Of a stretch of DNA of 30,059 nt, positions 1-30,059 are shown one piece after another (the stretch's first letter is position 1; the number at the start of each line of letters is the position of its first letter). The DNA comes from a virus. Where the stretch lies: IMG/VR virus record IMGVR_UViG_3300044733_001596, positions 1 to 30,059 of that record; one strand, written 5' to 3'. Below the pieces are notes generated by a model. It was not told the origin of the DNA. It worked only from the letters and a program-made list of their open reading frames with translations, and ran no database searches. The position numbers were made by a program, and so were the translations under genes.

Positions 1-1908
1 ACGGCAGTCACCACATGGTATGAAATCACAGGAATAACAAACAACACAACCCTAACGATCAATGCTCCCGTTACTCTATCTGCTGGAACTTCGTATGTTA
101 TTGAAGAAATACGAATTGCAGTTGCCTGTACGCAATCGGGTACTAATTCTATCGTTGTGAATAGCGGTGTTCATCTCATCAAGGGGTTGAACTACAGCAC
201 ATTCTCTCAAGGCGGAACCACAATTACAGAAGCAACGACTGTTGATAACATTCGTGCTTCATACCTGTTGACCGATGCAAGAATAAACTCTGCACCAATC
301 CAAACCTTCACAGTCACCATTGCTTCACCAGGAGTCTTTACTTGCAATAGTCATGGACTGAGGAACGGTGATGTTGTTGTTTTGACAAGTACAGGTGCTT
401 TGCCAACTGGACTTACGACATCTCCGACGACTGCTGCAACGCTGTATTATGTCATCAATGCAGAGGCGAATACATTCAACCTGTCAACCACTCTCAACGG
501 AACTGCGATCAATACCTCTGGTTCTCAGAGCGGAACTCATACCATACACTCTCATGCAAAGAATGTGTCGGCAACTCTTGCTCTTGACAATGAGGTTAGC
601 AAGACAGACCACAGCATCTACTTGGTGTCAACATATACAACCGCTTGTTCAATAACCAAGTACAACCTCAGAGCGGCATTGACTGTTGGTGCGATGGGTT
701 CGTTCATTACCGCAGGAACGAGTCCAAGTGCCTATGTGCTATCCACAACGACACAAGCGGTCACGGGAACACCATCACAGGTAAATTCTGGAAGAATATT
801 TACAGTAAATCATGGTTCCGCATCTGGAATAAAAAGTCTTTACTTTACAACAAACACAAGAATTTACCGTTGTCCATATGCCAATCTTACCAGTGGATCT
901 ATAACCTGGTTGGAAGACGCAATGCTTGAAGTCCCACCAGGCGGTAGTGTCACATATACCGCTACAACAACCATGTCACAGGTTGAATATTCGACATTAC
1001 TCGACCGATTGTTCGTGACAACCACAAGTGGACGATTTGGAACCTATGTGACCCCGTATGTCACGGATGGATCGCAGTTTGAAAAGTTGGTCGGTGCTAA
1101 CTTGAACAGATTGAAGTTGACCACAACCGCTTCGGGCGCAATCGATGGTCTGTTCCCTCAAGCAACAATGACCATATGGACTGAAGATGGATGGATGTTC
1201 GCCATACCCGCAACCACGACATCGGGATCGAATTGGCTGTATGTATTCCCGTTCGGTGCAGATGCGTACTACGAGTCAACGACCCGTCAGGGGGTCATCA
1301 CTCCAAAACTTGCAACTACAAATGCCACTAAACTTTATCATGCGTATGTTGACCATCAAGAATACGCTGGCGACTATGGGTTGGGATTCCCCGTTGAGTC
1401 CTACAAGATGTGGTATCGCACAAGTGGCATAGACGATAATAGTGGTGCATGGACAGAAACTGCTATAGGAGCGGATTTGGAAGCCGCTGCTGTATCTGAT
1501 TACATTCAATTCAAGATTGCGTTTGACATCATGGGCGAACTCTGCGTTCCCACTCGCATATACTCTATTGCTTGTTTGTATGAGGACTCCAATCAGGATT
1601 CACATTATCAGCCGTCTCTGTCAAAATCTTCTACGGCAAGCAAGATATTCGCATGGAAACAGGTTGCTGCATGGGGATCAAATATCCCAAATATGAGAAT
1701 TCGTTTGTATGATGCAAGCAACAACAATGAACTACTGAATGATACTGTCACTCTGTCCTCCTACGGTACATGGCAGTATTCGACAGATGGAACTAATTGG
1801 AGTTCTTGGAATGCGGCACAGGATACAGTAGGCAATTATATTCGCTACACAGCAACTAGTTTTGGATATAGTGGAGTAACCGTTCGCGCACTTCTTACAC
1901 AGGCATAA
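1..1908 (+). CDS. Large virion structural protein, 5' partial
   Basis: The reading frame is open from the first base, so the gene starts upstream of the window; a GTG at 157 is internal. The 635 visible codons are rich in Thr, Ser, Gly and Asn with beta-type repeats, like tail or fibre proteins. Around the HGLRNGDVV motif lies a segment of the form 'HGL.NGDVVV...TGALPTGL...YYVINA', which I recognise as a domain recurring in phage tail proteins. The C-terminal part ends in a strand-rich region with YSTDGTNWSSWN, resembling a carbohydrate-binding or fibre tip fold. GC content is visibly higher than in the following fibre genes. It heads a rightward virion module. Structural role is likely; the exact position in the particle is unknown. 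Confidence 0.75.
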   Translation, partial: TAVTTWYEITGITNNTTLTINAPVTLSAGTSYVIEEIRIAVACTQSGTNSIVVNSGVHLIKGLNYSTFSQGGTTITEATTVDNIRASYLLTDARINSAPIQTFTVTIASPGVFTCNSHGLRNGDVVVLTSTGALPTGLTTSPTTAATLYYVINAEANTFNLSTTLNGTAINTSGSQSGTHTIHSHAKNVSATLALDNEVSKTDHSIYLVSTYTTACSITKYNLRAALTVGAMGSFITAGTSPSAYVLSTTTQAVTGTPSQVNSGRIFTVNHGSASGIKSLYFTTNTRIYRCPYANLTSGSITWLEDAMLEVPPGGSVTYTATTTMSQVEYSTLLDRLFVTTTSGRFGTYVTPYVTDGSQFEKLVGANLNRLKLTTTASGAIDGLFPQATMTIWTEDGWMFAIPATTTSGSNWLYVFPFGADAYYESTTRQGVITPKLATTNATKLYHAYVDHQEYAGDYGLGFPVESYKMWYRTSGIDDNSGAWTETAIGADLEAAAVSDYIQFKIAFDIMGELCVPTRIYSIACLYEDSNQDSHYQPSLSKSSTASKIFAWKQVAAWGSNIPNMRIRLYDASNNNELLNDTVTLSSYGTWQYSTDGTNWSSWNAAQDTVGNYIRYTATSFGYSGVTVRALLTQA

Positions 1909-1909
1909 T

Positions 1910-2050
1910 ATGGATGATATAATTTTCTATAGCGCATACTTTTTTCTTGATATGCCAATACAAGAGATTGGAACTGTATCTAAGTTAGAACCAGACGGGT
2001 CTTGGTTTGAGTTGAGATTGGCTTTGCCTGAACGAATCAGCATTGCATGA
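1910..2050 (+). CDS. Small hypothetical protein (46 aa)
   Basis: A short frame begins one base after the stop of the upstream structural gene and ends at TGA 2048-2050. It begins MDDIIFYSAYFFLD and has an acidic, aromatic-rich composition with no recognised domain. Close spacing suggests translation coupled to the gene before it. No strong ribosome-binding site of its own is visible. It could be a real small phage protein or a chance frame; I lean slightly to real because the region is otherwise without a gene. Confidence 0.4.
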   Translation: MDDIIFYSAYFFLDMPIQEIGTVSKLEPDGSWFELRLALPERISIA

Positions 2051-2132
2051 TGTTTGATACTTAAAGCTTGTATATTAAAGGTATAAGTGGTGGAGAATTT
2101 TCGACAGCAACAGATATTTAAAGGAAAATATT

Positions 2133-2564
2133 ATGCCAGCATCAAGATATGACATATACGCAGAACAAGGAACAACATTTAAACTTCATCTTGATTACAA
2201 ATATCAAGGTGGAACTGGTATTGATTTAGCAAATTTTACTGGTGAATTGCAAGTAAGACGATCATCAAAAGATTCTAATGTTATTTTATTTTTAAGTAAT
2301 AGGGGAGTCACTGGTGGTGGAAATACAGGTGAATTCATCGCAGGAACAAATGGTATTGCTGGTATAGGTGGTATAAGTTTTAATACTTCTATAAGTGGAT
2401 CTACTGGTTATACTGGTGGTATCTTATTGCGGGTAGATGCAAATACAATGAAATTTGTTCCAAATGGAAAACATTTTTATGATTTTGAAATTACAAATAC
2501 TTTGGGAGAAGTGTCAAGATTAATTGAAGGTAGTTTTGAGGTATCTAGAGAAATAACGAGATAA
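2133..2564 (+). CDS. Baseplate/tail-associated structural protein
   Basis: This 143-residue protein opens with PASRYDIYAEQGTTF, followed by a beta-rich segment (LDYKYQGGTGIDLANFTGEL, then QVRRSS). That pattern, an acidic 'EQG' start followed by an immunoglobulin-like beta domain, is one I know from small phage baseplate or tail-associated proteins. The centre is rich in Gly, Thr and Ile, and the end (YDFEITNTLGEVSRLIEGSF) repeats the beta character. A weak AAGGAAAA ribosome-binding site lies before the ATG. The stop overlaps the next start (TAATG), so it is coupled to the collagen-like fibre gene. Base composition drops to AT-rich here compared with the gene to the left. Confidence 0.6.
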   Translation: MPASRYDIYAEQGTTFKLHLDYKYQGGTGIDLANFTGELQVRRSSKDSNVILFLSNRGVTGGGNTGEFIAGTNGIAGIGGISFNTSISGSTGYTGGILLRVDANTMKFVPNGKHFYDFEITNTLGEVSRLIEGSFEVSREITR

Positions 2565-3628
2565 TGTCAAATATAGGTAATATCGCCACACTAACAATTA
2601 CCTCATTTCAAAGTGTTGGTGAGTTATCTATTACCTCATTTCCAGTATCAAAAAATTTAGTAGTAAATAATAATTCATCCTCAACTATAAATGTTAGTCC
2701 AAATATTGTAACTAAATTATTAGTTGAAAAAACATCTACACCTACTATTTTATATCCATCTTATCCTGGTGTTGCTTTATCTGGTCCTCAAGGTATTCAA
2801 GGTATTCAGGGTCCAACTGGACCAACTGGACCTACTGGTAGTATAGGTCCAACTGGACCCACTGGATTGGATGGTATTTCTGGTTACGGATATACTGGTG
2901 CTGAAGTAATAAATGGATTTCTTTATATTTCACAAGTAAATCCTGTAGGAATTATAGGTTCTCCATATTCTATTGGATATGTTCGCGGAATCACTGGTCC
3001 TACTGGACCAACTGGATCAATAGAAGTTTATGTCAGAACTTTAGAGGGTCTTTCAGGTAATATAGACTTGTATCCTGGAAGGGCAATGTCGATTGGTGCA
3101 TGTGGTCCAAATTATATTATTTTCAGTGTAAATAAAGCACAGACTGATAAATCATATAGTGATTCTTCTGCTGGTGTTGCTGTATTTGATTCTGATGATT
3201 TTAGAATTGCTGGAGATGGAATTGTAAGATTAAATAAAACAACACTTAAATCACAATCTGGTAACTTTTCGTCTGCAAGTGATTTTTCTGTTACTTTTCG
3301 TGGTGGTACAGGTCAGGCAATATCTACACAAATAAATGGCAACGATTTATATTTTAATATTGCAAAGGCAAGCACTGGTGTTTGTGGTGTTGCTTATTAC
3401 GATTCTTCAGATTTCAATGTAGCAACTGATGGTAAAGTCACACTAAATGGTGCTGTCAGGTCTTTAAATGGATGTACTGGATTATTGGGTATTTGTGGAA
3501 CTTCTGGGGAAATAGAAGTAACAAAAAGTTGTCCAAATATTATAATAGGTCTTCCAGATTCAGTAAATATAAATAATTTAAATATTTCGGGGTCAATAAC
3601 TGGTCTTATCGACGGCGGTTTATATTAA
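2564..3628 (+). CDS. Collagen-like tail fibre protein
   Basis: This 354-residue protein contains Gly-X-Y collagen-like repeats at about residues 74-106 (GPQGIQGIQGPTGPTGPTG...), with a shorter run near residue 143 (GITGPTGPTGS). Such repeats form triple helices in trimeric phage fibres. The N-terminal 60 residues are Ser/Thr-rich beta sequence and may attach to the baseplate. The C-terminal half alternates beta motifs such as AYYDSSDFNVATDGKVTLNG, which also occurs in a diverged form around FDSDDFRIAGDGIVRLN, so it is an internal repeat. Several Cys residues appear in the distal half, which is unusual for a fibre. It overlaps the preceding stop codon and is followed by a late promoter. Confidence 0.75.
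   Translation: MSNIGNIATLTITSFQSVGELSITSFPVSKNLVVNNNSSSTINVSPNIVTKLLVEKTSTPTILYPSYPGVALSGPQGIQGIQGPTGPTGPTGSIGPTGPTGLDGISGYGYTGAEVINGFLYISQVNPVGIIGSPYSIGYVRGITGPTGPTGSIEVYVRTLEGLSGNIDLYPGRAMSIGACGPNYIIFSVNKAQTDKSYSDSSAGVAVFDSDDFRIAGDGIVRLNKTTLKSQSGNFSSASDFSVTFRGGTGQAISTQINGNDLYFNIAKASTGVCGVAYYDSSDFNVATDGKVTLNGAVRSLNGCTGLLGICGTSGEIEVTKSCPNIIIGLPDSVNINNLNISGSITGLIDGGLY
2783..2881 (+). repeat. Collagen-type Gly-X-Y coding repeat
   Basis: Successive 9-base units around GGTCCAACTGGACCAACTGG encode GPT triplets within the fibre gene. The repeat is uninterrupted for about eleven triplets. It is imperfect at DNA level because codons vary. Confidence 0.8.
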
Positions 3629-3636
3629 TATAAATA
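3629..3636 (+). promoter_or_regulatory. T4-type late promoter TATAAATA
   Basis: An exact TATAAATA element starts one base after the stop of the collagen-like fibre gene and 19 bases before the next ATG. T4 late promoters use this octamer, read by the phage late sigma factor with the sliding clamp. An AAGGA ribosome-binding site follows. Confidence 0.7.
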
Positions 3637-3655
3637 GAAATAAGGATAATTAATC

Positions 3656-5314
3656 ATGTCTACCATTAAGATTAAGAGAACAACGGGATCTAGCGCACCA
3701 ACTGGACTTACATTTGGTGAACCAGCATATGTACAGGGATTAAAATCTCTTTATATGGGTCAAACAGCAGGAGATCCTGCAATTCGAATTGGTGCTGAGG
3801 TAGACACAAATACTTCTCTTGGTTCGAGTGATAATAAATTACCAACACAGAATGCCGTTAAGACATATGTTGATAATGCTGTTGCTGGTGCTGGTACAAA
3901 TACATTTAATCAGATCGCAGTATCTGGTCAAGATGGATTGACTGCTGATGCCGCAAGTGATGTTTTAACATTCGCTGCTGGTACTGGTATAGCATTAACG
4001 ACTACAGCAGCATCAGATATAGTAACATTTACCAACGTAGGTGTTCAATCTCTTGCTGGAACCTCGAATCAAATTACAGTTTCTGGATCTACTGGTGCTG
4101 TGACATTATCACTTCCATCAACGGTCACTGTTCCTGGAGCATTGAACGTAACAACCAATCTAACGGTTACTGGTAATTTAACAGTAAACGGAACTACCAC
4201 GACTGTAAATAGTGACGTAATTACGGTTGATGATCCTGTTATTATCTTGGGTACATCTGGTGGCGTTCCAATCGCCGCATCTGATGGTGGTAAAGATCGT
4301 GGTATTGCATTCAATTATTTTGATACCGCTGGAAGAACTGGTTTCTTTGGTTATGATGCGAGTGCAAATGAATTTGTATTCATGAATCGCGCCACAGTAA
4401 CTAATGATGTTGCTGCTGGTTTATCATTCGGTAATGTTCGCGTTGGTTCTTCATTAATATTGCAACCAAATGCTGGTTCAACCAATACTATAACTGCACC
4501 AGAAAGTGCTGGTAATAGAATATATACATTAAGTGCAGACTACGGTGGTGAATTGGTTGCATCTGGAACTTATCCAACAAACACTGGATATATTCTCAAA
4601 TCAAATTACTCTTTAGGTACTCCTACAGCACCAACATGGATAGATCCATCGGCAGCAGGATTTACTGCATATGCTTCAACTAGACTTGCTACTGCAAGAA
4701 CTATAGGTATTACTGGAGACATTGATGGCACTGCTACATCATTCGATGGTACAGCAAATATTAATATATCAGCACAGATTGCTGCTGGTTCTATTGTTAA
4801 CGCAGATATCAATGCATCTGCTGCCATAGTAGATACTAAACTTGCAACGATTTCAACCGCAGATAAAGTTTCTATCTCAGCACTTAATATTGATGGTGGT
4901 ACTGATATCGGTGCAGCACTTGCTGACGCTGATCTTATCATTGTCGATGATGGTGGTGCTGGTACAAATAGAAAATCAGCAGTAACTAGAATTTATGAAT
5001 ATGTGTTCGGTAAAGTTTCTGGTGATATCACAATCAACTCAACAGGTGTGGCAGCAATCGGTTCTGGTGTAATCGTTAATGCTGATATCAATGCTTCAGC
5101 AGCAATTGCTGATACAAAACTCGATACAATTTCTACAGCAAATAAGGTATCGCTTACTGCTCTAGATATAGATGGCGGCACAGAAACCACAACTATCGTT
5201 GGGTCAGACCTTCTCATAGTTGATGATGGAGCAAACGGAACAAATAGAAAAGTAACTGTAAATAATTTGTTTGGAGCAAATAGCACAGCAACAGTTGACG
5301 GTGGTTCTTACTAA
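3656..5314 (+). CDS. Tail fibre protein with internal repeats
   Basis: The 552-residue product begins MSTIKIKRTTGSSAPTG, followed by LTFGEPAYV. This opening (IKRxxxSGxxPxxLxxGExA) is typical of myovirus fibre and short tail fibre proteins and forms the attachment domain. A TQNAVKTYVDN segment follows, another common fibre motif. The shaft is composed of Gly/Thr/Ala-rich beta repeats. Near the C-terminus a block of about 93 residues is duplicated: VNADINASAAI(V/A)DTKL, then ALDIDGGT, then a DLLIVDDG...GTNRK end. No catalytic motif is evident. It lies directly behind a late promoter and ahead of a coiled-coil gene, matching a late virion gene. It is probably a receptor-binding or long-fibre component. 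Confidence 0.7.
   Translation: MSTIKIKRTTGSSAPTGLTFGEPAYVQGLKSLYMGQTAGDPAIRIGAEVDTNTSLGSSDNKLPTQNAVKTYVDNAVAGAGTNTFNQIAVSGQDGLTADAASDVLTFAAGTGIALTTTAASDIVTFTNVGVQSLAGTSNQITVSGSTGAVTLSLPSTVTVPGALNVTTNLTVTGNLTVNGTTTTVNSDVITVDDPVIILGTSGGVPIAASDGGKDRGIAFNYFDTAGRTGFFGYDASANEFVFMNRATVTNDVAAGLSFGNVRVGSSLILQPNAGSTNTITAPESAGNRIYTLSADYGGELVASGTYPTNTGYILKSNYSLGTPTAPTWIDPSAAGFTAYASTRLATARTIGITGDIDGTATSFDGTANINISAQIAAGSIVNADINASAAIVDTKLATISTADKVSISALNIDGGTDIGAALADADLIIVDDGGAGTNRKSAVTRIYEYVFGKVSGDITINSTGVAAIGSGVIVNADINASAAIADTKLDTISTANKVSLTALDIDGGTETTTIVGSDLLIVDDGANGTNRKVTVNNLFGANSTATVDGGSY
4793..5275 (+). repeat. ~279-bp internal repeat in the fibre gene
   Basis: Two diverged copies of a 93-codon unit start near 4793 and 5072 (279 bases apart). 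Each begins with codons for IVNADINASAAI or VIVNADINASAAI, runs through a DTKL and an IDGGT motif and ends with DDGG-GTNRK-type residues. Protein similarity is stronger than DNA similarity, so the duplication is old. Confidence 0.65.
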
Positions 5315-5331
5315 TTACATGGAGTTAATTT

Positions 5332-5838
5332 ATGGAAAATGTGAATTATAATGAAAAGGTGTTGTTGCCATTTCTTGAAAAGAAATGTAAAGATCTATTG
5401 AATTTAAATTTTGTATTAGAAGCAAAACTTCTAGTAGAACAAAACAAAGTCAAAGATTTTGAAAGTCATATTCAGAACGAGAATGATCAAGTTCAACGAC
5501 TTTTAAATGATTTGCAACATGCAAATACAACAATAAATCAGATTCAATCTGAAAGAAATAGAATTGAGTCTGAGAGAAATGAATTACTTTCAAATGATTT
5601 GCAACATGCAAATACAACAATAAATCAGATTCAAAATGAAAGAAATAAATTTGAGTCTGAGAGAAATGAATTACTGAATAAGTGTATACGAGAAGAGTCG
5701 TTGAAGAACAATGCCATATCAGAATACAACTCATTGAATGCTAAATACAATGAGTTGTTGGAAAAAATAAAACTACTCGAAGAAGAGTCAAAGAAGAAGT
5801 CTGTTAAGAAAGTTACTCATACAGCAGCAATGATTTGA
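5332..5838 (+). CDS. Coiled-coil protein with exact tandem repeat
   Basis: This 168-residue, charge-rich protein is nearly all predicted helix. From about residue 58 a 29-residue unit (NDLQHANTTINQIQ...ERN...ESERNELL) occurs twice in direct succession, and the rest is also heptad-like with Leu, Ile and Asn core positions. The tail is basic (ESKKKSVKKVTHTAAMI). No enzymatic motif is visible. A GGAG ribosome-binding site precedes the ATG, and the next gene starts one base after its stop. Between two fibre genes, it could be a fibre-associated rod, a whisker-like (fibritin-like) element or a folding helper; sequence alone does not decide. Confidence 0.6.
   Translation: MENVNYNEKVLLPFLEKKCKDLLNLNFVLEAKLLVEQNKVKDFESHIQNENDQVQRLLNDLQHANTTINQIQSERNRIESERNELLSNDLQHANTTINQIQNERNKFESERNELLNKCIREESLKNNAISEYNSLNAKYNELLEKIKLLEEESKKKSVKKVTHTAAMI
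5505..5678 (+). repeat. Two tandem copies of an 87-bp unit
   Basis: Copy 1 (5505-5591) and copy 2 (5592-5678) are almost identical, each beginning AAATGATTTGCAACATGCAA. The unit is a multiple of three (29 codons), so copy number can change without breaking the frame. Confidence 0.85.
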
Positions 5839-5839
5839 T

Positions 5840-7306
5840 ATGGCAAAAGTAATCACCAAAAATTCATTCACACCTGGTTCTGCTCCATCTGGTTTATCTG
5901 CTGGAGAGATCGCAGTCAATGTTGCCGACAAGAAAATATTTGTTGGTAATGCTGTTGGTGGTGTTGTAACTTTGCATGATCAAAATGCAGTTGTTACTTC
6001 GGTAAATGGTGCTACTGGTGCTGTTACAAATATTAATGCAGCAACTTCTACGATAACAAATACAAACAGTTCATCAACATTCTATCCTGCATTTGTTGGT
6101 GGAACAGGTAATACTGGATTTTTCATAGATGCTGTTTCTACACCATTAAGTTATGTTCCATCTTCTGGAACCGTTAGTGCAAGAGCATTTGATGCTACTT
6201 TTACAACAAATCAAGTTAAATTAGATGCTGCATTGGGTTCTATATTCAATACAGATGGAACGAATACAAATACAGTTGTAGCGTATGGTTTTGAATATAG
6301 TGGTGCTTCTCCATATTTAATTTCTTCGGGATATCAAAGAATATTTTTAGTCACACAAGGATTACAAATATCTGATGGTGATTATGATCAGATCTATGGT
6401 CCGTCAACTTGGGGTTATACATTCCCTGCTTCAAATGGAACTAGCGGACAGGCAATGCTCACAAATGGAAGTGGGCAACTTTATTGGGGTACAGTTTCAA
6501 GTAGTTCTTCATCTGGTGTATCGTCATTCAATGGACTAACAGGTGCAGTTGTCGGTGTCTCATCAGTAAATGGACTAACAGGTGCAGTTACGAATGTTGC
6601 CAGAACAAATGAAGGAAATACATTCAGCGTTCTTCAAGTTATGAATGCTGGTATAACATCCGCTAGTCTTTATGTGACAAGCGGAACAACACTTGGTACT
6701 TTATCTGCTACATCAACAAGCAATACTGTGGACATCATTGCCTCTACCGATGGTGCGGGTCTGCGAATTGCACAGGCAACATCTGGTGCTTCAAGCAGAA
6801 CTGGTGCTATAAGACTTGGAAGAGCGTCAACATCAACATTCAATACTTACCTTGAAAATGTTGCTGGTGTATTCACGATATACAATGGAGTTGGAAATAC
6901 TGGTACAAATCTATTTAATATTGATACCACCGATGCTCAATTTAATGTTCCTATTGCTGGAGCAACTTTTAGTGCTGCTGTTGTTTCTGACGGTGGATAT
7001 AGAATCACTTCAAATGCAATCAATGCCCTGACAGGAACGACATATTCTTTATTAACTACTGATAATGGTAAAATCATTACATGGAGCAATGCTGGTGGAG
7101 TTACCCTCACCGTTCCATCAGGTTTGCCTGTAGGATTCAATACTACTGTGATTCAGATAGGTGCTGGTGCAGTTGGAATCACTGGATCGGGAACAACACT
7201 TAATAGTTTTGAAGGTAAACGTAGGACTGCTGGTCAACACGCTGCGGTAAGTATTATATCTTACAGTAGCAATGTGTTCAATATTGCAGGAGGGTTGACC
7301 GCATGA
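5840..7306 (+). CDS. Tail fibre/receptor-binding type protein
   Basis: The 488-residue protein starts MAKVITKNSFTPGSAPSGLS, then AGEIAVNVADKKIFVG. This head is the same type as in the other fibre gene (SGxxPxxLxxGEIAVN) and is common in phage fibres. A VNGATGAVTNI motif near residue 53 recurs as two close copies, FNGLTGAVVG and VNGLTGAVTN, near residue 235. The remainder is Thr/Ser/Gly beta structure, with a C-terminal segment that could form a beta-solenoid tip. It overlaps the next gene by four bases (ATGA), so the two are probably co-translated. It is probably a virion fibre, with no obvious enzyme activity. Confidence 0.65.
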   Translation: MAKVITKNSFTPGSAPSGLSAGEIAVNVADKKIFVGNAVGGVVTLHDQNAVVTSVNGATGAVTNINAATSTITNTNSSSTFYPAFVGGTGNTGFFIDAVSTPLSYVPSSGTVSARAFDATFTTNQVKLDAALGSIFNTDGTNTNTVVAYGFEYSGASPYLISSGYQRIFLVTQGLQISDGDYDQIYGPSTWGYTFPASNGTSGQAMLTNGSGQLYWGTVSSSSSSGVSSFNGLTGAVVGVSSVNGLTGAVTNVARTNEGNTFSVLQVMNAGITSASLYVTSGTTLGTLSATSTSNTVDIIASTDGAGLRIAQATSGASSRTGAIRLGRASTSTFNTYLENVAGVFTIYNGVGNTGTNLFNIDTTDAQFNVPIAGATFSAAVVSDGGYRITSNAINALTGTTYSLLTTDNGKIITWSNAGGVTLTVPSGLPVGFNTTVIQIGAGAVGITGSGTTLNSFEGKRRTAGQHAAVSIISYSSNVFNIAGGLTA

Positions 7307-7773
7307 TTATTCCTAGTTCAACCCACGGTGTCATTGCTTCTAGTAGACCAAGAGTGGTCGCTGCTGGTGGTGGGGGTGATGTCACTCCAAACGCTGTGAA
7401 TTGGGCAGATCTTTCTTATGACAATGATAGCGGTTTATATGGTTATTCAGAAAAACAAATAACAGGCATAAACGAAACTATAACTTTAAAAGTGGAACTC
7501 AATAACAGCTTTGGGTTTACAATATATTATTTTGTTTCGAGTAGTGCTGGTGCGAAAGTTTCAGGCGATGCGACATCGGCAACAAGTCCATCTGGTTTTG
7601 GTATGAACTCGATTGCAAACAATGGAACATTTACAGTCACAAATAATCAGTATGTAACATTTGGTGCAACGATATCTTGTTTTATAAGCAATCCTGTAGT
7701 AACAGTAAAAAACCAATCTGACAGCAATGCAACACTTGACACATTTTTGCTTACATACGGAGGAGAATGTTAA
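7303..7773 (+). CDS. Fibre tip-like structural protein
   Basis: The start overlaps the stop of the preceding fibre gene as ATGA. The 156-residue product opens MIIPSSTHGVIASSRPRVV, and a short N-terminal segment of this kind precedes a tip domain in several marine phage structural proteins I recall. The body is a beta-rich Thr/Asn/Gly domain (LSYDNDSGLYGYSEKQITG; TLKVELNNSFGFTIYYF) with no catalytic motif. A small C-terminal part ends in Cys. Its place at the end of the fibre block suggests a distal tip or fibre accessory protein. Confidence 0.5.
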   Translation: MIIPSSTHGVIASSRPRVVAAGGGGDVTPNAVNWADLSYDNDSGLYGYSEKQITGINETITLKVELNNSFGFTIYYFVSSSAGAKVSGDATSATSPSGFGMNSIANNGTFTVTNNQYVTFGATISCFISNPVVTVKNQSDSNATLDTFLLTYGGEC

Positions 7774-7779
7774 TAACAT

Positions 7780-7845
7780 ATGCCACTCAATTTTCCAAAC
7801 TCACCTTCACTAGATCAAATATACACCGTTGGTTCAAACTCATGA
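7780..7845 (+). pseudogene. Remnant of a fibre/structural gene N-terminus
   Basis: This 21-codon frame reads MPLNFPNSPSLDQIYTVGSN and then Ser before the stop. The opening 'LNFPNSPSLxQxYT.G' is a familiar N-terminus of much longer phage structural proteins, so the short frame looks like what is left after deletion of the rest. It ends in an ATGA overlap with the next micro-ORF. It may still be translated as a peptide, but I judge it a relic. Confidence 0.5.
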
Positions 7846-7943
7846 CAATAGTAATGCAACCAAAAGGAATTGATATAATTCATGAGGCATACATGTATTT
7901 TAAAGGATATGCACAAGAATTCTATGATGCACAGGATGTTTAA
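7842..7943 (+). CDS. Hypothetical micro-ORF (33 aa)
   Basis: The frame starts within the stop of the preceding remnant (ATGA). It encodes MTIVMQPKGIDIIHEAYMYF, then a short acidic end (YDAQDV). The sequence is amphipathic and matches nothing I know. It stops four bases before an early promoter. It may be a small phage protein or a fragment left by the same deletion that truncated its neighbour. Confidence 0.35.
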   Translation: MTIVMQPKGIDIIHEAYMYFKGYAQEFYDAQDV

Positions 7944-7946
7944 TAT

Positions 7947-7974
7947 TTGACAAGTTAATTATTTGTGATATAAT
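7947..7974 (+). promoter_or_regulatory. Early promoter, leaderless type
   Basis: A consensus TTGACA (7947-7952) and an extended -10 TGATATAAT (TATAAT at 7969-7974) are separated by 16 bases. The dUTPase ATG begins seven bases after the last T, which is where transcription should start, and no Shine-Dalgarno sequence is visible. Confidence 0.75.
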
Positions 7975-7980
7975 TTTATT

Positions 7981-8511
7981 ATGAACACTCTAAAAGTCTA
8001 CAAAAAATATCCAGATGTAAAAAATATTGAATTTGCTACAAAAAATTCAGCATGTTTTGATATCTGTGCATACATTCCATATCAACAATCTGTAAAAGCA
8101 TTTACAACGACAAACGATGATGTAGAAAAACTAGCAGTTCAGGAAGTAGGATCTGAATGTTTTATTGAACTTCCTCCTCAATGGAGAGCATTGATTCCTA
8201 CAGGTCTTGTGCTCGATATTCCAAATTTTCACTGCGTTAAAATTTATGCAAGGTCTGGTCTTTCTACTAAAAAGGGATTGAATCTTATCAATTCTACTGG
8301 TATAATTGACCCTGATTATGTTCAAGAACTTTTTATTCCTATCTTTAATAACTCTCAGCAGAAGTTGAGAATTTCAAATGGAGATAGGATTGCACAAGGT
8401 AAACTTGAACTCTTGACACTACATGGCATAGAATACATAAATGAACGACCAGAACGAAAAAGTGATCGTGATGGTGGATTTGGATCTACTGGAGTAAATT
8501 ATGCGAAGTGA
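7981..8511 (+). CDS. dut: dUTP diphosphatase (dUTPase)
   Basis: The enzyme hydrolyses dUTP to dUMP and pyrophosphate, keeping uracil out of DNA and feeding dTMP synthesis. Motifs of the trimeric dUTPase family are present in order: the Asp-containing motif near residue 27 (ACFDICA), ARSGLSTKKG, GIIDPDYV, NGDRIAQ and the glycine-rich C-terminal arm GGFGSTG. Its 176 residues are somewhat longer than many bacterial forms because of an insert at residues 34-58. It heads an early operon and overlaps the next gene by 11 bases. It pairs functionally with ThyX at 23060, which uses dUMP. The ATG lies at the predicted transcription start, so the mRNA is probably leaderless. Confidence 0.93.
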   Translation: MNTLKVYKKYPDVKNIEFATKNSACFDICAYIPYQQSVKAFTTTNDDVEKLAVQEVGSECFIELPPQWRALIPTGLVLDIPNFHCVKIYARSGLSTKKGLNLINSTGIIDPDYVQELFIPIFNNSQQKLRISNGDRIAQGKLELLTLHGIEYINERPERKSDRDGGFGSTGVNYAK

Positions 8512-8908
8512 AGAACTATTTAAAATCCATGAACAAATATGCAATGAAGCATTAGAACTCATGAAAAAGAAAAACCATGACTATGCTGGTAAATCTGGAA
8601 ATGATCCATTTGCCAACTTTACTAGAGCAGAAGCCATGGGAATCACAACGACTGAAAAGGGAATGCTTGTCCGAATGCTCGACAAGATGAGTCGTTTATC
8701 TTCTTTTATGGATGCAAAAGAATTCAAAGTTGAAAATGAAAAATTAGAAGATACGATTAAGGATATGATAAATTACTCTATTCTTTTATATGCATACATG
8801 CAAGATAAGAATGAGTCACCACCATATACTGACATTGATTATATTGATATAGAGTGGAATAATAAGGGTGGAATTGTTCCTGATTCAGAAGATCCGAAGG
8901 TAGTATGA
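8501..8908 (+). CDS. DUF1599 (nucleotide-modification-associated) protein
   Basis: The 135-residue protein has the pattern 'KKNHDYAGK...DPFANF' near residues 23-39, then a helical MLDKMSRLSSF segment and a KDMINYSILLYAY segment. I recognise this as the DUF1599 family, found mostly in phages and often near nucleotide-metabolism genes. The family is helical and related in architecture to MazG-type nucleotide pyrophosphohydrolases, but its biochemistry is not settled. It overlaps dut at its start and the polymerase gene at its stop (ATGA), so it is part of a tight operon. A role in nucleotide-pool quality control is an inference from position. Confidence 0.7.
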   Translation: MRSEELFKIHEQICNEALELMKKKNHDYAGKSGNDPFANFTRAEAMGITTTEKGMLVRMLDKMSRLSSFMDAKEFKVENEKLEDTIKDMINYSILLYAYMQDKNESPPYTDIDYIDIEWNNKGGIVPDSEDPKVV

Positions 8909-10389
8909 GCTTTTATACAAATGTTTATTATACAGGATCTTCGATTCTGTTACGTCAAATCACAGATAAAAAAACAGAAAAGGCGAGAGTAAACTTCTCG
9001 CCATCTCTATTTTTGATTTCATCAAAAAATAGTAATTTTAAGACTGTAGACGGAAGATATGCAGATGAAATTACTTTTACAAATGTTCATGAAATGAACG
9101 ATTTTAAGAAAACATATGAAAATGTTGATAATTTTGAAATTCATGGAGATATTGACGCAAAGTATCAATATATTTCAAAGGAATTTGGAACTGAGTGTGA
9201 TTATAATTTCAATGATATCGGTGTGATGTATATCGATATGGAAACGACATGTGAAAATGGATTTCCATCTATTGAAAATCCAGAAGAAAAAATTATAGCA
9301 ATCACGTGTAGTTTTAAGGGAAAGACATATGTTTATTGTCTTGGTGATTTTACTAGAGATGATGCAAATATTATCATCAATGAATATCACGATGAACAAC
9401 AACTGTTGAGAGAATTTATTCATTTCATGCAAGATAAGCAACCAGAAATCATAACTGGATGGAATGTTAGATTTTTCGATATTCCATATCTTGTAAATAG
9501 ATGCAAAAAAATTCTTGATGAAAAAGAAGTCAAGAATCTTTCTCCATGGGGAATAATTAAAGATAGCATAGTCAACAGTCGTGGCGAAGATAAGGTCGTC
9601 TATGATATTGTTGGAATTTCTATTCTGGATTACTATGAACTTTATCGAACATTCACTTATGTAAATCAAGAATCATATAAACTTGATCATATTGCTTATG
9701 TTGAATTGGGTGAACGAAAGATTTCATATTCTGAATATGAAAATATGAGTGACTTTTATAAGAAGAATTTTCAGAAGTTTATTGAGTATAATATCAAAGA
9801 CGTTGAACTTGTTGAACGTCTTGAAGAAAAGCTTCGTCTTATTGAACTAGCTGTTGCATTGGCATATTCTGCTGGTGTAAATTATAATGATGTATTTTCT
9901 CAAGTCAGAACATGGGATGTTATCATTTATAATTATCTCAAGAAGAACGGCATCATTATTCCACCAAAAAAGAATAATGTAAAAGATGAACAATATGCAG
10001 GAGCATATGTAAAAGAGCCATTGGTAGGAATGCACGATTGGGTAGTCTCATATGACGTTAATTCCCTATATCCTTCTCTAATAATTCATTTTAATATTTC
10101 TCCAGAAACTTTACAAAACAAGAATTTCAAAGGAAAAATTAATATTCAAGATATCTTGAATAAGAACAAAAATTCAGAAACATTCAAATGCTTTGATGAG
10201 GCAAAGAAAGTAAATTGTTCTATTGCGGCAAATGGAACACTTTATACAAATAAAAAACGTGGGTTTCTTCCAGAACTCATGGATAAGATGTATAAAGAAC
10301 GCAAACAATTCAAAGATAAGATGATTGAAGCCAAGAAAGATCTAGAAGCAATTAATAACGAATTGAAGAAAAGGGGCTTGCAAGTCTAA
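8905..10389 (+). CDS. 43: DNA polymerase family B, N-terminal part (split gp43)
   Basis: This 494-residue piece carries the 3'-5' exonuclease and the first half of the polymerase palm. Visible motifs are Exo I with D111 and E113 (YIDMET), Exo II around N187 to D192 (GWNVRFFDIPYL), Exo III with Y295 and D299 (YNIKD), and polymerase motif A at D384 (DVNSLYPS). It stops at KKRGLQV in what should be the helical fingers. Motifs B and C are absent and sit in the gene at 18358. Together the two pieces make 865 residues, close to T4 gp43. The end looks like a designed stop rather than decay, because the frame is intact to the finger helix. Its start overlaps the DUF1599 stop (ATGA). Confidence 0.92.
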   Translation: MSFYTNVYYTGSSILLRQITDKKTEKARVNFSPSLFLISSKNSNFKTVDGRYADEITFTNVHEMNDFKKTYENVDNFEIHGDIDAKYQYISKEFGTECDYNFNDIGVMYIDMETTCENGFPSIENPEEKIIAITCSFKGKTYVYCLGDFTRDDANIIINEYHDEQQLLREFIHFMQDKQPEIITGWNVRFFDIPYLVNRCKKILDEKEVKNLSPWGIIKDSIVNSRGEDKVVYDIVGISILDYYELYRTFTYVNQESYKLDHIAYVELGERKISYSEYENMSDFYKKNFQKFIEYNIKDVELVERLEEKLRLIELAVALAYSAGVNYNDVFSQVRTWDVIIYNYLKKNGIIIPPKKNNVKDEQYAGAYVKEPLVGMHDWVVSYDVNSLYPSLIIHFNISPETLQNKNFKGKINIQDILNKNKNSETFKCFDEAKKVNCSIAANGTLYTNKKRGFLPELMDKMYKERKQFKDKMIEAKKDLEAINNELKKRGLQV

Positions 10390-10405
10390 ATAATCAGGAT
10401 ATAAT
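10378..10405 (+). promoter_or_regulatory. Early promoter, leaderless type
   Basis: TTGCAA (10378-10383) and TATAAT (10400-10405) are 16 bases apart. The -35 lies in the last codons of the polymerase fragment. The next ATG (10412) begins seven bases after the last T, the same geometry as upstream of dut and of the gene at 18156. Confidence 0.65.
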
Positions 10406-10411
10406 ACTCAC

Positions 10412-10948
10412 ATGAACGTGATTGATTACTATAAGAATTGGGAAGTAAACGCGATCATTGGTGATCTTGATACAAAGCGAAAGAACTTTACTGTACTTTG
10501 CAGCAATGTTGAGAATGATTTTAATATTGCAACAGCGATTCGTAATTCAAATGCATTTTTGGCAAATGAGGTATGGATCTATGGAAAGAAGCAATATGAT
10601 CGTCGTGGTACTGTAGGTACTCATAACTATACTCACTTCAAGCATGTTAAGACTATTTGTGATGTAATTGAAGAAGTTAAGGCTCTTGAGAAGCGAGTAG
10701 GAAGTGTTAGGATTATTGGTATCGATAATGTTCAGAATGCCATGCCAATCAATCATTATGCATGGCCAAAGCATGAACACATTCTCATGATTTTTGGCCA
10801 GGAAAAGGATGGAATTCCAAAACTTCTGCTTGACATGTGTGACGATATCCTGTATATTAAGCAGTATGGAAGTGTGAGAAGTTTGAATGTAGGAACAGCA
10901 AGTGGTATTGCAATGTATTCTTATTGTGAATACCTTGAGCGAGATTGA
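10412..10948 (+). CDS. SpoU/TrmH-family RNA 2'-O-methyltransferase
   Basis: The 178-residue protein shows the three SpoU motifs. Motif 1 is NIATAIRNSNAF with N38 and R44, motif 2 is MIFGQEKDGIP at about residues 127-136, and motif 3 is SLNVGTASGIAMY at residues 157-169. This is the knotted (SPOUT) fold that moves a methyl group from S-adenosylmethionine to a ribose 2'-OH in tRNA or rRNA. The N-terminal extension is short, so it is nearly a minimal catalytic domain, as in TrmL. The gene lies just 8 bases before a tRNA-Leu(UAA), a class of tRNA that TrmL methylates at the wobble position in E. coli. TrmH-type Gm18 modification is an alternative. It begins with a leaderless promoter. Confidence 0.82.
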   Translation: MNVIDYYKNWEVNAIIGDLDTKRKNFTVLCSNVENDFNIATAIRNSNAFLANEVWIYGKKQYDRRGTVGTHNYTHFKHVKTICDVIEEVKALEKRVGSVRIIGIDNVQNAMPINHYAWPKHEHILMIFGQEKDGIPKLLLDMCDDILYIKQYGSVRSLNVGTASGIAMYSYCEYLERD

Positions 10949-10956
10949 GATAATTG

Positions 10957-11040
10957 GGGATTGTGGCGGAATTGGTATACGCAACAGACTTAAAATCTGT
11001 CGGTCAATAGACCTTGTGGGTTCGAGTCCCACTAATCCCA
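10957..11040 (+). tRNA. trnL(uaa): tRNA-Leu (anticodon UAA)
   Basis: The 84-nt gene folds as a class II tRNA. The acceptor GGGATTG pairs with TAATCCC (last pair G-U). The anticodon stem ACAGA/TCTGT encloses loop CTTAAAA with anticodon TAA at 10991-10993, followed by a long variable arm and a T-arm GTGGG-TTCGAGT-CCCAC. The discriminator is A. CCA is not encoded. The neighbouring SpoU gene is just upstream. Confidence 0.93.
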
Positions 11041-11054
11041 TTAGAAAGTGAAAA

Positions 11055-11807
11055 ATGAAGCAAACACTTTTTATATCAGACCTTCACATAGCATCTAACA
11101 AATGTAAAGCAAAACTCTTATCTGAATTTATTAAAAAGGATGAGAGTTCTTGTCTTTATTTGGTGGGTGATATCATTGATATTTGGCGTTTCAATCAGGC
11201 ATTCAAGATGGATATTGAAACTCAGACCCATCATGTAGATTGTATTCGTCGCTTACTCAAGAAATCAAAACACGGAGAAGTCCATTATATTTGGGGAAAC
11301 CACGATGAGTTTATGCATCGTTTTTCTGAGTCAAAATCTTTCGGTGGAGTTCATCTGCACGAAAGATGTGACTATACAGCATCTGATGGAAGAAGATACC
11401 TAGTTCTTCACGGTCATCAGTTTGACTTGGTATGTAAATACAAAATCGGAACATTCTTATCTAAGATCGGTGATTTTGGATATGAATGGTTAATTGACAT
11501 CAATGAATGGTATAACTGGGTACGTAAAAAGATGGGTCTTCAATATTCTTCACTTTCCAAGTATGTGAAGGTGAAGTTTAAGAAGGCAACAATGTTCATT
11601 GGAAACTTTGAAAAGCATCTTTCAGAATACGCAGAGAAGCATGGATATGATGGAGTAATTTGCGGTCATATTCACGAACCAGCCGATAAGATGATCGGTA
11701 AGATTCATTATCTCAACTGCGGTTGTTGGACTGATGAAGCAAATCTCAACTATCTGATTGACAAAGGTGATGGAAGTGGTATAATTCTATGCAGACACGA
11801 AAAATGA
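11055..11807 (+). CDS. LpxH-like metallophosphoesterase
   Basis: The 250-residue protein has all motifs of the calcineurin-like phosphoesterase fold: D9-L-H11, G38-D-x-x-D42, G81-N-H-D84, H119-G-H121 and C203-G-H-I-H207. The set and size match the UDP-2,3-diacylglucosamine hydrolase (LpxH) branch and related bacterial proteins, which use two metal ions. LpxH makes lipid X in lipid A synthesis. Whether this phage protein has that substrate is not shown. A nucleotide or phospholipid substrate is possible. It follows tRNA-Leu and overlaps the next gene as ATGA. A cytosolic enzyme is expected, as no signal peptide is visible. Confidence 0.75.
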   Translation: MKQTLFISDLHIASNKCKAKLLSEFIKKDESSCLYLVGDIIDIWRFNQAFKMDIETQTHHVDCIRRLLKKSKHGEVHYIWGNHDEFMHRFSESKSFGGVHLHERCDYTASDGRRYLVLHGHQFDLVCKYKIGTFLSKIGDFGYEWLIDINEWYNWVRKKMGLQYSSLSKYVKVKFKKATMFIGNFEKHLSEYAEKHGYDGVICGHIHEPADKMIGKIHYLNCGCWTDEANLNYLIDKGDGSGIILCRHEK

Positions 11808-11941
11808 AATACTTTTTTGAAGACTATGTTCTTTATCCTCTAGTATACATTGGATTGTGTATTGGAGCATTAGCAGCAAGTTTATGTTTTTTACTGTGGG
11901 ATACTTTAGTTTTTGTATTTAGTCTTGGAAAAAAGAAATGA
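11804..11941 (+). CDS. Single-pass membrane micropeptide (45 aa)
   Basis: It starts within the stop of the phosphoesterase (ATGA) and ends in an ATGA with the next gene. The central stretch LVYIGLCIGALAASLCFLLW is hydrophobic and long enough to span a membrane, preceded by a short N-terminal segment (MKYFFEDYV) and ended by a basic KKK tail. No family is recognised. Coupling to the phosphoesterase upstream hints at a shared envelope role, but this is inference. Confidence 0.55.
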   Translation: MKYFFEDYVLYPLVYIGLCIGALAASLCFLLWDTLVFVFSLGKKK

Positions 11942-12117
11942 AAAAAGAAGAACTCATTGAAAACATTGAAATCCTCGCAGATAAATGTGAGGAGTTGATT
12001 AAGGAACGTGATCAAGCAAGACGACTTGTTTGTAAATATACAAAGAAAACTTATCACACGCTCAAGGAAACCGCAGAACTACGAGGATGGGACTGCTACA
12101 AGGAGAACACACAATGA
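11938..12117 (+). CDS. Small coiled-coil protein (59 aa)
   Basis: The frame begins and ends with ATGA overlaps with its neighbours. It encodes MKKEELIENIEILADKCEEL, then a charged helix containing IKERDQARRL and TLKETAEL; heptads of Leu/Ile suggest a short coiled coil. No domain is recognised. Its last codons contain the AAGGAG ribosome-binding site of the PEP-CTERM gene. Confidence 0.5.
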   Translation: MKKEELIENIEILADKCEELIKERDQARRLVCKYTKKTYHTLKETAELRGWDCYKENTQ

Positions 12118-12740
12118 AGACACTAATCGCAACAGCATTTATCGCAACGGCAGCACACGGAACTGGGACTCTCTGCACCTTTGAGAATCTTCCTGCTCCA
12201 ACAACTCCTAGTATGAGTTCCGCTACCACGGGATTCTATTGGGATTACCTCTCCTCATACGAGGGATTCCACTTCACAAGTTCATCTTCCCAAGGCAACT
12301 TCCAATGGGCATACTACGATCTCGTTGGTGGTGGGGGATACGCAGGATACGATGAGGGAATCATCGGGGATCGTGCTTTGTTCACCCCGTGGGGTTCTGA
12401 GCAGAACAAGAACTACCGCATTCGTCGTGATGATCTTTGGATTCTCAACAGCATTGAAGTCACATCGGTTTGGAATTCGACCGCAGTAGTTATAGAGGGA
12501 TACCGATACGGGGAGGGTGTGTTTACCTATACTACACAACTCACAGCAGCACAGCGGGTAAAACTAAACATCTCCTCTGGATATCCTGGTCCGCTTAACA
12601 ACATCACAGAGATCAAAATCTACACCAACACATTTAGTTCCCATCTCGCTATCGATAATCTCAACTACACGGTGGTTCCTGCACCATCGGCACTTGCCCT
12701 GCTTGCGATTGCTGGTGCGGTTGGAAGGCGGCGACGATGA
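12114..12740 (+). CDS. Secreted PEP-CTERM surface protein
   Basis: I place the start at 12114, inside the longer frame, because AAGGAG lies 8 bases before it and the ATGA overlap with the preceding gene fits. The 208-residue product starts with a signal-like MKTLIATAFIATAAHG. Its core is Gly/Ser/Tyr-rich beta sequence, including CTFENLPAP and IDNLNYT, in the style of bacterial PEP-CTERM surface proteins. The C-terminus is a VPAP motif, a hydrophobic helix (ALALLAIAGAV) and GRRRR. That tail is a sorting signal cut by exosortase, which a phage would borrow from its host. GC content is about 50%, against near 35% for neighbours, so recent acquisition is likely. A PEP-CTERM protein in a phage is unusual. 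Confidence 0.8.
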   Translation: MKTLIATAFIATAAHGTGTLCTFENLPAPTTPSMSSATTGFYWDYLSSYEGFHFTSSSSQGNFQWAYYDLVGGGGYAGYDEGIIGDRALFTPWGSEQNKNYRIRRDDLWILNSIEVTSVWNSTAVVIEGYRYGEGVFTYTTQLTAAQRVKLNISSGYPGPLNNITEIKIYTNTFSSHLAIDNLNYTVVPAPSALALLAIAGAVGRRRR

Positions 12741-12910
12741 AAGATATTGCCTATGAACTTCGCGTTCTGACCAAAAGGCAAGATCTTCCACCCGATGTAA
12801 TTCGTACAATTTCAGAGGCATATGCTGAGATTGTGGAACTTCGTAGTCAAGTAAGCAAATACGCTCTGGAAGCGATCACTCGCTTCGATGAAGAGAATGG
12901 ACTATTATAA
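12737..12910 (+). CDS. Small hypothetical helical protein (57 aa)
   Basis: It starts within the stop of the PEP-CTERM gene (ATGA). The protein begins MKDIAYELRVLTKRQDLPPD and continues as charged helices (EIVELRSQVSKYALEAITRF). No domain is recognised. Its base composition resembles the GC-rich neighbour more than the AT-rich genes that follow, so it may have arrived with the PEP-CTERM gene. Confidence 0.5.
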   Translation: MKDIAYELRVLTKRQDLPPDVIRTISEAYAEIVELRSQVSKYALEAITRFDEENGLL

Positions 12911-12913
12911 ATA
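12906..12913 (+). promoter_or_regulatory. T4-type late promoter TATAAATA
   Basis: An exact TATAAATA overlaps the stop codon of the preceding gene, 18 bases before the HNH gene's ATG. It would drive the HNH gene and the genes behind it late in infection. Confidence 0.55.
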
Positions 12914-12931
12914 ATCATAGATGTTTAATCT

Positions 12932-13177
12932 ATGAAAAAAGATCTAAAGCAAGCAAAAAAGAATTGCGAATATATTGCAAAGATCAAAACAGAACGAGGC
13001 TGTTCTAAATGTGGTTATAATTTACACCCAGCCGCGTTAGAATTCCATCATCTACAAGACAAAAAGCATAATATCTCCCGTATAGCACGTTCAGGAGTAC
13101 CAGCAAATATTCTTGAAGAAGAAATTAAAAAATGCGTGGTTGTCTGTGCTAATTGTCATAGAATAGAACATTCATGA
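12932..13177 (+). CDS. Small HNH endonuclease
   Basis: The 81-residue protein has a zinc-binding pair C24/C27 (CSKC), the HH core at residues 39-40 (LEFHHL), and C72-x2-C75-H76 with H80 (CANCHRIEH). This matches the compact HNH nuclease domain, in which a histidine and metal cut DNA. Little beyond the domain is present, so substrate and target are unknown. Phage HNH genes are often mobile homing endonucleases, and this one lies inside the island that separates the two polymerase gene halves. That makes a role in island mobility possible. It overlaps the next frame at ATGA. Confidence 0.8.
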   Translation: MKKDLKQAKKNCEYIAKIKTERGCSKCGYNLHPAALEFHHLQDKKHNISRIARSGVPANILEEEIKKCVVVCANCHRIEHS

Positions 13178-13185
13178 GGTATCAT

Positions 13186-13458
13186 ATGGCAGACATTACA
13201 GATTACGAAAATACAAATCCTGAAAATATAAATGAGGCTTTTGAAAATCTTTCTGGTGATGTAAATTATATGCTGCATAAAATGAAAGAATTCAATAAAG
13301 AAGTTGTTGAATTGCTTGGTGACATGAAAGAATTAAAAGATTTTGTAGATGTTGACATGAAGAATATTGATAAGTATAATATTGCTCGTAAGGCTTACAT
13401 TGATCTTTATTATAAGTTTGATGATCTTCGTAACTATTACGACAATAGTAGAAATTAA
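13186..13458 (+). CDS. Helical hypothetical protein (90 aa)
   Basis: I choose ATG 13186, with GAGGT five bases upstream, over an ATG at 13174 in the same frame that overlaps the HNH stop. The protein begins MADITDYENTNPENINEAFE and is acidic and helical (LSGDVNYMLHKMKEFNKEVV; DMKELKDFVDVDMKNID). No domain is recognised. It lies directly before tRNA-Tyr, the stop being one base from the tRNA. Confidence 0.6.
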   Translation: MADITDYENTNPENINEAFENLSGDVNYMLHKMKEFNKEVVELLGDMKELKDFVDVDMKNIDKYNIARKAYIDLYYKFDDLRNYYDNSRN

Positions 13459-13459
13459 G

Positions 13460-13541
13460 GGATGATTACCCAAGCAGCAACGGGGGGAGACTGTAAATCT
13501 CCTGTCTTTAGACTTCGTAGGTGCAAGTCCTTCATCATCCA
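13460..13541 (+). tRNA. trnY(gua): tRNA-Tyr (anticodon GUA)
   Basis: The acceptor GGATGAT (13460-13466) pairs fully with ATCATCC (13534-13540). The anticodon stem GGAGA/TCTCC closes loop CTGTAAA, anticodon GTA at 13493-13495. A 14-nt variable arm with a GTC/GAC core makes it class II, as expected for bacterial tRNA-Tyr. The T-stem has one T-T mismatch (13518/13532) and its loop is TGCAAGT rather than TTCRANT, so it may be atypical. CCA is not encoded. Confidence 0.82.
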
Positions 13542-13556
13542 CTGATATTAGAATCG

Positions 13557-13620
13557 TACTCTATGATATAATGGGATTATCTCCGATTGGAGTATGTGGG
13601 TTCGAATCCCACTAGAGTAT
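13557..13620 (+). pseudogene. tRNA-like element with a collapsed anticodon arm
   Basis: A perfect 7-bp acceptor (TACTCTA/TAGAGTA) and a perfect T-arm (GTGGG-TTCGAAT-CCCAC) flank a D-arm-like segment. The anticodon arm is only the hairpin CTCC-GATT-GGAG, with a four-base loop and almost no variable loop, so no anticodon can be read. It looks like a tRNA that lost roughly ten bases, or a tRNA mimic. It is 64 nt long and sits 15 bases after tRNA-Tyr. Confidence 0.6.
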
Positions 13621-13624
13621 TTAA

Positions 13625-13837
13625 ATGAAGAGAACTAAATCAACTACATTGAAGATCGGTGATCAGGTTTATCTCAATGATGAAGATGATTCTGGTCTAT
13701 ACGAGATCACACGAATAAATATTGAGCATGATGATTGCTGGTTGTTTGGTAGAGATATCGGTGAAGATAAACGTGATATCGAACAACAATTACCATTATC
13801 GTGGGTAGAAAGAATGTATAAAGATCAAAATCCATGA
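13625..13837 (+). CDS. Small hypothetical protein (70 aa)
   Basis: The protein begins MKRTKSTTLKIGDQVYLNDE and continues beta-rich (LYEITRINIEHDDCWLFGRD) with a charged end (WVERMYKDQNP). It looks like a small beta-barrel with an SH3-like or KOW-like feel, but I do not recognise a family. It starts four bases after the tRNA-like element and ends in an ATGA overlap with the next gene. Confidence 0.55.
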   Translation: MKRTKSTTLKIGDQVYLNDEDDSGLYEITRINIEHDDCWLFGRDIGEDKRDIEQQLPLSWVERMYKDQNP

Positions 13838-14013
13838 AAGATTCAAGAATTCATTCGGCGGGAAAAGGCGATTCACGAAGACCAGTAGATTATAAAAAAT
13901 GGTCAGAGAACTGGGATCGTATATTTGGGAAAAAGAAAAAGAAAAAGGTAAAGAAAAATGATGAGACTAAACACTCTATTGATTGGGATTCCGTAACAAA
14001 TGGAGCCGATTGA
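13834..14013 (+). CDS. Small basic conserved phage protein (59 aa)
   Basis: The frame opens in the stop of the preceding gene (ATGA) and overlaps the next start by 14 bases. It reads KDSRIHSAGKGDSRRPVDYK, then KWSENWDRIFG followed by six lysines. The 'KGDSRRPVD...W...WDRIFGKK' arrangement is one I have seen in short proteins of many tailed phages, function unknown. The Lys-rich patch could bind nucleic acid, but this is a guess. Confidence 0.55.
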   Translation: MKDSRIHSAGKGDSRRPVDYKKWSENWDRIFGKKKKKKVKKNDETKHSIDWDSVTNGAD

Positions 14014-14425
14014 TTTTGATGATGCCAAGAATAGAGTTTTTGACAAATATGGAAAATGTATGGAACTATTAGCACAACAAGAGCGTCTTGAGAAGCAATA
14101 TAAGAATATTAAAATTCCATATCTTGAATTAAATGGAATTGGTTGGATTCCTATTATTGAAACTCTTCTACATGAAGCAGACGTATGGAATGAGAAGTGC
14201 AATATTGAAGATAAAATCGTGATTGACCAGATCAAAGAAAAATATGGATCACTCAGATTCTATTTTCATGGTGGCAGTACAATGTTTCGTGGAATGGTAA
14301 GATTTGCGGAACAGATCAGTAAAAATACTTGTGAAGCTTGTGGATGTGTCAGTAAAAATCAATTTGATTGTACACGATGTAATATTAATTCTGTGAATGG
14401 TTGGGGTAAGGGAAAAGATGAATAA
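14000..14425 (+). CDS. Hypothetical protein with Cys4 zinc-ribbon end
   Basis: The 141-residue protein starts MEPIDFDDAKNRVFDKYGKC, has the helical segment WIPIIETLLHEADVWNE at about residues 49-65, then a segment IKEKYGSLRFYFHGG. The C-terminus carries C111-x2-C114 and C124-x2-C127, a zinc-ribbon-like set. The pattern 'I.EKYG.LRFY..GG...FAE.....CE.CG' recurs in small phage proteins that I recall as uncharacterised. It may bind nucleic acid. It is the last gene of a tight three-gene run and faces a leftward gene. Confidence 0.6.
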   Translation: MEPIDFDDAKNRVFDKYGKCMELLAQQERLEKQYKNIKIPYLELNGIGWIPIIETLLHEADVWNEKCNIEDKIVIDQIKEKYGSLRFYFHGGSTMFRGMVRFAEQISKNTCEACGCVSKNQFDCTRCNINSVNGWGKGKDE

Positions 14426-14454
14426 ATAAGAATGTTAATTTTGATCTAATGACG

Positions 14455-14474
14455 ACCTACCAGCAATGGTGGGT
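14455..14474. terminator. GCAA-tetraloop hairpin between convergent genes
   Basis: ACCTACCA and TGGTGGGT form an 8-bp stem (one T-G pair) with a GCAA loop. Neither strand has a strong T-run after it, so a rho-independent terminator is uncertain. It sits exactly between two converging genes. Confidence 0.35.
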
Positions 14475-14476
14475 GG

Positions 14477-14887
14477 TTAGTATATTTGTGATCTGATTAT
14501 ATTATTTCTTTCATTTGCTTTTCTTATAATAGGATGGTTGGGATCTACTCTTCCTGTAAGATGATTTAAATGATTATCAATTATTTTTGTAGACATATCA
14601 TGTAATGATCTTTTTAATTCCTCATCTGAAGAATTTATAGATGCATCGTGAAGAAGATATGCTGCTTTAGCTAAATGTGTATCAGTATTACGAAGTTTAT
14701 TTTTATGTGTATCCCAAAATAACATACTAGATTCTGATTCTGGATCACCATCACCATGGGGTCCAATTGCCATAGAATTCAACCTTATACCATGAGATTT
14801 AATCATATTATGAATATTTTCTACTTCATTTTCTTCATATAATGATCTGTATATTTGTTTTTTCAAACGATTTTTAAATGATTCCAT
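14477..14887 (-). CDS. Hypothetical helical protein (136 aa)
   Basis: This leftward gene encodes MESFKNRLKKQIYRSLYEEN and then a mostly helical, Asn/His/Asp-rich protein with MLFWDTHKNKLRNTDTHLAK and a basic end. It begins with a short Lys/Arg helix followed by LYEE, which resembles a [L/I]-x-E prohead-protease site, but the fit to a capsid-targeting signal is weak. No domain is recognised. It is divergent from the dehydrogenase-like gene across a short AT-rich gap. Confidence 0.55.
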   Translation of the reverse strand: MESFKNRLKKQIYRSLYEENEVENIHNMIKSHGIRLNSMAIGPHGDGDPESESSMLFWDTHKNKLRNTDTHLAKAAYLLHDASINSSDEELKRSLHDMSTKIIDNHLNHLTGRVDPNHPIIRKANERNNIIRSQIY

Positions 14888-14899
14888 ATTATTATATAT

Positions 14900-14907
14900 T
14901 ATAAATA
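14900..14907 (+). promoter_or_regulatory. T4-type late promoter, five bases from ATG
   Basis: An exact TATAAATA lies in the divergent gap, with only five bases between its last A and the ATG at 14913. Transcription would start at about the ATG, so this late mRNA may also be leaderless. Confidence 0.6.
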
Positions 14908-14912
14908 TTAGT

Positions 14913-15932
14913 ATGAATTGGATTCACTCTGTATCAAAATCGTATTTAACAGAAGTCTTAAATATTAAGAAACCCAAAGTTTTATTTATTGGTAAGACCA
15001 GTATGATAAACGATATCTGGAAAATTAAACCAAACGATTTAGCACAATTGAAACAACTTTCTGATATTGATGTCATAACATTAGATTCAATGACAGAGGA
15101 GAAATTGGCAGAGAAGTGTGAAGGATATGATTATTTGATGTTAAATATGGATTTTCTTCCATTTCCCGATCCAAATAAGATGGATAAATTGACAGAGAAG
15201 TTCTACAACCATCCTGGTATCAAAAATCTCAAAGGTATCAATGTTGATATGACCGATGGTGATTTTTTTAGTCCACACTTAGCAAGACAAAAAGGAATAT
15301 TTCTCCAGACTAGTCCAAATGCGGTGACACGAAGTGTTGCTGAATCTGCTTTGTGTGAAATTATGCTTCATGCCAAGCAAAGACATAATTCTTATGCGAA
15401 TGATGAAAATTGCAATAAAACCCTGAATCTGCATGGAAAGATCGCAGGGATCATAGGCCAGGGTCATATAGGTTCGGCACTTGGAGAGATGTTGTCTGGA
15501 ATAGGAATGAAAGTATTGTTCAATGATATAAAATCATCTCAGTCAGAGAATACTTCACTTGAAAAAATATTCAGTCAGGCTGATGTCATTAGCATTCATA
15601 TTCCTGCTCTTTTACCAAGAACCACCAATAACAATATAGGATTTATTGATTCTAAATTATTAAACCTATGTAAAGGTACAATATTAGTCAATCTTGCAAC
15701 TGATATTATTGTGGATTCTGATTCAATAATATCGGCACTAAATACTGGAAAGATCGTTGGTTATTCGGTAGAACCTGGAAGAAAAGTTACAGAAAAACTA
15801 AGAAAATACAAGCAAGTTCATATTTCTCCATGCTCCTTTGATTCTGATGAGTCTAGAGCAAATGTAAAGAGAATATGGATTCAAAATATGATAACAGCAA
15901 TTCAAGGATATCCACAAAACATATGGAACTGA
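14913..15932 (+). CDS. D-2-hydroxyacid dehydrogenase relative lacking catalytic residues
   Basis: The 339-residue protein shows the fold of D-isomer-specific 2-hydroxyacid dehydrogenases. Residues 137-150 match the family 'AxRSVAExxLxxML' segment, the NAD-binding glycines are G182, G184 and G187 (GQGHIG), and ADVISIHIP follows near residue 223. The usual catalytic arginine (V-N-x-A-R-G) is replaced by T263 (VNLATD) and the usual histidine (TPHIG) by C307 (SPCSF), while Glu is kept (E287, VEPG). Loss of Arg and His suggests it no longer reduces hydroxyacids; it may bind NAD or another ligand, or act as a scaffold. It is preceded by a late promoter. The family is rare in phages. Confidence 0.72.
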   Translation: MNWIHSVSKSYLTEVLNIKKPKVLFIGKTSMINDIWKIKPNDLAQLKQLSDIDVITLDSMTEEKLAEKCEGYDYLMLNMDFLPFPDPNKMDKLTEKFYNHPGIKNLKGINVDMTDGDFFSPHLARQKGIFLQTSPNAVTRSVAESALCEIMLHAKQRHNSYANDENCNKTLNLHGKIAGIIGQGHIGSALGEMLSGIGMKVLFNDIKSSQSENTSLEKIFSQADVISIHIPALLPRTTNNNIGFIDSKLLNLCKGTILVNLATDIIVDSDSIISALNTGKIVGYSVEPGRKVTEKLRKYKQVHISPCSFDSDESRANVKRIWIQNMITAIQGYPQNIWN

Positions 15933-16024
15933 TAATATTCACATTATTCTTTTTACCACTTGCTCTTAGTTTCTGGGTTGGAACTTTAGTTGGACGAATA
16001 CTTGAATTAAAGAAAAAGATATGA
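15923..16024 (+). CDS. Single-pass membrane micropeptide (33 aa)
   Basis: It overlaps the end of the dehydrogenase-like gene by 10 bases and its stop overlaps the next start as ATGA. The sequence MELIIFTLFFLPLALSFWVG begins a single hydrophobic segment and ends in a basic LKKKI tail. It resembles other membrane micropeptides in this genome. No family is recognised. Confidence 0.45.
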   Translation: MELIIFTLFFLPLALSFWVGTLVGRILELKKKI

Positions 16025-16512
16025 AAACATTTAAGCAATTTATCAAAGAGCAAGAAGAACTGGAAGAAAATAAACTTGCAAAAACAATGCTAGGATTAGC
16101 AATAATCGGTGGGCTTCAAGCAGGAGCCATGAGACACGATCCTGTGCCAAATAGTTCACAAACATCAAAGACCGTTGAAAAATCTGGTGACGAAACAAGA
16201 ACATCGGAACTGATAAGAACTGGTGCGATGAAAGCAGGAGAAAATGCAAGACACATACACCGCGGATTCTTCGATACAAAGGACAGAGAAGTGGTCGATA
16301 CTCTTGTGCGTGATGTTCCCAGCACATCTAAGTTTAAAGTAACAAAAACAGGACCAGATGGGACAGCAGTTGCTTCTAGAACAATGATCGGAAATAGAAC
16401 AGTCAATAGAACTGGAAGTATTGACAATACGAATTTAAAGATTCCAACCGATGATGTGACTGTTTCTGGCAAAAAGGATAGTTTCAAAAACATCGTTTGG
16501 AAAAAGAAATAA
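16021..16512 (+). CDS. Putative capsid-targeted internal protein
   Basis: The 163-residue protein begins MKTFKQFIKE followed by Q. T4 internal proteins and Alt begin with a nearly identical capsid-targeting sequence (MKTYQEFIAE) that directs them into the prohead core, and the prohead protease cuts after I-x-E. Here I8-K9-E10 sits at the same place. After it comes a short hydrophobic stretch (MLGLAIIGGLQAGAM), then a Thr/Lys/Arg-rich region with low complexity, consistent with an internal head protein that binds DNA. Function after injection is unknown. It is coupled by ATGA to the micropeptide upstream and followed directly by another micropeptide. Confidence 0.65.
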   Translation: MKTFKQFIKEQEELEENKLAKTMLGLAIIGGLQAGAMRHDPVPNSSQTSKTVEKSGDETRTSELIRTGAMKAGENARHIHRGFFDTKDREVVDTLVRDVPSTSKFKVTKTGPDGTAVASRTMIGNRTVNRTGSIDNTNLKIPTDDVTVSGKKDSFKNIVWKKK

Positions 16513-16650
16513 ATGAAATCACCCGATAGGTCTTGGGATTTAGATGAATTCATAGGTCTTGTGGTCTTAGGGGGACCAACCGCAGTATATTGTTATTGGA
16601 TTGGTCATGCAATATTTCAAATTATAAATATATTAGTAAACCTTATATAA
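16513..16650 (+). CDS. Membrane micropeptide (45 aa)
   Basis: The ATG directly follows the stop of the preceding gene. The sequence MKSPDRSWDLDEFIGLVVLG leads into a hydrophobic stretch (VVLGGPTAVYCYWIGHAIF), then INILVNLI. One or two weak membrane passes are likely. A late promoter lies inside its 3' end. It has no recognised family. Confidence 0.45.
   Translation: MKSPDRSWDLDEFIGLVVLGGPTAVYCYWIGHAIFQIINILVNLI
16623..16630 (+). promoter_or_regulatory. T4-type late promoter TATAAATA
   Basis: An exact TATAAATA is 56 bases before the holin-like gene's ATG. The leader contains an AAGGAA ribosome-binding site. It would drive the holin-like gene late in infection. Confidence 0.65.
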
Positions 16651-16686
16651 GATGTGTTAAGTATAACTGAATATAAGGAACCATAA

Positions 16687-17028
16687 ATGCAGGGACAAAG
16701 CAATAATACTGATAATTTTTTAGGAATTGGTATAGATCTTGGTCTTATGATGGCAGGATTTTTTGGTGCGTTAATTTTAGCATTAACAGCAAAAAATCAG
16801 ACTCCTGGAAGGGCAATAACTTCTATATTTGCTGGAGCATTATGCGCCAACTATTTGACACCAATTGCTCTTCATTTCATGCCAGAATCCATACAGAATA
16901 ATGGTAAATACGGTGCTGCATTTATAATGGGATTTATTGGGTTGAAAACATTAGAATTAGTCTATGATTTTGTATCCAAGAAATTAAAGACAAAAAATGG
17001 TAAGATAAATATTGACATTAGTATGTAA
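16687..17028 (+). CDS. Small membrane protein, candidate holin
   Basis: The 113-residue protein has three hydrophobic segments at about residues 12-34, 42-64 and 75-96, with a short basic C-terminal tail (KKLKTKNGK). Segments such as AITSIFAGALCANYLTPIAL and IQNNGKYGAAFIMGFIGLKT recall small phage membrane proteins annotated as holins. That fits a late promoter upstream, but there is no endolysin next to it in this window. A second candidate holin lies at 28880. It could also be a superinfection-exclusion membrane protein. Confidence 0.55.
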   Translation: MQGQSNNTDNFLGIGIDLGLMMAGFFGALILALTAKNQTPGRAITSIFAGALCANYLTPIALHFMPESIQNNGKYGAAFIMGFIGLKTLELVYDFVSKKLKTKNGKINIDISM

Positions 17029-17040
17029 TAATACTAAAAT
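17012..17040 (+). promoter_or_regulatory. Possible promoter for gmd
   Basis: TTGACA (17012-17017) and TAAAAT (17035-17040) are 17 bases apart and lie just before gmd, partly inside the end of the preceding gene. An AAGGAA ribosome-binding site follows. The -10 is imperfect, so support is moderate. Confidence 0.4.
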
Positions 17041-17063
17041 TTAAATTATAAGGAATATTTAAT

Positions 17064-18107
17064 ATGAGTAAAGTGGCACTGATTACTGGAATTTGTGGAC
17101 AGGATGGATCATATCTAAGTCAATTATTGATATCCAAGGGATATGAGGTTCATGGTATTATTCGAAGATCTTCTTCTTTTAATACTGGAAGAATCGATCA
17201 TCTTATAAATGATCCAGAAATTTATAATAAAAAATTATTTTTACATTTTGGTGATTTGACAGACTTCAATAGTCTTCAAAAAATTATAACAAAATATTCT
17301 CCAGATGAAATTTATAATCTTGGTGCTCAAAGCCATGTTAAAGTTTCATTCGATATGCCAGTATTTACTGGAGAGACAACTGGAATCGGAACATTAAATC
17401 TTTTAGAAGCCATACGAACATTTGAAGAACAAACTGGTAAAAAGATTCGATATTATCAGGCCAGCAGTTCGGAGATGTATGGTAAGGTTCAAGAAGTTCC
17501 TCAAAAAGAAACAACACCGTTTTATCCTCGTTCACCGTATGGATGTGCAAAAGCTTATGCACATTATCTCACTGTGAATTATCGTGAAAGTTATGATCTA
17601 CATGCTTCATGTGGAATTTTGTTTAACCACGAAAGTCCGCGTAGAGGAGAAACATTCGTAACAAGAAAAATCACAAGAGCAGTTGGTAGAATTTATCAAG
17701 GATTACAAAAGAAACTATATCTTGGTAATTTAGATGCATATCGTGATTGGGGATTTGCTGGAGATTATGTTGAAGCCATGTGGCTGATGCTACAGCAAGA
17801 TAAACCAGATGATTATGTTGTTGCAACTGGTAAGATGATTACCGTAAGAGAATTCTGTCAAAAAGCTTTTGCAAGATATAGTATGAATTATTTGGATTAT
17901 GTTGAAGTTGATGAAAAATATTATCGTCCAGCAGAAGTAGATCAATTATTGGGAGATTCAACTAAAGCTAAAAGTAAATTAGCTTGGACACCAAAGGTTA
18001 ATATCAATGAATTGATTGACATGATGACAGATCATGATTTTGAACTTGCCAGAAAAGAACGAATCATAGAAATATATGATAAAAAATTAAATCCAACTGG
18101 CCCATGA
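17064..18107 (+). CDS. gmd: GDP-mannose 4,6-dehydratase
   Basis: The enzyme converts GDP-D-mannose to GDP-4-keto-6-deoxymannose, the first step toward fucose, rhamnose-like and perosamine sugars in surface polysaccharides. Visible marks of the extended short-chain dehydrogenase fold are the NADP-binding G9-x2-G12-x2-G15 (GICGQDG), the '[14 protein letters not shown]' substrate segment, a SSSEMYG site at residues 134-140 and Y159-x3-K163 (YGCAK). Its 347 residues match the family. It stands alone, with no GDP-fucose synthase or glycosyltransferase in the window, so its product probably feeds host enzymes or other phage genes. It resembles metabolic genes carried by some marine phages. Confidence 0.92.
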
Positions 18108-18121
18108 TTTTAATAAAATAA

Positions 18122-18149
18122 TTGACACCACAATTAATTCTGATATAAT
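18122..18149 (+). promoter_or_regulatory. Early promoter, leaderless type
   Basis: TTGACA (18122-18127) and an extended -10 TGATATAAT (TATAAT at 18144-18149) are 16 bases apart. The next ATG (18156) begins seven bases after the last T and has no ribosome-binding site. It drives the main replication operon. Confidence 0.78.
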
Positions 18150-18155
18150 GCAGAC

Positions 18156-18383
18156 ATGAAATATGGTCTGCATTTTACCAATACCTCGAAAGAAGAAGAT
18201 TGGCTCAGGGAATCAGATAAGTCTATATGTATTTGGAATAGTGCTGATGAAGCAGATGATTGGCGTAAGAAACATACAGTAAATCCTAAGATTTATGATG
18301 TTAAAAAAGTAACGCCAAAAATAATTAAAGAAGATCAAGAAAAATATGGAAGTAACAATGAACGATCTTTCAAAATTGAGTGA
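18156..18383 (+). CDS. Small hypothetical protein, operon leader gene
   Basis: The 75-residue protein starts MKYGLHFTNTSKEEDWLRES and continues with acidic and aromatic residues (WNSADEADDWRKKHTVNPK). No domain is recognised. Its end overlaps the polymerase fragment by 26 bases. As the first gene of the operon on a leaderless transcript, it would be translated from the 5' end and could couple translation to the polymerase fragment behind it. Confidence 0.6.
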   Translation: MKYGLHFTNTSKEEDWLRESDKSICIWNSADEADDWRKKHTVNPKIYDVKKVTPKIIKEDQEKYGSNNERSFKIE

Positions 18384-19473
18384 TAATGAATTGTTATCAT
18401 TGAAGCATAAAACAGAATTAGATATTTCAAAGTATCATAATTTTCAGTTAGTCCGTAAAATTCAATTGAATTCAGCTTACGGTGCTATTGGTAATGCGTA
18501 TTTTAGATTCTATAATACTGATTTGGCCGAGGCAATCACATTGTCAGGCCAATTGTCTATTCAATGGATTGGAAATAGATTAAATGAATTAATTAATAAA
18601 GTAACTAATTCAGATAATAAGGATTTTATCATTGCATCAGACACAGATTCAATTTATCTTAAAATTGATGATGTCGTAAATCAATATGCATCTAATAAAT
18701 CAATTATAGAAAAAATTGATTATATTGATTCATCATCTAAAAATATCATTTTGCCATATATTGAAAAGCAGTTCGACAGTCTAGCAAATATGATGAATGC
18801 ATTTGAAAATAGAATTGTTATGGCAAGAGAAGTTATTGCAGACAAGGGTGTATGGACTGCAAAAAAGAGATATATGTTAAATGTCTGGGATTCAGAAGGC
18901 GTTCGTTATAGTCAACCTAAACAAAAAATCATGGGAATTGAAACTTCACGATCATCTACTCCAGAGGTTGTTCGTAAAGAATTAAAGAATGCCATCAGCA
19001 TTATTCTCAACAAAGATGAAAATGAATTGATTGACTTTGTTGCAAAATTCAAATCTAAATTCATGAAAATGAGTGTAGAGGAAATTTCTTTTCCACGTAG
19101 TGTAAATGGACTTGATAAGTATAGAGATTCTTCTCAAATTTATAAATTGAAGACTCCTATTCAGGTAAAGGCTGCTTTGTTGTATAATCATTACATCAAG
19201 GAAATGAAATTGAGTATGAAATATACTAAAATTTCAGAAGGTGAAAAGATTAAATTTGTATATCTTAAAAAGCCCAATCCATTGGCAGGAACACAGGGAG
19301 AAGATTGTGTAATTGGATTCCCGAATAAAATGCCAAAAGAGTTTGATCTTGACAAATTTATTGATCGTGAAAAACAATTTGAAAAAGCATTTCTTGATCC
19401 ACTGATAAAGATTCTAGATATCATTGGATGGAAGGCAGAAAAAACAAACACTCTAGAATCACTTTTTATATGA
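18358..19473 (+). CDS. 43: DNA polymerase family B, C-terminal part (split gp43)
   Basis: This 371-residue piece carries polymerase motif B with K34, N38, S39 and Y41 (KIQLNSAYG) and motif C with D95 and D97 (SDTDSIY), then the thumb. It joins the N-terminal part at 8905, which holds motif A and the exonuclease. A GGAAG ribosome-binding site lies five bases before ATG 18358; a further in-frame ATG at 18346 would add four residues. The C-terminal NTLESLFI resembles a sliding-clamp-binding tail as in T4 gp43. The N-terminal helix (MNDLSKLSDNELLSLKHKTE) is an extra finger segment that would meet the KKRGLQV end of the other piece. I expect the two chains to assemble into one enzyme. Confidence 0.92.
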   Translation: MNDLSKLSDNELLSLKHKTELDISKYHNFQLVRKIQLNSAYGAIGNAYFRFYNTDLAEAITLSGQLSIQWIGNRLNELINKVTNSDNKDFIIASDTDSIYLKIDDVVNQYASNKSIIEKIDYIDSSSKNIILPYIEKQFDSLANMMNAFENRIVMAREVIADKGVWTAKKRYMLNVWDSEGVRYSQPKQKIMGIETSRSSTPEVVRKELKNAISIILNKDENELIDFVAKFKSKFMKMSVEEISFPRSVNGLDKYRDSSQIYKLKTPIQVKAALLYNHYIKEMKLSMKYTKISEGEKIKFVYLKKPNPLAGTQGEDCVIGFPNKMPKEFDLDKFIDREKQFEKAFLDPLIKILDIIGWKAEKTNTLESLFI

Positions 19474-19481
19474 GGTAAAAC

Positions 19482-20510
19482 ATGTCTGATTTTTTAAGCA
19501 AAATGATTAAATCTTCTGGTAATAAATTCGCATCTATCGTTGATGATGGTCTTGATGGAAGCGATGTTACTGGTTTCACTGATACTGGTAGTATGATGCT
19601 AAATGCACTTCTGTCAGGATCACTTTATGGTGGTATGGCAAACAACAAAATCGTAGCATTGGCAGGAGAAGCCGCCACTGGTAAAACTTATTTTACCATC
19701 GGTATTCTTTCAAAGTTCCTTCAAGATAATCCTGAAGGCGTTGTAGTATACTTTGATACAGAACAAGCAGTGACATCTGATATGTTCAAGAGTCGTGGTG
19801 TTGATCCTAAACGTGTTGCTGTATTTCCTGTAGCAACAATCGAAGAATTTAGATTCCAATCAATTAAAATCGTAGATGATTATTTGAATGAAGAAGAATC
19901 TAATAGGAAGCCTATGATGATTGTTCTTGATTCTCTTGGTATGTTGTCAACCTCTAAAGAAATCAATGATACAACAGAAGGTAAAGAAGTTCGTGATATG
20001 ACACGTGCTCAAGTTATCAAGTCTACTTTCCGAGTCTTGACTCTAAAACTTGGAAAGGCAAAGATTCCAATGATTATGACTAATCATACGTACTCCATCG
20101 TGGGTGCTTATGTTCCTACCTCTGAAATGGGTGGTGGTACAGGTCTTAAGTATGCTGCATCAACAATTGTATATTTGAGTAAGAAGAAGGATAAGGATAG
20201 TGAAGGTGATATTGTTGGTAATATCATTAATTGTAAGTTGTATAAATCACGCTTCACTAAAGAAAATAAAACTGTTTCGGTTAAACTGAATTACGAAACT
20301 GGTCTTGATCGTTATTATGGATTAGTTGACCTTGCTCTTGAATCTGGTGTCTTTACAAAGACAAGTACTCGTATTACACTACCAGATGGAAGCACTGCAT
20401 TTGAAAAGAACATCTACGAAAATCCAGAAAAGTATTTCACAAAAGAAGTTCTAGAAAAATTGGAAAAAGCAGCAAGTAAAGAATTTAAATATGGCTCAAG
20501 TGAACTTTGA
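19482..20510 (+). CDS. uvsX: UvsX RecA-like recombinase
   Basis: The 342-residue protein is a RecA-family strand-exchange ATPase. The Walker A motif G62-EAAT-G67-K68-T69 and a [10 protein letters not shown] segment near residue 88 are clear, as is [10 protein letters not shown] (Walker B) near residue 147. Its size is close to T4 UvsX. It promotes strand invasion in recombination-dependent replication. A GAGGT ribosome-binding site precedes the ATG. Its stop lies 20 bases inside the start of the helicase gene, tying expression of both. Confidence 0.9.
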
Positions 20511-21888
20511 AAAAATCATCTTACATAATCTAATTAAAAATGAAGTATATTCACGAAAGATTACTCCATTTTTATCTAAAGATTATTTTCACAATCGTAT
20601 AGATAAAATTCTATTTGGAATCATTACAGAATTCATTCTGCAATATAATAATTTGCCATCAAAGGATGCTTTGTTGGTTATTGTAGATAAGAATAAGTCA
20701 TTGAATGAAGATGATCATGATAAGATTCTTGAATTGATATATGAAATTGATCAAACAAGAGAAGAGTCTGATTTAACATGGTTGTATGAAGAGACAGAAA
20801 ACTTCTGTAAAGAGAAGGCAGTCTATAATGCGATCATGGAATCTATCCATATCATCGATGGGAAAAAGGAAACACCTAAAACGGCTATCCCAGATATTCT
20901 CTCGAAAGCACTGGCAGTATCTTTTGATTCTCATATTGGTCATGATTATTATGAGGATTATGGAAAGCGATTTGATTTTTATCACACAGAAGAAAAACGA
21001 ATTGCATTTGATCTAGAATATTTTAATATGATCACACGGGGTGGTATGCCTTCAAAAACACTATCTGTCGTCATGGCAGGAACTGGTGTGGGTAAATCAT
21101 TGTTCTTGTGTCACCATGCTGCTAATTGTCTGAAGAATCATCAAAATGTGTTGTATATCACATGTGAAATGTCAGAAGAAAAGATTGCAGAACGAATTGA
21201 CGCAAATATTCTTGATATTACTATGGACGAATTAAAAACCCTACCATTACAACTTTATGAGAAGAAAATTCAGAATGCTTGTTCTGGGTTTAAGGGTAAA
21301 TTAATTATTAAAGAATATCCAACAGCAACCGCAAGTGCAAATCATTTTAGATTTCTATTGGATGAACTTTGGTTAAAGAAAAAATTTAAACCAGATGTTA
21401 TATTTATTGATTACTTAAATATTTGTGCGTCATCACGAATCAAGGGTGGTTCTAATGTAAATTCTTATACTTATGTAAAAGCAATTGCTGAAGAATTACG
21501 TGGTATTGCAGTTGAGTATAATGTACCGTTATTTACGGCTACACAGACAAATCGTGATGGTTATTCTAACAGTGATCCTGATCTTACAAATACTTCTGAA
21601 TCTTTTGGTCTTCCAGCAACAGCAGATTTTATGTTTGCTTTAATTAGCACAGAAGAACTAGAAGAAATGAATCAAGTAATGGTAAAACAATTAAAGAACC
21701 GTTATAATGATACTTATCAGAATCGTAAATTTATCATTGGAATCAATCGACCAAAGATGAAATTGTTTGATGTTGAAAAATCAACAGCTGTTGTAATGAA
21801 GAAAAAAGAAACTCCTGATACTTTCTTTATAGAAAAACCAAAAAAGCCATCATTGAATAAAACAAATGTTTCTGAATGGAATTTCTGA
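20491..21888 (+). CDS. 41: Replicative DNA helicase, gp41-like
   Basis: The 465-residue protein has an N-terminal helical domain and a RecA-like core. The Walker A motif is A196-GTGV-G201-K202-S203 and Walker B is seen in [13 protein letters not shown]. It unwinds DNA 5' to 3' at the fork and loads primase. Overlap with uvsX (20 bases) and with primase (one base, TGATG) places it in a T4-type replication block. DnaB-type helicases share this core; the gene order points to gp41. Confidence 0.9.
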
Positions 21889-22886
21889 TGTCAATATTTG
21901 TTGATAAAAAATATATTAATTTAATATCTGGTCACTTTGAAAAATTTAAATGGAAAAGTGATAAGTTAGCAAATTGTAGATGTAAATTTTGTGGTGATTC
22001 AACCACAAACAAAAATAAGGCACGTGGTTATTTTTATGTAAAAAATAATAGTTTTTTCTACAAGTGTCATAATTGTAATATTGGTTATAGTCTTTATAGC
22101 ATAATCAATGAAGTCTCACCTTCATTGAGTAAAGAATATAACGCAGAAAACTTTCTTGAAAGAAATAATTTTAAGAAAGATACTGTTCGTGTAGAAATTC
22201 CAGCCCCCATTGAGATTAAACATCATTTAAATATTATTCCAATCACAGAACTGGAAGAATCCCATAAGGCAAGGAAATTTATTCAGGACAGAAAGATTCC
22301 AGTAGAACATTGGAAAAATATCGGATTTGCAAAGAATTTTGCAAAAATTGCAGAAGAATTCGATTCGTCATATAAAAATAGATTTGCTGATGAAGAAAGA
22401 ATCATAATTCTTATTCGTAGTCAGATGGGTATCTGTGGAATACAAGGACGTTCATTTTCGAATAACCGAATGAAGTATATAACCTTAAAGAAAGAAAATA
22501 GATCATGTTTTTACAACTACGATATGGTTGATAAATCAAAAAAATTTTATGTTCTTGAAGGTCCAATTGATTCTATGTTTATTGATAATTCTATAGCAAC
22601 ACTTGGAATGAGCGGATTTAAGACATTGAATGAAAAGATAGACGATACAAATGCGGTGTATGTTGTAGATAATCAGCCTTATAACAAAGAGGTTGTTGAT
22701 ACAATTGAATATTTAATTGAAAATGGCAAAAAGGTTTGCATATTTCCAGAAAATATCAAGGAAAAAGATATTAATGATATGGTTCTTGCAAATTTGAAAC
22801 CAAACGATATAATAGACGAACATACTTATAGTGGATTGGAAGCTAGATTAGTATTTAATAACTGGAAAAAATATGCAAAACGATGA
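21888..22886 (+). CDS. 61: DNA primase, gp61-like
   Basis: I start at ATG 21888, overlapping the helicase stop (TGATG); an ATG 12 bases upstream exists. The 332-residue product has a zinc-binding domain with C32/C35 and C60/C63 (CKFC...CHNC) and a TOPRIM catalytic part with E224-G-P-I-D228 (VLEGPIDSM) and D261 (YVVDNQ). It makes RNA primers for lagging-strand synthesis together with the helicase. Length is close to T4 gp61. It overlaps the next small gene by 14 bases. Confidence 0.88.
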   Translation: MSIFVDKKYINLISGHFEKFKWKSDKLANCRCKFCGDSTTNKNKARGYFYVKNNSFFYKCHNCNIGYSLYSIINEVSPSLSKEYNAENFLERNNFKKDTVRVEIPAPIEIKHHLNIIPITELEESHKARKFIQDRKIPVEHWKNIGFAKNFAKIAEEFDSSYKNRFADEERIIILIRSQMGICGIQGRSFSNNRMKYITLKKENRSCFYNYDMVDKSKKFYVLEGPIDSMFIDNSIATLGMSGFKTLNEKIDDTNAVYVVDNQPYNKEVVDTIEYLIENGKKVCIFPENIKEKDINDMVLANLKPNDIIDEHTYSGLEARLVFNNWKKYAKR

Positions 22887-23070
22887 TAATAATGAAGATG
22901 AAAAGATGATGGAAGCGTTTATGTCATTCACATCTCTCTTTTCAAAATATGTAAAGGAAAACGATATTGATCTTTTCAAAAGGGCTGTTGATTATGCAAA
23001 GACCTATACTGAAGAAGATGTAAGTGGTATTGTTTTCAACTATGTTGATGAGGAGCCAAATGAACAATAA
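22873..23070 (+). CDS. Small acidic hypothetical protein (65 aa)
   Basis: The protein opens MQNDDNNEDEKMMEAFMSFT and is acidic and helical. No domain is recognised. It overlaps primase at its start and thyX at its stop, and its codons contain the AGGAG ribosome-binding site of thyX. The strict overlap with both neighbours supports a real gene. Confidence 0.6.
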   Translation: MQNDDNNEDEKMMEAFMSFTSLFSKYVKENDIDLFKRAVDYAKTYTEEDVSGIVFNYVDEEPNEQ

Positions 23071-23758
23071 GATTGATGTTTTAGATTATGGGCATGTTGA
23101 GTTGATTTCCCATATGGGAGATGATCTTACTGTTGTAAATTCAGCACGTGTTTCTTTCAACAAGGAAAGTGAATGGGATCACCCAGATAGTCATGTCCCT
23201 TGCAATATCCTGTCAGAAAAGGACAAGAAACTTATCAATTATCTGGCAAAACATCAACATTGGACTCCATTTGCACATCCACAGATTACGCTTCGAATCA
23301 AGGCTCCTATTTTTGTTCGTGCTCAACTAGGAAAACACCAAGTTGGTCTTGTAATGAATGAGGTTTCCCGTAGATATGTTACGGATGAACCACAATTCTA
23401 TATTCCATTATGGAGAAATGCACCAACCAATGGTGCAAAACAGGGTAGTTCTGGTGTCATGAAATACCCAGGAGATCTTACCCAGAAATTTGAAAATTTC
23501 TGTGATGATGCCTTGGATCTATACAAGGAACTTTTACACGCAGGAGTAGCCCCAGAACAGGCCCGTGCAGCCCTTCCACAGTCCATGTACACCGAATGGT
23601 GGTGGACAGGCTCCCTATCGGCCTACAGCCGCGTATACGCCCAAAGAATTGATTCCCATGCTCAATGGGAGGTACAGCAGTATGCTAAGGCCATGGGAGA
23701 ACTAATTGGGCCACTATTTCCAGTGTCATGGAAAACATTAACAGAAACAACTAAATAA
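23060..23758 (+). CDS. thyX: Flavin-dependent thymidylate synthase ThyX
   Basis: The enzyme makes dTMP from dUMP with methylenetetrahydrofolate and a reduced flavin. I start at ATG 23060, with AGGAG before it; the longer frame from 23024 has no such site. The ThyX region is at about residues 87-106: R87-x5-H93-Q-VGLVMNE-VSRRY. Against the textbook R-H-R-x7-S-x-R motif the first Arg is Lys and the Arg after His is Gln; this variant form is one I know from other phage ThyX proteins. The C-terminal third is unusually GC-rich. It follows a small overlapping gene and is followed by nrdJ. Confidence 0.88.
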   Translation: MNNKIDVLDYGHVELISHMGDDLTVVNSARVSFNKESEWDHPDSHVPCNILSEKDKKLINYLAKHQHWTPFAHPQITLRIKAPIFVRAQLGKHQVGLVMNEVSRRYVTDEPQFYIPLWRNAPTNGAKQGSSGVMKYPGDLTQKFENFCDDALDLYKELLHAGVAPEQARAALPQSMYTEWWWTGSLSAYSRVYAQRIDSHAQWEVQQYAKAMGELIGPLFPVSWKTLTETTK

Positions 23759-23778
23759 GAAGCATTTAAGGAGCATGA

Positions 23779-25704
23779 ATGAATAATTTACCAAGTCAGT
23801 ATCAGGAATTTATTTACAAGTCACGTTATTCTCGCTGGATAGAATCAGAAAATAGACGAGAAGAGTGGCCAGAGACAGTAAAGCGTTATTTTGATTTTTT
23901 TGAGTCACATCTTAAGGAAAATCAAAGTTATATCTTATCAGCAGAACTTCGTTCTGAACTCGAATCAGCGGTTCTAAATTTAGAGGTAATGCCATCCATG
24001 CGGGCTTTAATGACCGCAGGAGAGGCTTTGAAACGAGATAACGTAGCAGGATATAATTGCTCTTATGTGGCCGTAAATAATATTCGTGCCTTTGATGAAA
24101 TTCTATACGTCCTCATGTGTGGTACTGGCGTTGGATTTAGTGTGGAGAGACAATATGTTGAGAAACTTCCTACAATCGCTGAACACTTTACTAATTCAGA
24201 TACCACTATTATCGTTCAGGACAGCAAAGTTGGTTGGGCTAAAGCATATCGGGAACTCGTATCCCTACTTATTGGAGGTCAAATTCCAAAATGGGATGTG
24301 TCTAAAGTACGTCCTGCTGGTGCAAGACTCAAAACATTTGGTGGTCGAGCTTCGGGGCCAAGACCCCTCGTTGATCTCTTTCAATTCACCGTTGATACTT
24401 TTAAGAGAGCGGCAGGAAGAAAGCTTACTTCCATCGAATGTCACGATATTGTTTGCAAGATCGCAGAGATTGTCGTTGTCGGAGGCGTTAGACGCTCTGC
24501 GCTTATTTCTTTGTCCAATCTCACGGACGAACGAATGCGAGATGCTAAAAGCGGTGCTTGGTGGGAACAAAACCCTCAACGAGCCTTGGCAAATAATTCA
24601 GTTGCCTATAAAGAGAAGCCAGAAATTGGAATTTTCATGGAAGAATGGATCTCTCTCTATAAGTCCAAAAGTGGTGAAAGAGGCATCTTCAATAGAGAAG
24701 CGGCAAAGAAAACTGTTGCAAAACTAGGTGATCGTCGTGATTCTTCCTATGACTTCGGAACGAATCCATGTTCAGAAATTATTCTTCGTGATCGTGAATT
24801 CTGTAATCTTACAGAAGTTGTAATTCGTGCGGATGATACACAAGATAGTGTTGCTCGCAAGATACGAATTGCAAGTATTCTTGGTACTTGGCAAGCATCA
24901 CTTACCCACTTCCCGTATCTCTCTTCTACATGGAAGAAGAATTGTGAAGAAGAAGCACTCCTTGGTGTTTCTCTTACAGGTATTTTAGATAATCCATTAA
25001 TGGGTAGTAAGGATCACCGTCTATTATCTGGAGTTCTAGAAGATCTTAAGAAAGTAGCAATTGATGCAAACAAGGAATGGTCTGATAAACTTGGTATAAA
25101 TCCTGCTGCTGCAATTACTTGTGTAAAGCCTTCGGGAACAGTTAGTCAATTGACCGATGCTGCGTCTGGTATTCATGCTCGTCACAGCGAATATTACATT
25201 CGTACAGTTCGTGCGGATCGTAAGGATCCATTGTGTCAGATGATGATTGATCTTGGATTCCCCGCAGAACCATGCGTAATGAAACCAGATCATACAATGG
25301 TATTCTCATTCCCAATGAAGGCAGTTGGTTCAATTACTCGTAATGATTTGACTGCAATTGAACATCTTGAATTGTGGTTGACATATCAACGTCATTGGTG
25401 TGAACATAAACCATCCATTACCATAACTGTTCGTGAACATGAATGGATGGAGGTTGGTGCTTGGGTATATAAGCACTTCGATGAGATTAGCGGTATTTCT
25501 TTCTTACCACACTCCGATCACTCATATCGTCAAGCACCATATCAGGAATGCACTGAGATCGCATATACTACATTATCTGTGGAAATGCCTAAGAATGTAG
25601 ATTGGTCGCTTCTCAAGAATTATGAAAAAGAAGATAAGACTGTAGGTACACAGACATATGCGTGTAGTGGTGATAAATGTGAACTTGTTGATCTTACTAC
25701 ATAA
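23779..25704 (+). CDS. nrdJ: Adenosylcobalamin-dependent ribonucleoside-triphosphate reductase (class II)
   Basis: The enzyme reduces NTPs to dNTPs using a B12-derived radical. Key residues of the monomeric RTPR family are present: C94 (YNCSYV), the thiyl-radical cysteine C331 in NPCSEI with Glu333, C342 eleven residues on, and the C-terminal pair C-x4-C (YACSGDKC) that passes electrons. The spacing C331-C342 matches 408-419 of the Lactobacillus enzyme. At 641 residues it is shorter than that 739-residue enzyme. Being class II it needs host cobalamin. An AAGGAG ribosome-binding site precedes the ATG. It ends the early operon before a strong terminator. Confidence 0.92.
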   Translation: MNNLPSQYQEFIYKSRYSRWIESENRREEWPETVKRYFDFFESHLKENQSYILSAELRSELESAVLNLEVMPSMRALMTAGEALKRDNVAGYNCSYVAVNNIRAFDEILYVLMCGTGVGFSVERQYVEKLPTIAEHFTNSDTTIIVQDSKVGWAKAYRELVSLLIGGQIPKWDVSKVRPAGARLKTFGGRASGPRPLVDLFQFTVDTFKRAAGRKLTSIECHDIVCKIAEIVVVGGVRRSALISLSNLTDERMRDAKSGAWWEQNPQRALANNSVAYKEKPEIGIFMEEWISLYKSKSGERGIFNREAAKKTVAKLGDRRDSSYDFGTNPCSEIILRDREFCNLTEVVIRADDTQDSVARKIRIASILGTWQASLTHFPYLSSTWKKNCEEEALLGVSLTGILDNPLMGSKDHRLLSGVLEDLKKVAIDANKEWSDKLGINPAAAITCVKPSGTVSQLTDAASGIHARHSEYYIRTVRADRKDPLCQMMIDLGFPAEPCVMKPDHTMVFSFPMKAVGSITRNDLTAIEHLELWLTYQRHWCEHKPSITITVREHEWMEVGAWVYKHFDEISGISFLPHSDHSYRQAPYQECTEIAYTTLSVEMPKNVDWSLLKNYEKEDKTVGTQTYACSGDKCELVDLTT

Positions 25705-25715
25705 CAATAACCCCA

Positions 25716-25734
25716 CTTGAGATAGCATCTCAGG
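25716..25734 (+). promoter_or_regulatory. Short hairpin before the nrdJ terminator
   Basis: CTTGAGAT and ATCTCAGG form an 8-bp stem (one T-G pair) over the loop AGC. The preceding CCCCAC (25711-25716) could alternatively pair with GTGGGG inside the terminator, so this may be part of a switch, though unproven. Confidence 0.35.
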
Positions 25735-25738
25735 TCCG

Positions 25739-25770
25739 ACAACCCCCTACTAGTGGGGGTTGTTTCTTTA
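25739..25770 (+). terminator. Rho-independent terminator after nrdJ
   Basis: ACAACCCCC and GGGGGTTGT make a nine-pair stem with loop TACTAGT, followed by TTTCTTTA. It closes the early operon and lies just before a late promoter. Confidence 0.85.
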
Positions 25771-25776
25771 TAAATA
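25769..25776 (+). promoter_or_regulatory. T4-type late promoter TATAAATA
   Basis: An exact TATAAATA starts in the terminator's T-tract and is 29 bases before the protease ATG. AAAAGGAAAA serves as ribosome-binding site. It gives the protease gene late timing. Confidence 0.75.
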
Positions 25777-25805
25777 TTTTAACAAATTATCAAAAGGAAA
25801 ATCTC

Positions 25806-26849
25806 ATGGCACTACTAAAATACTACAACTCAAAAATACATGATCTTTATCTTTATGATCGTTTAGCAACCACAACTCAGTCATCTATTCCTGTTGGATA
25901 TAATCCAGATTGCCAATCATATGGAATTGCTGATTTTTCTGGTTGTTGTGCCAGAAATCGACATTTTTGTACTTTAATTGGAATTACATATGGTGTTCAA
26001 TTTGATCGTGAAAATGTTAATTTTTGGAATTGTTGTGCATACAGAGGAGTTCTTATCTCTCCAAAACATATGATTATTTGTGAACATTTCCGTGGACCAA
26101 GACCAGATCCAAATGATAATACATCTGGAATTGTTCTTCTTGGTAAATCTGGTATTCGTCATACTGTTAAAGTTGTTGCTGTAACTTTAAGTATAGGTTC
26201 CGACCAAACACTACTTGAGTTTGATCAACCAGTTCCAGAAGGAGAATTTTATATTTACAATAAGATCGCTGATCCTGCTTATGTTCCTAATGGAACACAT
26301 ATATGGGTTCAAGATTCTAATGGAAAAATTTATAAAAGAATTTTCAAAAAGGCAATATTTGTTGATGGAAAATTAACAGCGTGGCAAAGTGATCCATGTA
26401 TTGATGGTATAAATGATGGTCCTCATACAAGTGGAGATCCTGCAATATTCGTCGGTGATTCTGGTTCTCCCGCATTTGTTGTTAATTCAGAAGGAGAAAC
26501 ACTTCTATTAGGTTTAATGTATGGTGGACCTAATTTCCCACAAAAGACAATTGATAATATTAATGCAAAACTAAATCCACACGGATATAGTGTCAGTTTA
26601 GAAAAAATGACAGCACTTCCACAGGATTTAAATCAAGATGGAAAAATAGACAGTGTAGATTTGAGTATCTTTATGTCTAATTGGGAAGTAAATGGTGAAA
26701 TCGCTGATTTTAACAAAGATGGAAAAGTTGATGCTGAAGATATGTCAGAACTTCTTTCTAAGTGGGGTAGTTATGATTTATCTTCTAGTGCAGTTCATTA
26801 TACTACTACGGTTACTCCAATAGATCCAAATAATACTAAAAGAATCTGA
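25806..26849 (+). CDS. Trypsin-like serine protease with C-terminal dockerin
   Basis: The 347-residue protein has a chymotrypsin-type triad: H94 (ICEHF) after LISPKHM, D133 (SDQTLLEF) and S219 in GDSGSP. Residues 274-320 are a tandem pair of EF-hand-like calcium loops, DLNQDGKIDSVDL and DFNKDGKVDAEDM, each followed by a short helix, which is the layout of a type I dockerin. No signal peptide is visible. The N-terminus (MALLKYYNSKIHDLYLYDRL) is unlike protease prodomains and may attach the protein to the particle. A late promoter implies virion or lysis timing. Such dockerins are common in Planctomycetota proteins and rare in phages. Target and export route are unknown. Confidence 0.8.
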   Translation: MALLKYYNSKIHDLYLYDRLATTTQSSIPVGYNPDCQSYGIADFSGCCARNRHFCTLIGITYGVQFDRENVNFWNCCAYRGVLISPKHMIICEHFRGPRPDPNDNTSGIVLLGKSGIRHTVKVVAVTLSIGSDQTLLEFDQPVPEGEFYIYNKIADPAYVPNGTHIWVQDSNGKIYKRIFKKAIFVDGKLTAWQSDPCIDGINDGPHTSGDPAIFVGDSGSPAFVVNSEGETLLLGLMYGGPNFPQKTIDNINAKLNPHGYSVSLEKMTALPQDLNQDGKIDSVDLSIFMSNWEVNGEIADFNKDGKVDAEDMSELLSKWGSYDLSSSAVHYTTTVTPIDPNNTKRI

Positions 26850-26872
26850 GATCTTATAAAATAGTTTTTTGC

Positions 26873-26880
26873 TATAAATA
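26873..26880 (+). promoter_or_regulatory. T4-type late promoter TATAAATA
   Basis: An exact TATAAATA followed by ACTATA is 17 bases before the micropeptide ATG, with an AAGGAGG ribosome-binding site between. The sequence continues as in a strong T4 late promoter (TATAAATACTAT). Confidence 0.75.
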
Positions 26881-26897
26881 CTATAAAGGAGGTTCCT

Positions 26898-27023
26898 ATG
26901 GAACTTTTAATGTCAAGCACTTTAGGTACTGTTTTTTATACTGTTGTCGTCTTTGTAGCAGGAGCACTCATCGGTGGTCCACTTTGGAAATGGATTGATT
27001 CCAAACTACCTTGGAATAAGTAA
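26898..27023 (+). CDS. Membrane micropeptide (41 aa)
   Basis: The sequence begins MELLMSSTLGTVFYTVVVFV and continues AGALIGGPLWKWIDSKLPWN. It has one hydrophobic segment and a Trp-rich basic end. The perfect AAGGAGG ribosome-binding site, five bases before the ATG, and the strong late promoter argue it is real and highly made. Function is unknown; a role in lysis or envelope change would fit. Confidence 0.72.
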   Translation: MELLMSSTLGTVFYTVVVFVAGALIGGPLWKWIDSKLPWNK

Positions 27024-27028
27024 AAAAG

Positions 27029-27052
27029 AAACCCCCCAGAAATGGGGGGTTT
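27029..27052. terminator. Bidirectional rho-independent terminator
   Basis: AAACCCCCCA and TGGGGGGTTT form a ten-pair stem with a GAAA tetraloop. TTTTC follows on the plus strand, and the minus strand reads TTTCTTTTTTA after the stem, so it ends both the micropeptide transcript and the converging gene at 27069-27782. Confidence 0.9.
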
Positions 27053-27068
27053 TCATTTATCTTGATCT

Positions 27069-27782
27069 TTAACCTCTTTTGCGTCTTGGTCCTGTGTAAG
27101 CGTCTGGTCCACGCAATTTAAGAATAGCATCTATTTGTGTGGCCACTTGTGGTGGTTGATTTGGTATTCTTACTTCTCCACGTGATCCACCCAAAGCTGA
27201 TTTTAAATCTCCAGCTAATGTTTTATCGGTTGGATTTGATCCAAAAGGAACTCCTCTTACTACTGATGATACCTTAGTTCCTGTTATTTTTGTTGTAGGA
27301 ACATTTAGAAATAATTCTCCAGTTTCTGGATTTGTATTAATATTCATTCCTCTAGATCTTGCTAATAATGCAGCTTTTTCTCGATCTGAAGATTTTCCTA
27401 AAATGTTAAAAAGCTTTTTGTGGTGTCTAGCCAACATAGCTCTACCTTCTTTAGTGTCTGGATAGTCTGCTCCTATCATTTCAGATAATATTGATTTATA
27501 ATGATTTTTTAAATCTTGAGCAGTATAATTACTTTCACCCATTATTATATTATCTGCTCTATTCATTCCAGTTATCCACCTAGTCAATCTTGCAATATTT
27601 CTTCGAGCTAGTTCTCTTGCATTATTTCTTCTGTTAGGATCATCAGTTTTTTCGCTACTATCTAGAATTCCTCTAGTTTTACGATTTAAATCTTTAGCTT
27701 GTGACATCCGTTTGTCAATATATCTATTTAATATTCCTCGTCCTCTTGGGGTGTCTCCGATTTCATTTATTTGCTCTTTCAT
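27069..27782 (-). CDS. Basic hypothetical protein (237 aa)
   Basis: This leftward gene encodes MKEQINEIGDTPRGRGILNR, followed by a long Arg/Lys-rich helical part (RRNNARELARRNIARLTRWI) and a C-terminal half rich in Gly, Thr and Pro, ending GPRRKRG. It is strongly basic. I do not recognise a family. Residues 5-7 (I-N-E) could be a prohead-protease type cut site, so an internal head or DNA-condensing protein is conceivable, but weakly supported. Its late promoter lies 15 bases upstream and overlaps the promoter of the divergent resolvase gene. Confidence 0.6.
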   Translation of the reverse strand: MKEQINEIGDTPRGRGILNRYIDKRMSQAKDLNRKTRGILDSSEKTDDPNRRNNARELARRNIARLTRWITGMNRADNIIMGESNYTAQDLKNHYKSILSEMIGADYPDTKEGRAMLARHHKKLFNILGKSSDREKAALLARSRGMNINTNPETGELFLNVPTTKITGTKVSSVVRGVPFGSNPTDKTLAGDLKSALGGSRGEVRIPNQPPQVATQIDAILKLRGPDAYTGPRRKRG

Positions 27783-27797
27783 ATATTTCTCCAGACA

Positions 27798-27809
27798 TAT
27801 TTATAAATA
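27798..27809. promoter_or_regulatory. Overlapping divergent late promoters
   Basis: TATTTATAAATA contains TATAAATA on the plus strand (27802-27809) and its complement on the minus strand (27798-27805). The rightward one is five bases from the resolvase ATG, the leftward one 15 bases from the basic protein's ATG. Confidence 0.7.
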
Positions 27810-27814
27810 TTGAT

Positions 27815-28369
27815 ATGTTAATAGCAGGAATTGATTATTCTTTAAATGGTCCAGCAATCTGTGTATTCGAAGGAAAAGAATATTTTACATTTGAAAAATG
27901 TCAATTTTATTTTTTAACCGATGTAAAAAAGAATGCTACTATATTTTTAAAAAATATTCATGGTAAACTATTTGACGATTATGAAGAAGAGTGTGAAAGA
28001 TATGACACAATATCAGATTGGGTGATGAATAAAATAATAGGCTGTGAACAGGTAGCATTAGAGGATTATGCATTTAATGCTCAAGGAAGAGTATTTCATA
28101 TAGCAGAAAATACTGGAATATTAAAATATAAATGTTATCAGAATTCTATACCACTTGAGGTTGTTTCACCTTCGCATGTGAAGAAAATAGCCACGGGTAA
28201 AGGCAATGCTGATAAACTTCAAATGTATCAGGCTTTTTTGAAAGAAACTTCTGTCCCATTGAAAGATATAATATCCCCAAATAAAAAAGATATCGGAAAT
28301 CCAGTTTCCGATATCATTGATTCTTATTATATTTGTAAAAATCTTTTTTTACAGCTTAAGATTTCTTAG
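27815..28369 (+). CDS. RuvC-like Holliday junction resolvase
   Basis: I choose ATG 27815, directly behind the late promoter; the frame extends upstream of it without support. The 184-residue product has the RNase H-like resolvase pattern: D7 (AGIDYS), E83 (ALEDYAF) and the D166/D169 pair (SDIIDS). It should cut branched DNA before packaging, the job done by endonuclease VII (gp49) in T4. It differs from bacterial RuvC in length and details. It faces the spanin-like gene and overlaps its end by 14 bases. The late promoter fits a packaging role. Confidence 0.78.
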   Translation: MLIAGIDYSLNGPAICVFEGKEYFTFEKCQFYFLTDVKKNATIFLKNIHGKLFDDYEEECERYDTISDWVMNKIIGCEQVALEDYAFNAQGRVFHIAENTGILKYKCYQNSIPLEVVSPSHVKKIATGKGNADKLQMYQAFLKETSVPLKDIISPNKKDIGNPVSDIIDSYYICKNLFLQLKIS

Positions 28370-28883
28370 TCTTTTTTTCATCTACAAAACCATCACCATT
28401 TTTATCTTCACCTTTGCCTTGAAGGTAATACCACGCTAATCCAAAGACAAGTGTTAAGTAAAATAATAAAGCATACCAATTCACTCTGCTCATCTTTACT
28501 TCTGTGCCTACAGGTAATTTAACTTCGGTCTGTGCTTCAATATTAATCTTTGTTGTATCAACAGTTTGAATACTAGTATTTTCTGGTAGAATTACAGTAG
28601 TATTTTTAGGAATAATAACTTCTTGTGGTTTTTCAATAATTGGTTCTTCAGATGGTTCTGGTTTTATTATAACCACAGTATCATGCTCTAGAGTTACTTC
28701 GGTCTTTTTCTCTGAATCTGTTTTAATATGAGATCCTTTTGGAAGATCAGCAGTAGTATCTTTTGCTATAACTGTGTCAGTTGTTTTATTAAGAACATCT
28801 GGAGTCGTTTCCACACCATTTGTTTTACATACAGACTTACAAGATGCTAATACACATAGTATTAAAATTAATAGTTTTTTCAT
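28356..28883 (-). CDS. Putative unimolecular spanin
   Basis: The 175-residue protein starts MKKLLILILCVLASC, a lipoprotein signal with lipobox L-A-S-C15. A long beta-repetitive, Thr/Val/Pro-rich stretch follows, then one membrane segment at residues 136-155 (WYALLFYLTLVFGLAWYYL) and a charged tail. A lipidated N-terminus plus a C-terminal membrane anchor is the layout of a unimolecular spanin, which joins outer and inner membranes and fuses them at lysis. It overlaps the holin-like gene by ATGA. The tail carries an EF-hand-like loop, D160-x-N162-x-D164-G-x2-D168. Its identity rests on topology and context only. Confidence 0.68.
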   Translation of the reverse strand: MKKLLILILCVLASCKSVCKTNGVETTPDVLNKTTDTVIAKDTTADLPKGSHIKTDSEKKTEVTLEHDTVVIIKPEPSEEPIIEKPQEVIIPKNTTVILPENTSIQTVDTTKINIEAQTEVKLPVGTEVKMSRVNWYALLFYLTLVFGLAWYYLQGKGEDKNGDGFVDEKKTKKS

Positions 28884-29314
28884 GATTTATTTCCTGCTGT
28901 AGCACTACCAAAATAGAACCCAACAATCGCTAATAAAATCTGGCGATTCTCTTGGGTAAACAAATATCCATTCACCGTTTGAAAAATAGTTTCTGATGTT
29001 TGTGGAATCAAACCAAATAAAATTTCTGGATGTGTTTGATTGATTTCAACAACTGTTGGTATTCCAAAGAATGGAAGAACGAATGGTGCTGCTATTGTAC
29101 CAAACAAAACTGCCAAGACAATGATTTGTCGTACTGCTTTACCAGCATCAATCGGTACTCTTTTAGCAGCGGTTTCTCTTGTCTTTTCGTTAAAGTTATT
29201 AATATCTAATAGTCTTTTAAAGTTTTCTTGTTCTGATTGGCGTTTTTCTGCCATATAGCGAAACAAGAATCCAGTAGCAGATCCACCGATAAGTGTTAGA
29301 AGTTCTATTGGCAT
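28880..29314 (-). CDS. Putative holin
   Basis: This 144-residue leftward gene encodes a protein with three hydrophobic segments, at about residues 4-21 (ELLTLIGGSATGFLF), 63-85 (QIIVLAVLFGTIAAPFVLPF) and 125-141. A charged helical linker joins the first two (EKRQSEQENFKRLLDINNFN). The layout and neighbours fit a class I-type holin, which makes the inner-membrane hole at lysis. It lies just upstream of the spanin-like gene with an ATGA overlap. I recall similar small membrane proteins in marine phages. No endolysin is seen nearby. The gene at 16687 is a competing candidate. Confidence 0.6.
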   Translation of the reverse strand: MPIELLTLIGGSATGFLFRYMAEKRQSEQENFKRLLDINNFNEKTRETAAKRVPIDAGKAVRQIIVLAVLFGTIAAPFVLPFFGIPTVVEINQTHPEILFGLIPQTSETIFQTVNGYLFTQENRQILLAIVGFYFGSATAGNKS

Positions 29315-29505
29315 TTCTTTTTGACTCCCTGTAAGACAATATAATTTTGAGGAATATCTTCTGGATTCATTTCTGCTCTTTTGACGGCTGCTTCAAATTC
29401 TCTTTTAGTCAAAAGCAATTCATATTGAAAACCATCAGAACTGACATGTGTACAAAAGACATATTCAAGTGCTTCATTACCTTTTTTTATTTTATTTTTT
29501 TTCAT
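29305..29505 (-). CDS. Small hypothetical phage protein (66 aa)
   Basis: The protein starts MKKNKIKKGNEALEYVFCTH and has a segment ELLLTKREFEAAVKRAEMNP, then EDIPQNYIVLQGVKKKCQ. The 'LLLT.REFE.A..RA..NPEDIP' pattern recurs in small marine phage proteins I recall as uncharacterised. It overlaps the holin-like gene by 10 bases, so it is part of the same leftward unit. Confidence 0.6.
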   Translation of the reverse strand: MKKNKIKKGNEALEYVFCTHVSSDGFQYELLLTKREFEAAVKRAEMNPEDIPQNYIVLQGVKKKCQ

Positions 29506-29541
29506 ATTAGACCTATGAAAGTGTAAAATACAATATAAATC

Positions 29542-30021
29542 TTAATTAACACGTTTTCTCCTCAATATTTTTTGTGCTCTGGTATATTTTTTCTGTGCTG
29601 ATTTGCTCAGAAAAGTATCTGGTAAATCATTAACATTTTCTGGATTTGGTGATACTCCAGATATTCCACCACCACCAACAGACAATTCTTCATTTAAATA
29701 ATTCATTATATTTTCAAAAACAATATCTTTATCACCACCAAGTTTTTCAACATCCTCAGAAAATAAGGAAATAGCCGTGGTTAAATTTTTAAGTTTTGCT
29801 TTTGTATTTGGATTTGGAATCTGAGCAAGAAGTTTTTTGATGTTTAATATCAATTGATCATATGGATTTATTTTAGTGTCAATTAATATTTCACCGCTTT
29901 CATCTATAATACCATCCATGAATAATTTTGTTTTATTGTATGGTGTGGTAATATCTTTAATAAATTTAAAAAGAGTAAATGAATTTATTAGTTGATTTAT
30001 ATTTGTTGATTCATTTAACAT
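29542..30021 (-). CDS. Hypothetical protein (159 aa)
   Basis: The protein starts MLNESTNINQLINSFTLFKF and is mostly helical (LILNIKKLLAQIPNPNTKAK; IVFENIMNYLNEELSVGGGG). A Gly-rich stretch follows, and it ends very basic (KKYTRAQKILRRKRVN). I recognise no domain. Its start overlaps the stop of a leftward frame that runs off the window. It is the first complete gene of the leftward group at this end. Confidence 0.55.
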   Translation of the reverse strand: MLNESTNINQLINSFTLFKFIKDITTPYNKTKLFMDGIIDESGEILIDTKINPYDQLILNIKKLLAQIPNPNTKAKLKNLTTAISLFSEDVEKLGGDKDIVFENIMNYLNEELSVGGGGISGVSPNPENVNDLPDTFLSKSAQKKYTRAQKILRRKRVN

Positions 30022-30059
30022 CTTTTAATATCTCTAATATATTTTTATCAATTGGTATA
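30011..30059 (-). CDS. Partial leftward gene, 3' end only
   Basis: A leftward frame enters from beyond the window and ends at TGA 30013-30011, giving the C-terminal residues IPIDKNILEILKDVK. Its stop lies just inside the next gene's start. Too little is visible to assign a product. Confidence 0.4.
   Translation of the reverse strand, partial: IPIDKNILEILKDVK

Follow-up and report, generated by a model that had tools for sequence, protein, structure and literature searches.

A SpoU-family gene and tRNA genes within a split DNA polymerase gene

The window, the whole 30,059-base stretch analyzed here, is an IMG/VR phage fragment carrying the T4-like genes UvsX, helicase, primase and family-B DNA polymerase. 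Its UvsX is nearest, among isolates, to those of Methylophilales phage Melnitz and Pelagibacter phage HTVC008M (58–60%). The carriers of such a SpoU-type gene beside their own tRNA genes form an aquatic T4-like phage group. The features of the locus are as follows:

8905..10389, + strand: N-terminal half of a split family-B DNA polymerase (phrog_262, phrog_2062; the outgroup gene is undivided)
10378..10405, + strand: sigma-70-like promoter-like site, TTGCAA-16-TATAAT (scan; equivalent site in relatives)
10412..10948, + strand: predicted SpoU/SPOUT-family RNA ribose 2′-O-methyltransferase, 178 aa (Pfam, profiles, fold, tree)
10957..11040, + strand: tRNA-Leu(UAA), 84 nt, long variable arm, G18 and G19 present (ARAGORN; Rfam 59.7 bits)
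11055..11807, + strand: LpxH-like metallophosphoesterase, exchanged between phages together with the tRNA-Leu or beside it (profile matches)
12932..13177, + strand: HNH endonuclease of the tRNA region (phrog_2255, phrog_3106)
13460..13542, + strand: tRNA-Tyr(GUA), D-loop AAGCAGCAA without the usual G18 (ARAGORN/Rfam)
18346..19473, + strand: C-terminal half of the split DNA polymerase (phrog_262, phrog_1918)

The SpoU gene and the tRNAs lie inside the split DNA polymerase gene. As the original prediction had it, the SpoU gene ends just short of a tRNA-Leu(UAA): coordinates, ARAGORN, Rfam and Pfam agree, and exactly 8 bases (10949–10956) separate the two. The same polymerase split also holds a phosphoglycerate-dehydrogenase-like gene (14913–15932) and a GDP-mannose 4,6-dehydratase gene (17064–18107). 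A PEP-CTERM-like protein is encoded at 12087–12740, at 49% GC versus 35% for the window, and the protein encoded at 25806–26849 weakly matches a GC-type dockerin (25.2 of 29 bits); together these hint at a planctomycete-like host.

The promoter-like site overlaps the last bases of the gene for the N-terminal polymerase half and stops 6 bases before the SpoU start codon. The original prediction placed the gene and the tRNA under one promoter. Such sites are not enriched in the window (3 versus 4.0 in shuffles), but an equivalent site occupies the same place in most relatives inspected (L009, L007, L008, L022, L050, L091, L072), across diverged sequence, and the site is therefore probably real. 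SpoU and the following tRNA would be co-transcribed from it. A second promoter-like match inside the SpoU gene (10830–10858) is a candidate that could serve the tRNA alone. In the window (10400–10414) and in relatives, a TATAAT-like box lies very near the SpoU start, overlapping an upstream ATG in L050; given the position of this box, the SpoU transcript may be leaderless or nearly so.

Comparison of related loci (including L138–L184) reveals one DNA polymerase gene in outgroups and a split gene in the window's lineage; gene 43 of other T4-like phages also bears insertions (PMC2993671). In the window's family, the polymerase is split by SpoU, tRNAs and further genes, and in L144 by an endonuclease-like ORF. 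In L132 and L141, the two halves lie 334 and 379 nt apart, with only a small ORF and a UAA-anticodon tRNA between them, the tRNA having a promoter-like site to itself; either the tRNA arrived first or SpoU was lost. Among 62 polymerase-anchored loci with enough sequence, SpoU occurs together with a tRNA in 21 and alone in none, while 3 hold a tRNA alone and 38 neither (Fisher p 1e-13 for co-occurrence, uncorrected for kinship). Two long contigs (118 and 70 kb) from related phages with an undivided polymerase contain neither SpoU nor tRNA.

The SpoU gene accompanies tRNA clusters in related phages

Two scans yielded 360 viral contigs with relatives, the best 80 of which were examined; a direct search contributed 7 more, and anchoring on the polymerase gave others. 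Dereplication at 95% identity left 38 relatives. Among these dereplicated relatives, a tRNA lies within 700 nt downstream of SpoU in 37 of 38 (random mean 12.0) and within 300 nt in 33 of 38 (random mean 6.1). With random placement in the same stretches, 0 random sets reached the counts of 33 or 37. Related phages are non-independent samples, and at the level of groups at 75% identity, later loci included, a tRNA follows within 700 nt in 15 of 17. The original prediction had suggested looking for homologous pairs in other phages, and SpoU beside tRNAs does recur widely. The two exceptional groups are L104/L105, in which the tRNA lies 246 nt upstream of SpoU, and L022, in which 12 tRNAs lie about 7 kb away on the same contig.

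The identity of the neighboring tRNA is far less constant. The first downstream tRNA (n = 37) is Gln(UUG) in 17 cases, Leu(CAA) in 8, Glu(UUC) in 8, Leu(UAA) in 3 and Gln(CUG) in 1, and in one further group (L123, L125, L127) it is Asp(GUC), which led us to reject the rule that the first neighbor is always Leu, Gln or Glu. The settings differ as well, comprising the polymerase split (SpoU-Gln-Leu-Leu or SpoU-Leu-Gln-Leu-Gly-Asn-Pro) and large tRNA arrays elsewhere. In view of this mix of first downstream tRNAs, the SpoU gene is tied to phage tRNA clusters rather than to Leu(UAA). T4-like phages in general often carry Gln and Leu(UAA) tRNAs, and the set of neighboring tRNAs may therefore reflect ancestry.

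Apparent tRNA turnover around the SpoU gene

The tRNAs appear to turn over while the SpoU enzyme stays. In L006, a phage nearly identical to that of the window and with an identical SpoU protein, a different tRNA-Leu(UAA) (6546–6628) occupies the same place as the window's 10957–11040: the anticodon stem is fully re-paired, C32 is changed to U and the variable arm differs. A 1.5-kb stretch of the window with SpoU, the tRNA-Leu and the LpxH-like gene has matches of about 88% in L078 and L089, where the LpxH-like protein is 99% identical and SpoU 63%. More broadly, LpxH-like proteins are 95–99% identical between phages whose SpoU proteins are only 63–68% identical. These values mark the LpxH-like gene as a recently exchanged module; the tRNA-Leu and the gene following it were exchanged between phages separately from SpoU. 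In L078/L089, the bases preceding the tRNA-Leu resemble the 3′ end of the L008 tRNA-Gln, and the window's lineage therefore probably lost a Gln tRNA likewise.

The original prediction saw here a dedicated tRNA-Leu(UAA) cassette with a TrmL enzyme, an explanation that now seems very improbable. It is prompted by the window's arrangement itself, by the occurrence of Leu(UAA) within the same cluster in many relatives, and by an anticodon loop that has the A36-A37-A38 required by TrmL. Yet the usual first tRNA is Gln(UUG), with Leu(CAA), Glu(UUC) and Asp(GUC) as others, so that specificity for Leu(UAA) is unsupported; L132 and L141 have a tRNA-Leu(UAA) at the same polymerase split without SpoU, and the score against the TrmL family model is low (below). 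Nor does transfer as one mobile unit find support, since the Leu tRNA and the next gene were exchanged without SpoU.

Several tRNAs in this set depart from the usual form. Short tRNAs of 73–78 nt, without the long variable arm of bacterial tRNA-Leu, account for 15 of 36 distinct UAA and 17 of 34 distinct CAA tRNAs of related loci, and these are Leu by anticodon only. In the window's tRNA-Tyr(GUA), A replaces the near-universal G18, and GG is absent in 6 of 13 distinct phage tRNA-Tyr. We considered the distance from A14 to G18 as a TrmH criterion and rejected it; Gln tRNAs mostly lack nucleotide 17, as do Val, Thr and Gly tRNAs. L009 additionally carries a tmRNA-like gene (11216–11529) with the tag AAPMRMAA (ARAGORN).

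Family and predicted fold of the SpoU protein

The SpoU protein scores 83.7 bits against Pfam SpoU_methylase (PF00588), above the curated threshold of 29.7, and has no match in PHROG. In an alignment of 35 phage members, N38, R44, E131, S157 and N159 are invariant and correspond to the catalytic set of SPOUT 2′-O-methyltransferases, in which the motif-1 arginine is essential (PMC11640301). With these catalytic residues invariant, the family looks active. A Foldseek search with the AlphaFold model (pLDDT 87.9) matches many SPOUT enzymes with a probability of 1.00 and a TM of about 0.7, and by this overall match the protein is predicted to have the knotted α/β SPOUT fold. In the model, about 22 residues with helices at residues 3–6 and 12–21 precede the SPOUT core, and the C-terminus coincides with the last SPOUT helix. 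The enzyme had been called minimal, which overlooks these N-terminal residues: TrmL lacks them, structural alignments to TrmL start at model residue 20–25, and the phage protein is not a SPOUT domain free of appended parts as TrmL is.

A maximum-likelihood tree unites the phage proteins with two from Rhodococcus phages, one from a huge phage and the actinobacterial homologues in a single clade (support 99/97), apart from TrmH (96/96), RlmB and TrmL; deep forks of this tree are weak, and the branches leading to TARBP1 and TrmJ are long. The window's protein also scores far below the cut-offs of the NCBIfam TrmH model NF008295 (46.9 bits versus 227), the TrmL model TIGR00185 (29.5 versus 190.6) and the RlmB model TIGR00186 (50.2 versus 160.15), and the same three models stay well below their cut-offs across the 35 members. 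On both counts, the phage SpoU proteins and their actinobacterial homologues appear to constitute a separate, uncharacterised SPOUT subfamily. Two scans of genome contigs with short peptide patterns found no cellular relatives, which does not in itself show absence, whereas a plasmid collection does contain actinobacterial relatives. A viral scan queried with the distant LR756508 protein gave no match.

Among characterised enzymes, those making Gm18 are closest. A profile of the members finds in the PDB A. aeolicus TrmH (3.7e-18), E. coli TrmH (1e-15), human TARBP1 (2.4e-14) and T. thermophilus TrmH (1e-12), followed by AviRb and RlmB, with the best TrmL at 4.8e-7 and TrmJ at 0.0012 or worse; ranks 1–5 of the Foldseek search are the same Gm18 enzymes. 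VIA-align Z-scores were rejected as a subfamily discriminator, as they range from 15.8 to 20.1 over 50 entries without separation. The likeness to TrmH extends to an N-terminal helix before the SPOUT core, a GS/THxW/Y-like motif and the catalytic N, R, E and S-N. However, the phage protein is 20–24% identical to TrmH and falls outside the TrmH clade; of the two TrmH extensions (21 residues N-terminal and 18 C-terminal; PMC9508554), and hence of the NTD-SPOUT-CTD architecture, it has the N-terminal part only. The methyltransferase domain of TARBP1/Trm3, the eukaryotic Gm18 enzyme, is the third-best profile match and the first in a single-sequence search, and shares the motif 3 [VI]RSLNV with the phage protein. 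In contrast, TARBP1 has a long N-terminal region (PMC5372735), and its long branch leaves its grouping with the phage clade unresolved in the tree.

The same comparisons bear on whether the target is instead rRNA or host RNA, with the tRNA neighborhood being merely where mobile genes collect. The RlmB model scores slightly above that for TrmH, the rRNA enzyme AviRb comes first in VIA-align (Z 20.1, with TARBP1 and TrmH no more than about 1 behind), and the locus lies among HNH genes and exchangeable modules. We nevertheless judge this improbable, as the rRNA-binding N-terminal domain of RlmB is absent from the 178 aa, SpoU retains its tRNA neighbors in several genomic settings besides the polymerase split, and it is missing from tRNA-poor related phages.

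Candidate target sites

The explanation that we favor, and consider likely, is that the SpoU gene product is a phage tRNA ribose 2′-O-methyltransferase serving the phage tRNA cluster, with the site left open. The protein would form a dimer, as its relatives do, and would use SAM to methylate one ribose on several phage tRNAs, not on Leu(UAA) alone; host tRNAs are perhaps also matured by it.

Of the single sites, we rank G18 of the D-loop first, an assignment that we hold tentatively and that falls somewhat short of an even chance. It is favored by the profile and fold rankings, by the N-terminal helix and by the Leu and Gln neighbors (first downstream tRNA in 29 of 37), which fit the E. coli TrmH substrates, namely Leu, Ser, Tyr and Gln tRNAs (PMC11640301). 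Against G18 stand a first tRNA outside that set, Glu(UUC) in 8 of 37 and Asp(GUC) in one group, the window's own tRNA-Tyr without G18, and the missing TrmH C-terminal extension. A further point against it is that S. albidoflavus, the one species mapped in the phylum with the nearest cellular homologues found, has no Gm18 (PMC12772374). The original prediction was to fall if the nearest homologues acted on G18; this is partly the case, since the best characterised relatives are Gm18 enzymes, while wobble methylation is retained as an alternative.

That alternative, which we regard as unlikely but as the main rival, is a methyltransferase for the ribose of nucleotide 34 in the split-box tRNAs Leu(UAA), Leu(CAA), Gln(UUG) and Glu(UUC), a functional counterpart of TrmL but not its orthologue. 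It owes its standing to S. albidoflavus, in which Gln(UUG), Glu(UUC) and Lys(UUU) carry Um34 or its derivatives with no enzyme assigned to them, and in which Gm18 is absent (PMC12772374): these orphan marks fit the phage neighbors well. In the first set, each of the 37 first downstream tRNAs is a Leu(UUR), Gln or Glu tRNA, the closest cellular homologues found are actinobacterial, and the want of a long variable arm in half of the Leu-anticodon tRNAs would be immaterial to an enzyme of the anticodon arm. On the other hand, the Asp(GUC) neighbor exists, AT-rich phages in any case often have U34 tRNAs, TrmL gives weaker profile and fold matches than the Gm18 enzymes, and the tree sets TrmL and TrmJ apart (weak support, 67/82).

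TrmL/YibK itself (Cm34/Um34) resembles the phage protein in its SPOUT fold, small size and 2′-O chemistry, and its substrates Leu(UAA) and Leu(CAA) are also found near the phage gene. The comparison drawn by the original prediction is nonetheless weak, with about 15% identity by structure alignment besides the low model score. TrmL modifies nucleotide 34 of Leu(UAA)/Leu(CAA) bearing i6A37 and recognizes A35 and A36-A37-A38 (PMC9508554); the latter triplet is present in the anticodon loops of 35 of 36 phage Leu(UAA) tRNAs, but tRNA-Gln, including the usual neighbor Gln(UUG), is without the recognized bases.

Position 32, the site of TrmJ, has a slim chance. A Streptomyces SPOUT protein of the TrmH family (COG0566) makes Um32/Cm32, and E. 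coli TrmJ acts on Gln(UUG) (PMC12772374); the phage tRNAs have C or U at this position. The Streptomyces case also shows that subfamily membership does not reveal the site. However, similarity to TrmJ is weak (0.0012 or worse, as above), and the C-terminal extension that follows the SPOUT domain in TrmJ is absent from the phage protein.

Benefit to the phage and comparison with known systems

Whichever ribose is methylated, the likely benefit would be a phage tRNA pool that is more stable or decodes better. The window favors AT-rich codons, with UUA and UUG making up 26% and 21% of Leu codons and CAA 67% of Gln codons; this suits the carried tRNAs but leaves the methyltransferase unexplained. 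Escape from host anticodon nucleases, raised by the original prediction, would be another candidate benefit. Phage tRNAs are known to stand in for those that host defences cleave (PMC10264068, PMC11555353), and Gm18 has long been thought to prolong tRNA life (PMC5372735). A speculative extension, which we consider doubtful, is that this SPOUT subfamily is a tRNA-cluster companion supplying a 2′-O-methyl that the host may not make, which would keep phage tRNAs working when defences degrade tRNA. The debate on why phages carry tRNAs has set codon use against replacement of cleaved tRNAs; that the enzyme travels with tRNA clusters and is absent from tRNA-poor relatives suggests that tRNA modification itself is under selection.

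In the open-licence literature, including that on huge-phage translation genes, we found no description of the linkage between SpoU and tRNA clusters or of a SPOUT subfamily bound to such clusters in phages. What is known is that huge phages carry, besides tRNAs and tRNA synthetases, QueC/D/F and further genes for tRNA modification (PMC7162821), a similar case of phage-borne tRNA maturation beside phage tRNAs. The nearest named relatives are the Arthrobacter and Nocardia proteins annotated as RNA methyltransferase and those of the Rhodococcus phages NiceHouse (gp33) and Trina, annotated as tRNA-methyltransferase. These fall in the same subfamily, are 31–41% identical to the phage SpoU and share with it the N-terminal RNxxDxYxYW and (D/N)RRGxV/M motifs, but their genes have no adjoining tRNA genes in the stretches examined. 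The distant homologues of LR756508, NiceHouse and Trina likewise do not lie beside tRNAs, and their genomes hold 28, 35 and 29 tRNAs, respectively. For the actinobacterial members, the one mapped species of the phylum is without Gm18 but has orphan Um34 marks, and solving the phage enzyme could identify theirs.

Follow-up and report, generated by a model that had tools for sequence, protein, structure and literature searches.

A T4-like phage gene for a predicted exported protein with an exosortase-type C-terminal tail

Why would a phage carry, among its replication genes, a gene whose product looks like a bacterial surface protein? The question is raised by P1, whose gene lies in an IMG/VR virus record that spans 30,059 bases; the whole record was analyzed and is called the window below. 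An earlier note, made from the letters of the sequence, had described the product as a PEP-CTERM surface protein of a T4-like phage, with a signal-like N-terminus, a secreted core rich in beta structure and a tail made of VPAP, a hydrophobic helix and GRRRR. It had also remarked that GC content is near 50% in the gene and about 35% around it, and that both of its ends overlap neighboring genes as ATGA. The features concerned are the following.

12114 to 12740, plus strand: P1, predicted exported protein with an exosortase-type tail, 208 amino acids (open reading frame, Pfam and NCBIfam scans, relatives)
12114 to 12164, plus strand: signal-peptide-like N-terminus of P1, residues 1-17 (by eye; conserved in relatives)
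12675 to 12737, plus strand: C-terminal tail of P1, VPAPSALALLAIAGAVGRRRR, residues 188-208 (Pfam and NCBIfam; helix at 193-206 in a low-confidence model)
11938 to 12117, plus strand: small open reading frame of 59 amino acids with an ATGA overlap with the P1 start (reading of open frames)
12737 to 12910, plus strand: small open reading frame of 57 amino acids with an ATGA overlap with the P1 stop (reading of open frames)

The description of the protein and its gene was borne out. Translation runs from the ATG at 12114 to the TGA at 12738-12740, and both overlaps are present, with the frames at 11938-12117 and 12737-12910. The start region, in which KTLIAT is kept among phage relatives, resembles a signal peptide as assessed by eye, and the tail reads directly as V-P-A-P, then 12 mostly hydrophobic residues, then G-R-R-R-R. 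P1 has a GC content of 49.3%, and 6 kb of flanking sequence one of 33.5%.

Membership in the PEP-CTERM family was then judged against curated models. PEP-CTERM-type models were the top library matches of P1, all under their curated cut-offs: 14.7 bits for Pfam PF07589 (cut-off 20.7), 13.7 bits for TIGR02595 (cut-off 16) and 23.2 bits, with an E value of 5.2e-5, for NF038120, the top NCBIfam match (cut-off 80). Across four scanned P1 copies NF038120 scored 20-26 bits against the same 80, and it matched residues 134-208 of a sister copy at 1e-5. On reading of the sequence, P1 has the hydrophobic stretch of about 14 residues and the C-terminal basic cluster of a PEP-CTERM tail, but lacks the strict Pro-Glu-Pro of PEP-CTERM sensu stricto (TIGR02595/PF07589), a motif described as near-invariant (Haft 2006). 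The Pro-x-Pro form is P-A-P in the window, P-[ATV]-P in P1 relatives and P-[AST]-P in P2, a second phage family described below. Low scores accompany this P-A-P form, and most of the proteins scanned from the presumed host class also score low: against the Pfam PEP-CTERM model six of them gave 14.0, 14.6, 17.6 and 18.4 bits and, for two, no match, and against TIGR02595 (NCBIfam) nine gave 20.2, 15.4, 15.4 and 13.8 bits and, for five, no match. P1 is thus not a strict PEP-CTERM member. Judging from its residues, and from a comparison of form made with Planctomycetota alone, its tail is of the exosortase type, in the P-A-P form of planctomycetes, so that this much of the earlier claim stood while the strict motif and the curated cut-offs were missed. 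Together with the missing motif and the low scores, two observations count against the exosortase sorting proposed below: the end of the tail is variable, certain P1 copies finishing AGISTNRRR or RRRRSK, and in several P1 pairs the pN of the tail is not lower than that of the core.

The surrounding genes were assigned with PHROG, Pfam and NCBIfam profiles.

8905 to 10389, plus strand: 43A, N-terminal half of a split T4-type DNA polymerase (phrog_262, 6.9e-167)
10412 to 10948, plus strand: TrmH/RlmB-like methyltransferase (matches under curated cut-offs)
11055 to 11807, plus strand: calcineurin-like metallophosphoesterase, weakly LpxH-like (PF00149, 54.2 bits; NF003743, 5.5e-10, under cut-off)
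12932 to 13177, plus strand: HNH endonuclease (phrog_2255, 2.9e-19)
17064 to 18107, plus strand: GDP-mannose 4,6-dehydratase, GMD (TIGR01472, 526.3 bits, cut-off 415)
18346 to 19473, plus strand: 43B, C-terminal half of the split T4-type DNA polymerase (phrog_262, 1.2e-133)
19482 to 20510, plus strand: UvsX-like recombinase (phrog_97, 6.9e-85)
23779 to 25704, plus strand: ribonucleotide reductase, whose homologue directly precedes P2 in sister phages (phrog_367)
25806 to 26849, plus strand: type I dockerin protein, at the place of P2 in sister phages (PF00404, 32.9 bits, cut-off 22.9; NF041540, 25.2 bits, cut-off 29)

The T4-like character of the phage was corroborated by PHROG matches to gp43 (in its two halves), UvsX, a DnaB-type helicase (gp41-type) and a DNA primase (gp61-type); further matches in the window are to thymidylate synthase and ribonucleotide reductase. 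P1 sits between 43A and 43B. The two halves are about 8 kb apart. Most genes in this gap are small; among them are the HNH endonuclease gene and two for tRNAs (Leu and Tyr), and the content of the gap varies among sister phages. The earlier note had named an outcome that would speak against it, in which P1 matched phage structural proteins only and its homologues had no such tail; this did not occur, and no PHROG family, structural ones included, matched P1 at E<=0.01. Among INPHARED phages no match to P1 was found, and comparison of window positions 6,000-30,059 with that collection ("near" mode) returned a single match of 116 bases, in GMD. The late-promoter pattern TATAAATA occurs 9 times in the window against 3.75 expected, a number reached by 2 of 100 shuffles. 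None of the 9 lies directly upstream of P1, and one precedes the dockerin gene by about 30 bases. The product of the latter, present in seven other viral contigs, has 347 amino acids, a C-terminal dockerin and, by eye, a trypsin-like GDSG motif without a signal peptide. Six contigs besides the window carry, on the 3′ side of ribonucleotide reductase, a cassette of exported proteins whose composition varies. By eye its members include outer-membrane-barrel-like proteins and long proteins that start with dockerin-like repeats; two dockerin proteins exceed the Pfam cut-off, and the cohesin-like proteins gave one weak Pfam match (17.1 bits against 24.1).

A base composition unlike that of the flanks could point to a host gene caught recently and useless to the phage, a moron in transit, and the earlier note had offered a stray host gene as its alternative. 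The GC content of P1 speaks for this explanation, and the history of the gene among phages speaks against it. Relatives of P1 occur in 22 viral contigs besides the window (13 in the first scan, 2 more in the next, 22 in the final count), at 33-100% identity; five of these rows are distant (33-42% identity), and this count, like that for P2, includes near-copies and fragments. The gene is also kept in place, as the earlier note had proposed to check: in 12 of 16 records, window included, P1 is linked to 43A and/or 43B with the order kept, both halves being on the contig in 5 of the 12, and four of the 12 (again with the window) having identical marker proteins. Among the exceptions, one record has P1 elsewhere on the opposite strand and three show neither half. 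All 11 copies examined have a higher GC content than the sequence around them, two of them by less than 3 points, and in 6 of these 11 the upstream frame stops at +4 of the P1 start, giving the ATGA coupling. Values of dN/dS were 0.16-0.28 in all 13 pairs computed by the Nei-Gojobori method (11 copies, two of them identical, give 55 possible pairs), with synonymous sites close to saturation in the more distant pairs, and in the core pN was below pS in all 13. P1 is under purifying selection. On conservation, dN/dS and ATGA coupling we reject the stray-gene explanation as extremely improbable.

Several further observations were made at these loci. By eye, the P1 relative of one additional contig (L247) occupies the same polymerase gap, another small protein, whose start resembles a signal peptide, lies directly 3′ of P1 in two contigs, and a small membrane-anchored protein lies 5′ of it in five. 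A distant relative (33% identity) on L237 (3300010885_011380; 55,574 bases) has a tail of exactly the host form and, nearby, a further protein with a signal-like start; this contig may be a phage, a prophage or a host piece of another kind.

If the tail matters to these phages, it might recur on other proteins. A regular expression for the tail, run over the contigs of P1 relatives, led to the discovery of P2, found in 52 contigs by scan and 55 in the final count; with the 22 contigs for P1, and 3 that hold both, the two families occupy 74 contigs, the window not counted. Within 31 phage contigs, which had been preselected for holding P1 or P2, the expression matched 31 of 7,799 open reading frames of at least 60 amino acids, 30 of them P1 or P2. 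A degenerate DNA pattern of the tail, run over IMG/VR viral contigs, matched 49 stretches, every one of them P1 (15) or P2 (34). It is this recurrence in relatives that places the P1 tail beyond chance. In BLASTP the best join between P1 and P2 lay in their final 20 residues (6e-5 in one of the comparisons). Profile comparison joined their first 67 columns, mostly signal region, with 95% probability from shallow profiles; because of this second join we dropped the view that the two are unrelated and call them very different.

By flank markers, 52 P2 loci were divided into 21 T4-like, 9 of which depend on the ribonucleotide reductase homologue alone, 26 T7-like and 5 unassigned, and two of the last five could be placed through other parts of their contigs, one as T4-like and one as T7-like. 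Tail sheath and baseplate PHROGs mark the T4-like contigs, and a single-subunit RNA polymerase and connector PHROGs the T7-like ones. P2 lies at most about 1.3 kb downstream of the ribonucleotide reductase gene in 9 of 10 T4-like P2 contigs examined, the exception being G453. Besides P2, that same contig encodes a protein of a third kind that ends in VPAP, a hydrophobic stretch and basic residues and has no clear signal peptide (L193:3304-3849). In the P2 tree, which leaves out two broken copies, two cut ones and a duplicate, T4-like and T7-like copies are mixed, with 4 changes for T7. Since the starred branches force just one change, several exchanges of P2 between the two kinds of phage are suggested, not shown. 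One P2 copy (L057; G013:C1:9097-9758) appears frameshifted, through a real break or an assembly error, and the broken copy of this contig was left out of A4. The GC content of P2 is above that of its flanks in just 6 of 11 copies. Its core shows strong conservation. That two unrelated phage lineages carry P2 suggests a need common to both in one kind of host.

Which host could that be, and would it possess the enzyme? Two short P2 patterns were run against 84,980 genomes of bacteria and archaea; this search, which detects close relatives only, gave 7 stretches and one confirmed relative, 49% identical, in a Planctomycetota MAG. The contig carries chromosomal genes (by eye clpC, nadB and an arginase-like gene), and the MAG has 2 exosortases. 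For the P1 profile the genome scan gave 20 pattern stretches, with no confirmed relative among them. The two checks on the bacterial side that the earlier note had proposed, for an exosortase in the host and for bacterial homologues, came out in its favor when the class of the MAG, the presumed host class, was searched through 397 genomes sampled from a larger group. An exosortase is present in 388 of the 397. The P1 profile (E<=1e-3) matches at least 82 and the P2 profile at least 60 of them, both mostly through the tail; these counts are lower bounds, since the class searches that used alignments scored no more than seven candidates from any one genome. Among the P2 matches listed, seven span most of the core. 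The P1-tail profile reached 2.3e-13 on host-class loci. As these had been selected by their profile matches, neither this result nor those for the cores, given next, come from independent samples. With the tail removed, the P2 core matched the protein of the MAG at 4e-74 and another two proteins at about 1e-16. The P1 core in its initial profile gave nothing convincing (best 0.097), and, with two distant phage relatives added, it matched host-class proteins at 9.7e-7, 5.4e-6 and 3.5e-4 among 1,831 open reading frames, the best shuffled frame being at 4.7. Dockerin domains of the GC type occur in 58 of 150 class genomes, above cut-off in 30. Taken from P2, the tails and the dockerin rather than from a direct link for this phage, the host of these phages is probably a member of the Planctomycetota, and the tail would then be a sequence tag by which phages of this phylum may be recognized.

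The phages themselves appear to bring the substrate alone. No exosortase (PF09721, E<=1) was found in 69 virus records (14 + 50 + 5), namely the window and 68 of the 74 P1 or P2 contigs, which are fragments or of unstated completeness and of which the longest have 156,618 and 168,426 bases. For these records we therefore rejected a phage-borne exosortase, and processing of the tail, if any, falls to the enzyme of the host. This result, together with a tail common to two very different proteins and best joined there by BLASTP, would also suit a decoy: P1 and P2 might flood the host exosortase, or its export route linked to exopolysaccharide, and thereby keep the host from installing its own surface proteins. 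The matrix would be weakened, adsorption of kin or release of progeny eased, and the tail would matter more than the core. The conservation of both cores, seen for P1 as purifying selection in the 13 pairs, disfavors such a scheme, as a mere decoy needs no core, and we consider it unlikely.

What the cores might do was approached with structure models. The P1 model (mean pLDDT 54, from 11 sequences) shows beta strands and a C-terminal helix; its best structural match was the RetS sensor domain (Z 7.3), followed by surface-glycan-binding and carbohydrate-binding domains, all within the chance range. The model was too weak for a fold name, which we gave up, and a search of the PDB gave no sequence relative. 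The P2 model is firmer (mean pLDDT 81, from 22 sequences). At E<=0.001 the only Foldseek match was a capsid chain of PBCV-1; in a second comparison Z scores were 12.2 for a phi812 baseplate protein, 11.6 for Cwp84 and 11.0 for Bxb1; another Cwp84 entry, whose title names a lectin-like domain, gave 11.5. Cwp84 is an S-layer-associated protein with a lectin-like domain. From the models, P2 may plausibly bind surfaces in the manner of a lectin; for P1 this is only a guess. The proximity of P2 to baseplate and tail proteins as well as Cwp84, and the terminase, tail or core genes that flank it in 17 of 26 T7-like loci, could alternatively mean that P1 or P2 is carried by progeny particles or released into the lysate and is a glycan-binding protein derived from host surface proteins. 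Yet a signal-like N-terminus and an arginine-bearing membrane-anchor tail would direct the protein out of the cytoplasm, where virions are assembled, and P1 lies among replication genes and matches no PHROG. We regard a virion or release role as very unlikely.

A displayed protein could also act as a colonization or aggregation factor, sticking infected cells to particles or to one another and so increasing local transmission. PEP-CTERM proteins are reported to be necessary for floc formation (Gao et al. 2018, as cited in PMC12642866), the structural matches include carbohydrate-binding-like folds, and the phage carries a dockerin protein; a lytic cycle, however, may be too short for such a gain. 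We judge this use of the protein to be distinctly unlikely.

The reading that we prefer is that P1 is sorted by the host exosortase, is displayed on the infected cell and masks its surface glycans, most likely against superinfection. As a whole this reading is tentative, falling just short of an even balance. We infer the following course. P1 would be translated from the replication-gene region and cross the inner membrane by means of a Sec-type signal peptide, and would be held there by the C-terminal hydrophobic helix and the arginines. A host exosortase would recognize the VPAP tail and cleave it off, and the predicted beta-sandwich core would be sorted to the outer envelope like the host's own PEP-CTERM-type proteins; the phage would thus provide the substrate and borrow the enzyme. 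A lectin-like or carbohydrate-binding-like core might then cover or occupy surface glycans and keep further phages from adsorbing. That P1 is a substrate of the host exosortase is, in our estimate, very likely, and its display on the surface is likely; superinfection block or receptor masking is a possible but doubtful benefit.

An envelope-directed phage would fit the neighborhood of P1, with its predicted GMD, a calcineurin-like phosphoesterase weakly like LpxH and the type I dockerin protein. We speculate further that Planctomycetota phages, T4-like and T7-like, share a surface-display program, in which P1, P2 and the dockerin and cohesin-like proteins would remodel the surface of the infected cell through the sorting machinery of the host; we hold the chances for and against this to be about equal. 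If true, viruses would for the first time have been described as making use of exosortase sorting. As the phages have kept two kinds of PEP-CTERM-type protein, with P1 under purifying selection, a surface role of such proteins becomes testable.

Like the substrates of PEP-CTERM/exosortase systems (EpsH; TIGR02595, PF07589, PF09721), P1 has a signal-like start, a Pro-x-Pro motif, a hydrophobic stretch and terminal arginines, and the form of its tail is that of proteins in an exosortase-bearing class of Planctomycetota. Unlike them it is phage-encoded, has P-A-P in place of Pro-Glu-Pro, scores below the cut-offs and belongs to phages whose tested records hold no exosortase. The NF038120 (QFxxD) family of PEP-CTERM proteins comes closest among the NCBIfam models, yet P1 is no member by that model. 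T4 Imm and Sp and T5 Llp are small phage proteins that reach the host envelope during infection by inner-membrane or lipoprotein routes. P1 resembles them as a small phage protein with a proposed envelope destination, and differs from them in its proposed route, exosortase sorting; we know of no superinfection-exclusion or surface-modifying phage protein that is sorted in this way. In viruses of Yellowstone hot springs, horizontally acquired genes of the TIGR03118 family, with a putative exosortase interaction domain, have been reported (PMC11003980). These proteins are of a different family from P1, and the passage that mentions them gives a count alone, without gene context, conservation or mechanism. 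In the open-licence literature on PEP-CTERM or exosortase together with phages or viruses, we found no description of phage-encoded exosortase substrates. Alteration of the host surface by phage proteins is known; against that literature, routing by an exosortase is the new element that P1 would add.
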